This document shows, piece by piece, positions 1 to 64,000 of a stretch of DNA of 64,000 bases; position 1 is the first letter of the stretch, and the number at the start of each line of letters is the position of its first letter. A program made the position numbers and the translations under genes. Below the pieces are notes generated by a model, which was not told the DNA's origin, did no database searches, and saw only the letters and a list, made by a program, of their open reading frames with translations. The stretch is from Lutibacter profundi (GTDB lineage Bacteria > Bacteroidota > Bacteroidia > Flavobacteriales > Flavobacteriaceae). Location of the stretch: NCBI RefSeq assembly GCF_001543325.1, contig NZ_CP013355.1, forward strand, positions 1,022,001-1,086,000. The letters are read 5' to 3'.

Positions 1-1
1 T

Positions 2-253
2 TTTGGAACAATGGACGAACTTTTTGAAGCAATAACCTTAATTCAAACTAAAAAAATAGGGAAATTTCCTATTGTTTTGGTTGGAAGAAAATATTGGGCT
101 GGATTAATGGATTGGATTAAAAACACATTAATTGAAGAAGGAACTATTAGCCCAAAGGATTTAGATTTAATCTCAATTGTTGATACTGAAGATGAGGTTT
201 TAGAAGTAATTGATACTTTTTATAAAAAATATAGTTTAAGCCCTAACTTCTAA
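2..253 (+). CDS. LOG family protein (partial, C-terminal end)
   Basis: The gene enters the window from the left, so only the last 83 codons are present. The first complete codons read FGT followed by MDELFEA, which is the tail of the PGGxGTxxE motif of the LOG/TIGR00730 (lysine-decarboxylase-like) Rossmann family; the methionine at position 11 is internal to this motif and is not a start. Known members are cytokinin riboside 5'-monophosphate phosphoribohydrolases or related nucleotide hydrolases. The remaining sequence, with VLVGRKYW and the closing helix, fits the family's C-terminus. It ends 11 bases before the next gene, so the two may be cotranscribed. The family is fairly certain; the substrate is not. 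Confidence 0.8.
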   Translation, partial: FGTMDELFEAITLIQTKKIGKFPIVLVGRKYWAGLMDWIKNTLIEEGTISPKDLDLISIVDTEDEVLEVIDTFYKKYSLSPNF

Positions 254-264
254 TTTTAAGTCTT

Positions 265-3081
265 TTGAAAAAAAATGTATTTATAAGTATACTAACTTGT
301 ATTATTTGTTTGAATATTTCCTATTCTCAAACCAATAATATTAAAATGTCAGTAACTTTAAATACAAATACTAATGTACTTAATATTACTCAAAAAACAG
401 TTTTTTATAATAAATCTGATAGTATTCTAAACGTTATTTACTTCCATAATTGGGCCAATGCTTATAGAGATAAACAAACACCTCTAGCCAAACGTTTTGT
501 TGAAAACTATTCAAAATCCTTTCATTTTGCAAAAGAGAAACAACGTGGCAGTACAACAATAAATAACATTTCAATAAATTACAATATTGCTAGTTGGGAA
601 ATTTCCAAAGAAAATCCAGATATCCTAAAAATTAATTTAACTGAATCTCTAAAACCAACCGATTCCGTAAAAATAATTGCAACTTATTCTGTGAAACTCC
701 CAAAAGATAAGTTTACCAAATACGGCGCTAATACTGTTAGCTATAATTTAAAATATTGGTACTTATCTCCTGCTATTTTCAGCAATGAAGCAGGATGGAA
801 AACATATAATAATTTGGATATGGATGATTTGTATATCAATTACACAAATTATTATATAAAAATTAACGTACCAAAAGAATATGTTGTAAATACTGATTTA
901 AAATCAACGAATAAAATCAATAACAATTTTAATAGTTATATTTTAACAGGGAAACAAAAATTAGATGTTGAATTAAACATTACCAAAGAAAATGATTTTA
1001 CTACATTCCATTCAAATCCTGTTTCTATAACAACCAACCTTGACTCAGATAAGTTAAACGGAGTTCTTAAAACTCTTATCATAAATAGAGAATTAAATTT
1101 TATTCAATCTTACTTAGGTAAATTCCCTTACAAAAAATTACTTATCAATAAAATTGAATACGATAAAAATCCTGTATATGGATTTAACCAATTACCAGCA
1201 TTTTTAGCTCCATTTAGTGATACTTTTGAATGGGATATAAAGTTCTTTAAAGTGCTTTCTAAAAAATATATTCATACCATTTTTTTGTTTAACCAACGAG
1301 AAGATGCTTGGCTAGCTGACGGTTTACAGACATATTTAATGATGAAATATGTTGAAAAATATTATCCCGAAATAAAAGCTCTTGGCAATATTTCAAACCT
1401 TTGGGGTATTAAAAATTTTAGTTTAGCAAAACTTCATTTTAATGATAAGTATCATTTTGTTTATCAATTTGCTGCACGTAAAAATTTAGACCAGACTTTA
1501 ACAACTCAAACAGATTCACTATCTAATTTCAATCGGAAAATAGTTAATAAATACAAAGCTGGTTTAGGAATAAAGTTTTTAGAGAATTATTTAGGCGATA
1601 CAACTATAACAAATGCAATTATTAATTTTTCAAAAAAATATGCTCATAAAAAAGTCAATAGTTCCCAATTTATAAATTCCATTACAACAACAAAAGATAT
1701 TTCATGGTTTAAAAATGATTATTTAAAAACCAGTAAAAAAATAGATTATACTATAAAAAAAATAATTAAAAAAGGTGATTCACTCCAAGTAACTATTTCA
1801 AATAAACGAAATTTTACAGCTCCAATTGAATTATACGGAATTAAAGACAAAAAAATAGTTTATAAAAAATGGCTTACAAGTATTGATTCAATTTCAAAAG
1901 TTATGATTCCTAAAAATGGTTTTGATAAACTTTCTCTAAATTATGAATCACTTTTGCCCGAATACAATTTAAGAAACAACTGGAAAAATATTGACAAAAA
2001 ATTATTTAACAAACCTATTCAGTTAAAGTTTCTAAAAGATGCTGAAGACCCTTATTACAATCAACTTTTTTATACTCCTGTTTATAGGTATAATTATTAC
2101 GACGGTTTAGTTTTAGGCTTGGCAGTTTCAAATAAAACAATTTTAAGAAAAACCTTTTCATATAAACTTACCCCATCATATAGCACAAAAAGTAAGTCTT
2201 TTTCTGGGTCATACTCCTTTCTCTATGAATATTTGCCCGAAAACAAAAAAGTAAATAAATTTTCGTTTGGGGTAGCAGGAAGCAATTATCACTATGCAAA
2301 AAATTTAACTTACAATACCGTAAAACCATTTGCATATCTTGAATTTCGCAGAAAAAGCCTAAGAGATGTTGGAAATAATGCCATTGTAGCCTCTTATACT
2401 CTTGTAGATAGAGAAAAATTACCCACACAAACAGAAAACCTTGAAACTTATAACTATAAAGTATTTAGTTTAAGTTATGGCTATTCAAGACCTGAGATTA
2501 TCAATGATTTTAGATTTTCAACCGGATTACAAATTTCAAGGAAGTTTAGCAAGCTTTCATTAACAGCAAGATATCGAAAACTTACAGACACCAATAGGCA
2601 ATTTGACTTTCGATTTTTTACTGGAGCTTTTTTATCAAATAATACAGAATCCTCTTTTTTTGATTTTTCTTTAGATAGGCCAAGTGACTATTTATTCCAA
2701 TATGATTATTTGGGCAGATCTGAAACTTCAGGTTTTTTTAGACAACAAATTATTATCAATGAAGGAGCTTTTAAATCAAGATTACCCGTTACCTACGCTA
2801 ATCAATGGATGACAACTATGAATATGAGTATTGGAATGTGGCGATGGGTAGAAGTATACAGTGATGTAGGCTTTGTTAAAAACAAAAACACTAAAGTGTA
2901 TTTCGCCTATGGAAATGGCGTTAGACTTAATTTTATTCAAGATATTTTAGAAGTTTATTTTCCTTTTTATTCTAATTTAGGATGGGAAATTTCTCAACAA
3001 AGTTATAGCTCTAAAATTAGATTTGTTTTAGTAATAAAACCTAAAAGAATTTTTAATTTTATAAAAAGGGGATTTTACTAA
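265..3081 (+). CDS. Secreted M1-peptidase-like protein fused to a C-terminal beta-barrel region, zinc motif degenerate
   Basis: The 938-residue protein starts with a signal peptide (residues 1 to about 22, ending before SQTN). The only start that keeps this signal is a TTG codon, because the next in-frame methionine is about residue 28. Residues 25-560 resemble the M1 (gluzincin) aminopeptidase fold: GFNQLP sits where M1 enzymes have the GAMEN loop and WLADG (349-353) where they have WLNEG. The expected HExxH reads KKYIH (333-337), and the distal glutamate is Asp352, so at least two zinc ligands and the catalytic Glu look lost. Residues about 600-938 are rich in alternating aromatic/polar strands and end in an outer-membrane-like strand, suggesting a beta-barrel. 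Activity is doubtful; a structural or binding role in the outer membrane is an inference. Confidence 0.7.
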   Translation: MKKNVFISILTCIICLNISYSQTNNIKMSVTLNTNTNVLNITQKTVFYNKSDSILNVIYFHNWANAYRDKQTPLAKRFVENYSKSFHFAKEKQRGSTTINNISINYNIASWEISKENPDILKINLTESLKPTDSVKIIATYSVKLPKDKFTKYGANTVSYNLKYWYLSPAIFSNEAGWKTYNNLDMDDLYINYTNYYIKINVPKEYVVNTDLKSTNKINNNFNSYILTGKQKLDVELNITKENDFTTFHSNPVSITTNLDSDKLNGVLKTLIINRELNFIQSYLGKFPYKKLLINKIEYDKNPVYGFNQLPAFLAPFSDTFEWDIKFFKVLSKKYIHTIFLFNQREDAWLADGLQTYLMMKYVEKYYPEIKALGNISNLWGIKNFSLAKLHFNDKYHFVYQFAARKNLDQTLTTQTDSLSNFNRKIVNKYKAGLGIKFLENYLGDTTITNAIINFSKKYAHKKVNSSQFINSITTTKDISWFKNDYLKTSKKIDYTIKKIIKKGDSLQVTISNKRNFTAPIELYGIKDKKIVYKKWLTSIDSISKVMIPKNGFDKLSLNYESLLPEYNLRNNWKNIDKKLFNKPIQLKFLKDAEDPYYNQLFYTPVYRYNYYDGLVLGLAVSNKTILRKTFSYKLTPSYSTKSKSFSGSYSFLYEYLPENKKVNKFSFGVAGSNYHYAKNLTYNTVKPFAYLEFRRKSLRDVGNNAIVASYTLVDREKLPTQTENLETYNYKVFSLSYGYSRPEIINDFRFSTGLQISRKFSKLSLTARYRKLTDTNRQFDFRFFTGAFLSNNTESSFFDFSLDRPSDYLFQYDYLGRSETSGFFRQQIIINEGAFKSRLPVTYANQWMTTMNMSIGMWRWVEVYSDVGFVKNKNTKVYFAYGNGVRLNFIQDILEVYFPFYSNLGWEISQQSYSSKIRFVLVIKPKRIFNFIKRGFY

Positions 3082-3198
3082 TATTATAGATTCTATTTCT
3101 GCTTTTTGAATTATTCCTATTATTATTGAGTTTTTTATATTAAATATCTATTATATTTCATTCATACAACTCCATTTTTAAATATCATTTAAAAACAG

Positions 3199-3206
3199 TA
3201 ACTTTG
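3199..3206 (+). promoter_or_regulatory. Bacteroidota -7 box TAACTTTG upstream of the E1 gene
   Basis: An exact TAnnTTTG match lies 23 bases before the start codon of the E1 fusion gene. No convincing upstream TTG (-33) box is seen at the usual 17-23 base spacing. Confidence 0.6.
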
Positions 3207-3229
3207 CAAAACTAAAAAACATCAAAAAT

Positions 3230-5680
3230 ATGAATGTAAAACCTTCATCTACAAACTTAGAACCATTATCATTTAAACAATTTAAAGATGAAGTATTGCA
3301 TGATTATAAAATTGCCGTTTTAAGCAGAGAATGTAGCCTTTTAGGTCGTAGAGAAGTTTTAACAGGCAAAGCAAAATTTGGTATTTTTGGTGATGGAAAA
3401 GAAGTACCTCAACTAGCTATGGCAAAAGCCTTTAAAAAAGGTGATTTTAGATCTGGTTACTACAGAGATCAAACCTTTATGATGGCTATTGGAGAATTAA
3501 CTCCTCAACAATTTTTTGCAGGTCTTTATGCCAATCCTAATATAAAAGATGATCCAATGTCTGGTGGCCGACAAATGGGTGGACATTTTTCAACACATAG
3601 TTTAGATGAAGATGGGCATTTTAAAAATTTAACAGAACAATACAACTCGAGTGGAGATATTTCTCCAACAGCAGGTCAAATGCCACGCATGCTAGGCATT
3701 GCCTATGCTTCAAAACTTTTTAGAAATCTTTCTGAATTAAAAAATTCGAAATTTTCTAATAATGGAAATGAAGTGTCTTGGGGAACTATAGGAAATGCAA
3801 GCACTTCAGAAGGAGTATTTTTTGAAACTATTAATGCCGCAGGCGTTCTACAAGTACCTATGGTTATAAGTGTTTGGGATGATGCTTATGGTATTTCAGT
3901 ACCGGCTAAATACCAAACAACAAAAGAGAGTATCTCTGAAATTTTAAAAGGATTTCAAAGAGAAAAAAATGTAAAAGGATATGAAATTTTTATAGTTGAA
4001 GGTTGGGACTATCCAAATTTAATAGAAGTATATAACAAAGCATCAAAAATAGCACGCGAAGAACACGTTCCCATATTAATACACGTAAAAGATTTAACAC
4101 AACCTCAAGGGCATTCAACTTCAGGCTCCCATGAACGTTATAAATCTAAAGAACGTTTAATTTGGGAAAAACAACATGATTGTATTGTTAAAATGCGTGA
4201 TTGGATTCTTGAATTTGAATTATCTGATGAAAATAATAACAAACTTAGATTTGTAACTTCTGAAGAAGAATTAATAAGCCTTGAAAAAGAAGCTAAAAGA
4301 GAAGTAAGTAAAGCTAAAAGAGAAGCTTGGAACAGTTTTCTAAATCCAATAAAAGAAGAAAAAAATACACTTATTAAATTACTTCAAAACCTTTCAGAAA
4401 AAAGTAATAATAAAGCCTTTATTTTAAAATTAAAAAGTGATTTAACAACAATTCTTGAACCAACAAGAAAAGATATAGTATCTACTGCTAAAAAAGCTAT
4501 TATTTATGTTAGAAATGAGGTTTTTACTGAAAAAACTCAATTGCAAAATTGGATAACTAATTATATTGAGCTACAACAACCTAAATTCAGTTCACACCTA
4601 TACAGCCAAACAGATAATAATACAAGTTCCGTTAAAGAAATTTTACCTACTTATGATGACAATGCTGAATTGGTAGATGGTAGAATTATTATTAAAGATA
4701 ATTTTGATATGCTATTTTCTAAATTTAACAATGTGTTTATTTTTGGTGAAGATACAGGCAATATTGGAGATGTTAATCAAGGCTTAGTTGGGCTTCAAGA
4801 AAAATACGGTAAACTTCGAGTTTCTGATACAGGAATAAGAGAGGCTACAATTATTGGGCAAGGTATTGGAATGGCTTTAAGAGGCTTACGACCAATAGCT
4901 GAGATTCAATATTTAGATTATTTGCTATATGGATTACAAATTTTAAGCGATGATTTAGCAACACTACATTACAGAACTGTAGGTAAACAAAAAGCTCCAC
5001 TTATAGTTAGAACACGTGGACACAGATTAGAAGGTATTTGGCACTCTGGATCTCCAATGGGTGCTATAGTACATCTTTTACGAGGAATGAATATTTTGGT
5101 TCCAAGAAATATGACAAAAGCTGCTGGATTTTATAACACATTACTAGAATGTGATGAACCTGCGTTGATTGTAGAAAATTTAAATGGGTATAGATTAAAA
5201 GAAAAATTACCTAATAATTTAGGTGAGTTTAGAACTCCTATTGGTGTTGTTGAAACAGTAAAGAAGGGAACTGACATTACAGTTGTTTCGTATGGATCTA
5301 CTTTAAAAATTGTTCAAGATGTTGTTCAAGATTTAGCTGAAGTTGATATTGATATTGAAATTATTGATGTACAAAGTTTACTTCCTTTTGACAAGAAACA
5401 TGAAATTGTAACTAGCGTTAAAAAAACAAACAGATTAATTGTTATTGATGAAGATGTACCAGGAGGAGCCTCTGCTTATATACTGAATGAAATACTTGAT
5501 AAACAAAATGCGTATAACTTTTTAGACAGTAAACCTACCACCTTAACTTCTAAACCTCACAGGGCTGCTTATGGTACTGATGGTGATTACTTTTCTAAAC
5601 CCAATGCAGAAGCTATTTTTGAAGCTATTTATAGCATTATGAACGAAGTAAATCCTTCCAAATACAAAAAATTATATTAA
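3230..5680 (+). CDS. 2-oxoacid dehydrogenase E1 component, alpha and beta subunits fused
   Basis: This is a thiamine-diphosphate-dependent E1 enzyme of the branched-chain 2-oxoacid (or pyruvate) dehydrogenase complex, which decarboxylates the oxoacid and acylates the lipoyl E2. Residues about 1-400 are the alpha part; the ThDP/metal motif appears as GNASTSEG (188-195) followed by YGISVP instead of the classical GDG...N form. Residues about 480-816 are the beta part (FGEDTG, IREATIIGQGIGMALRG, EIQYLDYL, GHRLEGIWHSGSP). In most bacteria alpha and beta are separate genes; the single 816-residue chain is common in Bacteroidota. A helical, lysine-rich linker of about 80 residues joins the halves. 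It is followed by a ferredoxin-dependent oxidoreductase with likely overlapping substrates. No E2 or E3 gene is in the window. Branched-chain substrates are the best guess. Confidence 0.88.
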   Translation: MNVKPSSTNLEPLSFKQFKDEVLHDYKIAVLSRECSLLGRREVLTGKAKFGIFGDGKEVPQLAMAKAFKKGDFRSGYYRDQTFMMAIGELTPQQFFAGLYANPNIKDDPMSGGRQMGGHFSTHSLDEDGHFKNLTEQYNSSGDISPTAGQMPRMLGIAYASKLFRNLSELKNSKFSNNGNEVSWGTIGNASTSEGVFFETINAAGVLQVPMVISVWDDAYGISVPAKYQTTKESISEILKGFQREKNVKGYEIFIVEGWDYPNLIEVYNKASKIAREEHVPILIHVKDLTQPQGHSTSGSHERYKSKERLIWEKQHDCIVKMRDWILEFELSDENNNKLRFVTSEEELISLEKEAKREVSKAKREAWNSFLNPIKEEKNTLIKLLQNLSEKSNNKAFILKLKSDLTTILEPTRKDIVSTAKKAIIYVRNEVFTEKTQLQNWITNYIELQQPKFSSHLYSQTDNNTSSVKEILPTYDDNAELVDGRIIIKDNFDMLFSKFNNVFIFGEDTGNIGDVNQGLVGLQEKYGKLRVSDTGIREATIIGQGIGMALRGLRPIAEIQYLDYLLYGLQILSDDLATLHYRTVGKQKAPLIVRTRGHRLEGIWHSGSPMGAIVHLLRGMNILVPRNMTKAAGFYNTLLECDEPALIVENLNGYRLKEKLPNNLGEFRTPIGVVETVKKGTDITVVSYGSTLKIVQDVVQDLAEVDIDIEIIDVQSLLPFDKKHEIVTSVKKTNRLIVIDEDVPGGASAYILNEILDKQNAYNFLDSKPTTLTSKPHRAAYGTDGDYFSKPNAEAIFEAIYSIMNEVNPSKYKKLY

Positions 5681-5828
5681 CACCACTTACATACTACAGA
5701 AAGTAAACATTAAAATAGCTAAACAGTTGTTTTTGCAACAATTGTTTCCTTCATAAAAAAAATTACTTAAATTTTATGATAATTATCACAGATTGATAAA
5801 TATCATAGTTATTTTAATAAATAAGCAA

Positions 5829-5836
5829 TAACTTTG
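5829..5836 (+). promoter_or_regulatory. Bacteroidota -7 box TAACTTTG upstream of the ferredoxin/VorB operon
   Basis: Exact TAnnTTTG match 46 bases before the ferredoxin subunit start. It implies that the four-gene oxidoreductase operon is transcribed separately from the E1 gene, with a leader of roughly 40 bases. Confidence 0.55.
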
Positions 5837-5882
5837 AGGATAATAAAATTACAAGGTTATATTCATATATAAAATTATTAAA

Positions 5883-6113
5883 ATGGCAAAAGTTAAAGGT
5901 GCAATTGTAGTTGATACTGAAACTTGTAAAGGTTGTGAAGTTTGTATACCTGTTTGTCCTGAAAACGTGATAAGTATGTCTACAGAAGTTAACAGAAAAG
6001 GTTATCATTATGCCTATATGAGCAACCCTGAAGTTTGTACTGGGTGTACAAATTGTGGTATAGTTTGTCCTGATAGGGCAATATCAGTATACAGAGTTAA
6101 AGTATCTGCATAA
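5883..6113 (+). CDS. 2-oxoacid:ferredoxin oxidoreductase delta subunit (2[4Fe-4S] ferredoxin)
   Basis: The 76-residue protein carries two complete CxxCxxCxxxCP clusters, at Cys15/18/21/25 and Cys52/55/58/62, so it binds two [4Fe-4S] centres. It is the electron-transfer subunit of the multi-subunit oxidoreductase encoded by the three following genes, moving electrons from the ThDP site to an external ferredoxin. The gene lies 19 bases before the VorB-like gene and has its own -7 promoter box. The order delta, alpha, beta, gamma is typical of VOR/KGOR operons in Bacteroidota. The subunit assignment is firm; whether the complex prefers 2-oxoisovalerate or 2-oxoglutarate cannot be told from this subunit. 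Confidence 0.88.
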   Translation: MAKVKGAIVVDTETCKGCEVCIPVCPENVISMSTEVNRKGYHYAYMSNPEVCTGCTNCGIVCPDRAISVYRVKVSA

Positions 6114-6132
6114 TCTAATTAAATTATTTACA

Positions 6133-7212
6133 ATGTCGGAGTTAAAATTAATGAAAGGAAATGAAGCATTAGCTGAAGCTGCAATTAGATGTGGAGCAGA
6201 TGCTTATTTTGGTTATCCTATTACACCTCAAACAGAGGTAATTGAATATTTAATGACTGAACAACCTGAAAAAAGAACAGGGATGGTTGTTTTGCAAGCT
6301 GAAAGTGAATTAGCAGCCATAAATATGGTTTATGGTGCTGCCAGCACAGGAAAAAGAGTAATGACCTCTTCTTCAAGTCCTGGAATTTCACTAAAATTAG
6401 AAGGTATTTCATATTTAGCAGGTGCAGAACTACCTGCCGTAATTGTTAATGTTGTACGTGGTGGGCCTGGACTAGGAACCATTCAACCATCACAAGCAGA
6501 TTACTTTCAATCTGTAAAAGGTGGTGGTCACGGTGATTATAAATTATATGTTTTAGCCCCTTCGTCTGTACAAGAAATGTCAGATTTTGTTGAAGATGCT
6601 TTTGATATTGCATTTAAGTATAGAGCTCCTGTTTTAATTCTTTCTGATGGATTGATTGGTCAAATGATGGAAAAAGTTAATTTAAAAGATCAAAAAGAAA
6701 GAATGTCTAACGAAGAACTTATTGAAAAATATGGAAGTTGGGCAACAACAGGTAAAAAAGGAAGAGAGCGAAATATAATTACATCTCTTGATTTACAATC
6801 TGAAAAAATGGAAGCTAGAGTTCATAGATTGATGAAAAAATATGAGCAAATGGAAAAAGAAGATCTTCGGTATGAAGAAATATTATGTGATGATGCCGAA
6901 TACTTAATTGTAGCTTATGGATCAAGTGCTCGTATTTCCCAAAAAGCAGTTGAATTAGCTCGTAAAAAAGGAATAAAAGTTGGATTATTACGTCCAATTA
7001 CGCTGTTTCCATTTCCAAAAAAGCAATTATTCCAACTAGCTGATCAAGTAAAAGGAATTTTAAGTGTAGAACTAAATATGGGACAAATGGTAGAAGATGT
7101 TAAACTTTCTGTTGAATTTAAAGTACCCGTAGAACACTTTGGACGAACTGGAGGAATTATTCATACTCCTGAAGAAATTTTAGAAGCTTTAGAACAAAAA
7201 ATTATAAAATAA
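6133..7212 (+). CDS. vorB: 2-oxoacid:ferredoxin oxidoreductase alpha subunit, VorB type
   Basis: The 359-residue protein is the pyrimidine-binding subunit of a ferredoxin-dependent 2-oxoacid oxidoreductase. It starts with the family signature MKGNEALAEAA...GADAYFGYPITPQTEV and contains QAESELAAINMVYGAA and TSSSSPGISL, which form the CoA/ThDP interface. It matches the subunit usually named 3-methyl-2-oxobutanoate dehydrogenase subunit VorB, which works on branched-chain 2-oxoacids from Val, Leu and Ile, although close relatives use 2-oxoglutarate. Its stop codon shares one base with the start of the beta subunit gene, so the two are translationally coupled. Confidence in the family is high; substrate is inferred. 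Confidence 0.87.
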   Translation: MSELKLMKGNEALAEAAIRCGADAYFGYPITPQTEVIEYLMTEQPEKRTGMVVLQAESELAAINMVYGAASTGKRVMTSSSSPGISLKLEGISYLAGAELPAVIVNVVRGGPGLGTIQPSQADYFQSVKGGGHGDYKLYVLAPSSVQEMSDFVEDAFDIAFKYRAPVLILSDGLIGQMMEKVNLKDQKERMSNEELIEKYGSWATTGKKGRERNIITSLDLQSEKMEARVHRLMKKYEQMEKEDLRYEEILCDDAEYLIVAYGSSARISQKAVELARKKGIKVGLLRPITLFPFPKKQLFQLADQVKGILSVELNMGQMVEDVKLSVEFKVPVEHFGRTGGIIHTPEEILEALEQKIIK

Positions 7213-7985
7213 TGGATGTATTAGACATTATAAAACCTGAGAATCAAGTATTTTGTAAAACAAAATTAATGACAGATACTCCACTGTCGTACTGTCCAGG
7301 TTGCGGTCATGGTACCGCTCATAACTTAACCATGGAAGTTATTGACGAGATGGGAATTGCAGAAGATACAATTGGTGTTGCACCTGTTGGATGTTCAGTA
7401 CTAGCATACGACTTTATGAATATAGATATGACACAAGCAGCTCATGGACGTGCCCCTGCTGTTGCAACTGCAATTTCAAGGTGCTGGCCTGAAAAATATG
7501 TGTTTACCTATCAAGGTGATGGCGATTTAGCTGCTATAGGTACAGCCGAAACCATACATGCATGTAATAGAGGTGAAAATATTGTAATTATATTTGTGAA
7601 TAATGGGATTTATGGTATGACAGGTGGACAAATGGCTCCTACTACTCTAGAAGGAATGAAATCGTCAACCTCTCCTTATGGCCGTGAAATTGCAACAATG
7701 GGATCTCCCTTAAAAATTACTGAATTAATTGCAAATCTTCCTGGAGTTTATTACGTTACTCGACAAGCTGTACATACACACAAACATGCACGCAAAGCAA
7801 AAAAGGCAATTAGAAAAGCTTTTGAAAATATTAAATTGAAAAAAGGGATTTCTTTTGTTGAGATTGTTTCAAACTGTAATTCAGGTTGGAAAATGACACC
7901 TAACGATGCCAATATTTGGATGGAAGAAAATATGTTTCCTTATTTTCAACTTGGTGACATCAAAGTAAATGGTAAATTAAAATAA
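7212..7985 (+). CDS. 2-oxoacid:ferredoxin oxidoreductase beta subunit (ThDP-binding)
   Basis: This 257-residue subunit binds thiamine diphosphate. CPGCGHG (28-34) supplies cysteines typical of the family, and the ThDP-Mg motif is seen as GDGD (102-105) followed about 25 residues later by NNGIYGMTGGQ. Together with the preceding VorB-like subunit it forms the catalytic heterodimer that oxidatively decarboxylates a 2-oxoacid to an acyl-CoA and reduces ferredoxin. The start overlaps the stop of the upstream gene by one base; the gamma subunit follows after 6 bases. It is also named KorB, VorA or 2-oxoglutarate ferredoxin oxidoreductase subunit beta in different annotations. Confidence 0.87.
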   Translation: MDVLDIIKPENQVFCKTKLMTDTPLSYCPGCGHGTAHNLTMEVIDEMGIAEDTIGVAPVGCSVLAYDFMNIDMTQAAHGRAPAVATAISRCWPEKYVFTYQGDGDLAAIGTAETIHACNRGENIVIIFVNNGIYGMTGGQMAPTTLEGMKSSTSPYGREIATMGSPLKITELIANLPGVYYVTRQAVHTHKHARKAKKAIRKAFENIKLKKGISFVEIVSNCNSGWKMTPNDANIWMEENMFPYFQLGDIKVNGKLK

Positions 7986-7991
7986 AATATT

Positions 7992-8561
7992 ATGACAGAA
8001 GAAATTATTATAGCAGGTTTTGGTGGTCAAGGTGTATTATCAATGGGTAAAATCTTAGCTTATTCTGGTATAATGCAAGATGAAGAAGTGAGTTGGATGC
8101 CTTCTTATGGCCCTGAAATGCGTGGTGGGACAGCAAATGTTACGGTTATTTTAAGTGACGAAAGAATAAGTTCTCCTTACTTAAAAATATTTGACACTGC
8201 AATTATTTTGAATCAACAGTCTATGGATAAGTTTGAAAAAACAGTTAAACCAGGAGGCATTTTAATTTATGATCCAAATGGAATTACACATCACCCAACA
8301 CGAAACGACATACAAATTTTTCAAATTGAAGGAAATAAATTAGCCTCTGAAATGGGAAATAAAAAAATATTTAATATGATTGTATTGGGAGGTTTTTTAA
8401 AAATTAAACCTATAGTTAAATTAGAGAACGTTATTGAAGGTATTAAAAAATCATTACCTGAACGTTATCACCACTTGATACCATTAAATAAAGAAGCTAT
8501 AAAAAAAGGAATGAGTAGTATAAACCCCTATAAAGTTGAAGAGCAACTACAGAACACTTAG
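7992..8561 (+). CDS. 2-oxoacid:acceptor oxidoreductase gamma subunit
   Basis: The 189-residue protein opens with EIIIAGFGGQGVLSMGKILAYSG, the glycine-rich signature of the gamma domain of pyruvate/2-oxoacid:ferredoxin oxidoreductases, followed by SWMPSYGPEMRGGTANVTVILSD, also diagnostic. It is a structural subunit that helps bind CoA and holds the complex together. It is the last gene of the delta-alpha-beta-gamma operon, and a 15-bp terminator hairpin follows. Length and motifs fit an intact subunit. Confidence 0.87.
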   Translation: MTEEIIIAGFGGQGVLSMGKILAYSGIMQDEEVSWMPSYGPEMRGGTANVTVILSDERISSPYLKIFDTAIILNQQSMDKFEKTVKPGGILIYDPNGITHHPTRNDIQIFQIEGNKLASEMGNKKIFNMIVLGGFLKIKPIVKLENVIEGIKKSLPERYHHLIPLNKEAIKKGMSSINPYKVEEQLQNT

Positions 8562-8581
8562 TTTAACTATTCAACATTTTT

Positions 8582-8629
8582 AAACTCGATTATTTTTTCT
8601 ATATTCTAAAACAAAATAATCGAGTTTTT
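8582..8629 (+). terminator. Rho-independent terminator of the oxidoreductase operon
   Basis: A perfect 15-bp stem pairs 8582-8596 with 8613-8627 around a 16-base loop and runs into a T-tract (8625-8630). The T-tract ends directly at the ATG of the next gene (8631). Confidence 0.8.
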
Positions 8630-8630
8630 T

Positions 8631-9530
8631 ATGTATTCAATTTTAATTACTGGTGGTACAGGGTTGGTGGGTAAACACCTCGGCCTTTTATTACAATCCA
8701 AAGGCTATCATGTTAATATTTTAAGTAGAAAACACAGTGAAAAAACCAATGTGTTTTATTGGAATGTAAACAAAAATCACATTGATGCCGAAGCAATTAC
8801 AAACATAGATTACATTATTCATTTAGCAGGTGCAGGAATTGCAAACAAACGCTGGAGTAAATTAAGAAAAAAAGAATTAATTGATAGTAGAGTAAAAACC
8901 ACAAATCTTTTATATCAAAAAGTAAGAGAATTAAATCCTCATCTAAAAGGTTTTATTGCTGCATCTGGTATAGGTTATTACGGTGCTACTACCTCCTCTA
9001 AAATTTTCACAGAAAAAGATGAGAATGGAGATGATTTTTTAAGTTTAATCTGTAAACTTTGGGAAAAGGCTTCAACTAAATTCAATACACTAACTATCAG
9101 AACTATTATTTTTAGAACTGGAATTGTATTTTCAAAGAATGATGGAGCTCTTCAAAAAATTAAAAAACCTTTAAAACTAGGGTTCGGTTCTCCAATTGGA
9201 AGTGGCAATCAATTTATGCCTTGGATACATATTGATGATTTATGTAATATGTATATTGAAGCTATTGAAAACCCTAAATTAAATGGTATTTATAACGCAG
9301 TAGCTCCCGAACACATCACAAATACATTTTTAACACTAGAACTTGCTAAAATACTTAAGAAGAAAATTTGGCTGCCAAATATACCTAGCTTAGTATTCAA
9401 AATTTTATTTGGCGAAATGTCTATAATTTTGCTGAAAGGAAGTCGTGTTTGCTCAGATAAAATATCAAAAACAGAATTTAATTTTAGGTTTCCAAACTTA
9501 AAATCTGCTCTACTTAACCTATCTAAGTAA
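8631..9530 (+). CDS. TIGR01777 family NAD(P)-binding epimerase-like protein
   Basis: The 299-residue protein begins with MYSILITGGTGLVGKHL, the GxxGxxG dinucleotide-binding loop of the extended short-chain dehydrogenase fold, and carries HLAGAGIANKRWS, GYYG and the C-terminal DUF1731-like region with GSRVCSDK. This places it in the TIGR01777 (YfcH/SulA-like epimerase) family, whose substrate is generally unknown. The ATG is unavoidable because the Rossmann motif starts at residue 5, yet it sits right after the T-tract of an upstream terminator, leaving no room for a leader. A bidirectional terminator follows before the convergent dnaK. Confidence 0.83.
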   Translation: MYSILITGGTGLVGKHLGLLLQSKGYHVNILSRKHSEKTNVFYWNVNKNHIDAEAITNIDYIIHLAGAGIANKRWSKLRKKELIDSRVKTTNLLYQKVRELNPHLKGFIAASGIGYYGATTSSKIFTEKDENGDDFLSLICKLWEKASTKFNTLTIRTIIFRTGIVFSKNDGALQKIKKPLKLGFGSPIGSGNQFMPWIHIDDLCNMYIEAIENPKLNGIYNAVAPEHITNTFLTLELAKILKKKIWLPNIPSLVFKILFGEMSIILLKGSRVCSDKISKTEFNFRFPNLKSALLNLSK

Positions 9531-9561
9531 AAAAAACGCCCCCAATATGAGAGCGTTTTTT
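9531..9561. terminator. Bidirectional terminator between the epimerase gene and dnaK
   Basis: AAAAAACGC (9531-9539) pairs with GCGTTTTTT (9553-9561) around a 13-base loop. The arrangement can stop transcription from both convergent genes. Confidence 0.7.
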
Positions 9562-9582
9562 AAATATTTCTAAAAAAGAAGT

Positions 9583-11493
9583 TTATTCTTCTTTTACTTC
9601 TTCAAAATCTACATCTTCAACATTATCACCTTCATCTTTTGATTCTGTACTACCAGCATCACCTGCAGGAGCTCCTTGAGTTTGTGCTTCTTGTTCAGCT
9701 TTATACATTTCTTCACTAGCTGATTTCCAAGCTTCATTAATTTTTTCCATTGCAGCATCAATTTGTGCAACATCTTTACTTTCATGAGCTTTTTTCAACT
9801 CAGTAAGCGCAGCTTCAATTGGATCTTTTTTATCAGCTGATAATTTATCACCAAACTCTTTTAATTGTTTTTCTGTTTGAAAAATCATAGAGTCTGCTCC
9901 ATTAATTTTATCAGCAATTTCTTTTGCTTTTTTATCAGCTTCAGCATTTGCCTCAGCATCAGCCTTCATTTTTTTAATTTCTTCCTCAGTTAAACCTGAT
10001 GAAGCCTCAATTCTAATTTCTTGAGATTTCCCAGTTGCTTTATCTGACGCAGATACCTTAATAATACCATTAGCATCAATATCAAAAGTAACTTCAATTT
10101 GAGGAACACCTCTTTGTGCTGGTGGAATTCCATCTAAATGAAATTTACCAATTGTTTTATTATCTGCTGCCATAGCACGATCACCTTGTAATACGTGAAT
10201 TTCTACTGATGGCTGATTATCTACCGCAGTTGAAAATACCTGAGATTTTTTTGTAGGTATAGTTGTATTTGCATCAATCAATTTGGTCATAACACCACCC
10301 ATAGTTTCAATACCTAATGAAAGTGGAGTAACATCTAACAACAATACATCTTTTACATCACCTGTTAAAACTCCTCCTTGAATTGCTGCTCCAATTGCTA
10401 CAACTTCATCTGGATTTACACCTTTATGAGGTTCTTTTCCAAAATATTTTTTCACATCCTCTTGAATAATTGGAATACGTGTTGAACCTCCAACTAAAAT
10501 AACTTCATCAATATCGGCAGTAGTAAGTCCTGCATCTTTCAATGCTTTTTCAACTGGTGCCATAGAACGTTTAACCAAACTATCTGATAATTGTTCAAAT
10601 TTTGCTCTTGTTAAAGTTCTAACTAAGTGTTTTGGCCCACTTGCTGTTGCAGTAACATAAGGTAAGTTAACTTCTGTTTTAGTAGCTGACGATAGTTCAA
10701 TCTTTGCTTTTTCAGCAGCTTCTTTTAAACGTTGTAAAGCCATTGGATCTTTACGTAAATCTATATTTTCTTCTTTATTAAATTCGTCTGCTAACCAATC
10801 AATAATCACTTGATCAAAATCATCTCCACCTAAATGCGTATCTCCATTAGTAGAAAGCACTTCAAAAACACCATCTCCAACTTCTAATATTGAAATATCA
10901 AAAGTACCACCACCTAAATCGTAAACGGCTATTTTTTCATCTTTTCCTTTCTTATCAATCCCGTAAGCTAATGCAGCTGCAGTAGGTTCGTTTATTATAC
11001 GACTCACTTTTAATCCAGCAATTTCACCTGCTTCTTTAGTTGCTTGACGCTGTGCATCATTAAAATATGCTGGTACTGTTATTACCGCTTCGCTAACAGT
11101 TGTTCCTAAATAATCTTCAGCTGTTTTTTTCATTTTTTGAAGAACCATAGCTGAAATTTCTTGAGGCGTATATAATCTTCCATCAATATCTACACGTGGA
11201 GTATCATTATCTCCTTTAACTACTTTATATGGAACTCTATCTGCTTCCATTTTAGACTCAGAATATTTATTTCCCATAAAACGTTTTATTGAATAAATCG
11301 TTTTTAAAGGATTGGTAACAGCTTGACGTTTTGCTGGATCACCAACTTTTCTTTCTCCACCTTCAATAAATGCAACAATTGATGGTGTAGTTCTTTTACC
11401 TTCTGCATTAGGAATTACCACTGGCTCATTTCCTTCCATTACAGAAACACAAGAGTTGGTTGTTCCTAAATCAATTCCTATAATTTTACTCAT
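9583..11493 (-). CDS. dnaK: Molecular chaperone DnaK (Hsp70)
   Basis: The 636-residue protein is a full-length Hsp70. It starts with [20 protein letters not shown] and contains the ATPase signatures ([50 protein letters not shown]), the conserved linker [15 protein letters not shown], the substrate-binding domain and an acidic C-terminal tail ending EEVKEE. It folds client proteins in the cytoplasm with DnaJ and GrpE. The gene is monocistronic here: no grpE or dnaJ follows. Its upstream region holds a compound element that is repeated in front of htpG with identical spacing, so common heat-shock control is likely. Identification is secure. Confidence 0.98.
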
Positions 11494-11546
11494 AATAATA
11501 TATTTTTAATTTTATTTTTTATTTTTTATTTAACAGTATCAATTAT

Positions 11547-11586
11547 TCAATGATTATGCCATTAAAAAAAATATGTCAAGTTGTCA
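11547..11586 (-). promoter_or_regulatory. Candidate heat-shock control element of dnaK (shared with htpG)
   Basis: Read in the direction of dnaK, this holds TGACA-ACT-TGACA, a 12-base AT spacer, TGGCA, 6 bases, TTGA, and lies 53 bases before the start codon. The same arrangement TGNCA-N3-TGNCA-N12-TGGYA-N6-TTGA occurs before htpG at 59513-59552. The right part resembles a -24/-12 element with GG and G(A) ten bases apart. The function is inferred from this recurrence. Confidence 0.55.
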
Positions 11587-11714
11587 CAATGTATAAGATT
11601 CACCAAGTAGTTTGTCATAAAAAAATACTTATATAGTAATAAACTTATTAATTTGGCATTTATCATCTAATTCAAAAGTATATATTTACACACTTAAAAC
11701 ACAAAAACTAACTA

Positions 11715-13139
11715 ATGGAATGTATTTCTGTTTTTGATATGCTTAAAATTGGAATTGGCCCCTCTAGTTCCCATACTTTGGGACCATGGAGAGCTGCTGA
11801 AAGGTGGATTAATCATTTAAAAAAAGTAAATCTTTTTAATAATATCACCACTGTTAAAGTAGATTTGTATGGTTCTTTGTCGTTGACTGGAAAAGGGCAT
11901 GCATCTGATTTGGCGATATTATTAGGGTTATCAGGATATGATCCTGAATACATTAAAACTGACGAAATAAATTCTATTATAAGTTATATTAAAAAAACTA
12001 AAAAAATTGATTTTGGAAAATTGAATAGTATTGATTTCAATCCTGATACTGACATTATATTTAATGAAGAATTTTTACCCTTTCATCCAAATGGTATAAC
12101 TTTTACAGGATTTAAAAAAAATGTTAAAATATCATCTGACACCTACTATTCAATAGGAGGAGGTTTTGTTGTTCGTTCAGCTTTAATTCACTCAAAAGAA
12201 AACATTAAAATTCTCCAAACATTTCCATTTCCTATACAAACAGCTAAAGAACTGGAAGTTTATTGTAAAAAAGAACAATTAAAAATTTCAGAAATTGTAT
12301 TAGAAAATGAAAAATCATTAAGAACAGAATCTGAGATTAATTGTGAAATAAAACGGATATGGAATGTAATGTTAGAAAGTATGTACACTGGCTGCCATAC
12401 AGAAGGTTCACTACCTGGCGGATTGAATGTTAGACGAAGAGCATTTGATATTCATAAAAAATTAATAGGTAATTCCGTATACAATTGTTCATCTGAATGG
12501 ATAAAAACTATTAGAAATACACAAGTTAAATTTCGGCAAATTTTAAAATGGGTAAGCTGTTTTGCCTTAAGTGTTAACGAGGTAAATGCTTCATTGGGAA
12601 GGGTTGTTACTGCTCCAACTAATGGAAGTGCCGGTGTAATTCCTGCCGTATTAATGTATTATCTTGTTATAGAAAATCATAAAGCAAGTTTTAAACACAT
12701 TAAGCAATTTTTGTTAGTTGCAGGAGAAATAGGAAGTATTTTTAAGAAAGGTGCTACTATTTCTGCAGCTATGGGAGGCTGCCAAGCAGAAATTGGAGTT
12801 TCATCTGCAATGGCTGCAGGAGCTTTAACTGAACTTTTAGGTGGCACACCTGAACAGGTTTTAATGGCTAGTGAAATTGCAATGGAGCATCATTTAGGGT
12901 TAACTTGTGATCCCATTGGAGGTTTGGTACAAATACCCTGTATTGAGCGTAATGCTATGGGGGCAATTAAAGCTATAAACGCAGCTGAATTAGCTTTAGA
13001 ATCTGATATTCAACATGCAAAAGTGCCTTTAGATAATGTAATTTCTACTATGTGGCAAACTGCAAAAGATATGAATGCGAAATACAAAGAAACTTCAAAA
13101 GGGGGCTTGGCAGTAAGTGTAAATATATCAGATTGTTAA
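11715..13139 (+). CDS. sdaA: L-serine ammonia-lyase, single-chain iron-sulfur type
   Basis: The 474-residue protein deaminates L-serine to pyruvate and ammonia. It starts with [24 protein letters not shown], the N-terminal signature of the beta domain, and contains the alpha-domain motifs [57 protein letters not shown] and [22 protein letters not shown], which provide the cysteines for the [4Fe-4S] cluster. Alpha and beta domains are fused in one chain, as in E. coli SdaA. It is divergent from dnaK, with about 220 bases between them, and stands alone. It supplies pyruvate from amino acids. Identification is secure. Confidence 0.94.
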
Positions 13140-13169
13140 AATAAATTTCCTGCTACTATTAATATTCTT

Positions 13170-13177
13170 TATATTTG
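13170..13177 (+). promoter_or_regulatory. Bacteroidota -7 box TATATTTG upstream of the DUF2853 gene
   Basis: Exact TAnnTTTG match 40 bases upstream of the start codon, giving an expected leader of about 35 bases. No clear -33 box is seen. Confidence 0.5.
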
Positions 13178-13217
13178 AATATATAAACATATTTATTAAT
13201 AAAAAAATTCGTTACTC

Positions 13218-13553
13218 ATGAGTAAATTTGATGAAAAAATAGCACTTTATCAAGGTGCAATGAAAGACTTAGGAATTAGCTTTGATGCTGATTTATTTGC
13301 TAAAGTTACTAAAGGATTAGGACCTTCTATATATAAAAAAGATGCTGAAACTGTATCTGGATCGGATGCTAAAGAATTAGGAACTGTAAAAAATAATTTT
13401 CTAATTAAAAAATTAGGACTTTCAGATGGCGTAAAATTAGATAATGCTATTGACACAGTTATGGAAAAAATGGGGAAATCTAACAGAAACAAATACAGAG
13501 CTATTGTTTACTATTTATTAGTGAAAGAACTAGGACAAGAATCTAAATATTAA
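13218..13553 (+). CDS. DUF2853 family protein
   Basis: This 111-residue soluble protein (MSKFDEKIALYQGAMKDLG...) matches the DUF2853 family, small all-helical proteins common in Bacteroidota and some Proteobacteria with no established function. No signal peptide, membrane segment or catalytic motif is seen. It is lysine-rich and ends with NKYRAIVYYLLVKELGQESKY. It has its own -7 promoter box and a terminator, so it is a single-gene unit. A structural or nucleic-acid-related role would be speculation. Confidence 0.8.
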   Translation: MSKFDEKIALYQGAMKDLGISFDADLFAKVTKGLGPSIYKKDAETVSGSDAKELGTVKNNFLIKKLGLSDGVKLDNAIDTVMEKMGKSNRNKYRAIVYYLLVKELGQESKY

Positions 13554-13576
13554 AAAAATAACATTCTTACTAACAA

Positions 13577-13603
13577 AAAAACCTGTGAAAAGCAGGTTTT
13601 TAT
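13577..13603. terminator. Terminator between DUF2853 gene and yaaA
   Basis: AAAACCTG (13578-13585) pairs with CAGGTTTT (13593-13600) around a 7-base loop, with A-rich and T-rich flanks. It can serve both convergent genes. Confidence 0.7.
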
Positions 13604-13628
13604 ATTTCTAAAAGGTAATATTTACAAA

Positions 13629-14387
13629 TTATCGTGTAAAAACTAATTCACTTTCTGAAGATAAATTAGCATCAAAAGCATAACCTTCATAATTGAAACC
13701 TTTTAAATCTTCTGTCTTCTCAATATTATAATCTATAATATAACGAACCATTAATCCTCTCGCTTTTTTAGCAAAAAAACTAATTATTTTTAATTTTTCA
13801 TTTTTATAATCTTTAAAAATGGGTGTAACAACTGGTACTTTTAACAGCTTAGGTTTTACAACCTTAAAATATTCGTTACTTGCTAAATTTACAAATACCT
13901 CATCATCAACTAATTCTTTATTTAAAGCATTGGTTATTGTTTCACCCCAAAATTGATATAAACTTTCTGTTTCCCCAACTTTTAATTTTGTTCCCATTTC
14001 TAAACGATAGGGCTGTATCAAATCTAAAGGTTTTAGTAAACCATATTGACCTGATAAAATTCTTAATTTATTTTGAAGTTGTATTATTTGTTCTGGCAAA
14101 AGAGAATACGCATCTAATCCTAAATATACATCTCCTTTAAATGCAAATACCGCTTGTTTGGCATTTTCCAATGAAAATGGCAATTGCCAATTTTGATTTC
14201 GCTCCCAGTTTAATTCTGCTAGTTTTGGAGATATTTTCATTAACTCTGATAGCTCTTTAGGAGATTCTTTTTTCAAAACTTTATTTAATTTTTCAGCTTC
14301 ATTTAAAAAAATTCCTTGTGTGAATTTAGCTGTTGGAACTTTTGTTTGAAAATCAAGTGATTTGGCAGGAGATATTACTATTTTCAT
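13629..14387 (-). CDS. yaaA: Peroxide stress protein YaaA (DUF328)
   Basis: The 252-residue protein starts MKIVISPAKSLDFQTK, the fixed N-terminus of YaaA/UPF0246. The motifs FKGDVYLGLDAYSL, LRILSGQYGLLKPLDLIQPYRLEMGT and ISFFAKKARGLMVRYIID, which line the DNA-binding cleft in E. coli YaaA, are present. E. coli YaaA lowers free iron and protects DNA during hydrogen peroxide stress. The gene is on the minus strand and stands apart from its neighbours, with an AT-rich gap of about 95 bases to the CAT-like gene. Family assignment is firm; function is by homology. Confidence 0.92.
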   Translation of the reverse strand: MKIVISPAKSLDFQTKVPTAKFTQGIFLNEAEKLNKVLKKESPKELSELMKISPKLAELNWERNQNWQLPFSLENAKQAVFAFKGDVYLGLDAYSLLPEQIIQLQNKLRILSGQYGLLKPLDLIQPYRLEMGTKLKVGETESLYQFWGETITNALNKELVDDEVFVNLASNEYFKVVKPKLLKVPVVTPIFKDYKNEKLKIISFFAKKARGLMVRYIIDYNIEKTEDLKGFNYEGYAFDANLSSESELVFTR

Positions 14388-14482
14388 TTTAAATTTAATT
14401 TACACGATAAAATTAAAATTATTTATTAAAATATTTACACAATTTAAATACTTTAAAATTATTTTACAATAACAAAACTCTA

Positions 14483-15109
14483 TTATAAGTTTTGAATGTA
14501 GTTTTCCATTTTTTCTAGAAGTAACGCAACATGATAACCATCCATTAGAGCATGGTGAACTTCAACAGAAAAAGCTATTTTTTTTCTATCTCCATCCTTA
14601 AAAAATTTCCCAAAAACTAATTTCGGAATTCCTTTTTCCCCTTCATCTCCTTTCCTTGCATGCTTAAATCCGGTAAATGATATCCATGGTAATGTTGAAC
14701 AATGTACTAAATCTAAAGCATTTAATGCGGGATTAAAATCTATTCCTTTTTGGTGATTTTCAATTACTTTTTTCCCTCTTTCAACAAATATTTCTAGAGA
14801 TTTTTCAGCGTTAAAATAACAAAAGGAGAAGGTATTATCATCATTTAAAACTGTAGAGCCAATATTAATTTCATCAAATTTAACAACTTTATTATTGTAA
14901 ATTCTTAATTTGAATTCTTCAATTTGGTTTACACATTTTACGGCTATAAATATACAGGCTAATGAAAATGATAATTGATTTTTCTTACAATAGTTATACA
15001 GGTTTGTAACATCTAAATTTGAAGTAATATTAAAAAAGGGGTCTTTATACGTTTTAAAAAATTGATATTGCGATTTACGATACCAATTATCAACATCAAA
15101 CTCTTTCAT
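14483..15109 (-). CDS. Chloramphenicol acetyltransferase (CatA) family protein
   Basis: The 208-residue protein has the length and motifs of trimeric type A chloramphenicol acetyltransferases. The active-site stretch HHALMDGYHV carries the catalytic second histidine (His186) and the structural aspartate (Asp190), and LPWISFTGF matches the region that contributes the transition-state serine. It is the third gene of a minus-strand operon after the PASTA and rluD genes, with one base between the rluD stop and its start, an unusual neighbourhood for a resistance gene. Chromosomal CatA homologues of this kind are common in Bacteroidota; whether it acetylates chloramphenicol or another hydroxyl compound is unknown. 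Confidence 0.85.
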   Translation of the reverse strand: MKEFDVDNWYRKSQYQFFKTYKDPFFNITSNLDVTNLYNYCKKNQLSFSLACIFIAVKCVNQIEEFKLRIYNNKVVKFDEINIGSTVLNDDNTFSFCYFNAEKSLEIFVERGKKVIENHQKGIDFNPALNALDLVHCSTLPWISFTGFKHARKGDEGEKGIPKLVFGKFFKDGDRKKIAFSVEVHHALMDGYHVALLLEKMENYIQNL

Positions 15110-15110
15110 A

Positions 15111-16130
15111 TTAATCTTTTTGATTTATAGTATAATTCCTCCATTTTTCAATGCATTGCCTCATATCTTCTGGAATTTCAGAATTAAATTGTATAAATTT
15201 TTTAGTTATTGGATGCTCAAATCCTAGTGTTTTTGCGTGTAATGCTTGTCGTGGCAAAATTTTAAAGCAATTATCAACAAACTGCTTGTATTTTGTGAAA
15301 GTTGTTCCTTTTAAAATTTCATTTCCTCCATAGCGCTCATCATTAAATAAAGTATGACCAATATGTTTAAAATGAGCTCTAATTTGATGAGTTCTTCCTG
15401 TCTCTAATTTGCATTGCACTAACGTAACATAACTAAAACGTTCTAAAACTTTATAATGTGTTACTGCATGTTTTCCAAATTCACCATTTGGAAAAACACT
15501 CATTTGCAACCTATTTTTTAAACTTCTTCCTATATTTCCTTCAATAGTTCCTTCGTCTTCATCAATACTTCCCCAAACTAATGCGTAGTACAATCTTTCC
15601 GTAGTTCTGTCAAAAAATTGTTTTGACAAATGAGCCATAGCATATTCTGTTTTTGCAATCACTAACAAACCACTGGTATCTTTATCAATTCTATGAACTA
15701 AACCAGGGCGTTCATTAGAATTATTAGGTAAATTTTCAATATGATAAATCAATCCATTTACCAATGTACCAGAGTAATTACCATGACCGGGATGTACAAC
15801 CATTCCGGCAGGTTTATTAACTACCAATACTTGGTCATCTTCAAATAAAATATCTAATGGAATATTTTCTGCAACTAATAAATTTTCATGAGGCGGATGT
15901 GCCAAAACAACACGTACTATATCTTTTGGTTTTACTTTATAATTAGATTTTACAGGAATCTCATTTACCAAAACATTCCCTGCTTTTGCTGCTAGTTGAA
16001 TTTTATTTCTAGTTGTATTTTCAATAAAATTCATTAAAAATTTGTCAACACGCAATGGTTCTTGCCCATCATTTGCAACATATCTAAAGTGCTCATAAAA
16101 TTCTTCTTGTTGTGGTTCTTCAGTATTCAT
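15111..16130 (-). CDS. RluA/RluD family pseudouridine synthase
   Basis: The 339-residue protein has an N-terminal S4 RNA-binding domain (RVDKFLMNFIENTTRNKIQLAAKAGNVLVNE) and the catalytic motif GLVHRIDKDTSGLLVIAKT, in which the aspartate attacks uridine; the late motif GRTHQIRAHFKHIGHTLFND is also present. RluD in E. coli modifies helix 69 of 23S rRNA. It follows the PASTA gene with a one-base overlap and precedes the CAT-like gene by one base, so all three are one operon. The exact rRNA sites are inferred from homology. Confidence 0.93.
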   Translation of the reverse strand: MNTEEPQQEEFYEHFRYVANDGQEPLRVDKFLMNFIENTTRNKIQLAAKAGNVLVNEIPVKSNYKVKPKDIVRVVLAHPPHENLLVAENIPLDILFEDDQVLVVNKPAGMVVHPGHGNYSGTLVNGLIYHIENLPNNSNERPGLVHRIDKDTSGLLVIAKTEYAMAHLSKQFFDRTTERLYYALVWGSIDEDEGTIEGNIGRSLKNRLQMSVFPNGEFGKHAVTHYKVLERFSYVTLVQCKLETGRTHQIRAHFKHIGHTLFNDERYGGNEILKGTTFTKYKQFVDNCFKILPRQALHAKTLGFEHPITKKFIQFNSEIPEDMRQCIEKWRNYTINQKD

Positions 16131-16720
16131 TAATTTTCTCTCTTCATATTTTGTATATATCTCCCTGTACCTCTACCATCACCTAATTTTAAATTGATTA
16201 CTGAGTTTTTAGGTATTTTATCTCCAGCCTTTAATTCTTTCCCTTTAAATCTTAATCCTCTAATTACATCTTTAGCTATGTCTGAAACATACATTGCTTT
16301 TGGGCTAATTTTAAATCCAATTGCTAATAATTGTGATGTTGCCTGCCTTTTTGTTTTTCCATATAAATCTGGAATTTCAACATTTGCATATCCTGATGGA
16401 TTTAAGGTTAAGTATATTTTTCTATTTTCTTTTACAAAATCACCTACACTAGGGCTCTGTTCAATAACTGATTTTTTAGGGTAATTAGGATTATAACTTG
16501 CAGAATCAACAACTACATAATTTAAATCGAGTTCTTGCAACTTAGTTTCAACCTTCTCCAAACTCATTTTCTCTAAATTGGGTACTTCAATTTTTTGGTT
16601 GTGATTTGTTATCATCGTTAACCATTTCATCATCACAAAAATTAACACAGCTATACTCAAAACTGCAATCACTAGTTGCTTTAAAAATAGTTTAGATTTT
16701 AAAAATTGAAATAGACTCAT
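16130..16720 (-). CDS. Membrane-anchored PASTA domain protein
   Basis: The 196-residue protein has one transmembrane helix near the N-terminus (about residues 14-34) and two extracytoplasmic PASTA repeats (about 42-110 and 113-182; the second has VEIPDLYGKTKRQATSQLLAIGFK). PASTA domains bind peptidoglycan or beta-lactams in penicillin-binding proteins and PASTA kinases; here no kinase or transpeptidase domain is attached. The gene is head of the PASTA-rluD-CAT operon and is divergent from the cell-wall gene ddl region, fitting a role at the cell envelope. A strong flavobacterial promoter precedes it. Confidence 0.87.
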   Translation of the reverse strand: MSLFQFLKSKLFLKQLVIAVLSIAVLIFVMMKWLTMITNHNQKIEVPNLEKMSLEKVETKLQELDLNYVVVDSASYNPNYPKKSVIEQSPSVGDFVKENRKIYLTLNPSGYANVEIPDLYGKTKRQATSQLLAIGFKISPKAMYVSDIAKDVIRGLRFKGKELKAGDKIPKNSVINLKLGDGRGTGRYIQNMKREN

Positions 16721-16742
16721 TTTCTTTTTTTAAGATTTTCAG

Positions 16743-16773
16743 CAAAGATACTTTATAATAATCAACTTACAAA
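16743..16773 (-). promoter_or_regulatory. Two-box Bacteroidota promoter of the PASTA-rluD operon
   Basis: On the minus strand TTTG (16770-16773) is followed by a 19-base spacer and TATCTTTG (16743-16750). Both boxes and the spacing match the flavobacterial consensus TTG-N17-23-TAnnTTTG. The start codon is 22 bases downstream. Confidence 0.7.
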
Positions 16774-16957
16774 AACGTAAATAATTGCTTAAGATTACAA
16801 ATTATTCATTCAAAAAAATTAAAAATACTCATAAAATAAGAGATTCCTTAAATTAATAGCAAATTGAGATGAAATATAAAAACCATTTTTTTGTAAGTAT
16901 TCATTTATTTGAGCGACTCAAACAAGGATTAACTAAATATCTAAAACTCAAATTTAC

Positions 16958-18385
16958 ATGAAAAACAAACGTAATTATGTTGCTGTTAACCTACTAACTA
17001 TTGGAGTATTAGCAACTTTAATGGCTTGCTCAAATGACAATTCAACTTTAATTCCTCAATTTCAATCAAAATCGGTAAATAGTACCGCCAACTATACTGA
17101 CATGACTTTATTTAGAGGAAGCAAAAGTTCTACAACTGGTGCTATATATGAAGTTTTACCAGGACCTGCAGTTATTAACCCAGCAATGAGTCCAACTCCC
17201 TTTTCTAACAATATTCAAAGTACTGAAGGTGCTTATGAAATAGAAGTAGATGATATTGTTGATGTAGATGCTACAACATCTACCGATGCTGTAAAATTTG
17301 TTAATATAACATTTACTGCAAACGATGGAAAAAAATTTAAAATTGACCAAATTAATATCATTCATAAACCTGAAGGTGCTGGAGATCATTCCTTTTTTGG
17401 AGGTGTAGGTTTAAATAAAATGATGCACGGAGATACTGGAATTGGCACAGCATTAATGCCTAAAATGCTTGCATACATTACACTTTGGGGACTTGTTGAC
17501 CTCAAAGATGCCTCAACTGGTGAAGTAGTTGCTTCTAATAGAATTATTCACATTATGACCGCCTCAAATGTTAGAAACTCTAATTTAGAAATGATTCCAG
17601 AAGTTGTGTTAGATAAATCTGACCACGATACTTGGATGTCTCAAACACATGTAATTCTTATACCGCAAGATATGGACGGGAATTTTTCCCCTGTTCCAGG
17701 AACTGATCACGGTTTTATTCATATGATGTGGGAAAATGTAGAGCTCACAAAAGAAACAAGAGATTGGAAAAAAGTATATGAAATATTACCTGGACCTGCA
17801 GTAATAAACGAAGCAATGAACCCTACTCCTTTTTCAAATAAAGTTGCTTTTGGAGCTGGTTCATACTCTTTTAATGTTATTGATAATTCTGAAGAAGATT
17901 CAGAAAACTCTGAAGATTTAATAAAAAATGTTGCTATTAAATATCAAAGACCAAACGGTGAAATGTTTATAATTGATGATATTCAAATAATACATAAAAC
18001 CAATGGTAGTGGAGACCACCCTTATTTTGGAGGTGTTGGACTTGATAAAGTTATGCATGGAAATACAGGAATTGGAACCAACTTAATGCCAAAATTAACC
18101 TCTTATATTACTTTATGGGGTATTGCAGATTTAAAGGATGGAAATGGAAATGTAATTGCACCTAATAGACTAGTTCATATCATGGTGTCTTCAAGATCAA
18201 GAAGCTCAGACTTAAAATTATCTACATCTACAGATATTGATTCAACTGATAAATCTCCTAACAATATTGAAACTCATATTATTATACCTCCATTAGATTT
18301 AGAAGGAAATATGTCTCCCGTATCAGGAACTGGACATGGCTTTTTACACCTTATGTTTGAAAATGTAAACCTAACAGAAAACTAA
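16958..18385 (+). CDS. Lipoprotein with two tandem copies of an unfamiliar histidine-rich domain
   Basis: The 475-residue protein has a lipoprotein signal (lipobox LMAC, Cys24). Residues 64-262 and 274-475 are two copies of one domain of about 200 residues. Both copies share the opening YE(V/I)LPGPAVIN with PTPFSN, then IIHK, GDH, FGGVGL, MHG with TGIGT and LMPK, YITLWG, DLKD, NR..HIM, THxI, GN.SPV.GT.HGF and H(M/L)M.ENV.LT. At least seven histidines per copy are invariant, which suggests a metal or ligand site. I do not recognise the domain and cannot assign a function. The gene stands alone between divergent and downstream promoters and ends at a strong terminator. It should face the periplasm or cell surface. 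Confidence 0.75.
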   Translation: MKNKRNYVAVNLLTIGVLATLMACSNDNSTLIPQFQSKSVNSTANYTDMTLFRGSKSSTTGAIYEVLPGPAVINPAMSPTPFSNNIQSTEGAYEIEVDDIVDVDATTSTDAVKFVNITFTANDGKKFKIDQINIIHKPEGAGDHSFFGGVGLNKMMHGDTGIGTALMPKMLAYITLWGLVDLKDASTGEVVASNRIIHIMTASNVRNSNLEMIPEVVLDKSDHDTWMSQTHVILIPQDMDGNFSPVPGTDHGFIHMMWENVELTKETRDWKKVYEILPGPAVINEAMNPTPFSNKVAFGAGSYSFNVIDNSEEDSENSEDLIKNVAIKYQRPNGEMFIIDDIQIIHKTNGSGDHPYFGGVGLDKVMHGNTGIGTNLMPKLTSYITLWGIADLKDGNGNVIAPNRLVHIMVSSRSRSSDLKLSTSTDIDSTDKSPNNIETHIIIPPLDLEGNMSPVSGTGHGFLHLMFENVNLTEN

Positions 18386-18411
18386 TATATCCAATACTAC
18401 TAAGAGAATAC

Positions 18412-18450
18412 AACCTCCGAAAGAGCTTTTAGTCTTTCGGAGGTTTTTTT
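18412..18450 (+). terminator. Strong rho-independent terminator after the duplicated lipoprotein
   Basis: A perfect 12-bp GC-containing stem (18412-18423 with 18434-18445), 10-base loop and seven Ts. Confidence 0.88.
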
Positions 18451-18502
18451 ATGTTTTAATAATCCTGTACCAACATTTTCTAGAACCTAAATAGATTTTA
18501 TG

Positions 18503-18510
18503 TAAGTTTG
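18503..18510 (+). promoter_or_regulatory. Bacteroidota -7 box TAAGTTTG upstream of ddl
   Basis: Exact TAnnTTTG match 23 bases before the ddl start codon; no clear -33 box. Confidence 0.55.
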
Positions 18511-18533
18511 TAATTACAAGTTATAAACATAAA

Positions 18534-19511
18534 ATGAAAAAAAATATTGCCATAATAATGGGCGGTTATTCTTCAGAAGCTAATATTTCATTGAAGAGTG
18601 GTACCGTTGTTTATGAAAACATTTCAAAAGAAATCTACAATACATACAAGGTTCATATACTCAAAAACAAATGGGTATTAGTTGATGATAACAATCAGGA
18701 ATTCCCTATAAACAAACACGATTTCACCGCTGAAATTAATCGTAAAAAAATAAGCTTTGATTGTGTTTTTAATGCTATTCATGGGCATCCTGGTGAAGAT
18801 GGAACTCTTTTAGCCTATTTTAAGTTAATTGGTTTAAAACATACATCTGCTCCATTTTACCAAATGGCTTTAACTTTTAACAAGCGTGATTGTTTAAGCG
18901 TGGTAAAACAATATGGAATTAAAACGGCAACTTCGTATTATATTGATAAAGGTGATGAAATTAACATCCATGAAATCGTTTCCAAAGTTGGTCTACCTTG
19001 TTTTGTAAAACCTAACAATGCTGGCTCTAGTTTTGGAATTTCTAAGCCTAAAACAACTGAAGAAATAACACCTGCCATTGAAAAAGCATTTAAAGAAGAT
19101 ACACAAATTTTAATTGAAGAATTTTTGGATGGTCCTGAAATTACTATTGGTGTTTTAAATTTCAAAGGGGAAATTAAAGTATTACCAATGACCGAAATTG
19201 TAACCGAAAATGATTTTTTTGATTACGAAGCAAAATATTTAGGGAAAAGTGAAGAAATTACACCTGCAAGAATTTCAGATGAAATACATAAAAAATTAAA
19301 AAAAACAGCATCTCAAGTTTATAAAATATTAAATATGAGTGGTTTTTCCCGTGCAGAATACATTTTAGTAAATAACGAACCTTATTTTTTAGAAATAAAT
19401 ACAGTTCCCGGTTTAACAGATGCAAGTTTAATTCCGCAACAAGCTGCTGCGGCAGGTATTAGTTTAGAAGAACTTTTTCATAACGCCATTGAAATGGCTT
19501 TAAATAATTAA
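18534..19511 (+). CDS. ddl: D-alanine--D-alanine ligase
   Basis: The 325-residue ATP-grasp enzyme joins two D-alanines for peptidoglycan precursors. It starts with KKNIAIIMGGYSSEANISLKSG, and has FNAIHGHPGEDGTLLAYF, CFVKPNNAGSSFGISK (ATP binding), ILIEEFLDGPEITIGVL and FLEINTVPGLTDASLIPQQA, the metal and substrate-binding end of Ddl. It heads a unit with coaD, two bases away, and the M14 peptidase gene. The pairing ddl-coaD opposite PASTA-rluD is a familiar flavobacterial arrangement. Identification is secure. Confidence 0.96.
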   Translation: MKKNIAIIMGGYSSEANISLKSGTVVYENISKEIYNTYKVHILKNKWVLVDDNNQEFPINKHDFTAEINRKKISFDCVFNAIHGHPGEDGTLLAYFKLIGLKHTSAPFYQMALTFNKRDCLSVVKQYGIKTATSYYIDKGDEINIHEIVSKVGLPCFVKPNNAGSSFGISKPKTTEEITPAIEKAFKEDTQILIEEFLDGPEITIGVLNFKGEIKVLPMTEIVTENDFFDYEAKYLGKSEEITPARISDEIHKKLKKTASQVYKILNMSGFSRAEYILVNNEPYFLEINTVPGLTDASLIPQQAAAAGISLEELFHNAIEMALNN

Positions 19512-19513
19512 GT

Positions 19514-19969
19514 ATGAGAAGAGCAATTTTCCCAGGATCATTTGATCCAATTACCCTAGGCCATGTTGATATTATTAACAGAGCATTGCCATTATTTGAT
19601 GAAATTATTATTGCAATTGGTATCAATGCAGATAAAAAATATATGTTTTCTCTTGAAAAACGTATATTTTTTATCAAAGAAAATTATAAGAATGAACCAA
19701 AAATTAAAGTTGAAACATATTCAGGTTTAACTACTGAGTTTTGCAAAAAATTAGATGTTGATTTCATTTTAAGAGGATTACGAAATCCTGCAGATTTTGA
19801 ATTTGAAAAAGCAATAGCACAAACCAATAGAAAAATGTCAACCATTGAAACTGTCTTTTTACTAACTTCTGCAGAAACATCATATATAAGTTCAAGTATA
19901 GTACGTGACATTTTAAGAAATGGTGGAAATGTTAAAGACTTTGTTCCTAAAAGTGTTACTACCAACTAA
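19514..19969 (+). CDS. coaD: Pantetheine-phosphate adenylyltransferase
   Basis: The 151-residue enzyme makes dephospho-CoA from 4'-phosphopantetheine and ATP, the fourth step of CoA synthesis. The start RRAIFPGSFDPITLGHVDII contains the nucleotidyltransferase (T/H)xGH motif, and later RGLRNPADFEFEKAIAQTNRKM and the ISSSIVR motif are all characteristic of CoaD. It lies two bases after ddl and 10 bases before the M14 carboxypeptidase gene. Identification is secure. Confidence 0.96.
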   Translation: MRRAIFPGSFDPITLGHVDIINRALPLFDEIIIAIGINADKKYMFSLEKRIFFIKENYKNEPKIKVETYSGLTTEFCKKLDVDFILRGLRNPADFEFEKAIAQTNRKMSTIETVFLLTSAETSYISSSIVRDILRNGGNVKDFVPKSVTTN

Positions 19970-19979
19970 TTTTTAGTTT

Positions 19980-21719
19980 ATGAAAAAAATTGGTTTCCTT
20001 ATTTTAGTGCTTCTGCTTTCTTGTGCTAATCCATCTCCATCAAAAAAAAATGATTTTATAACTACATTTGAAAAATCAAATGGAACAGAAACAGCAACTT
20101 ATTTTGAAACTATTGCATATTACAAAAAGTTAGCAAATTCATACCCGGAAATTTCAATCCAAGAAATTGGAACTACAGATAGTGGCTACCCTTTGCATCT
20201 AGTAATTTTTAGCTCCTCCAAAGAGTTTGATTTTAACAAACTTCAACAAAAAAATAGTATCTTAATCAATAATGGAATCCACCCTGGAGAATCTGATGGT
20301 ATTGATGCAACAATGCTTTTACTTAGAGATATTGTTCAAAACCCTGATAAAATAAAACGATTGAAAAACATAATTTTAGCAATTATTCCCATTTATAACG
20401 TAGGTGGTTCACTAAACAGAAATAGCACTACACGTACAAATCAAAATGGACCAAAAGTATATGGTTTTAGAGGAAATGCACGGAATTTTGATTTAAACAG
20501 AGATTTTATAAAAGCCGATACCAAAAACGCCAAATCTTTCGCTGAAATTTTTCATAAAGTTAACCCTGATATTTTTATAGATAATCATGTAAGTAATGGA
20601 GCCGATTACCAATACGCCATTACACATTTATTTACACAACACAACAAACTAGGCAATGATTTAGGTACTTTTATTGAACAAAAAATGAGACCCAAAATTG
20701 AAGCTTCCTTATTAAAAAAAGGTATTATTATAACACCATATGTAAATGTTTGGGGAAGCACACCCAAAAAAGGTTTTAGTCAGTTTTTTGATTCACCGAG
20801 ATATTCAACTGGTTATACTACTTTATTCAACACTTTAGGAATGATGATTGAAACACATATGTTAAAACCATATAAACAACGTGTAGAACAAACCTATGCT
20901 TTAATGGAAACTTTGATAGATTTTACTCTTAAAAATGGTAGTAAAATAAAAAAACTCAGAAAAAATGCTACTGCCAAAATTTTAGAAAAAGAAATGTATC
21001 CTATCTCATATGAAGTAGATAAAAGCACTTTTGAAACTTTTCAATTTAAGGGATATGAATCAAGTTATATCAATAGTAAAGTTACTACAGGCAAACGTTT
21101 ATTTTATAACCAAACAAAACCATATACAAAACCCGTAAAATATTACAATCAGTTTATAGCTTCAACTAAAATTAAAATACCAAAAGCATATATTTTAAAA
21201 AATGGTTGGTGGAGAGTTTTAGAGCGTTTAAACAATAATAACATTAAATATACTCGTTTTAAAAAAGATACTGTAATTTCAGTAAGTGAACAACTTATAA
21301 AAAATTATAAAACTCGTAAAACTGCCTACGAAGGCCATTATCCTCACTACAACACAACAACAATAACCACCAAAAAACAGGTGCAATTTAACAAGGGTGA
21401 TGTTTATATTCCTACAAACCAAAATGGTATTCGCTATATGATAGAAACTTTGGAATCAGCAGCTACTGACTCTTTTTTTAATTGGAATTTTTTTGATACA
21501 ATACTTCAACAAAAAGAAGGGTATTCTCCTTATGTTTTTGAAGATATTGCTGAACAATTTCTGATTGAAAATCCATCAGTTCAAAAAGCATTGGATCTAA
21601 AAATATTGAACGATGAGGATTTCGCAAAAAATGTGCAAGCACAATTAAATTTTATTTATAAAAATTCTCCTCATTACGAAACTGCACACTTAAAACTACC
21701 TATATATAAAGTGTTTTAA
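19980..21719 (+). CDS. M14 family zinc carboxypeptidase lipoprotein
   Basis: The 579-residue protein has a lipoprotein signal (LLLSC, Cys15), so it is probably anchored to a membrane facing the periplasm or surface. The zinc motif HPGESDG supplies the His and Glu ligands, DNHVSNGADYQY the third histidine and substrate-binding residues; MIETHML carries the likely catalytic glutamate. The peptidase domain covers about residues 30-320; the remaining 260 residues form a C-terminal extension without recognised motifs. Flavobacterial M14 proteins of this architecture degrade or trim peptides. It follows coaD by 10 bases and precedes a DUF1853 gene by 24 bases. Confidence 0.87.
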   Translation: MKKIGFLILVLLLSCANPSPSKKNDFITTFEKSNGTETATYFETIAYYKKLANSYPEISIQEIGTTDSGYPLHLVIFSSSKEFDFNKLQQKNSILINNGIHPGESDGIDATMLLLRDIVQNPDKIKRLKNIILAIIPIYNVGGSLNRNSTTRTNQNGPKVYGFRGNARNFDLNRDFIKADTKNAKSFAEIFHKVNPDIFIDNHVSNGADYQYAITHLFTQHNKLGNDLGTFIEQKMRPKIEASLLKKGIIITPYVNVWGSTPKKGFSQFFDSPRYSTGYTTLFNTLGMMIETHMLKPYKQRVEQTYALMETLIDFTLKNGSKIKKLRKNATAKILEKEMYPISYEVDKSTFETFQFKGYESSYINSKVTTGKRLFYNQTKPYTKPVKYYNQFIASTKIKIPKAYILKNGWWRVLERLNNNNIKYTRFKKDTVISVSEQLIKNYKTRKTAYEGHYPHYNTTTITTKKQVQFNKGDVYIPTNQNGIRYMIETLESAATDSFFNWNFFDTILQQKEGYSPYVFEDIAEQFLIENPSVQKALDLKILNDEDFAKNVQAQLNFIYKNSPHYETAHLKLPIYKVF

Positions 21720-21743
21720 TTTATTTTTTAACTTGTAGGTTCA

Positions 21744-22562
21744 ATGGATTTAAATTCTAAAGAAATACAATTACAATATGAAGGGTTTTTACAAACTCCT
21801 TTATTATGGGAATCTGAGAATGTTTTCAACTTAGAACAGTTAAAACTCTTCAAAAAAAAGGTGTCTGTTTTTGAAGGAAATATTCAAAAAAAATTACGCC
21901 TAGGTAAACGAGTGGAACGTTTTGTTAGCAACGAACTAAACCAGTATAAAGCTATTACAATTTTAAAAGAAAACATTCAAATACAAGATGGCAATACAAC
22001 TATTGGAGAAATTGATTGCCTTTTAAAACAACAGGAACAACCTATTCACCTTGAAATAGTTTATAAGTTTTATTTATATGATAAAACCGTTGGCTTAACC
22101 GAATTAGAGCATTGGATTGGTCCAAACAGGAAAGATAGCCTAGTAAAGAAACTAACAAAACTAAAAGAAAAACAATTACCGCTTCTTTTGAAACCTCAAA
22201 CAAAACCAACTTTAGAAAAACTTAAAATTTACGTAAAAGAAATAAAACAATTGGTATATTTTAAAGCACAACTATTTATTCCTTATCAACTAAAAAATAA
22301 TACATTTAAATTAATAAATAACAACTGTATTAAAGGTTTTTACATCTATTTTCAAGAACTTTCACAATTTTCAGAATGTAAATTTCACATGCCAACAAAA
22401 GTAAATTGGTTGCAAGAAACTCAAACATACGTAAATTGGCTTTCTTTTGAGAAGTTTGAACAAGCTATTGAAGTTTTTATGCTAAGTAAAACATCTCCAT
22501 TGTGTTGGATGAAACAACCCAACGGAAAAATCTATAAAATTTTCATTGTGTGGTGGAGATAA
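21744..22562 (+). CDS. DUF1853 family protein
   Basis: The 272-residue soluble protein matches DUF1853. Features seen are TPLLWES near the N-terminus, RLGKRVERFVSNELNQY, and IGEIDCLLKQQEQPIHLEIVYKFYLY, a stretch reminiscent of the E-x-D...ExK core of PD-(D/E)XK nuclease-like folds (GEIDCLL and HLEIVYKF). The function is unknown; a nuclease-like activity is an inference from these residues only. The gene ends 12 bases from the convergent permease-like gene. Confidence 0.77.
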   Translation: MDLNSKEIQLQYEGFLQTPLLWESENVFNLEQLKLFKKKVSVFEGNIQKKLRLGKRVERFVSNELNQYKAITILKENIQIQDGNTTIGEIDCLLKQQEQPIHLEIVYKFYLYDKTVGLTELEHWIGPNRKDSLVKKLTKLKEKQLPLLLKPQTKPTLEKLKIYVKEIKQLVYFKAQLFIPYQLKNNTFKLINNNCIKGFYIYFQELSQFSECKFHMPTKVNWLQETQTYVNWLSFEKFEQAIEVFMLSKTSPLCWMKQPNGKIYKIFIVWWR

Positions 22563-22574
22563 TGCTTAACCATT

Positions 22575-23237
22575 TTACACTCTCTTTTTATCAACAAAAT
22601 AAGCTATTAATGCAAATAGGGCGTAACTAAACAACGCTGAAACAGTTAAAGATTTTAAATCTTCATTTGCAGGCAATACAAATATATTTAAGTAATTTAT
22701 CAGCAGTAAAAATAATACAAAAACAATAGACACATAGCTACCTAATTTTGAAGTTGATTTTGTTTTTTTGAGGTAATAAAACAAGCCTAAAACCAATAAA
22801 AAAGCTTCAGAAAAATAGGTTAAAAATTTATTACTCCACAATCCCAAGCCAAATTTTGGTTCTCCATTTATCAATGGCAAATCAGGTGTGTGAACAATCA
22901 AATCTAAAAACCAATGGGATAGAACCGCCAATGCCATTATAAATGCAATACGCTTTTTATTCAATTTTTCCTTTGCAAAAACAAAAAAATACAACAGATA
23001 AAATACTATTGCCCATAGTAAAGAACCTAAAAGCCCATGTGTAAAAGGATAATAATCCATATAAAAACTATTAACGGCTGTAAAACCTTTTACAAACTTC
23101 AAATTTTCGATTCCCACTAAAGCAAAAGGGAAAAATAAAATATCCACAAACTGTACAGCAATAAAAAGCATTCCAAGTGAAGCATCTTTTTCTTTTCCTT
23201 TTAATGCAAACGCTGCTGCATAATGACCTACGAACAT
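22575..23237 (-). CDS. Multi-pass membrane protein of the YdjM/DUF457-like metal-dependent hydrolase type
   Basis: The 220-residue protein has five or six hydrophobic segments. Histidine- and aspartate-bearing motifs occur at the ends of helices: MFVGHYAAAF, FTHGLLGSL and LSHWFLDLIVHTPD. These match the pattern of the YdjM/DUF457 inner-membrane hydrolase-like family (HxxxG...H...H..D), often named permease or LexA-binding membrane hydrolase. Which reaction it performs is unknown. It is convergent with DUF1853 and not obviously in an operon. Confidence 0.6.
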   Translation of the reverse strand: MFVGHYAAAFALKGKEKDASLGMLFIAVQFVDILFFPFALVGIENLKFVKGFTAVNSFYMDYYPFTHGLLGSLLWAIVFYLLYFFVFAKEKLNKKRIAFIMALAVLSHWFLDLIVHTPDLPLINGEPKFGLGLWSNKFLTYFSEAFLLVLGLFYYLKKTKSTSKLGSYVSIVFVLFLLLINYLNIFVLPANEDLKSLTVSALFSYALFALIAYFVDKKRV

Positions 23238-23364
23238 AATCTTAATTTTAAATTATACTTTTTATAGGGTTCAACGGGGTTTTATAAGATTTGTAAAATT
23301 CCATTTTTGAATAAAATATTCAGAAAATAAATTCAATTCTCATAATTGTTCAAATTTTAATTAA

Positions 23365-23667
23365 TTAAGAATTGATTATAATAATAACTAAAATAATACT
23401 ACTTAAGGTTGAAATTGAAAACCCTTTAATTAAATCATTTCTTTTTCTAATAATTGAAAGAATTAAAAGAGGTAATGGTATAATCAATAGTATTCCTAGA
23501 ATGATGGAATAAATATTGTGAGTGATAAAAAAACTAAAACTGTAAATTATTTTAAATATTTCAAGCTGTCCTTGAGTTTCTTTTTCGATTATTATATTTA
23601 CGATTATTATAAATACGATTATTAAAATAATGTGAATTACAGGTATTTTAATTTCTAATTTTTTCAT
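23365..23667 (-). CDS. Small three-helix membrane protein, hypothetical
   Basis: This 100-residue product consists almost wholly of three hydrophobic segments (about residues 9-28, 38-72 and 80-98) separated by short charged loops (IEKETQGQ, RKRNDLIKG). No known family is recognised. The codon use and reading-frame length are compatible with a real gene. It lies 39 bases after the lpxD start-distal end on the same strand, so it could be cotranscribed with lpxD. The function cannot be inferred. Confidence 0.5.
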   Translation of the reverse strand: MKKLEIKIPVIHIILIIVFIIIVNIIIEKETQGQLEIFKIIYSFSFFITHNIYSIILGILLIIPLPLLILSIIRKRNDLIKGFSISTLSSIILVIIIINS

Positions 23668-23706
23668 TTCTTTTTCACATTCTATTATTTACAACTATTA
23701 GTAAAA

Positions 23707-24699
23707 TTAACTTTTAATCATTTTTCTCAAAAGCACCCACTGTTTAAACATATCTCTAGCATCTGCTGCAGGATAACCAACAACCGTTTTACCAGCAGCA
23801 ACATCATTCATAACTCCTGAACCTCCACCTACTACAGCGCCAGTATGAATAGTAACATGGTCTTTTATTGAAGAACTTCCTCCAATAATAACTCCATCAC
23901 CTAAAGTAACCGAACCTGCCAAACCACTACTACCTGCCATAATACAAGAACGTCCTAATACACAATTATGTGCAATTTGCACTAGGTTATCTATCTTACA
24001 ACCGTCACCTATTATTGTTGAACTAAATTTTGCCCTATCTACAGCAGAATTAGCACCAATTTCAACTTCATTTCCAATTATTACATTACCTATATGAGGT
24101 ATTTTTATTAAACCTCTACCATCTTCACTTGGTCTATACCCAAATCCATCAGCTCCAATACTTACATTCGTATGAAAAATACAAAGACTTCCAATTTCAC
24201 AACGTTCACGAATTACTGTGCCCGACCAAATAACAGTATTATTTCCAATCTTAGTTTCATCAAAAATGCAAACATTTGGGTATAAAACAACACCATCACC
24301 CAAAATAACATCTTTTCCCAAATAACAATTTGCGCCTATTTTACACCCACTACCTATAATGGCTGATTTATGAATAACCGCTGTTTCATGTATTTCAGTA
24401 TCAAAATGTGGTGGACTAGGATTAAATAACTCTAAAATTTTTGCCATTGCTAAATCGGCATTTTTCACTTTAATCAACGCACGATTTTCTCCCGGCTCAA
24501 CAACTAAATTATCATTAACAACTGCCACAGATGCATTTGATTTCTCCCATAAATGAAGATACTTTTTGCTTCCTATAAAAGTTATTTGATGTATACTTGC
24601 CTTTTGTAATTCTTCTGGCCCACTAATTTTTTGATTGGTTACTCCAATAATTTCACCTTTTAAAATTTCGTTGATTTCCTGTATTGTAAATAATTTCAT
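23707..24699 (-). CDS. lpxD: UDP-3-O-(3-hydroxyacyl)glucosamine N-acyltransferase
   Basis: LpxD adds the second acyl chain in lipid A synthesis at the inner membrane. An N-terminal uridine-binding domain (MKLFTIQEINEILKG onward) is followed by a left-handed beta helix of hexapeptide repeats (IHKSAIIGSGCKIGANCYLGKDVILGDG and further), and the active-site stretch QIAHNCVLGRSCIMAG carries the catalytic histidine. A longer reading from 24726 would add nine residues; the start at 24699 aligns with the usual MKLFT beginning and gives 330 residues. It is the only lipid A gene here. Many flavobacteria have two lpxD-like genes, so this could be a paralogue. Confidence 0.9.
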   Translation of the reverse strand: MKLFTIQEINEILKGEIIGVTNQKISGPEELQKASIHQITFIGSKKYLHLWEKSNASVAVVNDNLVVEPGENRALIKVKNADLAMAKILELFNPSPPHFDTEIHETAVIHKSAIIGSGCKIGANCYLGKDVILGDGVVLYPNVCIFDETKIGNNTVIWSGTVIRERCEIGSLCIFHTNVSIGADGFGYRPSEDGRGLIKIPHIGNVIIGNEVEIGANSAVDRAKFSSTIIGDGCKIDNLVQIAHNCVLGRSCIMAGSSGLAGSVTLGDGVIIGGSSSIKDHVTIHTGAVVGGGSGVMNDVAAGKTVVGYPAADARDMFKQWVLLRKMIKS

Positions 24700-24910
24700 T
24701 AATTTTAAATTGTTTTTTAAATCCAAAAACTGGACTTGTAAATTGCATTTGCTAAATATATTAATAATTTTATAGTGAAAAGCTATTTCTTCTTATCTAA
24801 ATTATTAAGCTCTCTTAAAAAAATAAAAAATTGAACAAAAAATTCAACTATTCTAGCTACTTCATTTACGTCAAAATTCCGTATTTTGCAATTCTCAAAT
24901 TAAATTTTAA

Positions 24911-27261
24911 ATGAAGGTATGTATTGCTGAAAAGCCTAGTGTTGCTCGTGAAATTGCCACCGTATTAGGAGCTACTACTAAACGAGATGGTTATTTTGAA
25001 GGAAACGGTTATGCTGTAACCTACACCTTTGGACATTTATGTACCTTATTTGAACCTAATGATTACAAACCACATTGGAAAAGTTGGAATTTAAATAATT
25101 TACCAATGCTTCCTGAGATATTTCAAACCAAAGTTTCTGACAATCAAGGAATTCAAAAACAATTTAAGATTGTAAAAAACCTATTTGAAAAAGCCGATGT
25201 TATTATAAACTGTGGTGATGCGGGTCAGGAAGGTGAATTAATTCAACGTTGGGTTATTAATGAAGCCGGTTATAGAGGTAAAGTTGAGCGTTTATGGATT
25301 TCTTCACTTACTACAGAAGCAATTAAAGAAGGGTTTCAAAATTTAAAGCCTTCTGAAAATTATGATAATTTATACTATGCTGGATTCTCTAGAGCCATTG
25401 GAGATTGGCTTTTAGGAATAAATGCAACTAGATTATACACGCTAAAATATGGTGGTTATAAACAAGTATTATCTGTTGGAAGAGTTCAAACGCCTACGTT
25501 AGCAATGGTAGTGAACAGGTTTAAAGAAATTAATAATTTTACACCACAACATTATTGGGAATTACAAACATTGTATAGAGAGGTACTTTTTAATTATGAA
25601 GAAGGTCGTTTTTTTAAAAAAGAAGATGGTGAAATTTTAGCAAATAAAGTAAAAGAAAACAATTTTGAAATAGTCTCTATTACTAAAAAAGCAGGGAAAG
25701 AATATGCTCCTAAGTTATTTGATTTAACAGGTTTACAAGTATATTGCAATAATAAATTTGGTTTTTCAGCTGATGAAACCTTAAAAATAGTTCAGAAATT
25801 GTACGAGCAAAAAGTGGTTACATACCCAAGAGTTGACACCACTTTTTTACCAAATGACGTATATCCTAAAGTTGAAGGTATTTTAAAAAAATTAACAAAT
25901 TACAGCACTTTAATTCAACCTTTATTCGGTAAAAAAATAAGGAAATCAACCAAAGTATTTAACGATAAAAAGGTGACCGATCATCACGCTATTATTCCAA
26001 CAGGTGTACAAATTAATTTACAATACAATCAACAGCAAGTTTATAACATTATCACCAAACGCTTTATTGCCGTTTTTTACAATGATTGTAAGGTTTCAAA
26101 TACTACCGTAATTGGTAAAGCTGCTGATATTCATTTTAAAACTACTGGAAAAGAAATTTTAGAAAAAGGGTGGCGAGTTGTATTTGATACCTCAACTTCA
26201 CTTAGTACAGGTTCTTCCACTTCTAACAGCAATACAAAACTAGAAGAAAAAACAGAAAAAGGAATTTTACCAACATTCATAAAAGGTGAAAAAGGACCTC
26301 ACAAACCTTCATTTTTAGAAAAACAAACAAAACCTCCAAATCAATTTTCAGAAGCAACACTTTTAAGAGCAATGGAAACTGCAGGTAAACAAGTTGATGA
26401 TGAAGCTTTACGAGAATTGATGAAAGAAAACGGTATTGGGCGCCCTTCTACCCGAGCCAATATTATTGAAACACTGTTTAAACGAAATTATATTGAACGA
26501 AAAAAGAAACAATTATTGCCAACTCAAACAGGAATTCAATTGATTGAAATTATCCAAAATGAATTATTAAAATCGGCTGAATTAACTGGAAGATGGGAAA
26601 AAGATTGAAAGAAATTGAAAAAGGAACTTTTAATGCAGGAACATTTATCAAGAATATGAAAAAAATGGTAGATGATTTGGTTTATGAAGTTCGTTCAGAA
26701 ACAGTAAAAATTAATATTTCTTACAACACTACCAGTAAATCCTCTTCTAAAAAAATAACTAAAAAAACTCTAGGAATTACATCTTATAAATGCCCAAAAT
26801 GTAACAAAGGAAATATTTTAAAAGGCAATACCGCTTATGGTTGTAGCAACTTTAAAAACGGCTGTACTTTTAGGCTTCCTTATCGTTATTTAGATAAAAA
26901 AATATCTGAAAATCAATATGTACGGTTGCTAAATAAAGGATGCACTGTAAATTTAAAAGGCTTTAAAAAAGAAACTTATAAAGTTGAAGGATTGCTTAGA
27001 TTTGATGAGAACTTCCAATTAAAATTAGAAGAAAAGAACACCTCAACTTCGCTCAGTAACCATAACGTTCCTGAAAAAATTAGCTGTCCTAAATGTAAAA
27101 AAGGAACAATATTGAAAGGTAAAACCGCCTATGGTTGCAGCAATTATAAAAATGGATGTGAATTTATTTTTCCTTTTGATAAAATTAGAGAAAAAGCAGG
27201 TGAAAAATCTCTTACTAAAGAATTGGTTTATAAAATTTTAAATGGAGAATACAAACAATAA
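24911..27261 (+). pseudogene. topB: Type IA DNA topoisomerase III, interrupted by one frameshift
   Basis: Residues 1-565 are read from 24911 to 26608 and the remaining about 218 from frame 1 up to 27261. The first part has the Toprim signature (KVCIAEKPSVAREIA, GDAGQEGELIQRW), the active-site tyrosine in VTYPRVDTTFLP (Tyr305), DHHAIIPTG and GIGRPSTRANIIETLFKRNYI. It stops at LTGRWEKD just before RLKEIEKGTFNAGTFIKNM, which continues the same domain in the -1 frame. The break falls in a run of five As at 26598-26602; six As would restore one chain of 783 residues, close to the usual size. The C-terminal part has two zinc-finger repeats (CPKC...CSN..NGC). Topo III decatenates DNA. Whether the gene is truly dead, or the base is an error, is open. 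Confidence 0.85.
26598..26602 (+). other. Frameshift position in topB (A5 run)
   Basis: The sequence GG-AAAAA-GATTGA gives the stop codon TGA in the upstream frame at 26606-26608. One additional A in the run would rejoin the two parts as WEK-RLKEIE, matching the topoisomerase family across the junction. Confidence 0.75.
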
Positions 27262-27829
27262 ACATCAACATTTTATTATCTTCAAACCGTATGGCTATTT
27301 AAGTCAGTTTACAAATAACCAAACCAAACGGACAAATAAAAAATTATTGGGTGAATTATATAATTTTCCTAAAAACACAATGGCAATTGGGCGTTTAGAT
27401 GAACATTCAGAAGGATTATTACTACTTACTACTGATGGAAAAACAAGTGAATTTATTAGAAGTTCAAAAGTTGAAAAAGAATACTTTGCGCAAGTAGACG
27501 GAAATATTACCCAAGAAGCCATTCAAAAACTAAAAAATGGTGTAGAAATTAGTACTGAAACTGGTAAATACACAACAAAACCATGTTTAGTTTTTAAACT
27601 TGCACAATTACCACAACTTCCAAAAAGAGCAAAAAAGATTAGAGATGAGCGACACGGACCTACAAGTTGGATTTCTATTACACTTAAAGAAGGTAAATTT
27701 AGACAAGTACGCAAAATGACTGCTATTGTTGGTTTTCCAACCCTTCGTTTAGTTAGAATTAGAATTGGAACAATTCACATCAATAATATGATTGCAGGTA
27801 AAGTAATAGAAGTAAACTCTTTTAAATAA
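27242..27829 (+). CDS. RluE/RsuA-like pseudouridine synthase
   Basis: The 195-residue protein is a short pseudouridine synthase of the RsuA/RluB/RluE type without an S4 domain. HFIIFKPYGYLSQFTN, the catalytic GRLDEHSEGLLLLTTDG (Asp acts on uridine), KEYFAQVDG and LKEGKFRQVRKMTAIVGFPTLRLVRIRIG are all family motifs. Lack of the S4 domain and the length point to RluE, which modifies U2457 of 23S rRNA in E. coli. Its start overlaps the end of topB by 20 bases, so the two are cotranscribed. Confidence 0.9.
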   Translation: MENTNNKHQHFIIFKPYGYLSQFTNNQTKRTNKKLLGELYNFPKNTMAIGRLDEHSEGLLLLTTDGKTSEFIRSSKVEKEYFAQVDGNITQEAIQKLKNGVEISTETGKYTTKPCLVFKLAQLPQLPKRAKKIRDERHGPTSWISITLKEGKFRQVRKMTAIVGFPTLRLVRIRIGTIHINNMIAGKVIEVNSFK

Positions 27830-27958
27830 CAACAAAAAACAATACTTTCCTTTTACAACTCATTATTAGTTAAATTTCTGTTAAACAAAAATTCAAAAAA
27901 CACATTTGTAAAATAATTCTTAAATTGTTAAACTATTTAACAACTAATCAATTTTAAC

Positions 27959-28420
27959 ATGGTTACACTTCAAATTAATGGAGAAAAGTACACTATTGAT
28001 GTAGCTCCAGATATGCCTTTACTTTGGGCAATTAGAGACGTTATTGGGCTTACAGGCACAAAATATGGCTGTGGAAAAGGTTTGTGTGGCTCTTGTAAAG
28101 TTTTATTAGACAATTCTCCTGTACAATCTTGTGTAATACCTGTTTCAGCTGCTGTTGGGAAAAACATTTTAACCATTGAGGGGACTTCTAAAAATTTACA
28201 ATTATTACAAGAATCTTGGGTGGAATTAAACGTGCCTCAATGTGGATTTTGCCAACCCGGACAATTAATTGCTGCAACCGCTTTATTAGATAAAAATAAA
28301 AATCCTACCGATACAGATATTGAAGATGCTATGATTGGCAATATTTGCCGATGCGGCACCTACCAACGCATTAAAAAAGCGATTCACAAAACTGTTGAAC
28401 TTAAAAACCAACACTCATGA
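27959..28420 (+). CDS. (2Fe-2S)-binding subunit of a molybdenum hydroxylase (IorA-like)
   Basis: The 153-residue protein is the small iron-sulfur subunit of a xanthine-oxidase-family enzyme. The plant-type [2Fe-2S] motif is CGCGKGLCGSCKVLLD(N)...C in the N-terminal half and the second cluster is bound by CGFCQPGQ and CRCGTYQR in the C-terminal helical domain. It passes electrons from the molybdenum subunit to an unknown acceptor; no FAD subunit is encoded nearby, as in isoquinoline 1-oxidoreductase. The last four bases overlap the start of the molybdenum subunit gene (ATGA), so translation is coupled. Confidence 0.92.
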   Translation: MVTLQINGEKYTIDVAPDMPLLWAIRDVIGLTGTKYGCGKGLCGSCKVLLDNSPVQSCVIPVSAAVGKNILTIEGTSKNLQLLQESWVELNVPQCGFCQPGQLIAATALLDKNKNPTDTDIEDAMIGNICRCGTYQRIKKAIHKTVELKNQHS

Positions 28421-30606
28421 ATACTATAAAAAATATAAGTCGTAGAGCTTTTGTAAAAAGTATTGGTTTGGCTTCAAGTGGATTAATTTTAGCTTGCAAT
28501 ACTTCTGTTTTTTCTAATAAAGATGCTACTCAAAATAAAAATTTAACAGACTTTAATCCAAATTTATTTGTACAACTTAATTCTGACGGAAGTTTAATTT
28601 TAATTGCTTCACGATCTGAAATGGGAAATGGAGTTAGAACTTCATTAACATCAGTTATTGCCGATGAAATGGAGGCAGATTGGAGCAAAGTAACTGTAAA
28701 ACAAGCAACTGGAAATGCTAAATATGGCGATCAAAATACCGATGGCTCTCGCAGTATTCGTTATTTATACGAAACTATGCGAAAAATGGGTGCTACAGCT
28801 AAAGCCATGTTAATTTCTGCGGCAGCAAAAAAATGGCAAGTTCCAGAAAGTGAATGCATCGCTGAAAATCATTTTATTATCCATACAAGTGGTAAAAAAA
28901 TTGGTTACGGAGATTTGGTTGAAATTGCAAAAACTTTAGAAACCCCAACCAATTTAACACTTAAATCTTCTAAAGATTTTAAATACATTGGTAAAAACTT
29001 AAGAAGTATTGATGCCGAAGATTACGTACAAGGGAAAGCTATTTTTGGATTAGATAAACGATTGCCAAATATGAAATTTGCAGCAATAGCTCGTTGTCCA
29101 GTTACTTTTGGCACGGTAAAATCTTTCGATAAATCAGAAGCTTTAAAAATAGCTGGTGTTGAAGCTGTAATTGAAATTCCTAGAATTGAAAAAGCATTTG
29201 GTGCTCTTGGAGGTGTTGCAGTAATTGCTTCTAACACTTGGGCTGCATTTAAAGGGAAAGAAGCTTTAAAAATTGAATGGGATTTTGGCAATAACAAAAG
29301 TTATGATTCTAAAAAATATATGGCTAAAATTACTGCCAATGTTCACAAACAAGGCAAAGTAGCTAAAGATGTTGGTGCTATTAATAGTGCATTTAAAAAT
29401 GCTGATAAAATTGTTGAAAGCACTTACCAATTACCTCATTTATCTCATGCTCCAATGGAAGTGCCAAATGCTGTAGCTTGGGTTCAAGGTGATAGTTGTG
29501 AGGTTTGGGCACCAACCCAAGCTCCACAAACAACCAGAAAAGAAGTGATTGACTATCTACAAACTTCTGAAGAAAAAGTAACCATTAATGTAACTTTATT
29601 AGGTGGTGGTTTTGGCAGGAAATCTAAACCCGATTATGTTGTAGAGGCTGTAATGCTCTCTAAGAAATTAAATACTCCAATTCAAGTAGTTTGGACACGT
29701 GAAGATGATATTAAACACGATTATTACCATACAGTAAGTGCACAATACTTAAAAGCTTCATTAGATAAAAATGGAAATGTAACAGGTTGGTTACACAGGT
29801 TTGCATTGCCTTCAATTGTATCAACATTTTCACCTAGAGTAGATTATGCTGCTGGATTTGAAATTGCAAGCGCTTCCAATGTCCCGTTTGATATTAAAAA
29901 CATGAAAATTGAAGTGGGCAAAGCTCCTGCTATGGTTAGAATTGGATGGTTGCGTTCAGTTATTAATATCCCTCACGGATTTTCAGAAAATGTTTTTGCC
30001 GATGAATTAGCTATCGCCGCCAACAAAGACCCGCTTGAATTTAGATTAAATTTAATTGGAAAAGACAGGATTGAAGATACTCCAAACGAAATAAAATACA
30101 ATACAGCACGACTTAAGAATGTGTTAAAAATTGCAGCTAAAAATGCTGAATGGGGTAAACCACTTCCTGAAAATCATGCATATGGCTTAGCAGTACATTA
30201 CAGTTTTTATAGCTATGTAGCTTCTATAGTTGAAGTATCCGTAATTCATAAAAAAGTAAAAGTACACAATGTTTTTACTGCTATTGACTGTGGTACCGTG
30301 GTTAATAAAGATACTGTAAAAGCACAAATGGAAGGGTCAGCAATTTTTGGCATGTCATTAGCTTTTTACGGTAAAATTACAGCTAAAGATGGTGCTATTG
30401 AACAAAGTAATTACAACGATTATAAAATGATTAGAATGCATGAGATTCCGAAAGTTCATGTTGAAATTATTGAAAGCTCAGAAAAACCAACCGGTGTTGG
30501 AGAACCTGGCGTACCCGTAATTGCACCCGCAATAGTTAATGCCATTTTCAAGGCAACAGGAAAAAGATACCACAATTTACCGTTATCTGATTACGGATTA
30601 GTTTAG
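28417..30606 (+). CDS. Molybdopterin-binding subunit of an isoquinoline-1-oxidoreductase-like enzyme
   Basis: The 729-residue protein starts with a twin-arginine signal (SRRAFVKS) followed by a lipobox-like LILAC, so the folded holoenzyme should be exported and perhaps lipid-anchored. GGGFGRKSKPDYVVEAV contacts the molybdenum cofactor and GEPGVPVIAPAIVNAI near the C-terminus carries the catalytic glutamate of the family. Substrates of this subfamily (IorB) are N-heterocycles or aldehydes; here unknown. The gene sits between the [2Fe-2S] subunit and the cofactor-handling genes XdhC and MobA-like, an operon of four that should make a complete enzyme. Confidence 0.9.
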   Translation: MNTIKNISRRAFVKSIGLASSGLILACNTSVFSNKDATQNKNLTDFNPNLFVQLNSDGSLILIASRSEMGNGVRTSLTSVIADEMEADWSKVTVKQATGNAKYGDQNTDGSRSIRYLYETMRKMGATAKAMLISAAAKKWQVPESECIAENHFIIHTSGKKIGYGDLVEIAKTLETPTNLTLKSSKDFKYIGKNLRSIDAEDYVQGKAIFGLDKRLPNMKFAAIARCPVTFGTVKSFDKSEALKIAGVEAVIEIPRIEKAFGALGGVAVIASNTWAAFKGKEALKIEWDFGNNKSYDSKKYMAKITANVHKQGKVAKDVGAINSAFKNADKIVESTYQLPHLSHAPMEVPNAVAWVQGDSCEVWAPTQAPQTTRKEVIDYLQTSEEKVTINVTLLGGGFGRKSKPDYVVEAVMLSKKLNTPIQVVWTREDDIKHDYYHTVSAQYLKASLDKNGNVTGWLHRFALPSIVSTFSPRVDYAAGFEIASASNVPFDIKNMKIEVGKAPAMVRIGWLRSVINIPHGFSENVFADELAIAANKDPLEFRLNLIGKDRIEDTPNEIKYNTARLKNVLKIAAKNAEWGKPLPENHAYGLAVHYSFYSYVASIVEVSVIHKKVKVHNVFTAIDCGTVVNKDTVKAQMEGSAIFGMSLAFYGKITAKDGAIEQSNYNDYKMIRMHEIPKVHVEIIESSEKPTGVGEPGVPVIAPAIVNAIFKATGKRYHNLPLSDYGLV

Positions 30607-30612
30607 TATTTT

Positions 30613-31374
30613 ATGAATAATTGGATAGAATTACTTTACAAATTTAAACAGAAAAAGCAACCCGTTGCATTGGTAACTATTACCAAAGTTCTTGGCTCTG
30701 CCCCTTGCAAAATATCATCAAAAATGATTGTTACCAAACAAAAGGAAATTTTTGGAACCATTGGTGGTGGTAAATTAGAGTTTCAAGTTATTGATGAGGC
30801 TGTAGTTGCAATTAACGAAAATAAAATAAAAGAATTTTCATATACTTTAGGCCCTGAGTTTGAACAATGTTGCGGTGGTAAAGTTGAATTAATTATTGAA
30901 CCTATGAACCAAACTCCTGAATTATTTTTATTTGGTGCCGGGCATATTGGCATTGAATTATGTACTATTTTAAAAGATACTCCATTTAATATCACCTTAT
31001 TAGATACTCGTAAAAACTGGAGAAATAATATTCAAATTGATAACAACATCACATTTTCTGATATTCCTTTTGATTTGTACAAACATAAAGTAAATTGGGG
31101 AGAAAACTGTTATGTTGTTATTATGACTCACGATCATAAACTAGATTTTGAAATAACAGCTTTAGCCTTACATTCTAAAACCAATTATATTGGCTTAATT
31201 GGGAGTAAAACCAAGAAGAACAAGTTCAATAATTTATTAAAAAAAGAGTTGAATTTTGAAGCTGGAATTTCACCTGTTCACTGTCCTGTTGGGTTAGATA
31301 TTGGTGGTCATACTCCCAAAGAAATTGCCATAAGTATTGCAGCTGAATTATTGAAAGAGTACTATGAAAAATAA
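30613..31374 (+). CDS. XdhC/CoxI family molybdenum cofactor maturation protein
   Basis: The 253-residue protein has the N-terminal XdhC segment with TKVLGSAPCKISSKMIV and GTIGGGKLE, then a Rossmann part with FGAGHIGIELC and the closing LIGSKTKK and GLDIGGHTPKEIAISIAAELL. XdhC binds the molybdenum cofactor, helps sulfurate it and delivers it to the apoenzyme. It lies six bases after the molybdenum subunit gene and overlaps the next gene by 11 bases, so it is part of the same operon and is probably dedicated to that enzyme. Confidence 0.9.
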   Translation: MNNWIELLYKFKQKKQPVALVTITKVLGSAPCKISSKMIVTKQKEIFGTIGGGKLEFQVIDEAVVAINENKIKEFSYTLGPEFEQCCGGKVELIIEPMNQTPELFLFGAGHIGIELCTILKDTPFNITLLDTRKNWRNNIQIDNNITFSDIPFDLYKHKVNWGENCYVVIMTHDHKLDFEITALALHSKTNYIGLIGSKTKKNKFNNLLKKELNFEAGISPVHCPVGLDIGGHTPKEIAISIAAELLKEYYEK

Positions 31375-31993
31375 GACCACTTTTGTATTATTAGCTGGGG
31401 GGAAATCAGAAAGAATGGGCGTTGATAAAGGTTTACTAAAATACCAACAAACGTTTTGGATTTTAGAACAACTGTATAGAGTTTCAAAAACATCAATTTC
31501 TGAAGTTTATATTGGTTTAGGCTTTAATTATCAACATTATTTTGAAGCAATTCCTTGGTTAGAAAATGCGTTATTGAACCCTGTTAGTTTTAATAGTATA
31601 AACATAAGAGTTGTAATAAATAAACATCCTGAGTTAGGTTCATTTTCTACATTACAGACTATTTTAAAAATTTTGAATTCAACATCTAGCATTCTTTTAA
31701 ATCATATTGATATTCCTATACTAAATACTCGTGAACTTGAACAAATTATTGACACTCAAAATTTAGTGGTAATTCCAACCTATAACACGGAAAGAGGTCA
31801 TCCTGTTAAACTTCATCCTTCATTTTGGAGGACTTTAATTCCTATAAATTTAAAAAGTAAAAATGCCAGATTAGATTATCAACTTAAAAACCTTCCTGCT
31901 AAAGACATTTCATTTATAAAAGTTAATGATTGCTCTATAATTCAAAATTTAAACACCAAGAAAGAATGGATTTCATTTTTAAATAAAAAATAA
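31364..31993 (+). CDS. MobA/MocA-like molybdenum cofactor nucleotidyltransferase
   Basis: The 209-residue protein starts with FVLLAGGKSERMGVDKGLLKY, the GGxSxRMGxxK nucleotide-binding loop of the MobA/MocA group, and has NHIDIPI (metal-binding aspartate) and NTERGHPVKLHPSFW, typical of the MocA type that attaches CMP to molybdopterin for xanthine-oxidase-family enzymes. It closes the molybdenum hydroxylase operon and overlaps XdhC by 11 bases. CTP is the more likely nucleotide given the partner enzyme, but this is inferred. Confidence 0.83.
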   Translation: MKNKTTFVLLAGGKSERMGVDKGLLKYQQTFWILEQLYRVSKTSISEVYIGLGFNYQHYFEAIPWLENALLNPVSFNSINIRVVINKHPELGSFSTLQTILKILNSTSSILLNHIDIPILNTRELEQIIDTQNLVVIPTYNTERGHPVKLHPSFWRTLIPINLKSKNARLDYQLKNLPAKDISFIKVNDCSIIQNLNTKKEWISFLNKK

Positions 31994-32066
31994 AAACACA
32001 ATTAAACAATGCTCACAATTTAAAATTATGTTGTAGTTTTAAATTCTAATTTTCAACCTTCACTCA

Positions 32067-33563
32067 ATGAAAAAACTTGTTATTGCTTATTTTATATTAA
32101 GTGTCTTTTCTGGTTTTGCACAAGAAAGTACCCAGTTAAATACCCAACTAAAAAAATCTATTGAAGAACTTAAAGATTTTGTATCAATTCCAAATGATGC
32201 TTTAAATGAAAATGACATTCAACAAAATATAACATGGCTTACTACTAAATTTAAAGCGAGAGGTTTTAACACAAAAGTATTATCTACTGAAGGGTTACCT
32301 TTGTTTTTTGCTTCGTTGCCAATACAAGAAAATAAGCCAACCGTATTGTTTTATATGCATTTTGATGGGCAATCAGTAGATACATCTAAATGGGAACAAG
32401 ATAATCCTTATGAAATAGTTTTAAAAAAACAAAGTAAAAATGGATGGGAGAAGCTGGATTGGAGTGAGTTAAACAAAACTGTTAATTATGATTGGAGGCT
32501 TTTTGGAAGATCTACTTCAGATGACAAAGGCCCTATTGTTATGTTACTTAATGCCATTGATTTACTCAAAAAAAATAACAAGAAAATTCCTTTTAACGTA
32601 AAAGTTATTTTAGATAGTGAAGAAGAAAAAAGTAGCAAACCTCTACCCAAAGCAGTAGCTGAAAATCGTGCTCTTTTAAATGCTGATTTTTTAATTATAA
32701 ACGATGGTCCAGTACACCCTTCAAAAAAACCTACATTAGTATTTGGATGTAGAGGAATAACAACATTAACACTTACCACTTATGGGCCAATTACGCCACA
32801 GCATAGTGGGCATTACGGTAATTACGCTCCAAACCCTGTTTTTAAAATGGCGCACCTTTTAAGCAGTATGAAAGATACAAATGGAAAAGTTATTATCAAT
32901 GGTTATTATGACGGTATTGCAATAGATAAAGCTACAGAGAGAATACTCAAAAGTGTACCTGATGATATTGTAACTCTACATAATACACTCGCCATAAAAT
33001 CTCCTGAAACTGTTGGCCATTTTTACCAAGAATCTTTACAATACCCATCTTTAAATGTTCGAGGAATTTCATCAGGTTGGGTAGGAAAAAAATCAAGGAC
33101 TATTGTACCCAATAAAGCAACTGCAGAAATTGATATACGGCTAGTTCCTGAAACAGATGGAAATAACTTAAAAAACTTAATAAAAAAACATATTAAAAAT
33201 AAGGGCTATTATATTACTTCCAATGAACCTACACTAGATGAACGGAAAAAATATGCAAACATTATAACTATTAAAGAAGGCTCCGTTACCAAACCTTTTA
33301 GAACAGATTTAAATAACCCTTATGGTGTTTGGATTGATAACATTTTAAAATCAACTTTTAAAAAAGACGTTGTTAAAATTCGTATTATGGGAGGAACTGT
33401 ACCTATTTCTCCGTTTATAAATGAATTAAAAATTCCTGCTTTTATTGTTCCTTTAGTAAATCCAGATAACAACCAACATAGCCCAAATGAAAATCTTGAA
33501 ATTGGACAAATTGCTTATGGAATACAAACATTTTACGCTATTTTAAGCTCACCCATTAATTAA
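32067..33563 (+). CDS. Secreted M20/M25/M40 family metallopeptidase
   Basis: The 498-residue protein has a signal peptide (about residues 1-19, ending FSGFAQ). The M20 metal motif is visible as FYMHFDGQSVD (first ligand histidine and aspartate), GRSTSDDKGP (bridging aspartate) and DSEEEKSS (catalytic and ligand glutamates); VPNKATAEIDIRLVPETDG belongs to the dimerisation domain and QHSPNENL near the end holds the last histidine ligand. It is a periplasmic or secreted dipeptidase or aminoacylase-like enzyme; substrate unknown. The last eight bases overlap the end of the convergent SulP gene. Confidence 0.88.
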   Translation: MKKLVIAYFILSVFSGFAQESTQLNTQLKKSIEELKDFVSIPNDALNENDIQQNITWLTTKFKARGFNTKVLSTEGLPLFFASLPIQENKPTVLFYMHFDGQSVDTSKWEQDNPYEIVLKKQSKNGWEKLDWSELNKTVNYDWRLFGRSTSDDKGPIVMLLNAIDLLKKNNKKIPFNVKVILDSEEEKSSKPLPKAVAENRALLNADFLIINDGPVHPSKKPTLVFGCRGITTLTLTTYGPITPQHSGHYGNYAPNPVFKMAHLLSSMKDTNGKVIINGYYDGIAIDKATERILKSVPDDIVTLHNTLAIKSPETVGHFYQESLQYPSLNVRGISSGWVGKKSRTIVPNKATAEIDIRLVPETDGNNLKNLIKKHIKNKGYYITSNEPTLDERKKYANIITIKEGSVTKPFRTDLNNPYGVWIDNILKSTFKKDVVKIRIMGGTVPISPFINELKIPAFIVPLVNPDNNQHSPNENLEIGQIAYGIQTFYAILSSPIN

Positions 33564-35160
33564 ATGCTTCAGGGTTTTCTACAACGTGATATCTTGGGTC
33601 GTCAATATCATTTATAATAACCTCTTTAAATTTGGGATTGCTTTTATACAACAACTGTTTACTCTCTTCACTTAAATGTTTTAAATGAATTGTTTTCCCT
33701 GCTGATTGGTATTTTTTAACAATATTAGAAACAGCTTCTAATGCAGAATGATCACTAATTCGTGATTCAATAAAATCTATTTCAACATGCTTAGGATCAT
33801 TTTTAATATCAAATTTTTCATTAAAGGCAGCTATTGAGCCAAAAAATAACGGCCCCCAAATTTCATACACTTTTGTACCATCATCTTTTATAGTTTTACG
33901 GGCTCTAATTCGTTTTGCATTTTCCCAAGAAAAAACCAATGCACTTACAATAACCCCAGCAATTACAGCAATTGCTAAATCAAAAATAACTGTTAATGCT
34001 GAAACCAATATCAACACAAATAAATCTGTTTTAGGGATTTTATTTATAATTCTAAAACTACTCCAAGCAAAAGTTCCAATTACAACCATAAACATAACTC
34101 CTACTAACGCAGAGATAGGTACTTGTTCAATATATGATGAACCAAATACTACAAAAAACAATAGCATTAAAGCAGCTACAATACCCGACAATCTTCCTCT
34201 ACCTCCACCTTTAATATTTATAATAGACTGTCCAATCATAGCACAACCTCCCATTCCTCCAAATAAACCTGTAATAATATTTGCGCTACCTTGTGCAACA
34301 CATTCCTTATTTCCATTACCACGAGTTTCAGTTAAATCATCAATTAAATTTAATGTCATTAATGATTCTATCAAACCTATTGCAGCTAAAATTAAAGCGT
34401 AAGGAAAAATAAATGTGATAGATTCCCAAGTAAATGGAATTTTTGAAAATGTCTCTAAATGTGGTGTTGGTAAGCCTCCTTTCAAGCCTTCTCCCCCACC
34501 ATCTTTTATAAATGAACCAACAGTTGCAACATCTAAATTGGCTAAAATTGCAATAGTACTTACTACAATTATTGCTATTAACGCTTCTGGTAATTTTTGA
34601 GCTTTCTTAATTTTTGGTAATCCCCACATAATAATCATGGTTAAAGCAACCAATCCAATCATAATAAATAATTGATTTCCTTGTAGCCAAGTTTTATTTC
34701 CATTTACTGTTTTTTTAAACATTCCTAACTGGGAAACAAAAATAACAATAGCCAAGCCATTAACAAACCCCATCATAACAGGATGCGGTATTAAACGAAC
34801 AAATTTACCTAATTTCAAAAGCCCGGCTAAAACCTGTATAATTCCCATTAAAATTACAGTTGCAAATAAATAATATAGCCCTAAATTCTCATTTGGATTT
34901 CCCATAGCATTTCCTTCTGCTACTAAACTAACCATTACAACAGCCAAGGCACCTGTAGCACCAGAAATCATTCCAGGTCTACCGCCAAAAATAGCCGTAA
35001 TTAAACCAACCATAAATGCGGCATACAAACCCACTAAAGGGTCTACACCTGCCACAAAGGCAAAAGCAACCGCCTCAGGAACCAGTGCTAATGCTACTGT
35101 TACTCCTGAAAAAATATCATTTCTAACATTGGAAACTCGCTTTCTAATAAATTTAGCCAT
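33556..35160 (-). CDS. SulP family inorganic anion transporter with STAS domain
   Basis: The 534-residue protein has 10-12 transmembrane segments starting with DIFSGVTVALALVPEAVAFAFVAGVDPLVGLYAAFMVGL, the SulP signature, and GLFGGMGGCAMIGQSIINIKGGGRGRLSG in mid-protein. A C-terminal STAS domain (about 440-534) has DFIESRISDHSALEAVSNIV. Bacterial SulP proteins move sulfate, bicarbonate or other anions with sodium or protons; the substrate cannot be told here. A -7 box TATATTTG precedes the gene. The 3' end overlaps the M20 gene by eight bases on the opposite strand. Confidence 0.9.
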   Translation of the reverse strand: MAKFIRKRVSNVRNDIFSGVTVALALVPEAVAFAFVAGVDPLVGLYAAFMVGLITAIFGGRPGMISGATGALAVVMVSLVAEGNAMGNPNENLGLYYLFATVILMGIIQVLAGLLKLGKFVRLIPHPVMMGFVNGLAIVIFVSQLGMFKKTVNGNKTWLQGNQLFIMIGLVALTMIIMWGLPKIKKAQKLPEALIAIIVVSTIAILANLDVATVGSFIKDGGGEGLKGGLPTPHLETFSKIPFTWESITFIFPYALILAAIGLIESLMTLNLIDDLTETRGNGNKECVAQGSANIITGLFGGMGGCAMIGQSIINIKGGGRGRLSGIVAALMLLFFVVFGSSYIEQVPISALVGVMFMVVIGTFAWSSFRIINKIPKTDLFVLILVSALTVIFDLAIAVIAGVIVSALVFSWENAKRIRARKTIKDDGTKVYEIWGPLFFGSIAAFNEKFDIKNDPKHVEIDFIESRISDHSALEAVSNIVKKYQSAGKTIHLKHLSEESKQLLYKSNPKFKEVIINDIDDPRYHVVENPEAFN

Positions 35161-35183
35161 AGGTGTTTATTTACAAAAAGCGG

Positions 35184-35191
35184 CAAATATA
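35184..35191 (-). promoter_or_regulatory. Bacteroidota -7 box TATATTTG upstream of the SulP gene
   Basis: Exact TAnnTTTG match on the minus strand, 23 bases before the start codon; no -33 box seen. Confidence 0.55.
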
Positions 35192-35297
35192 GGCTAATTA
35201 TATGAATTGATATAAAATAATTATGATTGATAACTATTTCATTTATTTCCGCTTAATTATCTGTAAATCTATTACATATAAACAATTAATATTTGTT

Positions 35298-35879
35298 TTA
35301 AAACAACTGTTTTATATTCTCGTATGTATTAAGAAGTGCTTTTTCTGTAGCAATTTCATCTTTAAAAACAACTTTTGTTATACCTTCCTCTGTTTGAGGA
35401 GTTAATTTACCCGTATAATTTGAATGCATTAAAAACCAATAGGTAATTTTTAAAATAAATTTTTCTTCTCTAACAAAAATATGATACGTAGTTTGTAATT
35501 GTTTTTCAATTTTTAAATCTGTAATTCCACATTCTTCTTCAACTTCTCTAACAGCGCATTGCTCAATAGATTCACCTTTTTCTAATTTTCCTTTTGGTAA
35601 ATCCCATTTATTAAACCTGTAAATAAAGAGCACATCTTTAGTTGTATTTAAAACTTTACCTCCTGCAGCTTCCTGAATTGTAAAATTTAATTTAAATTGT
35701 TCCCAACATTTTTCAACATTATCACATAACAAGTAAATTTCTTTACAATTATCTTGAAAAAAATCTTCTACAATTTTTAAAACAGTAATACTTTTGAACT
35801 CTATTTTTTGAAAACCTGTTGAAATCTTCTTATTATCTGTCAAAATAATTGGACAGTCATTCACAAAAACTTTATACAT
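35298..35879 (-). CDS. NUDIX hydrolase
   Basis: The Nudix box is complete: GKLEKGESIEQCAVREVEEECGI fits Gx5Ex7REUxEExGU. The start at 35879 (MYKVFVND) gives 193 residues and a protein beginning in the first strand; an upstream ATG at 35900 would add MFITIMQ and overlap the pyrE start region. Nudix enzymes cleave nucleoside diphosphates linked to another group; substrate unknown. The first 100 residues precede the Nudix core and may form a separate small domain. The gene is divergent from pyrE with only about 13 bases between the two likely starts. Confidence 0.85.
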   Translation of the reverse strand: MYKVFVNDCPIILTDNKKISTGFQKIEFKSITVLKIVEDFFQDNCKEIYLLCDNVEKCWEQFKLNFTIQEAAGGKVLNTTKDVLFIYRFNKWDLPKGKLEKGESIEQCAVREVEEECGITDLKIEKQLQTTYHIFVREEKFILKITYWFLMHSNYTGKLTPQTEEGITKVVFKDEIATEKALLNTYENIKQLF

Positions 35880-35882
35880 TTG
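35875..35882 (+). promoter_or_regulatory. Bacteroidota -7 box TACATTTG of pyrE, overlapping the NUDIX start codon
   Basis: Exact TAnnTTTG match with a TTG 23 bases upstream (35849-35851), within the 17-23 consensus spacing. Transcription should begin about 35888, giving pyrE almost no leader. Confidence 0.6.
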
Positions 35883-35892
35883 CATTATGGTT

Positions 35893-36528
35893 ATGAACAA
35901 AGATACTGCAAAAAAAACTGCTGAAATTTTATTGCAAATAAAAGCTATTAAGTTGCAGCCAGAAGATCCATTTACTTGGGCATCAGGATGGAAATCGCCT
36001 ATTTATTGTGATAATAGAACAACGTTATCTTATCCTAAAATAAGAACTTATTTAAGAGAAAATTTAGCTAAAATTATTGAAGATCAATACGGAAGACCTG
36101 ATGTAATTGCTGGAGTAGCTACAGGTGCAATAGCTATTGGGGCTTTGATTGCCCAACAATTAAATATCCCTTTTATTTATGTAAGACCCGAACCCAAAAA
36201 ACACGGTAGAAAAAATCAAATTGAAGGTTTTTTAGAAAAAAATAAAAATGTTGTTGTAGTTGAAGATTTAATCAGTACCGGAAAAAGCAGCCTAAATGCT
36301 GTTGCTGCTTTAAAAGAAGAGGGTGCTAATGTTAAAGGAATGGTTGCTATTTTTTCATACGGATTTGATTTTGCCGTAAATAACTTTAAAGCAGCTAATG
36401 TAAAATTAAATACTTTAAGTGATTTTAATCATTTATTGGAACAATCAATTGATAGTAACTATATTTCAAAAAATGAGTTAGAAACTCTTCAGCAGTGGAG
36501 AGAAAACCCGAGTAAATGGAAACAATAA
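35893..36528 (+). CDS. pyrE: Orotate phosphoribosyltransferase
   Basis: The 211-residue enzyme makes orotidine 5'-monophosphate from orotate and PRPP. FTWASGWKSPIYCDNR binds orotate, AGVATGAIAIGALIAQ is a core loop, and VVVVEDLISTGKSSLNAV is the PRPP-binding motif (usual form has GGSS). The start MNKDTAKK at 35893 fits the position of the -7 box better than the ATG at 35887. It is followed by an SRPBCC gene in the same operon, an association often seen in flavobacteria. Other pyrimidine genes (pyrR, pyrB) are 13 kb away. Confidence 0.95.
   Translation: MNKDTAKKTAEILLQIKAIKLQPEDPFTWASGWKSPIYCDNRTTLSYPKIRTYLRENLAKIIEDQYGRPDVIAGVATGAIAIGALIAQQLNIPFIYVRPEPKKHGRKNQIEGFLEKNKNVVVVEDLISTGKSSLNAVAALKEEGANVKGMVAIFSYGFDFAVNNFKAANVKLNTLSDFNHLLEQSIDSNYISKNELETLQQWRENPSKWKQ
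35898..35905 (-). promoter_or_regulatory. Candidate -7 box TATCTTTG of the NUDIX gene, inside pyrE
   Basis: Exact TAnnTTTG on the minus strand within the first codons of pyrE, 18 bases before the NUDIX ATG. The same box variant is used before the PASTA gene. No -33 box is seen, so the call is moderate. Confidence 0.45.
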
Positions 36529-36538
36529 ACAGTTAAAC

Positions 36539-36928
36539 ATGAATTTAGAGAGCAAAAAATCAACTATTAACAAATCTCAAAAAGAATTCTTTGAATTTTT
36601 AAGCAATTTGGAAAATTTCAGACAACTAATGCCCGAGAATATCGAAAAATTTGAGGTAGATGGCGAATCATTTATTTTTAGTTTAAAAGGTATGCCAGAG
36701 ATACGACTAGTTGTTAAAGAAAAACAAGAATTTGACAAAATTATTTTAGGAGCTGCAAGCAGTAAGTTAAATTTTACGTTAACAGCATTAATAAACAAAA
36801 TTTCAGATAGTAGTTGTGAAAGTCAATTATTATTTGAAGGAGATTTTAACCCTATGATGGCTATGATGGTTAAAAAACCGCTTCAAAAATTTATAGACAC
36901 TTTATCTGAAAAAGCTACAAATTTATAA
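36539..36928 (+). CDS. SRPBCC (START-like) family protein
   Basis: The 129-residue protein resembles small SRPBCC/polyketide-cyclase-like domains: an N-terminal helix after a first strand (KSTINKSQKEFFEFLSNLENFRQLMPENIEKF), a curved sheet (ISDSSCESQLLFEGDFNPMMAMM) and a long C-terminal helix (KKPLQKFIDTLSEKATNL), forming a pocket for a hydrophobic ligand. The ligand is unknown. It lies 10 bases after pyrE and uses a terminator located inside the 3' end of the convergent birA gene. Confidence 0.75.
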   Translation: MNLESKKSTINKSQKEFFEFLSNLENFRQLMPENIEKFEVDGESFIFSLKGMPEIRLVVKEKQEFDKIILGAASSKLNFTLTALINKISDSSCESQLLFEGDFNPMMAMMVKKPLQKFIDTLSEKATNL

Positions 36929-36938
36929 CAATGGTTTT

Positions 36939-37676
36939 TTAACGACTTGCAAATTTAATTTCTTTTAAGTCAAATTTGCAAGTTTTTTTGTTTGCTAACT
37001 CAACTAAAATTCTACCACTTTTACAAATATCAACTATTTTCCCAATAAATAATTCTCTTTTATTATTTTCAAATGTTGTAGGTTTTTGGTAATTAAAAAG
37101 TGATTGTAAATATATTTTTTTTAACTTTTTAAATTCTTTTTTTTCGACATAGTTAACATAAAACTTAATAGTTTGGACTAAGTTTTCTAATAAATCATCC
37201 ATATTATAATCATTTCCTGATATATTTTTTAAAGAAGTAACATTCCCTATACTTTTAGAAAATACTTGTTGATGAACATTTAAACCAATACCAATAACTG
37301 ATTGTTTAATAAAATTACCACTTAGTACGTTCTCAATTAAAATCCCAGCAACTTTATGATTTCCTGACAAAATGTCGTTAGGCCATTTAATTTTTAGAGG
37401 TGAACTAATACCCTTGTTTATAGATGCTAAAACACCCAAAGATACAGCCATACTTAAATAAAATTGATTTTCGACTTTAAAATCATTAAATTTAATTAAA
37501 ATACTGAATGTTAGGTTTTTACCATTTTCAGACAACCAACTTGTACCCAATTGGCCTCTCCCTTTAGTTTGGTGTTTAGCTACTACAACAGTATAACTAT
37601 CAAGAGCTATTTCATTTGCCAGCTTCTTAATGTAAGAATTTGTTGAATCAATGGCATTAAGTTTGATTATATTCAT
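36939..37676 (-). CDS. birA: Biotin--[acetyl-CoA-carboxylase] ligase
   Basis: The 245-residue enzyme activates biotin with ATP and attaches it to acetyl-CoA carboxylase. Motifs are STNSYIKKLA, HQTKGRGQLGTSWLSENGKNLTFSIL (biotinyl-AMP loop GRGQLG) and LKIKWPNDILSGNHKVAGILIE. No N-terminal helix-turn-helix is present, so it should not act as a repressor. It is divergent from rsfS; each gene has a TAACTTTG -7 box in the shared 86-base region. The C-terminal codons double as the pyrE operon terminator on the other strand. Confidence 0.94.
   Translation of the reverse strand: MNIIKLNAIDSTNSYIKKLANEIALDSYTVVVAKHQTKGRGQLGTSWLSENGKNLTFSILIKFNDFKVENQFYLSMAVSLGVLASINKGISSPLKIKWPNDILSGNHKVAGILIENVLSGNFIKQSVIGIGLNVHQQVFSKSIGNVTSLKNISGNDYNMDDLLENLVQTIKFYVNYVEKKEFKKLKKIYLQSLFNYQKPTTFENNKRELFIGKIVDICKSGRILVELANKKTCKFDLKEIKFASR
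36945..36989 (+). terminator. Terminator of the pyrE operon embedded in the 3' end of birA
   Basis: A perfect 12-bp stem pairs 36945-36956 with 36972-36983 and is followed by seven Ts. It lies within the last 15 codons of birA, read on the opposite strand. Confidence 0.75.
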
Positions 37677-37695
37677 ATAGAAATTAAAAATTTAA

Positions 37696-37703
37696 CAAAG
37701 TTA
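37696..37703 (-). promoter_or_regulatory. Bacteroidota -7 box TAACTTTG of birA
   Basis: Exact TAnnTTTG match on the minus strand, 19 bases before the birA start codon. Confidence 0.6.
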
Positions 37704-37733
37704 CTTAAATCTAAATTTATCATAAAAAAGTAA

Positions 37734-37741
37734 TAACTTTG
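37734..37741 (+). promoter_or_regulatory. Bacteroidota -7 box TAACTTTG of the rsfS-ftsH operon
   Basis: Exact TAnnTTTG match 21 bases before the rsfS start codon; it is divergent from the identical box of birA. Confidence 0.6.
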
Positions 37742-37762
37742 CAGCAATCTAAATAAAAATTA

Positions 37763-38134
37763 ATGACAAAAAAAAATGTAAGTGCAGACGGCTTAATTGC
37801 AGTAATATTAAAGGCTATAGATGAAGTAAAAGGATTAGATATCCAACTATTAGATTTGAGAGAAATAGAGAACACTGTTTGTGATTATTTTATTATAAGT
37901 ACAGGAACATCCAACACACATGTTAACGCCATTTCTAGTGCTATTCAAAAACAGGTTGGTAAAATAAGTAAAGAAAAACCTTGGCATGTTGAAGGGGAAG
38001 GAAATGCAGAATGGATTTTAATAGATTATGTTAACGTTGTGGTACACGTTTTTCAAAAACAAATACGTGACTATTATGATATTGAAAGTCTTTGGGGTGA
38101 TGCCAAAATAACTGAAATAGCTTCAGCTAATTAA
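37763..38134 (+). CDS. rsfS: Ribosome silencing factor RsfS
   Basis: The 123-residue protein binds ribosomal protein L14 and blocks joining of the subunits when nutrients are short. Family signatures are ALDIQLLDLRE-like KGLDIQLLDLREIE, CDYFIISTGTSNTHVNAIS, PWHVEGEGNAEWILIDYVNVVVHVF and RDYYDIESLWGDAK. It opens an operon with ftsH 32 bases later, the common arrangement in Bacteroidota. Identification is secure. Confidence 0.95.
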   Translation: MTKKNVSADGLIAVILKAIDEVKGLDIQLLDLREIENTVCDYFIISTGTSNTHVNAISSAIQKQVGKISKEKPWHVEGEGNAEWILIDYVNVVVHVFQKQIRDYYDIESLWGDAKITEIASAN

Positions 38135-38166
38135 AAAGTTTTAAAAAAATTATTGAAATAAAAAAT

Positions 38167-40158
38167 ATGAATCCAAATAAAAAGAATACATCAAATAATA
38201 AAAACATAAAAACACCCAAATTTAATTTCTATTGGATATATGGAATTATTTTTGTGCTGTTTATTGGTTATCAGCTTTTTAATGATGGCAATATGTCTTC
38301 AAGAAATTTAAGTCAGAATGAATTTAAAACAATTCTTGATGCCAATGATATTGAGAAAATAATGATTGTTAATAGAGATATTGCAAATATTTACATCAAA
38401 AAAGAAGCATTAGAAAAAGAAAAATACAAAAAAGATAAAGGCTCTTTATATACTAGCAATTCTCCCTTATATTTTTATGACTTTGGAGATTTACAAAATT
38501 TTGAAAAAGAGTTAAAGGCTGAAAAAGAAGCTAAAAACCTCGATTTTGATACCTCTAACGTTGAGAGAACAAACCTTTTAGATCAAATATTCATGTATTT
38601 ACCTTTTATTTTTTTAATTGGGTTGTGGATTTATTTTATGAGAAGAATGTCAGGTGGAGGCGCTGGTGGAGGTGGTCAAATTTTTAGCATTGGAAAATCT
38701 AAAGCAAAATTATTTGATCAAGATCAAAAGGTAAAAACTTCATTTAAAGATGTAGCAGGTTTAGAAGGCGCAAAAGAAGAAGTACAAGAAATTGTTGACT
38801 TTTTAAAAAGCCCTGATAAATACACATCACTTGGAGGTAAAATTCCAAAAGGAGCATTATTAGTTGGACCTCCAGGAACTGGTAAAACCTTATTAGCTAA
38901 AGCTGTAGCTGGGGAAGCACATGTCCCATTTTTCTCACTTTCTGGATCAGATTTTGTTGAAATGTTTGTTGGTGTTGGAGCGTCAAGAGTTCGTGATTTA
39001 TTTAAGCAGGCTCAACAAAAAGCACCTTCTATTATTTTTATTGATGAAATTGATGCCGTTGGTAGGTCACGTGGAAAAAATAATATTACAGGAGGTAATG
39101 ATGAACGAGAAAACACTTTAAATCAATTATTAACTGAAATGGATGGTTTTGGTACAGATACAAATGTAATTGTACTTGCAGCTACCAACCGAGCTGATGT
39201 ATTAGATAAGGCATTGTTAAGAGCTGGGCGTTTTGACCGTCAAATTTATGTAGATTTACCAGATTTAAATGAACGTGCTGCTATTTTTAAAGTACATATT
39301 AAACCTTTAAAACTTAGTAAAGATGTTGATATAGATTTCCTTTCTCAGCAAACTCCGGGATTTTCTGGTGCTGATATTGCAAATTTATGTAATGAAGCTG
39401 CCCTTATTGCTGCTCGAAAAAGTAAAAAAGCTGTACATCATCAAGACTTTTTAGATGCTGTTGATAGAATTGTTGGAGGGCTTGAAAAGAAAAATAAAAT
39501 TATAGCTCCAAAAGAAAAGAAGACTATTGCTTACCATGAAGCAGGCCATGCAACTGCCAGTTGGATGTTAGAGCATGCTGCACCACTAGTAAAAGTTACT
39601 ATAGTGCCAAGAGGGCAATCATTAGGAGCTGCTTGGTATTTACCTGAAGAACGCCAAATTGTTCAATCTGAGCAAATGCTAGATGAAATGTGTGCAACAC
39701 TTGCTGGTAGAGCTGCTGAGAAATTAATGTTCAATAAAATATCTACTGGAGCATTAAACGATTTAGAAAAGGTTACAAAACAAGCAAGGGCAATGGTTAC
39801 AATTTATGGACTAAATGAGAAAATTGGTAATTTAACTTACTATGATTCATCTGGTCAATCAGACTATAATTTCACCAAACCATATAGCGAAAAAACAGCT
39901 CAAATAATTGATAAAGAAATTTCTAAAATTATTGAAGAACAATTTGAAAGAGCAGTTCAAATTCTATCTAAAAATAAAGACAAACTAACTACTTTGGCAG
40001 AATTATTACTTGAAAAAGAAGTAATATTTAAAAAGGATTTAGAAGTTATTTTTGGTAAAAGGCCCTTCAAAGAAGAAGAAAAAGAAATTATTGATAAAAA
40101 AACTGAAAATACAATTGATAAGACAAACTCTGAAAATTCATCAAAAACACAGGAGTAA
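38167..40158 (+). CDS. ftsH: ATP-dependent zinc metalloprotease FtsH
   Basis: The 663-residue membrane protease has two transmembrane helices (about residues 18-36 and 140-160) flanking a periplasmic segment, an AAA+ domain with Walker A GPPGTGKT (234-241), Walker [12 protein letters not shown] and the second region of homology, and the zinc-protease motif HEAGH (457-461). A glycine-rich segment follows the second helix. It degrades misfolded and regulatory membrane proteins, and in other bacteria LpxC. The lysine/glutamate-rich C-terminal tail after residue 630 is low complexity. It lies between rsfS and the LUD gene in the same operon. Confidence 0.97.
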
Positions 40159-40201
40159 ATCCATATCTTTTTTATAATTTTGAAATTATTCAAAATAAAT
40201 A

Positions 40202-40789
40202 ATGAGTTTTTTAAAAAAATTATTTAATACCCCTAAAGAAAAAAAGGCTGAAGATCCAACTTTGGATTTAGAAAGTTTATCACTTGATCAACTATTTGTG
40301 AGAAATTTTTTAAAAAATAATGGTAAATTTCTCTATTGTACAACTTTAGATGAAGTGACTTTAAATTTAGCAAACATAATTGAAGAAAACTCTTGGGAAA
40401 CTATTATTTGTAATGATTATGATTTACTAAAACTCACTAAAGCAATACCAATAAACATCGTTGAAACTAACAAAACCTCATTCCCTTTTTTTGTAAGTTG
40501 TGAACATTTAATTGCTGAAAATGGTAGTATCTTGTTTTCATCAAATCAACTAAAAGAATGCAAAATTTCTGAGTTAACTAAAAATTTTATTGTTTATGCA
40601 ACTACAAGTCAATTAGTTAAAACAAACGGTGATGGCTTAACGGGTATTAAATCTAGATATCAAGGCAATATTCCAAGTAATATTAGTGCAATAAAAAATT
40701 ACAATCCTAATTCTAAAAATATAGATTTCATGAATTATGGGAATACCAATGCAAAAAACTTATATTTGCTTTTGTTTGAAGATTTATAA
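40202..40789 (+). CDS. LUD domain-containing protein
   Basis: The 195-residue protein resembles the LUD domain of LutC/YkgG: SCEHLIAENGSILFSSNQLKECKISELTKNFIVYATTSQLV matches the central sheet of the domain, and the end of the chain fits NTNAKNLYLLLFEDL. LUD proteins in lut operons take part in lactate oxidation, but no lutA or lutB gene is near. The position between ftsH and the phospholipid genes cdsA and psd is conserved in flavobacteria, which suggests a different, unknown role. The LYYVFVED-like end LYLLLFEDL is typical of the family. Confidence 0.75.
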   Translation: MSFLKKLFNTPKEKKAEDPTLDLESLSLDQLFVRNFLKNNGKFLYCTTLDEVTLNLANIIEENSWETIICNDYDLLKLTKAIPINIVETNKTSFPFFVSCEHLIAENGSILFSSNQLKECKISELTKNFIVYATTSQLVKTNGDGLTGIKSRYQGNIPSNISAIKNYNPNSKNIDFMNYGNTNAKNLYLLLFEDL

Positions 40790-40792
40790 TTT

Positions 40793-41608
40793 ATGGAAAA
40801 CCTTTTAAAACGCGCACTTTCAGGACTTGTTTTTGTTAGTGTTTTAATATTCTCTATTTTATATAGTAAAATATCATTTATAGTACTTTTTTTTATTTTA
40901 ATGATACTTTGCCTCTATGAATTTAAAAAAATGATTCAGCTTAAAAGCATCTTTCCATATATAATTGGAATACTCTTTTTTGTTTTCGGAAATATTTTGA
41001 ACGTAGAAGATGTTCCTTCTAAAATGATTTTTGAATATGCAGGGGTTATGCTATTTTTAACTATTTTCATAACTTTTGCTTCTATATTATTTGCAAAAAA
41101 GGAAGAGGTTATAATTCATTTAGGAAAAATATTTTTATCAGTAATCTATATAGTGGTCCCCTTCACTTTAATTGTTCAAATACCATTTTTAAACGTTACA
41201 TTTCATTATGTAAATACTACAATTTTAGGAGTTTTTATTTTAATATGGACAAATGACACCTTTGCTTTTTTGGTTGGGTCAAACATAGGAAAACATAAAC
41301 TTTTAAAACGAATATCTCCCAATAAAACTATTGAAGGATTTGTTGGAGGCATGATTTTCACTTTCATTATGAGTTTAATTTTAGCAAAACAATTTATTAC
41401 ACTTTCATTAATACAATGGATTGTTATTGCCGGAATAGTTAGTATTTTTGGTGTTTTAGGAGATTTAATTGAGTCTATGTTCAAACGTCAGGCTGGAGTA
41501 AAAGACAGTAGTGATTTTATACCAGGACATGGTGGATTTTTAGATAGGTTTGATAGTGTTATTTTTGCTGCTCCGTTTATATTTATTTATTTACAATTAG
41601 TTCAATAA
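40793..41608 (+). CDS. cdsA: Phosphatidate cytidylyltransferase
   Basis: The 271-residue integral membrane enzyme (about eight transmembrane helices) makes CDP-diacylglycerol from phosphatidic acid and CTP. The C-terminal signature, RISPNKTIEGFVGG followed by GDLIESMFKRQAGVKDSSDFIPGHGGFLDRFDS, is complete and includes the metal-binding aspartates. It lies three bases after the LUD gene and two bases before psd, so this stretch makes phosphatidylethanolamine precursors. Confidence 0.95.
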   Translation: MENLLKRALSGLVFVSVLIFSILYSKISFIVLFFILMILCLYEFKKMIQLKSIFPYIIGILFFVFGNILNVEDVPSKMIFEYAGVMLFLTIFITFASILFAKKEEVIIHLGKIFLSVIYIVVPFTLIVQIPFLNVTFHYVNTTILGVFILIWTNDTFAFLVGSNIGKHKLLKRISPNKTIEGFVGGMIFTFIMSLILAKQFITLSLIQWIVIAGIVSIFGVLGDLIESMFKRQAGVKDSSDFIPGHGGFLDRFDSVIFAAPFIFIYLQLVQ

Positions 41609-41610
41609 TT

Positions 41611-42261
41611 ATGTTTCATAAAGAAGGTTTTAAAATAATTTTGGTTGCCACTTTTACCCTCGCCATTGGGGTTATTTTGTTAGAAAATTTAATTTCAGTT
41701 GATTGGTTGAATAAATTATTGGCATTTACACTATTAATTTTCTATATTTTAATTTTACAATTCTTCAGAAACCCTAAAAGGAATACTATTTTAAATGATA
41801 ATACCGTTATAGCTCCTGTTGATGGCAAAGTTGTTGTAATTGAAGAGGTTTTTGAAAGCGAATATTTTAAAGATAAAAGAATTCAAATTTCTATATTTAT
41901 GTCACCTCTTAATGTCCATGTAACTAGGTATCCAATTAGTGGAAATATAACCTTTAGCAAATATCATCCAGGTAAATATTTAGTTGCCTGGCATCCAAAA
42001 GCTTCAGAAGAAAATGAGCGAACAACTATTGTTATTGATAACAACGTAATAGGTAAAATATTATACCGCCAAATTGCTGGAGCCGTTGCAAGAAGAATTG
42101 TTAATTATGCAAAAATAAACAACCAAGTTACACAAGGTGAAGATGCTGGATTTATTAAATTTGGATCAAGAGTAGATTTATTTTTACCATTAAATGCTAA
42201 AATTAATGTAAAACTAAACGACAAGGTTAAAGGTGGTGAACAAGTAATTGCTACGCTTTAA
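41611..42261 (+). CDS. psd: Phosphatidylserine decarboxylase, short form
   Basis: The 216-residue proenzyme has a hydrophobic N-terminal helix pair (about 10-50), APVDGKVVVIEEV, MSPLNVHVTRYPISG and HPGKYLVAWHPKASEENER. The self-cleavage site is Gly185-Ser186 in KFGSRVDLF, where the serine becomes the pyruvoyl group. It turns phosphatidylserine into phosphatidylethanolamine. The gene follows cdsA by two bases. No pssA gene is in the window. Confidence 0.93.
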   Translation: MFHKEGFKIILVATFTLAIGVILLENLISVDWLNKLLAFTLLIFYILILQFFRNPKRNTILNDNTVIAPVDGKVVVIEEVFESEYFKDKRIQISIFMSPLNVHVTRYPISGNITFSKYHPGKYLVAWHPKASEENERTTIVIDNNVIGKILYRQIAGAVARRIVNYAKINNQVTQGEDAGFIKFGSRVDLFLPLNAKINVKLNDKVKGGEQVIATL

Positions 42262-42273
42262 TATTATTATATT

Positions 42274-42534
42274 ATGAAAAAAAAATTAGATATTGAATTT
42301 AAAAAGGCATATAAAATTGCTTGCAATACAAAAATAAAACTTCCTCCAGATGTTATGCTTGCTTTTTACGCCAACTATAAACAGGCTACTAAAGGTAATA
42401 ATTATGAACAACCATCAGGGAATATTGAATTGAGAAACTCTTTTAAATTAAATGCTTGGTTTCAATTAAGTCATGTCTCAGAGGATGAAGCAAAACAAGA
42501 ATATATAAATCTCGTAAATAAATATTTAATTTAA
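42274..42534 (+). CDS. Acyl-CoA-binding protein
   Basis: The 86-residue protein matches the four-helix acyl-CoA-binding fold: FKKAYKIACNTKIKLPPDVMLAFYANYKQATKGN, the tyrosine and lysine positions that bind the CoA phosphate, and LNAWFQLSHVSEDEAKQEYINLVNKYL. It carries long-chain acyl-CoA in the cytoplasm. The gene sits 12 bases after psd in a membrane-lipid operon. ACBP is mostly eukaryotic but is widespread in Bacteroidota. Confidence 0.92.
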   Translation: MKKKLDIEFKKAYKIACNTKIKLPPDVMLAFYANYKQATKGNNYEQPSGNIELRNSFKLNAWFQLSHVSEDEAKQEYINLVNKYLI

Positions 42535-42549
42535 ACTATACTAACTATC

Positions 42550-43164
42550 ATGAAAAAATTACATTTAATCAGTCTCTTATTACTAACAATAATAACTATT
42601 TCTTCTTGTAAGCAAAATGAAAAAAAAGCATCAGAACCTTCCAAAAAAGGGTATACTGTTGATTCTGGAAAAACAACTATTAATTGGATTGCTTACAAAA
42701 CTACTAGCAAAACTCCAGTAAAAGGGCAATTTACAAAAGTAACGATTGAACAAGAAAAGAAAGCTACAACAGTTCTAAGTGCTCTAAATGGTTTAAAATT
42801 TAGCATTCCTGTAAATAGCCTATTTACAAAAGATACCATTAGAGATAAAAAATTAAAGAAATTCTTTTTTGGAACCATGAAAAATACGCTTGAAATTACA
42901 GGAGTTATAACCACTACTAATGAAAATTCTGGTACTGTAAGTTTAACTATGAATGAAATTACACAAGTATTACCAATAAGATATACTATTAATGACCAAA
43001 CGGTTACAATTGAAGCAGTCATGAATCTAGATAATTGGAAAACTCAGTTAGCTCTAAAAGCTTTAAATGCTGCATGTAAAGATTTACATTCTGGTGATGA
43101 TGGTATTTCTATGACGTGGAGCGAAGTTAAAATTGAAGTAACTACCAATTTAAAATATCAATAA
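42550..43164 (+). CDS. YceI family lipoprotein
   Basis: The 204-residue protein has a lipoprotein signal (ITISSC, Cys20) and a YceI-like lipocalin fold: YTVDSGKTTINWIAYKTTSKTPVKGQFTKV at the start and repeated beta-strands through NAACKDLHSGDDGISMTWSEVKI. YceI proteins bind isoprenoid or amphiphilic ligands in the periplasm; this one has the unusual TVLSALNGLKFSIPVNSLFTKDTIRDKKLKKFFF pattern instead of the standard FDAxxxPTI. It is the last gene of the rsfS-to-YceI run and is followed by a long inverted repeat. Confidence 0.83.
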   Translation: MKKLHLISLLLLTIITISSCKQNEKKASEPSKKGYTVDSGKTTINWIAYKTTSKTPVKGQFTKVTIEQEKKATTVLSALNGLKFSIPVNSLFTKDTIRDKKLKKFFFGTMKNTLEITGVITTTNENSGTVSLTMNEITQVLPIRYTINDQTVTIEAVMNLDNWKTQLALKALNAACKDLHSGDDGISMTWSEVKIEVTTNLKYQ

Positions 43165-43181
43165 AAATACGACACTACCCT

Positions 43182-43320
43182 AAAAGAGGCTGTCTGAAAA
43201 GCAATTATACTTGTCATTTTGAACAAAGTGAAAAATCTCAACATCTTGATATATAAGTGTTTAATTTCAAGAAGATTCTTCATTTACATTCAGAATGACA
43301 CTTTTTAGACAGCCTCTTTT
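43182..43320. repeat. 139-bp imperfect inverted repeat (dispersed-repeat or MITE-like element)
   Basis: The 20-base ends 43182-43201 and 43301-43320 are reverse complements with one mismatch. Inside, 43212-43222 pairs with 43289-43300 with one mismatch and weaker pairing continues inward. The inner text (TGTCATTTTGAAC, AATCTCAACATC, GAAGATTCTTCAT, CAGAATGACA) resembles intergenic repeats often seen in Bacteroidota. It abuts the DUF349 stop codon exactly and may act as a terminator for both convergent genes. No other copy was seen in the window. Confidence 0.75.
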
Positions 43321-45323
43321 TAATAATCTAGTTTCTTCAAATACGCCAATTTAGATTTCCAAATTTCTAATTTTTCTTTATAAGCTCGAATGTTTTCCAT
43401 TACGTTTTTTAATAGCGGATTATCTTTCGTCGCGTTTGAAATAAAACCTATATTATTTTCTAATTGTTGAATTTCTCTTATTGTTTCATCAATCTTTTTT
43501 CTAACAAAAAGCTGTTCGCCATTTAATTTTTTATAATTTTTTTGTTCTAAATAACTATTAATTAAATTCTCGAACTTAATCATTTCAACCTCTTTTACAT
43601 CAATAGGATTTTCAGCTACAATTTTATCAATCAGTTTATTAAACTTAATTTCAATATGTTTCATTTCAAAGGGTACTCTTCCCAGTTTTCTCCAACTATT
43701 TACATATTCCTTAAGTTTATCTAATGTTATTTCTACTTTGTTTTCAATACTTTCTTTAATTTGCTTTAAAAGTTCTTTCTTCTTATTAAAAACTTCTAAT
43801 TCTTCTTTACTTCCGGCGTCTTGTTCAGAATGTAGCCTGTCAAAATAATAATTACAGGCATCTTTAAATTCTTTCCATAATTTATCAGAATATTTACGAG
43901 GTACATGACCAATATTTTTCCAATCGGCCTGTATTTTTTTCATCACTTCTGTTGCAACATCCCAATCTTCACTATCTTTTAGTTCAAGAGCTTTTTCAAT
44001 AAGTAATTTCTTTTTATTTAGATTTTCTAAATGCTCTTTTTTTACATCCTTAAAAAAATTATTCTTTTCAATATTAAATTTTCTTGTTGCAGCTTTAAAC
44101 TTTGCCCAAATATCGTTGCTCTTTGCTCTTGGAACTTGACCAATTTTAAAAAACTTATTACGTAATTCTTCAATTTCATTTATACTTTTTTGCCAATCGC
44201 TTCTATTTTTGTTTCCTGAAGTATCAACAGCTTCAATTTCAGAAATAATTGACAACTTTTTTTCTGTATTTTCATCAAACTTACTTCTCAAATTTTTGAA
44301 AAAATCATGTCGCTTGTCATGTACTATTTTAGTTGCAGCACTAAAGCGTCCCCAAACCTCTTCTCTATGAGCACGATCAACAGGACCTATATCTTCTTTC
44401 CACATTTTATGCAGAATTTGTAACTCATTAAAGGCTAAATTTATATCGTCTAACTCAGCCAAAGCTTCTGCTTTAACAACTAATTTTAATTTTTCTTCAT
44501 AATTATGCTTAAAATCTAAATCTCTTAAATCATTATTTAAATGTAATAAATCATAAAATCGCTCAACGTGGTGTTGGTATGTTCTCCAGGTATCATTATA
44601 CTTTGCCTTAGGTATAGGGCCTGTAGAACGCCATTTATCTTGTATTTCTCTAAATCTTTTATACATTGTAGATCCATCAGCATTATCAATTAGCATTTTT
44701 AAATTTTCAATCAATTCTAATTTAACCTGTAAATTTTCATTTAATTGATTTTCTTGTTTTGCATAAAATTCATTCTTTTTTACTTTGTAATCGTAAAGGA
44801 TACTATTATAAGTAGATTTTATTGGATTATCATATTGAAAATCAACAACATTACCTCCTTCTTCAATAAATTTAGATTTTTCATTTTTTAGAAGTGTCCC
44901 AAATTTAACATTGAAAGTGTTTTTAATTTTATTAACATTACTATGAATGCTTTGCACAGGATTTTCTTTAACTAATTTACTCAATTCTGCAACTAAATCT
45001 TCCAAACTAAAATTATCGTAATCTTTCATCTCAACACGTACATGCTCAATCGTTTCAGAACTTTCAGCAATTTTAGTATCTATCTCATCAATTGCTTTAT
45101 TGGATACAATGGGTACTTCATTTTTAGTTTCTACAGATTCTAATATTTTTTCTGATTGAGAATCTGCATTATTATCATTATCTGTAGTATCAGCAACTTT
45201 CTCAGGTAATACTGCATCTTCTCTCTTTAGCTCATTTTTTGCTAAAGTTTCTTTAATTTCAGAATTTTGCAGTGTTAAATTACTCTTTTCTTTATTTGGT
45301 AATTTGTTGGTCTCGTCTAACAT
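43320..45323 (-). CDS. DUF349 domain-containing protein
   Basis: The 667-residue protein has a charged, acidic N-terminal region of about 150 residues and then at least five DUF349 repeats of about 70 residues, each a helical unit with the pattern W(K/R)..G.VPR....LW..FK (for example SIPKAKYNDTWRTYQ-like GPIPKAKYNDTWRTY, GQVPRAKSNDIWAKFKAATRKFN, GHVPRKYSDKLWKEFKDAC). It is long and probably forms coiled coils. The function is unknown in Bacteroidota. The stop codon touches the 139-bp inverted repeat. There is no signal peptide, so it is cytoplasmic. Confidence 0.87.
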   Translation of the reverse strand: MLDETNKLPNKEKSNLTLQNSEIKETLAKNELKREDAVLPEKVADTTDNDNNADSQSEKILESVETKNEVPIVSNKAIDEIDTKIAESSETIEHVRVEMKDYDNFSLEDLVAELSKLVKENPVQSIHSNVNKIKNTFNVKFGTLLKNEKSKFIEEGGNVVDFQYDNPIKSTYNSILYDYKVKKNEFYAKQENQLNENLQVKLELIENLKMLIDNADGSTMYKRFREIQDKWRSTGPIPKAKYNDTWRTYQHHVERFYDLLHLNNDLRDLDFKHNYEEKLKLVVKAEALAELDDINLAFNELQILHKMWKEDIGPVDRAHREEVWGRFSAATKIVHDKRHDFFKNLRSKFDENTEKKLSIISEIEAVDTSGNKNRSDWQKSINEIEELRNKFFKIGQVPRAKSNDIWAKFKAATRKFNIEKNNFFKDVKKEHLENLNKKKLLIEKALELKDSEDWDVATEVMKKIQADWKNIGHVPRKYSDKLWKEFKDACNYYFDRLHSEQDAGSKEELEVFNKKKELLKQIKESIENKVEITLDKLKEYVNSWRKLGRVPFEMKHIEIKFNKLIDKIVAENPIDVKEVEMIKFENLINSYLEQKNYKKLNGEQLFVRKKIDETIREIQQLENNIGFISNATKDNPLLKNVMENIRAYKEKLEIWKSKLAYLKKLDY

Positions 45324-45449
45324 ATAAGAATGTTTAAGGTTCGTTTAATTATAATCATTAATAATTTAAAATAGTAATTTGTTTGTAATTACTACTTCTT
45401 AATAAGATGATAAAACTTTTAAAAGTTGCGTAAATTTAAGGAATTCTTT

Positions 45450-46196
45450 TTATGAATTCCATATTTCCCAAGACTTTTCAGCTTGGAGTTCTAACATTTC
45501 ATATCCGTTTTTTATAATGGCTCCCCTTTTTTTACCTTCTTTCAAAAATTTAGTTTCAGCAGGGTTATAGATTAAATCAAATAACAAGTGCTTATTTGTT
45601 ATGTACTTATATGGAATATCTGGTAAATCTTCAATATTTGGGGAAGTACCTAAGGGTGTACAATTTATTATCACCGTATGCTTTGCCATTATATTTTCAT
45701 TCAAATCTGAATACAAGAAATTATTTTCTAATTCTTTTCTAGAAACAAATTTATTTTCTATTTCCAATTTATTCAAAGCATAAGAAATTGCCTTAGAGGC
45801 TCCTCCTGTTCCTAAAATTAGTGCTTTTTTATGATGCTGCTTCAATATAGGTTTTATTGATTTTTGAAACCCATAAACATCTGTATTATAACCTATTAAT
45901 TTATTTTCTGGAGTTACTTTTATGGTGTTAACAGCTCCAATTATTTGAGCTTCTTCTTCAACCTCATCTAAATATTTTATAATTGATTCTTTATAAGGAA
46001 TTGTAACATTAAATCCTATAAAATCATCTTCTCTTTGGTACAGAATGAATGGGAATTCTTCAATTTCAGGAAGATCATAATTGTGGTATTTAAACGTATT
46101 TAAACCTAACTTCTCAAATTTTTCAGTAAAATATTTTTTTGAAAAAGAATAAGAAATATTCTTTCCTATCAAACCAAATTTATAACGTTTGTTCAT
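45450..46196 (-). CDS. aroE: Shikimate dehydrogenase
   Basis: The 248-residue enzyme reduces 3-dehydroshikimate with NADPH in aromatic amino acid synthesis. KFGLIGKNISYSFSKKYF, FIGFNVTIPYKESI (catalytic lysine), AVNTIKV, GYNTDVYGFQKSI and LGTGGASKAISYAL (NADP loop) are all present, as is GYEMLELQAEKSWEIWN at the end. The start MNKRYKFGL at 46196 is preferred over an upstream ATG at 46232 that would add twelve residues; it overlaps the end of the upstream DUF368 gene by 17 bases. Confidence 0.92.
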   Translation of the reverse strand: MNKRYKFGLIGKNISYSFSKKYFTEKFEKLGLNTFKYHNYDLPEIEEFPFILYQREDDFIGFNVTIPYKESIIKYLDEVEEEAQIIGAVNTIKVTPENKLIGYNTDVYGFQKSIKPILKQHHKKALILGTGGASKAISYALNKLEIENKFVSRKELENNFLYSDLNENIMAKHTVIINCTPLGTSPNIEDLPDIPYKYITNKHLLFDLIYNPAETKFLKEGKKRGAIIKNGYEMLELQAEKSWEIWNS

Positions 46197-47211
46197 CTTC
46201 ATACTCTTTACGTTTTTGTCCAAATTTATCAATTAACAAAATAATTCCGAAGCCAATCAAAATATAAAAAATGGCAATCCAAGTTTCTTTTAGCGAAAAA
46301 TCTGGAAAATATCTTTTAAAATTTTCAACAACTTCATTTCCTCTTGCATCTAATAATATTCTACCATTTACAACTTTATAAACAACTTTCTTCCAAGGCC
46401 AAACTATTCCTAAGGAACCTGTAATAAAACCAATAATAATTGCAGTAACAATTTGATGCCAACGCTTAAGTACATACCCTAAAATATGTGATGTAAATAC
46501 CAAGCCAAAAACCGAACCTGCAGTAAATGATGTAATAATTTTTAGATATCTAATGCGCTCATCACTATTTATGAAACTAAAATCACCCGTAATTATTTCT
46601 GCAAAAGTTTTATATAACATGGTGACAGAATCAACTAATAGCAATACATAATTACCCAATAAAATTAAAATAAATGAGCCTGAAAGCCCTGGTAATGTCA
46701 TTCCAGAAACACCAATAATTCCACAAGCAAATACAAACCATAAATTGTCATTTTCTTTTGCTGGATTCATAAAACTAATTGCAATACCTAATGCCGCTCC
46801 AATTGCCATTGCAACAATATTACTTATTTTCCAATCCCTAAAATCTTTTGAAATATAATAGATTGAACCCAGAATCATTCCAAAAAAAGAACTCCAAACA
46901 TACAATTCGTAATATTCTAACAGATAATCTAGAACAAGAGAAACACTAAAATAGCTAAACGTACTTCCTCCAAAAACAAGCAATAAAAAAGTAGCATTTG
47001 TATAATAATAGAAACTTTTAAATCTGCCATTAATTAGTAATAAAAAGGCCTTATAATTTATTTTTCTAAAAGAGTAAATCATTTCTTCATAAAAGCCTAA
47101 AACAAAGGAAACTGTACCACCTGACACCCCTGGAACTTTATTAGCCGCACCCATAGAAAGTCCTTTTAAAAAAAGAAAAAACTTATCTAATATGGTACGT
47201 TCTCTAGCCAT
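46180..47211 (-). CDS. DUF368 family undecaprenyl-phosphate translocase (copy 1)
   Basis: The 343-residue membrane protein has the DUF368 signatures MGAANKVPGVSGGTVSFVLGFYEEMI near the N-terminus and GVSGMTLPGLSGSFILILLGNYVLLL in the middle; these two inverted half-repeats make about eight membrane helices. DUF368 proteins (PopT) were shown to recycle undecaprenyl phosphate across the cytoplasmic membrane. It lies two bases after a second DUF368 gene on the same strand. The paralogues differ in length and loops. Its 3' end overlaps aroE by 17 bases. Confidence 0.85.
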   Translation of the reverse strand: MARERTILDKFFLFLKGLSMGAANKVPGVSGGTVSFVLGFYEEMIYSFRKINYKAFLLLINGRFKSFYYYTNATFLLLVFGGSTFSYFSVSLVLDYLLEYYELYVWSSFFGMILGSIYYISKDFRDWKISNIVAMAIGAALGIAISFMNPAKENDNLWFVFACGIIGVSGMTLPGLSGSFILILLGNYVLLLVDSVTMLYKTFAEIITGDFSFINSDERIRYLKIITSFTAGSVFGLVFTSHILGYVLKRWHQIVTAIIIGFITGSLGIVWPWKKVVYKVVNGRILLDARGNEVVENFKRYFPDFSLKETWIAIFYILIGFGIILLIDKFGQKRKEYEDEQTL

Positions 47212-47213
47212 AA

Positions 47214-48149
47214 TTATATATTATTTGAACTCTTATCGGCAATTTTTTCTAACAGAATAATTGTTAAAAAACCTACTATTACTAATATTATAGCTGCCAA
47301 TATTTGAGAATTTCCTTCAAAAGAAAAAGGAGAAACACTTTGCTCATTAAATGGAACTTTAATTCCGTGAGAGTTAATACGCCAAGTTAATGTCTCTTTC
47401 CAAGGCCATATTTTATTTAATGAGCCTAAAATAAATCCTGTTAAAACAGCTAAGGTATAATTTCTATAATGATTAAATAACCACCTTAATACTTTTGAAA
47501 ATGATAATAATCCAACTATTGCTCCAAAGGCAATTATTAATAATAATTTAAAATCTCTAGTATGAATTGCTTCTAGCACTGGTTTATAAGCTCCCAATAA
47601 AACCAGAATAAATGCGCCAGAAATTCCAGGTAAAATCATAGCACAAATTGCTAATGCTCCAGCCAAAAACATAAATAATGGAGAGGAGTTTTCAGAAATT
47701 AGAGGTTGTAATGTAGTTATGTAATAAGCTATTCCAGTACCCATCAATAAACTCACAATTGCCACACTATTCCATTTGTTAATTTGTCTTCCCACATACA
47801 AAATACTAGCTAAAACTAATCCAAAAAAGAATGACCAAACCATAATTGGTTTATGTTCTAACAACCAAGATATTAGTTTTGCCAATGATACAATACTAAT
47901 AAAAATACCTGTGAGTAATGACGCTAAAAAATTTCCATTAACAGCATTCCATGCGGCTTTTACTCCTTTTGTTTTTAAGAGTTTTAATGTGCCTATATTT
48001 ACTGAGCTAATTGAAGTTAATAACTCTTCGTAAATCCCTGATATAAAAGCAATTGTACCTCCTGAAACTCCTGGAACAACATCGGCTGCTCCCATTGCTA
48101 TTCCTTTTAAAATAATTATAAAATAATGTCTAAATTTTCGTTGCTTCAT
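47214..48149 (-). CDS. DUF368 family undecaprenyl-phosphate translocase (copy 2)
   Basis: The 311-residue membrane protein is the second member of the tandem pair. It has MGAADVVPGVSGGTIAFISGIYEELL and AICAMILPGISGAFILVLLGAYKPVL, the two halves of the DUF368 fold. It is first in the unit and has a -7 box TACATTTG 24 bases before its start. Both copies likely carry out C55-P transport, possibly under different conditions or with different isoprenoid carriers. A TPR gene lies upstream on the same strand. Confidence 0.85.
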   Translation of the reverse strand: MKQRKFRHYFIIILKGIAMGAADVVPGVSGGTIAFISGIYEELLTSISSVNIGTLKLLKTKGVKAAWNAVNGNFLASLLTGIFISIVSLAKLISWLLEHKPIMVWSFFFGLVLASILYVGRQINKWNSVAIVSLLMGTGIAYYITTLQPLISENSSPLFMFLAGALAICAMILPGISGAFILVLLGAYKPVLEAIHTRDFKLLLIIAFGAIVGLLSFSKVLRWLFNHYRNYTLAVLTGFILGSLNKIWPWKETLTWRINSHGIKVPFNEQSVSPFSFEGNSQILAAIILVIVGFLTIILLEKIADKSSNNI

Positions 48150-48172
48150 TTGTCTTCAAAATGTTAATGTGA

Positions 48173-48180
48173 CAAATGTA
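48173..48180 (-). promoter_or_regulatory. Bacteroidota -7 box TACATTTG upstream of the DUF368 pair
   Basis: Exact TAnnTTTG match on the minus strand in the 37-base gap between the TPR gene and the DUF368 gene; no -33 box seen. Confidence 0.55.
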
Positions 48181-48186
48181 GTATTT

Positions 48187-49584
48187 TTATTGTGAAGTTT
48201 TTTTGAAACTATTTATAATGTTTTTTACCTTTTTCATTTTGTAAACTTCAGGAAAAAGTTCCTTTAATATTATTTGTTCTTCAAAATTAATAAACAGTGC
48301 TGAAGTTAAATAATTTTTACCTTTTATATCATTTTTAAATTTAAAACACAAGCCACTTAGCCTATATTCTATTTCAGCAAAATTTTTAAAATATGATTTT
48401 GATTTCAACAAGTATTTTAGTGCATCATCATATTCTCCTAAATAACATAGTACATCACTTAAACCCAGCCATATTGTAAGGTCAAAATCTTGTAGTAATA
48501 AACATTGTTTAAATGCATTTTCTGCTTCTTCAAAAAGATCAATATTCAAACATATCTCAGCATATTTGCGCCAATATTTTGAATTTTGTTCATCTATTTC
48601 TAGTGCTTTATTGATATGAAATAATGCCTTTCTGTACTTTTTTTCTTTTATATTTAAATTGGTAATTGCTATCCATCCTTTATCTAATAGAGGGTCTTCA
48701 TGAACTGCTTTTTTATAAAATTGAATTGCTTGTGTTGATTTATTTAAATTTTCATAACATTCACCTATTCGCAAAAAAACGAATGATGTTGGGTCATCCA
48801 ACTCTATCGTTATTTTATAATTGTCAATGGCTTCTTCAAAATTATTAAGTTGTTCTAATGTTTTTGCTTTTTCTAAATATGCTCCAACAAAAAATTCATC
48901 AATAAGTACCGCAAAATCAAAAGCTCGTAAGGCCTCTTTGTAGTTTTCTACAATAAAATATTGCCGTCCTAATTGATGCCAGGCAACTTCACTGTACGGG
49001 TCTTTATTTATATAATTATCTAAATAATCAATAGCTTCATTATGTTTATTTTGCATATCAAAACAATAAATGATGTTGTAAAGAGATGAATAATCTTCGA
49101 AATCAACTTCTAAACATTTTGCAAAATTCAGCCTAGCTTCATTAAAATCGTCTAAATACAAATATTCCATTCCAATCATTGATAAAATATCGGCCTCATC
49201 ATCTGTATAAGTTAATGCAATTTTCAATAAATTTATTGCCTTTTTATGATTGTCACTTTTAGAGTATATTGCTGCTTGTTGCACATATATTTCATCATTG
49301 GTAGGTTCAATTGCCTGTAATTCTTTTAATAAACTTGAAGCACTTTCTGTTTCACCATCAAAAATCATTAGTTCGGCTTGTAGCAACTTTAATAAAACCG
49401 ATTTAGGATGCTGGGTTAGTCCTAATTTTATGGCTTTTTTAGCTAAAGATATTTTAGCTGAGTCTATATAATAATGTATAATTTGTTCAAACTCTATTGA
49501 ATCAAAAAAATAAACGCTATCAGTTTTAAGCATTGATTCAAATTTTAATAAGGGCATATTATTTTCTCTTGGAGTTAATGACAT
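48187..49584 (-). CDS. Tetratricopeptide repeat protein
   Basis: This is a soluble scaffold made of about twelve TPR units, seen as repeated motifs such as ALRAFDFAVLIDEFFVGAYLEKAKTLEQLNNFEEAIDNYKITIEL and AIQFYKKAVHEDPLLDKGW. The start at 49584 (MSLTPRENNMPLLKFESML) gives 465 residues and fits flavobacterial relatives, which open close to PLLKFESML. A longer reading from 49707 adds a hydrophobic stretch but overlaps the start of pyrR and its promoter, so it is less likely. The function is unknown; TPR proteins mediate protein contacts. A DUF368 pair follows. Confidence 0.82.
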   Translation of the reverse strand: MSLTPRENNMPLLKFESMLKTDSVYFFDSIEFEQIIHYYIDSAKISLAKKAIKLGLTQHPKSVLLKLLQAELMIFDGETESASSLLKELQAIEPTNDEIYVQQAAIYSKSDNHKKAINLLKIALTYTDDEADILSMIGMEYLYLDDFNEARLNFAKCLEVDFEDYSSLYNIIYCFDMQNKHNEAIDYLDNYINKDPYSEVAWHQLGRQYFIVENYKEALRAFDFAVLIDEFFVGAYLEKAKTLEQLNNFEEAIDNYKITIELDDPTSFVFLRIGECYENLNKSTQAIQFYKKAVHEDPLLDKGWIAITNLNIKEKKYRKALFHINKALEIDEQNSKYWRKYAEICLNIDLFEEAENAFKQCLLLQDFDLTIWLGLSDVLCYLGEYDDALKYLLKSKSYFKNFAEIEYRLSGLCFKFKNDIKGKNYLTSALFINFEEQIILKELFPEVYKMKKVKNIINSFKKTSQ

Positions 49585-49687
49585 ATAAAAGATATAGACA
49601 ATTACTATAAAATAAAAGTACAAGAAGTTTCTAATGATTTTAGAATTAACTTCTAATGTTTTTAACAAATTAATTAACAAAATGCTG

Positions 49688-49695
49688 TATATTTG
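49688..49695 (+). promoter_or_regulatory. Bacteroidota -7 box TATATTTG upstream of pyrR
   Basis: Exact TAnnTTTG match. It puts the transcript start near 49701 and favours the pyrR start at 49722 (leader about 20 bases) over the ATG at 49707. Confidence 0.55.
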
Positions 49696-49721
49696 TATTC
49701 CGAACAATGTTTGGTATTACC

Positions 49722-50261
49722 ATGAGTAAAAAAACACTACTTAACTCTAAAGAAATTCACATTATCTTACACCGATTAGCTTGTCAGTTAATTGAAAATC
49801 ACAACAGCTTTGAAAAAACTGTTGTGATTGGAATTCAGCCAAGAGGAGTACATTTAGCGAAACGTTTAGTTTCTATTTTACAAAATGATTATAATATCTC
49901 TAAAGTTAAATTGGGGCAATTAGATATCACTTTCTACAGAGATGATTTTAGACGGCGTGAAGCCCCTTTAGAAGCTAGCAAAACAACGATCGATTTTATT
50001 ATTGAAGGTAAAAACGTTGTTTTTATTGATGATGTGCTCTATTCAGGGCGAAGTATACGTGCAGCATTAACAGCCATTCAATCTTTTGGGAGACCTGAAA
50101 ATATTGAACTTTTGGTATTAATTGATAGAAGATTCAGTCGCCATTTACCTATTCAACCAGATTATACAGGAAGGCAAGTAGATGTTATAAATAAAGAAAA
50201 AGTAACCGTTCATTGGAAAGAAAACGATAAGAAAGATGCAGTATATATTATAAATAATTAA
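49722..50261 (+). CDS. pyrR: Pyrimidine operon regulator / uracil phosphoribosyltransferase PyrR
   Basis: The 179-residue protein has the PRPP-binding motif VVFIDDVLYSGRSIRAAL and the PyrR-type GIQPRGVHLAKRL and DITFYRDDFRRREAP stretches. In Gram-positive bacteria PyrR binds the pyr mRNA to control attenuation; here no anti-terminator hairpin is visible between the promoter and the gene. Eight bases separate it from pyrB, so it can be regulated with it. The start MSKKTLLNSKE is preferred to MFGITMSKK. Enzyme identity is secure, the regulatory role is inferred. Confidence 0.92.
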   Translation: MSKKTLLNSKEIHIILHRLACQLIENHNSFEKTVVIGIQPRGVHLAKRLVSILQNDYNISKVKLGQLDITFYRDDFRRREAPLEASKTTIDFIIEGKNVVFIDDVLYSGRSIRAALTAIQSFGRPENIELLVLIDRRFSRHLPIQPDYTGRQVDVINKEKVTVHWKENDKKDAVYIINN

Positions 50262-50268
50262 TTACACT

Positions 50269-51198
50269 ATGAGCCAGTTAAGCGTACAACATCTTTTAGG
50301 AATAAAGCATTTAAAAGTTACTGATATTGATTTAATTTTTAAAACGGCTAATCACTTTAAAGAAGTTATCAATAGACCTATAAAAAAAGTACCTTCACTT
50401 AGAGACATAACCATAGCTAACTTATTTTTTGAAAATAGTACACGTACAAAACTATCTTTTGAACTAGCTGAAAAAAGATTATCTGCCGATATTATTAATT
50501 TCTCAGCCAGTCAGTCTTCTGTAAAAAAAGGCGAAACACTTATAGACACAGCCAACAATATACTATCTATGAAAGTTGATATTATTGTTATGCGACATCC
50601 CAATGTAGGCGCTTGTGATTTTTTATCAAAAAATGTGCACGCTAAAATAATAAATGCAGGAGACGGAACCCATGAACATCCAACACAAGCACTTTTAGAT
50701 TCATACTCAATTCGTGAGAAATTAGGAACTGTTAAGGATAAAAAAATTGTAATTATAGGTGATATTTTACATTCTAGAGTTGCTCTTTCAAATATTTATG
50801 CCTTAAAATTACAAGGTGCAGAAGTTAAAGTTTGCGGCCCTAAAACTTTAATTCCAAAACACATTGAAAGTTTGGGAGTTAGTATTGAGTATAGTTTAAA
50901 AAAAGCTTTGGATTGGTGTGATGTTGCAAATGTTTTAAGAGTCCAAAATGAACGTATGAAAATTAATTATTTCCCTTCTACTAGAGAATATTCACAACTT
51001 TTTGGCATCAATAAAAAAATACTAGATTCACTAGATAAAAAAATTGTAATTATGCACCCTGGCCCAATAAACAGAGGGGTTGAGATTACAAGCGATGTTG
51101 CTGATGCTGATCAATCAATCATTTTAAATCAGGTTGAAAATGGCGTTGCCATACGTATGGCTGTTATCTATTTACTAGCACAACAAATAGTTCAATAA
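50269..51198 (+). CDS. pyrB: Aspartate carbamoyltransferase catalytic subunit
   Basis: The 309-residue enzyme condenses aspartate and carbamoyl phosphate, the first committed pyrimidine step. FFENSTRTKLSFELAEKRL binds carbamoyl phosphate, GDGTHEHPTQALLDSYSIRE is the aspartate loop, and HPGPINRGVEI the C-terminal signature. No pyrI regulatory subunit gene is next to it. It follows pyrR by seven bases and precedes a small STAS-like gene by five bases. Confidence 0.95.
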   Translation: MSQLSVQHLLGIKHLKVTDIDLIFKTANHFKEVINRPIKKVPSLRDITIANLFFENSTRTKLSFELAEKRLSADIINFSASQSSVKKGETLIDTANNILSMKVDIIVMRHPNVGACDFLSKNVHAKIINAGDGTHEHPTQALLDSYSIREKLGTVKDKKIVIIGDILHSRVALSNIYALKLQGAEVKVCGPKTLIPKHIESLGVSIEYSLKKALDWCDVANVLRVQNERMKINYFPSTREYSQLFGINKKILDSLDKKIVIMHPGPINRGVEITSDVADADQSIILNQVENGVAIRMAVIYLLAQQIVQ

Positions 51199-51203
51199 AA
51201 TTT

Positions 51204-51536
51204 ATGACAATAACTAAAACTGAAAAATACACACACATAAAACCAACCCAAAATTTGGTTAAAGACTTTCTTGTAGCGTTTGAAATTCGCTATCCTGAAT
51301 TTAAAAAAGAACATTTAATTATTGATTTTTCTGAAAATTTTAACATAAAAATTGAAGAATTAACCTTATTTTTGAAAGTAAGTGTACAGCATCAAAAGAA
51401 TGGCACAAGTTTTGTGCTAGTTTGTAGTGGAATAGATGTAGATAAAATTCCAGATGAATTAAGTGTTGTTCCAACATTAGCAGAAGCGATAGACATACTA
51501 GAAATGGATGCTATTGAACGAGATTTAGGATTTTAA
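51204..51536 (+). CDS. Small conserved STAS-like protein upstream of rnz
   Basis: This 110-residue soluble protein is often labelled ribonuclease Z by neighbourhood, but it has no metal-binding motif (HxHxDH is absent). The mixed alpha/beta pattern, with LIIDFSENFNIKIEELTLFLKVSVQHQKNGTSFVLVCSGIDVDKIP, looks like a STAS-type fold. It lies between pyrB and a T9SS mini-protein. The function is unknown. Confidence 0.65.
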   Translation: MTITKTEKYTHIKPTQNLVKDFLVAFEIRYPEFKKEHLIIDFSENFNIKIEELTLFLKVSVQHQKNGTSFVLVCSGIDVDKIPDELSVVPTLAEAIDILEMDAIERDLGF

Positions 51537-51552
51537 AACAATTTGCTTATTG

Positions 51553-51912
51553 ATGAAAAAACTACTTTTAATAACTTTTTTATTATTTTTTTCTTTTTCT
51601 TTTGCGCAGCAAAATAGGGAAAGGAGTATTGTTGTTTCTAAAAACGAACCTACACTAACATTATCATCCGTTACAGCATATCCAAATCCATTTAGATTAA
51701 CTACTAGAATTAATTTTCGCTCTACTAAAAATCAATTAATTGAATTTAGTTTAAAAAATTTATTAGGGAAAACCGTATATCTTGAACAAATTAACGGTAA
51801 AATAGGCTATAATACAATACCTTTTAACCGTGCTAATTTAACCAAGGGCATGTATATTTACACACTCCAAACCGAAACTGAAATTATTTCAAAAAGATTA
51901 ATTATTAGATGA
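51553..51912 (+). CDS. Small secreted protein consisting of a signal peptide and a T9SS type A sorting domain
   Basis: The 119-residue product has a signal peptide (MKKLLLITFLLFFSFSFAQ) and, after 20 linker residues, a complete type A C-terminal sorting domain of the type IX secretion system: AYPNPF, INFRSTKNQLIEFSLKNLLGKTVY, LTKGMYIYTLQTETEIISKRLIIR. No passenger domain is present. The start is the ATG at 51553, because the reading three bases earlier begins with TTG. The last four bases overlap rnz (ATGA). It could be a decoy or surface tag; this is inference. Confidence 0.8.
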   Translation: MKKLLLITFLLFFSFSFAQQNRERSIVVSKNEPTLTLSSVTAYPNPFRLTTRINFRSTKNQLIEFSLKNLLGKTVYLEQINGKIGYNTIPFNRANLTKGMYIYTLQTETEIISKRLIIR

Positions 51913-52826
51913 GTTTAAAACTCACAATTTTAGGTTGTCATTCTGCTACACCAAGAGTAAACGCACATCCAACCTCTCAATTTTTAGAAATTAAAAATCA
52001 TAATTTTTTAATTGATTGTGGAGAGGGAACACAAGTGCAACTTAGAAAACACAGCATTAAATTTTCTAAAATTAAACATATTTTCATATCTCATTTACAT
52101 GGTGATCACTTTTTTGGACTAATTGGTTTAATTTCAACATTTAGATTGTTAAATCGTGAAACAGAATTGCATATTTATGCCCCTAAAGGATTGAAAGAAA
52201 TTATTACCTTACAACTAAAACTTTCAAATTCATGGACAAGTTACCCTCTTTATTTCCATGAATTAACCTCTTTAAAAAGCAAACTAATTTTTGAAGATTC
52301 AAAAGTAGAAGTACATACAATTCCTCTAAACCATAGAATATATACTAATGGCTTTTTATTTAAAGAAAAATTAGGAGAACGCAAATTAAATATGACTGCT
52401 ATAAATAAATATCCTGAAATTCAAATATGTGACTATCAAAACCTAAAAATAGGAAGAGATTATACACTACTTAATGGAAACATTATTAAAAATGAAGTTT
52501 TAACCTTAGCACCTTCAAAACCTAAAAGTTATGCTTTTTGCAGTGATACTTCGTATTTTCCTGAAATTTTACCTATTGTAAAAAATGTAAACTGTTTATA
52601 TCACGAGACTACGTTTTTAAAAGATAAAGAAGAATTAGCAGAAACAACTAAGCATTCAACTGCTGAACAAGCGGCAAGTATTGCCAAACAAGCACACGTA
52701 GAACAATTAATGATAGGTCATTTTAGCAGTAGATACAAAGATAAAACCAATTTCTTACAAGAATCTAAAGCTATTTTTCCAAATACTATTTTAGCTGAAG
52801 AAGGTAAAACATTTGAAATTACATAA
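51909..52826 (+). CDS. rnz: Ribonuclease Z
   Basis: The 305-residue metallo-beta-lactamase fold enzyme removes the 3' trailer of tRNA precursors. The zinc motif is HLHGDHFFGL, with FLIDCGEGTQVQLRKHSIKF before it, and FCSDTSYFPEILPIVKNVNCLYHETTFL and IGHFSSRYKD later are the characteristic RNase Z parts. It overlaps the T9SS mini-gene by four bases and precedes a methyltransferase gene by 19 bases. Confidence 0.95.
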   Translation: MSLKLTILGCHSATPRVNAHPTSQFLEIKNHNFLIDCGEGTQVQLRKHSIKFSKIKHIFISHLHGDHFFGLIGLISTFRLLNRETELHIYAPKGLKEIITLQLKLSNSWTSYPLYFHELTSLKSKLIFEDSKVEVHTIPLNHRIYTNGFLFKEKLGERKLNMTAINKYPEIQICDYQNLKIGRDYTLLNGNIIKNEVLTLAPSKPKSYAFCSDTSYFPEILPIVKNVNCLYHETTFLKDKEELAETTKHSTAEQAASIAKQAHVEQLMIGHFSSRYKDKTNFLQESKAIFPNTILAEEGKTFEIT

Positions 52827-52845
52827 ATTATACTTTTAAAATATT

Positions 52846-53472
52846 ATGCAACATTTTGATAAGCAAGCCAAAAATTGGGATAATGACCCAATGAAAGTAA
52901 AAAGAGCTGAAATTTTCGCTAAAGAAATTCGAAATTATATTCATCCAAAAACAACTTGGAATGCTTTAGAATTTGGTTGTGGAACTGGATTACTAAGCTA
53001 CCAATTAAAAGATGATTTTAAAACAATTACACTTGCTGATAATTCAAAAGGAATGATTGATGTCTTAAAAAATAAAATTGAAAAACAATCTCTTACAAAT
53101 TTTAAACCTCTTTTAATTGATTTGCTAAAAGATGATTTAAATATTGGGAAATTTAATGTAGTTTATATGTTAATGACACTTCATCACATACTCGATTTGA
53201 ACAAAGTTGCTAAAATATTTCATGCACTCATAAAAACTGATGGATATTTATGTATTGCAGATCTAGTTCAAGAAGATGGTTCTTTTCATGCTAACATCCC
53301 TAGTTTTGAGGGGCATAATGGGTTTGACAAAAACCAATTGTCTGAGCTCTTAAAAAATAGCGGATTTAAGATAGAATATTACGAAATATGCCACGTGATT
53401 GAAAAAAAAATAAATTCGAAAATTAAAAAATACCCGTTATTCTTAATGATTTGTAAAAAAGCACCTCTTTAG
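52846..53472 (+). CDS. Class I SAM-dependent methyltransferase
   Basis: The 208-residue protein has the glycine-rich SAM loop ALEFGCGTGLLSYQL, an acidic residue in ADNSKGMIDVL and the motif FNVVYMLMTLHHILDLNKV. It starts FDKQAKNWDNDPMKVKRA, as do many small methyltransferases in Bacteroidota. The substrate is not known. The gene is followed two bases later by the GNAT gene. Confidence 0.85.
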   Translation: MQHFDKQAKNWDNDPMKVKRAEIFAKEIRNYIHPKTTWNALEFGCGTGLLSYQLKDDFKTITLADNSKGMIDVLKNKIEKQSLTNFKPLLIDLLKDDLNIGKFNVVYMLMTLHHILDLNKVAKIFHALIKTDGYLCIADLVQEDGSFHANIPSFEGHNGFDKNQLSELLKNSGFKIEYYEICHVIEKKINSKIKKYPLFLMICKKAPL

Positions 53473-53474
53473 TA

Positions 53475-53993
53475 ATGAGTTCTTATAAATCTTATAAAAC
53501 GGAGAGGTTAATACTTGAACCGACTTCTAATAAAGATGCTGAATTTATTTTAGAACTGCTAAACACTCCAAAATGGATTAAATATATTGGAGATAGAAAT
53601 GTTCATTCAATTGAAGATGCTAAAAATTATATTCAACATAAAATGCTTCCTCAATTGAAAAAACTAGGCTACGCCAACTATACAGTTATTACAAAATCAG
53701 CTAAAATAAAAATAGGCACTTGTGGTCTTTATAATAGAGAAGGTATAGATGGTATAGACATTGGATTTGCCTTTCTTCCAAAGTATGAAAATAATGGGTT
53801 TGCTTTTGAAGCTGCAAATAAGCTTATTAAAACAGCATTTGAAGAGCTTGCTATTCCAAAAATTAATGCAATTACCACAAAAAAGAATTTTCGCTCTCAA
53901 AAACTACTACTAAAACTAGGTCTTAAATTTAATGAAATTATAAAACTCCCAAATGACAATGAAAAATTACTACTTTATACATTAAACAAATGA
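53475..53993 (+). CDS. GNAT family N-acetyltransferase
   Basis: The 172-residue protein opens with YKTERLILEPTSNKDAEFILELLNTPKWIKYIGDRNVHS, like RimJ-type acetyltransferases, and carries the A-motif region GIDIGFAFLPKYENNGFAFEAANKLIKTAFEEL. It could acetylate a ribosomal protein N-terminus or a small amine. The gene is the last in the run from pyrR; an AT-rich gap of 139 bases follows before the dnaJ-like gene. Confidence 0.85.
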   Translation: MSSYKSYKTERLILEPTSNKDAEFILELLNTPKWIKYIGDRNVHSIEDAKNYIQHKMLPQLKKLGYANYTVITKSAKIKIGTCGLYNREGIDGIDIGFAFLPKYENNGFAFEAANKLIKTAFEELAIPKINAITTKKNFRSQKLLLKLGLKFNEIIKLPNDNEKLLLYTLNK

Positions 53994-54132
53994 AATTTAC
54001 AATAGCATAAAAAAATTAAATTTTTGTAAAATTTTAAGATTTAAAGTGAATAGATAAACAAAATTTAATTTGTAACTTTCGACTAATTTCTTATTAAAAA
54101 TTATTATAAATAAATTATAGACACATACTAAA

Positions 54133-55029
54133 ATGGCATTTATAGATTATTATAAAATATTAGGTTTAAAAAAAAATGCAACAGAAAACGAAATAAAGAA
54201 AGCATATAGAAAACTAGCGAGAAAATACCACCCAGATTTAAATCCAAATAACAAAGAGGCAGAAAAAAAATTCAAAGCAGTTAATGAAGCTAACGAAGTT
54301 TTAAGCCATAAAGAAAATCGTAAAAAATATGATAAATACGGAAAAGATTGGGAACATGCTGAACATTTCGAAAAAGCACAAAAACAACAGCAACAATATC
54401 AAAGAAGTTCTCAGCAAAAGACCTATAGCGACTTTTCTGGTAGTGATTATTCCGATTTTTTTGAATCTATGTTTGGAGGAGGTTCTTCAAAAAGAAGTTC
54501 TGGCTCTGTAAAATTTAGAGGTCAAGACTATAATGCTGAATTACAACTAGATTTAAGAGATGTTTATAAAATCCATAAACGAACTTTAACTGTTAATGGT
54601 AAAAATATTAGACTTACTATACCTGCCGGAGTTAAAAATGGTCAAATTATCAAAATTAAAGGCCATGGAGGAGAAGGCATAAACGGCGGACCAAGAGGTG
54701 ATTTACATATTAAATTTGTAATTAAAAATAATACAAAATTTAAGTTGGATAATCACAATTTACACCTAACTGTTGATTTAGATTTGTATAAAGCAGTATT
54801 GGGAGGTGAAGTTACTGTTGATACATTTGATGGAAAAGTAAAACTCAAAATAAAACCAGAAACCCAAAATGGGACAAAAGTAAAACTGAAAGGAAAAGGT
54901 TTTCCTATTTATAAAAAAGAAGGCTCTTTTGGTGATTTGTATATAACTTATCAAATAAAAATTCCAACCAATTTAACAAAAAGAGAAAATGAATTATTTA
55001 CTGAACTTTCAAAATTAAGAACATCATGA
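54133..55029 (+). CDS. cbpA: DnaJ-like co-chaperone of the CbpA type
   Basis: The 298-residue protein has an N-terminal J domain ([33 protein letters not shown], with HPD), a Gly/Ser/Gln-rich linker and a two-lobed C-terminal client-binding domain ([21 protein letters not shown], ending [19 protein letters not shown]). The zinc-finger domain of DnaJ is missing, which marks CbpA. It cooperates with DnaK and may bind DNA. Its last four bases overlap cbpM, so the modulator is made along with it. Confidence 0.9.
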
Positions 55030-55307
55030 TTAAAGAAGATTTTATAACACTCGATAAATTGTGCTCTCTTTACAAAGTTAAAATGTCTTTTTTTAGCGAT
55101 TTAAATGAAATAGGATTGATTGATATTTTAACTATTGAACGCACTCAGTGCATTCACCAAGATAAAATAGTGGATATTGAAAAAATGATACGAATGCATC
55201 ACGATTTAAATGTTAATATAGAAGGGATAGATATTGTTTTTAACTTACTACAAAAAATTGAAGATTTGCAAAATGAATTAATTGCTGTAAAAAATAGATT
55301 ATACTAG
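55026..55307 (+). CDS. cbpM: Chaperone modulator CbpM-like protein
   Basis: The 93-residue helical protein ([33 protein letters not shown]...[51 protein letters not shown]) has the size and MerR-like helix pattern of CbpM, which inhibits CbpA by binding its J domain. The start overlaps the end of cbpA (ATGA). Similarity to E. coli CbpM is modest; the position adds strong support. Confidence 0.82.
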
Positions 55308-55339
55308 TCTATATTCTTTTTTTTAAAAGGCATTCTAAA

Positions 55340-55699
55340 TTAATATGCTCCTATACTCAATAACACCAAGGTACAGGCTCTTTCAAAAGCAATATTATTT
55401 AGAGAAAGTATTTCTTCCAGCTCACTATTTTCAGTGCCAGGATTAAACAAAACACGTTTAGGGTTTAATTTCAATATGTAATCGTAATATTCAACCTGAT
55501 TTTTTGCGCCTAAATATAAACTTACGGTATCAATATTCTTAAATATTTTTTTAGTTTTAAAAATATTAACACCACATATATTACCTTCTCTCCTTCCAAC
55601 AGCCCTAACTTCATACTTATGTTCTACAAGTCTTTGGATTGCTATATATGAATATCTATTAGGGTTAATTGAGGCTCCTAACACTAAAGTTCTTTTCAT
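55340..55699 (-). CDS. CoA-binding domain protein
   Basis: The 119-residue protein has a Rossmann fold of the CoA-binding type with KRTLVLGASINPNRYSYIAIQRLVEHKYEVRAVGRREG at the N-terminus and RVLFNPGTENSELEEILS towards the end. It is close to YccU-like proteins, whose role is unknown. It is convergent with cbpM and stands alone. Confidence 0.83.
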   Translation of the reverse strand: MKRTLVLGASINPNRYSYIAIQRLVEHKYEVRAVGRREGNICGVNIFKTKKIFKNIDTVSLYLGAKNQVEYYDYILKLNPKRVLFNPGTENSELEEILSLNNIAFERACTLVLLSIGAY

Positions 55700-55786
55700 T
55701 TGTTAAAATTAGTTAAAGTATGTAACACAATAATCCGTTTAGAGTCTATTAAGTAGAACAAAGCTAACATTTATAAAAATAAAATT

Positions 55787-55915
55787 ATGAAATTACTCAA
55801 CACACAAAACAATAAAATAGGCTATACCTATTTTGAATTATTAAATACTCCAGCACGTATTAACTGGAATAACAGAAGGCGCTATTCTAATTCAACACAG
55901 CATAAATTTATTTAA
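55787..55915 (+). CDS. Possible 42-residue small protein
   Basis: An ATG at 55787 opens a 42-residue frame that ends at TAA 55915. The product starts MKLLNTQNNKIGYTYFELLN and is polar and basic at the C-terminus (NNRRRYSNS). A terminator follows at 55995-56028. No family is recognised. It is in a gap of about 350 bases between the CoA-binding gene and the KAS III gene that otherwise shows nothing. It may be spurious. Confidence 0.35.
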   Translation: MKLLNTQNNKIGYTYFELLNTPARINWNNRRRYSNSTQHKFI

Positions 55916-55994
55916 TATTAGGTAGTAAAATAAAATATTAAAAAGGGTATACTTTGGTAATTATTTGAATTAATCAATCAAAATAATCCTTTTA

Positions 55995-56028
55995 AAAAAG
56001 CCTCTAAACTTGCATTTTGAGGCTTTTT
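55995..56028. terminator. Bidirectional terminator next to the KAS III gene
   Basis: AAAAAGCCTC (55995-56004) pairs with GAGGCTTTTT (56019-56028) around a 14-base loop. It can terminate the minus-strand KAS III gene and any plus-strand transcript of the small open frame. Confidence 0.8.
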
Positions 56029-56046
56029 ATTATTTTATTTATTTGG

Positions 56047-57054
56047 TTACCATCTAATAATAACGCTACCCCAAGTAAATCCACTTCCAAAAGCTGCTAA
56101 AATAACTAAATCACCTTCGTTAATTTTTCCTTTTTCCCAAGCTTCAGTAAGAGCTATTATAATTGAAGCTGCTGTGGTATTACCATATTTCATAATATTA
56201 TTATAAATCTGGTCATCAGTCAATTTAAATTTTCGTTGAACAAATTGAGATATTCGTAAATTTGCTTGATGAGGAATTAACATATTAATATCTGCTACGT
56301 CTAAATTATTAGATTTTAAACCCTCCATTATTGTTTCAGAAAAGCGAACAACAGCATGTTTAAATACAAATGTTCCGTTCATATATGGAAAATAACTTTC
56401 ATCATTTTTATCATTGGCTGCAATTATTGCTGGAACCCAGTGCTTAATACTTGGTGCTAACACCGTTAATTCTTCCGCATGTTTTCCTTCTGAATGTAAA
56501 TGAGTTGATAAAATTCCCTTAGTATTATCTTCTGTTCTTGACAACACAGCGGCTCCTGCCCCATCGCCAAAAATTACAGAAACTCCTCTACCTCTAGTAG
56601 TTTTATCTAAACCACCCGAATGGTATTCAGCACCAACTACTAGTATATTTTTATACATTCCTGTTTTTATAAACTGATCGGCTACTGACATGGCATAAAT
56701 AAATCCTGAACATTGATTCCTAACATCCAATGCTCCAATGGTTCTCATGTCTAACATATCTTGCAATTGAACTCCTCCTCCAGGAAAATAATAATCTGGA
56801 CTTAATGTTGCAAAAACTATAAAGTCTATATCATCTTTGGTTAACCCAGCTCTTTCAATAGCTATTCGAGATGCTTTAGCACCCATAACAGCAGAAGTAT
56901 CTTCACTCCCCTCTTTTATCCATCTTCTTTCTTTAATACCAGTTCTCTCCTCAATCCATGCATCATTTGTATCCATTAGTTTGGATAAATCTTCATTTGT
57001 AACAATGTTATCAGGTACATAATAGCCGAGCCCTGTTATTTTTGAATTATACAT
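56047..57054 (-). CDS. 3-oxoacyl-ACP synthase III family protein
   Basis: The 335-residue protein is a thiolase-fold initiating condensing enzyme. It has Cys115 in DVRNQCSGFIYAM, the histidine in PHQANLRISQF and the asparagine in YGNTTAASI, a complete catalytic triad. Members either start fatty acid synthesis (FabH) or make specialised products; the unusual length and ERTGIKERRWIKEGSEDTS suggest a FabH paralogue. A two-box promoter lies just upstream. The gene is preceded by the nitroreductase-like gene on the same strand with a 117-base gap. Confidence 0.88.
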   Translation of the reverse strand: MYNSKITGLGYYVPDNIVTNEDLSKLMDTNDAWIEERTGIKERRWIKEGSEDTSAVMGAKASRIAIERAGLTKDDIDFIVFATLSPDYYFPGGGVQLQDMLDMRTIGALDVRNQCSGFIYAMSVADQFIKTGMYKNILVVGAEYHSGGLDKTTRGRGVSVIFGDGAGAAVLSRTEDNTKGILSTHLHSEGKHAEELTVLAPSIKHWVPAIIAANDKNDESYFPYMNGTFVFKHAVVRFSETIMEGLKSNNLDVADINMLIPHQANLRISQFVQRKFKLTDDQIYNNIMKYGNTTAASIIIALTEAWEKGKINEGDLVILAAFGSGFTWGSVIIRW

Positions 57055-57076
57055 ACTACAATTTTAAAATTTATCT

Positions 57077-57107
57077 CAAACATACAAAATATACAAGTAT
57101 TATCAAC
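57077..57107 (-). promoter_or_regulatory. Two-box Bacteroidota promoter of the KAS III gene
   Basis: On the minus strand GTTG (57104-57107), a 19-base spacer and TATGTTTG (57077-57084), 22 bases before the start codon. Both boxes and spacing match the flavobacterial consensus. Confidence 0.68.
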
Positions 57108-57170
57108 TATTAAACGTTGTATTAACATTCATTATTTTATTGATTTTATTAAATAACTTTTACAAGTTAT

Positions 57171-57872
57171 TTAGTATACTTTCATTACTTCTTTGAGCGG
57201 TTTTCTTCCTATGTTAGGGACATAAGTTTTTTTAGCTATAAAACCTACTGGTAGTAACAAAAATGCTCTTTCATTATCTGGTCTTTCTAATATTTTTTCT
57301 AAAAACCGCATTGGGCTAGGCGTATGTGTTAAAGTTGCCAAACCTGCATTGTGAATTGCTGATATTAAAAACCCACATGCTAAACCAGCAGATTCATTCA
57401 CATAATAATTTTGATGTTTATTACCATATTTGTCATATTCAAAGGGTCTTTTAAATACGGCTATTAAATAGGGTGCAGTTTCTAAAAAAGGTTTATTGGC
57501 ATCAGTCCCTAAGTGTTTTAAATCTTCCAGCCATTCATCACTCATTCTAGCTTCATAACTTTTCTTTTCTTCTTCTTCAGCAGCAATTCTAATTTTCTTT
57601 TTCAAGGCTTCATTTTTAATAACACAAAATGTCCAAGGTTGTTTATTTGCTCCTGAGGGGGCGGTAGAGGCTGTTTTTATAATGTTTTCAATAACTTCTA
57701 TAGGTACTTCTTTGTCTGAAAAATGACGTATAGATCTTCGCTTATTAAAATAATTATAATATTTCTTTGATCTATTAATTAGTTCTTCATTGGTATAAAC
57801 TTCTTGCGTATATTTAACATGTTTAAATCCATCAACTAAAATGTAATCTTCTTTATTTATTTCATTATTCAT
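57171..57872 (-). CDS. Nitroreductase-family flavoprotein resembling iodotyrosine deiodinase
   Basis: The 233-residue protein has the FMN-binding start RRSIRHFSDKEVPIEVIENIIKTASTAPSGANKQPWTF. Unlike ordinary nitroreductases it also has the inserted lid with the Glu-Tyr-Lys triad that binds the zwitterion of halotyrosines in iodotyrosine deiodinase: Glu102, Tyr106 and Lys127, at spacings +4 and +21, as in the mammalian enzyme. The C-terminal LLLPVGFIAKKTYVPNIGRKPLKEVM also matches that family. Bacterial members reductively dehalogenate halotyrosines in vitro. It follows the GMC gene by four bases. Substrate is not proven. Confidence 0.8.
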   Translation of the reverse strand: MNNEINKEDYILVDGFKHVKYTQEVYTNEELINRSKKYYNYFNKRRSIRHFSDKEVPIEVIENIIKTASTAPSGANKQPWTFCVIKNEALKKKIRIAAEEEEKKSYEARMSDEWLEDLKHLGTDANKPFLETAPYLIAVFKRPFEYDKYGNKHQNYYVNESAGLACGFLISAIHNAGLATLTHTPSPMRFLEKILERPDNERAFLLLPVGFIAKKTYVPNIGRKPLKEVMKVY

Positions 57873-57876
57873 AACT

Positions 57877-59461
57877 CTACTCTTTTTGTTCTTTTTTACT
57901 TTTATTAGGGATTTTACTCATGGCATATTCTGCTATTGCTGTAATTGTAAGTGATGGATTTACACCTGGATTAGCAGAAATCATTGAGCCATCACAAATT
58001 AGCATATTTTTATACCCAAAAACTTGACAATTTTTATCAATTACTCCAATTGTACTATTTTTACCCATAACAGCTCCGCCTAAAATATGTGCTGTTGTTG
58101 GTGTTCCCATAAGTACATCTGTAAAGTTAGCATACGTTAACCCATTAACTAATTCACCGTACTTTTTTCCCAATGAAATAGCTTCAGGAATAAAAGAGGT
58201 GGGCACTTCTCCTTCTTCCTTTTCTGTTTTCATTTTAGTGAATTTCCCTAATTTTATACGTAATGTACTATCTAACGTTTGCATAAATAATAAAACCGTT
58301 GTTCGTTGAGAGTAACTTGTTGTAAAAATAGTTTTTAATAATTTAATAGGATGTTTAAACAGTACACTTATAGTACCAAATACTCTTCCAAAGAAATATT
58401 TATGAGGAACATACGGTATTGTTAATATTCTAAAAAAACTTGAACCTTTACCATATCTAACAGCTTCTAAATGACTATTTTTATCAGTATGTAGAATTGA
58501 ACCTATTGCGATTCCTTTTGAGTAATCTTTACTTTTTTTATTTGTTGAAGTAACTAATAATAAAGATTCACTGTTGGTACGTACATTTTTCCCAACACAG
58601 TTTGATAATTTTGGCAATGATTTTTCTTTCAATTTTAATAATAAAGGAACCGTCCCTAAAACACCTCCAGAAAAAACAACAGCTTTAGTAGTCACATTTC
58701 CTTTTTCTTTTTTACCAATGCTTGATTTATATTCAATTTTATAACCTTTACTACCATCATTAGTATCTAAAGTAGTTACATTAAACACTTCTTTCTCTGC
58801 AATAATTTTAACCCCTAACTGCTGAGCAAAATATAAATAATTTTTATCCAAGGTATTTTTTGCATTGTGGCGACAACCAGTCATACAAGCTCCGCAATAA
58901 ATACATCCTGTTCTATTTGGCCCCTTCCCTTTAAAATAAGGGTCGTTAACTGTTGTTCCTTCTTCTCCAAAATAAACAGCTACTTTGGTTGGTTCAAATT
59001 TAGATTCTTTGTTAATTTCTTTCGCCACCTGTTTTAGTGATTTATCTGCTTCAAATAATGTAGGATTTACGGTTGCCCCTAACATTTTATATGCCGTTTT
59101 ATAGAACGGATTTAACGTTGTTTTCCAATTATTTAAACTTGCCACTGCCCGAATTAAAAAAATTGGTTTTAGGAATAGGTAATGTATTTGCATACGTTAA
59201 AGAACCTCCACCAACACCAACACCTGACAGTATGGTTACATGATTTAAAAATGTCATTTTAAAAAATCCTTTTAACCCTAATTTAGGTTCCCATATCCAT
59301 TTTTTAATTTGCTTATTCGTTTTTGGAAAATCACTTGATTTAAACCATTTCCCCTTTTCAATAACTAAAACTTTATATCCTTTTTCAGCCAATCGAAGAG
59401 CACTTACTGAACCTCCAAAACCACTACCAATTACCACGTAATCATAATCAAGCTTATTCAT
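57877..59461 (-). pseudogene. GMC-type (cholesterol-oxidase-like) oxidoreductase, interrupted by a frameshift
   Basis: The first part (59461 to about 59150) has the FAD loop [29 protein letters not shown] and [18 protein letters not shown]. The frame then ends at 59129. A +1 frame carries on from [22 protein letters not shown] to the C-terminal HILGGAVMGKNSTIGVIDKN and NPGVNPSLTITAIAEYAMSK. Together 1585 bases, one more than a multiple of three, would give about 527 residues, the usual size. A cysteine-rich CIYCGACMTGC occurs, as in other members. The start is 133 bases from htpG on the other strand. It may be a true pseudogene or an error near the T7 and short G runs at 59136-59163. Confidence 0.82.
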
Positions 59462-59512
59462 AAATACAACTACTTTTTGAATAAATGAATATATTATTTT
59501 TTTAAAAACATA

Positions 59513-59552
59513 TGCCAGTTTGTCATAAATTTTTGTTTGGTATTTTTTTTGA
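59513..59552 (+). promoter_or_regulatory. Candidate heat-shock control element of htpG (shared with dnaK)
   Basis: TGCCA-GTT-TGTCA (59513-59525), a 12-base spacer, TGGTA (59538-59542), six Ts, TTGA (59549-59552), 42 bases before the start codon. The pattern and every spacing are the same as before dnaK. The function is inferred. Confidence 0.55.
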
Positions 59553-59594
59553 CTATCAATTAATATAAATTATTAAAATTAAAAAACTTAAAAT

Positions 59595-61484
59595 ATGGCA
59601 ACAGGAAATATTAAAGTAACGGCTGAAAATATTTTTCCAATTATAAAAAAATTCTTGTATTCAGATCACGAAATATTTTTACGTGAACTAATTTCAAACG
59701 CAACCGATGCAACTTTAAAATTAAAACACTTATCAACCATTGGTGAAATAAAAGGTGATATTGGAGAACCAATAATTGAAATTAAAGTTGATAAAGACAA
59801 AAAAGAAATTAGAATTATTGACCAAGGGGTTGGTATGACTGGAGAAGAAGTTGAGAAGTATATTAATCAAATGGCTTTTTCTGGAGCTGAAGAATTTCTT
59901 GAAAAATATAAAGACAAAGTTGAAGATTCTGGAATTATTGGTCATTTTGGTCTCGGTTTTTATTCTTCATTTATGGTAGCTAAAAAGGTAGAAATTTTTA
60001 CCAAATCTTACCAAAAAGGGGCAAAAGCAGTACGTTGGGAGTGTGATGGGAGTCCAGAATACACACTAGAGGAAACTAAAAGAAAAGAAAGAGGAACAGA
60101 AATAGTTTTACATATTGATGATGATTCTACAGAATTTTTAGAAGAACATAAAATTAATGAACTTTTAAATAAATACAATAAGTTTATGCCTATTCCAATT
60201 AAATTTGGAACACGTGAAGAAACTTTACCATTGGCAGAAGATGCACCTAAAGATGCAAAACCTGAAAAAATTACAGTAGATAATATTGTAAACAACCCTA
60301 ATCCAGCTTGGACAAAAAGTCCGAATGATTTAAAAGATGAAGATTATAAAGCTTTTTACCGAGAATTGTATCCAATGCAATTTGAAGAGCCTTTATTTCA
60401 CATACATTTAAATGTTGATTATCCGTTTCACTTAACAGGTATTTTATATTTTCCTAAACTTAGTAAAAATTTAGACCCTACAAAAGATAGAATTCAATTG
60501 TACCAAAATCAAGTATTTGTTACTGATAATGTAGAAGGAATTGTACCCGATTTTTTACAAATGTTACGTGGTGTAATTGATTCACCAGATATTCCTTTAA
60601 ATGTGTCTCGCTCGTACTTACAATCAGATGCAGCGGTTAAAAAAATTGCAAGTTACATTACTAGAAAAGTAGCAGATAAATTAACTAGTTTATTTAAAAA
60701 AGATAGAAAAGCATTTGAGGAAAAATGGAATGATATTAAAGTTATTATTGAATACGGAATGCTTTCTGAAGATAAATTTTTCGAAAAATCAGATAAATTT
60801 GCTCTCTATCCAACTGTAGATAAAGAATATTTTGTTTGGAGTGAATTAGAAGAAAAAATTAAACCATCTCAAACAGATAAAGATGATAAATTAATTGTTT
60901 TATACGCTTCTGATGTTAAAGCGCAACACAGTTATATTGATGCTGCGAAAGAAAAAGGTTATACGGTATTATTATTGGATTCTCCTATTGTTTCTCATCT
61001 ATTACAAAAATTAGAAGGAAGCAAAAAAGATGTTCAATTTGTTCGTGTAGATGCTGATCATATTGATAATTTAATTAAAAAAGAAGATACCAAAATAAGT
61101 AAACTTTCAGATGAGGAAAAAGAAAAGTTAAAACCTATTATTGAAAAAGTAATTCCTAAAGAAACTTATACCGTTCAATTAGAAGCTTTGGATTCTAATG
61201 CCAATCCTTTTATTATTACGCAACCTGAATTTATGCGACGTATGAAAGAAATGCAAGCAACTGGTGGAGGAGGAATGATGGGAATGGGTAATTTCCCTGA
61301 AATGTACAATTTAGTTGTTAATACCAATAACGATTTGGTTAGTGAAATTTTAAGCACTAAAACTAAAAAGAAACAAGAGCGTTTAATTCAACAGGCTTTT
61401 GATTTAGCAAAACTATCTCAAGGTCTTTTACAAGGTGAAGAATTAACCAATTTTATAAAACGCAGTTTTCAAATGGTAAAATAA
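59595..61484 (+). CDS. htpG: Molecular chaperone HtpG (Hsp90)
   Basis: The 629-residue protein is a bacterial Hsp90. The N-terminal ATP-binding motifs are present: IFLRELISNATDA, IIDQGVGMTGEEVEKYINQMAFSGAEEF and IIGHFGLGFYSSFMVA; the middle domain has LYFPKLSKNLDPTKDRIQLYQNQVFVTDN and the C-terminal dimerisation region follows. The beginning (ATGNIKVTAENIFPIIKKFLYSD) is the Bacteroidota form. It lies opposite the GMC gene and has an element shared with dnaK. A terminator follows. Confidence 0.96.
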   Translation: MATGNIKVTAENIFPIIKKFLYSDHEIFLRELISNATDATLKLKHLSTIGEIKGDIGEPIIEIKVDKDKKEIRIIDQGVGMTGEEVEKYINQMAFSGAEEFLEKYKDKVEDSGIIGHFGLGFYSSFMVAKKVEIFTKSYQKGAKAVRWECDGSPEYTLEETKRKERGTEIVLHIDDDSTEFLEEHKINELLNKYNKFMPIPIKFGTREETLPLAEDAPKDAKPEKITVDNIVNNPNPAWTKSPNDLKDEDYKAFYRELYPMQFEEPLFHIHLNVDYPFHLTGILYFPKLSKNLDPTKDRIQLYQNQVFVTDNVEGIVPDFLQMLRGVIDSPDIPLNVSRSYLQSDAAVKKIASYITRKVADKLTSLFKKDRKAFEEKWNDIKVIIEYGMLSEDKFFEKSDKFALYPTVDKEYFVWSELEEKIKPSQTDKDDKLIVLYASDVKAQHSYIDAAKEKGYTVLLLDSPIVSHLLQKLEGSKKDVQFVRVDADHIDNLIKKEDTKISKLSDEEKEKLKPIIEKVIPKETYTVQLEALDSNANPFIITQPEFMRRMKEMQATGGGGMMGMGNFPEMYNLVVNTNNDLVSEILSTKTKKKQERLIQQAFDLAKLSQGLLQGEELTNFIKRSFQMVK

Positions 61485-61517
61485 CCTTAAAATTAAACTA
61501 TTTAACAAACAATTAAT

Positions 61518-61549
61518 AAAAAGTCTCAATTAATATTGAGACTTTTTTT
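61518..61549 (+). terminator. Terminator of htpG
   Basis: A-rich left arm with AGTCTCAAT (61522-61530) pairs with ATTGAGACT (61535-61543) around a 4-base loop and is followed by a run of Ts. Confidence 0.82.
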
Positions 61550-61574
61550 AGTATTTTTACTGCTTATAAAATTA

Positions 61575-61591
61575 TTGGCATTTTTTTTGCA
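61575..61591 (+). promoter_or_regulatory. Sigma-54-like -24/-12 promoter of the secreted protein gene
   Basis: TTGGCA (61575-61580), eight Ts, GCA (61589-61591): GG and GC are exactly ten bases apart, as in the sigma-54 consensus TTGGCAC-N5-TTGCA. It lies 24 bases before the next start codon. No TAnnTTTG box is present in the interval. The call rests on the pattern alone. Confidence 0.5.
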
Positions 61592-61615
61592 CTAAAGTAC
61601 CCAATGTAAATAGTT

Positions 61616-62290
61616 ATGACGCAAAACTTCAAAATAGCAACTCTAGCCTTTTTAATTACGCTACTAAATTCTTTTGCCCTATTTTCTCAAATTGATAGTA
61701 CAAAAACAATAAACAACGAAGTTGGTGTTACTATTTCAACAAACCAATTAAAAGCGAATCCATCAACCACAAAAACAAACCCAAATATTAATTTTAATAT
61801 TAATAAAAAAATAAATACCAAAGCAATAAATCAACATTTAAAGAAATATTCTAATAACAACAACTCTAACATGCTTCTTGAAAATCGCCCTGAAGATAAA
61901 GACATTATAGGAGTAAAATATTGGAAAGGTAAAGATGTAACTCACAAAAGTTTAGCGAGCACTTATGGTTTAGGAACTGTAACCACCACTAGCCGAATTG
62001 TTAAAATTGAAACAAGAGATCACAGTTATATTGATGGTGATCGTATTAAAATTTATTTGAATGAACAGGTTATAAGTAATAATGTTGGTTTAAAAGGAAG
62101 CTATTTTGTAATTTATGTTAAACTAAAAGATGGCTATAACAGAATTGATTTTCAAGCATTAAACCAAGGTTTCTCAGGACCTAATACCGCTGAATTTAGT
62201 TTGTATGATGCCAATGGAAATTTACTATCTGATAGAGAATGGAATTTAACAACTGGGCAAACCGCTACATTAGGAGTTATAAAACAATAA
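61616..62290 (+). CDS. Conserved secreted flavobacterial protein of unknown function
   Basis: The 224-residue protein has a signal peptide (about residues 1-25, ending FALFSQ), an Asn/Lys/Thr-rich linker of 75 residues and a C-terminal beta-sandwich-like domain with TTTSRIVKIETRDHSYIDGDRIKIYLNEQVI, GYNRIDFQALNQGFSGPNTAEFSLYDANGNL and a final strand TATLGVIK. I know this pattern from flavobacterial secreted proteins but not its function. A sigma-54-like promoter precedes it, unlike any other gene here. The NUDIX gene follows after nine bases. Confidence 0.72.
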   Translation: MTQNFKIATLAFLITLLNSFALFSQIDSTKTINNEVGVTISTNQLKANPSTTKTNPNINFNINKKINTKAINQHLKKYSNNNNSNMLLENRPEDKDIIGVKYWKGKDVTHKSLASTYGLGTVTTTSRIVKIETRDHSYIDGDRIKIYLNEQVISNNVGLKGSYFVIYVKLKDGYNRIDFQALNQGFSGPNTAEFSLYDANGNLLSDREWNLTTGQTATLGVIKQ

Positions 62291-62299
62291 ATTATTTAT

Positions 62300-62683
62300 A
62301 TGGTTTTAGCTGCCTCAGGAATTATCATTCAAAATAAAAAAATTCTTCTTTTACAGCGCTCAAATTACACTGAAAATTACCCTGAATATTGGGGTTGCCC
62401 TGGTGGAAGAGCTAATAAAGGTGAAACTGCGGAACAAAATGTAATTAGAGAAGTAAAAGAAGAGTGCAATTTAAACTTCTATCCTACTTCAATTTTAAAA
62501 AAAGGTATTTGGCAAGACAGAAATTATTATCGTTTTTTGGGAAACTGGTCTGGAAAAATAAAAATTCAGGAATTAGAAGTGTTAGATTATAATTGGTTTT
62601 CTTATAATGAAGCCATCAAACTTCAATTATCCTTTGATTATAAAGAAGTTATAGAATTACTTTATAAAAAACAATTACTATAA
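62300..62683 (+). CDS. NUDIX hydrolase
   Basis: The 127-residue protein is a small single-domain Nudix enzyme: GGRANKGETAEQNVIREVKEECNL fits the Nudix box with Asn replacing the last glycine, and VLAASGIIIQNKKILLLQRS is the leading strand pair. It resembles MutT-like or NDP-sugar hydrolases; the substrate is unknown. It lies nine bases after the secreted-protein gene and could share its promoter. Confidence 0.85.
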   Translation: MVLAASGIIIQNKKILLLQRSNYTENYPEYWGCPGGRANKGETAEQNVIREVKEECNLNFYPTSILKKGIWQDRNYYRFLGNWSGKIKIQELEVLDYNWFSYNEAIKLQLSFDYKEVIELLYKKQLL

Positions 62684-62840
62684 GCTGTTATGTATGAATT
62701 AATATAAAACTAGGGTTTTAAGCCAATTTTAGTTAATTGTTTTATACTTGCGTTGGTTAAAATAAAAATAGCCGTTAAATAGCAAACTTAAAACTTGACA
62801 CTTAACTACTATTTTCTTGTATTAGATGTGAGTTTCTTAT

Positions 62841-63106
62841 TTAATCTACAGGAATCAATTCAGTTCCTCCTCCTGTTGTGCTTGGAAGTACATCAAACAA
62901 TCTATATTTCCAATCGCTACAACCACATTCATTAATTGCTTTAACTCCAATGTTTAATTGCCCACTTTAATATGGTTTAACATCTTTATATGCAGAATAA
63001 CTCTAATTTCTAACTTGACTATTGGGTATTAGCCATTCAAAAGTGAAATTAAAAGCGCTAATAGACCCTGCATTTTCTATATTTGTTGCGTTAAGTTCTT
63101 GAATTC
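62841..63106 (-). pseudogene. Decayed fragment of a surface protein repeat domain
   Basis: The minus strand reads, in one frame, QELNATNIENAGSISAFNF, then FEWLIPN and a stop, AYKDVKPY and a stop, then NIGVKAINECGCSDWKYRLFDVLPS and a final stop after ELIPVD. The IGVKAINECG-type segment resembles PKD/Ig-like repeats of long flavobacterial secreted proteins. Two stops interrupt it and no start is present, so only a remnant of a larger gene is left. This accounts for part of the 540-base gap between the NUDIX gene and the toxin-antitoxin pair; the rest shows nothing. Confidence 0.5.
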
Positions 63107-63189
63107 AGAATCTATTATTTTAAAATTCATGTTGGCAACAATAATGATTGACATTCTAACTAATTTAATAAAATTTGGAGATGATGTTG

Positions 63190-63213
63190 TTTTGGTGTAT
63201 ATTTACATCAAAA
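63190..63213 (+). promoter_or_regulatory. Palindromic candidate operator upstream of parD
   Basis: TTTTGGTGT (63190-63198), six bases, ACATCAAAA (63205-63213): the arms are inverted with one mismatch in nine. It lies 10 bases before the parD start. ParD proteins usually repress their own promoter, so this is a plausible binding site. Confidence 0.5.
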
Positions 63214-63223
63214 ATATAAAATT

Positions 63224-63463
63224 ATGACAAGACAAAGTATTTCATTTACTGAGCCGAATGATAATTGGTTAAAGGCTCAAATTGAAAATAAAGAATATTC
63301 GAGTAAAAGTGAATTAGTTAATGATTTGATTAGACAAGCAAGAAAACAACAAGCTCAAATTGATTGGATTAGTTCCAAATTGGAAAGAGCTGAAAAAAGT
63401 GGATTTACTACAGATTCTAAAGAACATATTTTGGCTCAATCAAAATCCTTATTGAATGACTAA
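63224..63463 (+). CDS. parD: ParD-like type II antitoxin
   Basis: The 79-residue protein has a ribbon-helix-helix N-terminus, MTRQSISFTEPNDNWLKAQIENKEYSSKSELVNDLIRQARKQQ, for DNA binding and dimer formation, and a C-terminal tail (LERAEKSGFTTDSKEHILAQSKSLLND) that binds the toxin, as in ParD/CopG antitoxins. It overlaps the toxin gene by eight bases, the usual coupling. It sits beside a decayed surface-protein fragment, suggesting an insertion-prone region. Confidence 0.88.
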   Translation: MTRQSISFTEPNDNWLKAQIENKEYSSKSELVNDLIRQARKQQAQIDWISSKLERAEKSGFTTDSKEHILAQSKSLLND

Positions 63464-63749
63464 TTTTAGGCTGAGTAATACGGCAAAAGAAGATTTAATA
63501 AGAATTCATCATTACGGAGTAAAAACATTTGGAGAAAAACAAGCGGATAAATACTTTGATTCGTTTTTTGAATATTTTGATAGAATATCAAAAAGTCCAT
63601 ATTCATTTGAATCCGTTGATTATATTAAAATAGGATATAGAAGATGTGTTTGTGGTTCTGATTCAATTTATTTTAGGATAAATGAAAATGATAAAGCTGT
63701 AGAAATTATGACAATAATTGGACGACAAGAGTTGAAAAATTTACTTTAA
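63456..63749 (+). CDS. parE: RelE/ParE family toxin
   Basis: The 97-residue protein matches ParE toxins: FRLSNTAKEDLIRIHHYGVKTFGEKQADKYFDSFFEYFDRISKSPYSFESVDYIKIGYRRCVCGSDSIYFRINENDKAVEIMTIIGRQELKNLL, with the core strand Y..R....S..IYFR and the C-terminal I.G.Q. ParE poisons DNA gyrase, while RelE cuts mRNA at the ribosome; this looks more like ParE. The partner antitoxin overlaps it by eight bases. Confidence 0.88.
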   Translation: MTNFRLSNTAKEDLIRIHHYGVKTFGEKQADKYFDSFFEYFDRISKSPYSFESVDYIKIGYRRCVCGSDSIYFRINENDKAVEIMTIIGRQELKNLL

Positions 63750-63831
63750 AAATTACAGTTGACAACAAATCATAAAATTTATGCTTAAATTTAGATTTAG
63801 TACGAACCGACAAACATTTTAACAAACCGAG

Positions 63832-63864
63832 GTTGCTATATTCGTGTAGCAACTTTATTTTTTT
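63832..63864 (+). terminator. Possible terminator after the toxin gene
   Basis: GTTGCTA (63832-63838) pairs with TAGCAAC (63847-63853) and a T-rich stretch follows. The stem is short. The remaining bases to 64000 show no gene. Confidence 0.45.
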
Positions 63865-64000
63865 AAACTGTTTATTTTCATAAGAGTTGTTTTTAAATGT
63901 TACTATTTTTTTCTAAATGGATTTAAAAACCATTTCTATAGTAAACATATCTTCTATAAAAACAGCCGTTTTTTTAGTATATGACTGAATTAGGTTTCTA

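Follow-up and report, generated by a model that had tools for sequence, protein, structure and literature searches.

Upstream of dnaK and htpG in the 64 kb window, i.e. the whole stretch of DNA that was analysed, lies one compound element made up of a palindrome, TGNCA-N3-TGNCA, and a −24/−12-like element, TGGYA-N6-TTG. With sigma-54 and an enhancer-binding protein designated bEBP1, this element probably constitutes a heat-shock promoter common to the class Bacteroidia. Computation established how the element is built and how widely it occurs, that it is almost confined to chaperone and protein-quality genes, that its palindromes are phased at 10.5 bp at dnaK and htpG, and that bEBP1 is conserved.

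Anatomy and distribution of the element

On the minus strand, the dnaK (HSP70) coding sequence (9583–11493; Pfam HSP70, E 4.4e-264) is preceded by TGACA-ACT-TGACA-N12-TGGCA-N6-TTGA at 11586–11547, 53 bases before the ATG. The palindrome occupies 11574–11586, the −24-like TGGCA 11557–11561 (by sequence match and spacing rule) and the −12-like TTGA 11547–11550 (by sequence match and the tally of −12 bases). On the plus strand, the htpG (HSP90) coding sequence (59595–61484; Pfam HSP90, E 5.3e-46) is preceded by TGCCA-GTT-TGTCA-N12-TGGTA-N6-TTGA at 59513–59552, 42 bases before the ATG, with the palindrome at 59513–59525, TGGTA at 59538–59542 and TTGA at 59549–59552, the last two by sequence match. 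Both palindromes match at 8 of 8 positions, lie 12 bases from the −24-like element and are putative activator sites (UAS) centred near −45; transcripts are predicted to start near 11535 for dnaK and near 59564 for htpG. The initial annotation had described both elements in exactly this form. With up to 3 mismatches allowed they are the sole matches in the window, both exact, and their palindromes are its only two perfect copies of TGNCA-N3-TGNCA. Shuffled windows hold a mean of 0.32 matches at this tolerance, and at least two matches of this looseness turn up in 4 of 100 shuffles.

The TGNCA half-sites had been read as a repeat. The repeat is present, but its pattern is palindromic and can be one symmetric site; in the 119 sites listed from a scan of species genomes (below) it is extended by a C before (61 %) and a G after (47 %). 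A reading as an 8 bp direct repeat was dropped, the flanks being symmetric. With the second G of TGG placed at −24, the proximal palindrome would extend from about −51 to −39. Spacing, claimed to be exactly conserved, is identical at dnaK and htpG, but across the family a gap of 12 to TGGYA is strongly preferred rather than absolute: among the matches listed, 150 family sites (first half TGACA, gaps of 6 to 18 allowed, counted by hand, reversed control 0) have gaps of 12 in 135 cases, 13 in 11, 11 in 3 and 7 in 1.

The consensus base of sigma-54 promoters at −12 is C. The GG at −25/−24 within a TGGCA-like element is present at dnaK, htpG, grpE and hsp20 of the source genome, and the distance from −24 to −12 is fixed by a rigid 6-base spacing; of the TTG occurrences that follow a palindrome-TGGYA pair, 36 of 42 at htpG and 22 of 27 at dnaK have an offset of 6. 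The GC at −13/−12 (TTGC) is absent at dnaK and htpG and present at grpE of the source genome. A TTGA ending, as originally described, does occur at dnaK and htpG, but the base after TTG is variable over the 119 listed sites (A 64, T 32, C 22, G 1); 98 dnaK and htpG elements across families have A in 65, T in 16, C in 12 and G in 5. Because this base is mostly A and C is rare, the dnaK and htpG elements are classed as sigma-54-like only, and because it varies, models built on TTGC may miss many such promoters. The A at −12 in most sites, where sigma-54 should have a C, is the main doubt about the proposed promoter. The proposed likeness of TGGYA-TTGA to a −24/−12 element is upheld by the rigid 6-base spacing and by the transcript starts published for the same genes in Flavobacterium psychrophilum (main-text parts of PMC9723704).

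Neither gene had been thought to carry a TAnnTTTG box. None occurs in the 133-base upstream region of htpG, but dnaK has TACTTTTG 187 bases before it; lying far upstream on the dnaK strand, at −187, this box could give dnaK a further promoter, of the sigma-A type. The HrcA operator CIRCE is TTAGCACTC-N9-GAGTGCTAA. Its reported absence was borne out, a search of the window with this sequence giving 0 matches at up to 3 mismatches; by the operator sequence, dnaK and htpG fall outside the CIRCE/HrcA regulon.

In the source genome (2,966,978 bases, 2.97 Mb, one contig), a scan with up to 2 mismatches returned 4 matches. In addition to the exact ones at dnaK and htpG, there is one with 1 mismatch, TGTCA-TAT-TGGCA-N12-TGGCA-N6-TTGC, before the likely grpE start, and one with 2 mismatches directly before hsp20, beside a clpB-like ORF; the GrpE and HSP20 identities were confirmed by Pfam. 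For the family, class and phylum, exact matches to the pattern without its last A were counted, and the reversed pattern, used as a control, gave 0 matches in these scans and in the source genome. An exact match is found in 116 of 120 family genomes (119 genera), mostly 2 or 3 per genome, and in 95 of 247 class genomes, 152 being without one. A draw from the phylum yielded 54 of 296 genomes; by hand count, 52 of these are among the 73 class genomes and 2 among the 223 from elsewhere in the phylum. In the family and class scans, the palindromic site of dnaK is conserved before dnaK in the family.

Downstream genes were examined at 60 loci, one per genome, from 30 of the 116 family genomes and 30 of the 95 class genomes with matches. 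One of the genes htpG (25), grpE (16), dnaK (14) and hsp20 (1) follows at 56 of these 60 loci, and thioredoxin (3) or secA (1) at the others; secA and one thioredoxin were assigned by Pfam, the two other thioredoxins by eye. Thioredoxin (three loci: L049, L050 and L057) or secA (one locus, L023) thus stands behind the same promoter in some lineages, and given these loci the regulon may reach beyond chaperones.

The scan of species genomes, made with a pattern restricted to TGCCA in the first half and TGTCA in the second, found at least 119 matching stretches; the titles of all 119 listed denote Bacteroidota lineages. Among the matches listed, 108 of 119 sites precede grpE (41), htpG (34), dnaK (26), groES (3), hsp20 (2) or groEL (2). 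The other 11 comprise six apparent clpB-type ATPases (two checked by Pfam), two cut pieces starting like dnaK and htpG, one thioredoxin-like gene, one stretch with no recognisable chaperone gene nearby (L343) and one too short to tell (L361). Chaperone or protein-quality genes, some assigned by eye, therefore lie behind 60 of 60 loci and at least 117 of 119 listed sites. A genome scan of this kind had been proposed as a check on the compound pattern; the matches sit before chaperone genes, 4 of 4 in the source genome, and rather than falling at random genomic positions, which would have spoken against the pattern, they concentrate at chaperone genes.

Two of the genes deserve separate description. 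Of the 16 grpE sites (L005–L077), 8 end in TAnnTTTG and 8 show a C at −12, and grpE may carry overlapping sigma-A and sigma-54 promoters. Upstream of groES in the source genome (L046, 5548–5760) there is a single TGTCA half-site with the spacing one base short and a sigma-A-like TACTTTTG, together with a perfect TGACA-CGT-TGGCA palindrome at gap 52 (hand count) that overlaps the probable secG terminator. The groES promoter of the source genome departs from the rule, which counts against the main reading.

Helical phasing of distal palindromes

One genome was drawn from each of 70 families of the class, in which htpG was found in 55 and dnaK in 69. A compound score of at least 14 of 16 (gap 11–13) is reached by 45 of 55 htpG regions, 20 shuffled versions of each region never reaching it, and by 23 of 69 dnaK regions, where 0.05 are expected. 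The remaining 10 of 55 htpG regions stay under 14 although bEBP1 is present, which counts against the proposed promoter. Many dnaK promoters retain TGGYA-N6-TTG but have no palindrome at −45, and for this reason palindromes were sought further upstream.

An exact TGGYA-N6-TTG occurs in 98 of 124 upstream regions (37 of 55 for htpG, 61 of 69 for dnaK). The phasing test took these 98 regions, and the 26 with no exact TGGYA-N6-TTG (18 of 55 for htpG and 8 of 69 for dnaK) were excluded. A palindrome matching at 7 or 8 of 8 positions lies within 150 bp in 94 of the 98 promoters. Beyond gap 14 there are 75 sites, where shuffling predicts 4.1; the period that fits them best is 10.4 bp, with R 0.70 at 10.5. 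When the promoter element was chosen blind to palindromes there were 78 distal sites with R 0.685 and a nominal p of about 1e-16, a value that is too small, as families share ancestry. Of these, 66 lie within 2 bp of 12+10.5n (38 % expected) and 12 are out of phase. The gaps cluster at 11–13, 20–23, 33–35, 42–45, 53–55, 64–66, 73–77 and 85–86, the last with two sites only, and a few sites fall off the clusters, e.g. at gaps 2 to 6, 15, 47 and 58. Perfect palindromes alone give 11 distal sites with R 0.90. Taken alone, htpG shows weak phasing (p 0.02 over 12 distal sites). Three controls, palindromes matched in base composition, gave 9, 4 and 2 distal sites and no significant phasing. Common descent by itself would hardly account for some eight different positions that are all in phase.

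Distal palindromes appeared only in the one-per-family sample and not among 33 sites from the source genome and the family loci. No second exact palindrome was found within 300 bp upstream of these 33 sites, and in the 60 bases upstream of sites no position exceeds 0.7 bit. Because the palindrome moves in whole helix turns, it is taken as an activator (enhancer) site rather than an operator. The proposal of a heat-shock operator with a non-canonical promoter thus gained support from the genome scans in its general outline, but its 'operator' behaves like an activator site. Distal sites on the same face are what is expected of a looping activator, and their phasing suggests one. A genome of 0.49 Mb (G143; L290, L215) keeps rpoN, bEBP1 and a dnaK promoter with a −24/−12-like element; its palindrome matches at 7 of 8 positions and lies off phase, at gap 47.

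A candidate activator and the alternatives

Sigma-54 promoters require an AAA+ enhancer-binding protein (bEBP). The source genome has 9 matches to PF00158, two of them strong (E below 1e-66) and seven weak (E 2e-8 or worse), and only one of the two strong matches has an HTH. This protein, bEBP1 (L046:7372–8649, minus strand), consists by Pfam of an AAA+ domain, lid and HTH_8. The AAA+ domain begins at residue 20 with no domain before it, and HTH_8 lies at residues 387–423; in 67 readable representatives, at most 42 residues stretch from the previous stop to the common start. Its Sigma54_activat domain and Fis-type HTH make it a bEBP, and the lack of a regulatory domain places it in group 4. 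The loop motif in 68 representatives is GSFTGA (42), GAFTGA (16), GSFTSA (8) or GAFTSA (2), and the catalytic motifs, with Walker A/B and the arginine finger, are intact. Between the AAA+ lid and the HTH lies a moderately conserved, probably helical, ERDILYKVLFDMKKDLNDLKK-like segment with no Pfam match, which is a possible docking site for a regulator. Annotation of bEBP1 as PspF was rejected, the curated model TIGR02974 giving 274.2 bits against a cut-off of 443.55.

The gene order in the source genome is bEBP1-lptE-ORF-secG-groES-groEL, bEBP1 lying five genes upstream of groEL (lptE and secG were assigned by Pfam, groES and groEL by eye), and an LptE-like gene is next to bEBP1 in at least 56 of 70 family representatives. 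A search at E 1e-60 finds matches in 247 of 247 class genomes, a figure that includes bEBP paralogs and a few weak best matches; at E 1e-85 each of the 70 family representatives has a single match, in some cases a partial one. Among 67 readable sequences, 65 retain SERTLYRK as the recognition core. No contrast was found among family representatives between the HTH and the site in co-variation, because the recognition helix hardly varies; yet 10 of 55 htpG regions have no good site.

The gene rpoN was detected in 242 of 247 class genomes, and the pattern is present in none of the 5 genomes with no detectable rpoN. Among the matches listed, three of these 5 have a full-length bEBP1 (G149, G156, G238) and one a partial match with readable HTH (G136); rpoN may simply be missed in them, because all are assemblies of 130 to 460 contigs. 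One genome (G213) has two exact pattern matches but a best bEBP1 match of only E 9e-66, 7 of 24 candidates having been scored. Either bEBP1 was overlooked by the limited scoring or this is a real exception, and G213 slightly lowers confidence in the bEBP1 explanation.

The other strong match (L045:7929–9092, C1 near 2,934,000) is by Pfam a response regulator (REC-AAA) with no HTH, the same plan as FlgR and CtcC. In the window, a canonical sigma-54-like element, TGGCATTTTTTTTGCAC, is found at 61576–61592 (plus strand), 23 bases before an ORF of 224 aa (61616–62290) that has no Pfam match. No palindrome occurs within 150 bp of it, and this element may belong to the HTH-less bEBP.

In the mechanism proposed here, RNA polymerase with sigma-54 would occupy TGGYA-N6-TTG, and a bEBP1 dimer would bind the palindrome (C)TGNCA-N3-TGNCA(G), either as near as −45 or farther upstream by one to about seven helix turns, mostly on the same face. 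From its site, the bEBP1 ATPase would remodel the closed complex. Since bEBP1 has no sensor domain, a partner protein probably controls its activity, as happens with PspF. Heat would be the signal, acting on bEBP1 via the partner, and chaperone titration is an attractive guess for what bEBP1 senses. A site at −45 is closer than usual for an enhancer, which counts against this scheme.

A separate factor that is not a bEBP might bind the palindrome instead, with sigma-54 activated from solution by the HTH-less response regulator or by a site-independent bEBP. Such a REC-AAA protein exists in the source genome, group 5 bEBPs of this kind are known (FlgR and CtcC; passages of PMC7175178), and a −45 site would also suit a class II activator. 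However, palindromes found as far as about 120 bp upstream and mostly in phase suggest an activator that loops; the source genome has no strong HTH-bearing bEBP other than bEBP1, which occurs once per family representative; and neither a further exact palindrome nor an informative upstream position accompanies the 33 sites inspected. A separate factor is accordingly considered rather unlikely. The same phasing bears on an operator for a heat-shock repressor standing in functionally for HrcA or HspR. Palindromes close to the promoter are typical of repressors in general, but helix phasing over several turns and sites 60 to 120 bp upstream would be unneeded by one, and this explanation is very improbable.

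The elements could also be read by housekeeping sigma-A, or another factor of the sigma-70 kind, through an unusual −7 box ending in TTG, so that the sigma-54 likeness would be coincidental. The rarity of C at −12 speaks for this, as does TAnnTTTG, the sigma-A −7 box, at the end of half of the grpE sites; yet TAnnTTTG ends only 1 of 98 dnaK and htpG elements, the spacing of TGGYA-N6-TTG is rigid, rpoN is nearly ubiquitous in the class, and transcript starts in F. psychrophilum put the same genes under a sigma-54 motif (main-text parts of PMC9723704), all of which makes a sigma-A promoter distinctly improbable. That two upstream regions resembled each other by chance was conceivable at the outset, when there were only two instances and loose pairs arose in a few shuffled windows. 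The scans of the source genome, family, class and phylum rule this out for practical purposes, with the reversed control at 0 throughout and chaperone or protein-quality genes behind nearly every locus. The reading with bEBP1 and sigma-54 is therefore preferred.

Known systems and significance

The heat-shock systems of HrcA/CIRCE, RpoH and HspR overlap with the present one in target genes and differ from it in sites and proteins. The enhancer sites of NorR, GTCA-N3-TGAC, have the same geometry as the inner palindrome, and the title of a NorR paper names three enhancer sites; NorR has a GAF sensor for nitric oxide, unlike the sensorless bEBP1. The group 4 bEBPs PspF and HrpR/S share the plan of bEBP1, an AAA+ domain followed by an HTH with no N-terminal sensor (passages of PMC7175178). 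Relative to PspF, bEBP1 scores 274 bits, under the model cut-off, and adjoins lptE and groESL.

Sigma-54 control of these chaperone genes has already been published for F. psychrophilum and is not new. In the main-text parts of that study (PMC9723704), mapped starts show that groES-groEL, lon, dnaK, grpE-dnaJ, htpG and clpB carry sigma-54 (SM4) promoters, other sigma-54 promoters serving gliding motility and further functions. The sigma factors comprise only sigma-A, one sigma-54 and 7 ECF factors, hence no RpoH. Three proteins with a sigma-54 interaction domain are described, their targets left open, and the bEBP gene THC0290_0733 is followed by lptE and lies close to groES, as in the source genome; these main-text parts give no activator site and assign no bEBP to the chaperones. 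A survey with sigma-54 PSSMs (passages of PMC12316311) found chaperones enriched among predicted targets in Bacteroidota, most strongly in Flavobacteriia, and describes grpE as dependent on sigma-54 in B. thetaiotaomicron and F. psychrophilum. It models −24/−12 as TGGCAC-N5-7-TTGCT, and those passages contain no upstream site, phasing or assigned activator. In the main texts covered, a part of the open-licence PMC literature, no paper was found with the palindrome, its phasing, its class-wide spread or the assignment to one bEBP. New here is that the palindrome also occurs farther upstream in steps of 10.5 bp, as seen in one genome per family.

Bacteroidia rank as a dominant class in human gut, soil and marine communities, and within the same partial coverage of the open-licence PMC literature no paper was found that names the factor driving their heat-shock genes. 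With a specific site, a candidate activator and the exact bases to mutate, the question of the heat-shock regulator becomes directly testable. According to passages of a 2020 review (PMC7175178), the upstream site has been missing from all structural studies of bEBPs so far. With their phased sites, some 70 families amount to a natural experiment on the way in which sigma-54 activators gain access to the promoter. A wider proposal, for which the chances appear evenly balanced, is that Bacteroidia mount their heat-shock response without RpoH or HrcA, one sensorless bEBP, present once per genome and encoded next to lptE, reading unfolded-protein stress, perhaps through titration of chaperones, and firing sigma-54-like chaperone promoters with an unusual A at −12 from sites that slide, mostly in whole turns, between enhancer distance and −45. 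If this is true, the genomes of the class preserve a record of an enhancer turning into an activator site fixed close to the promoter.
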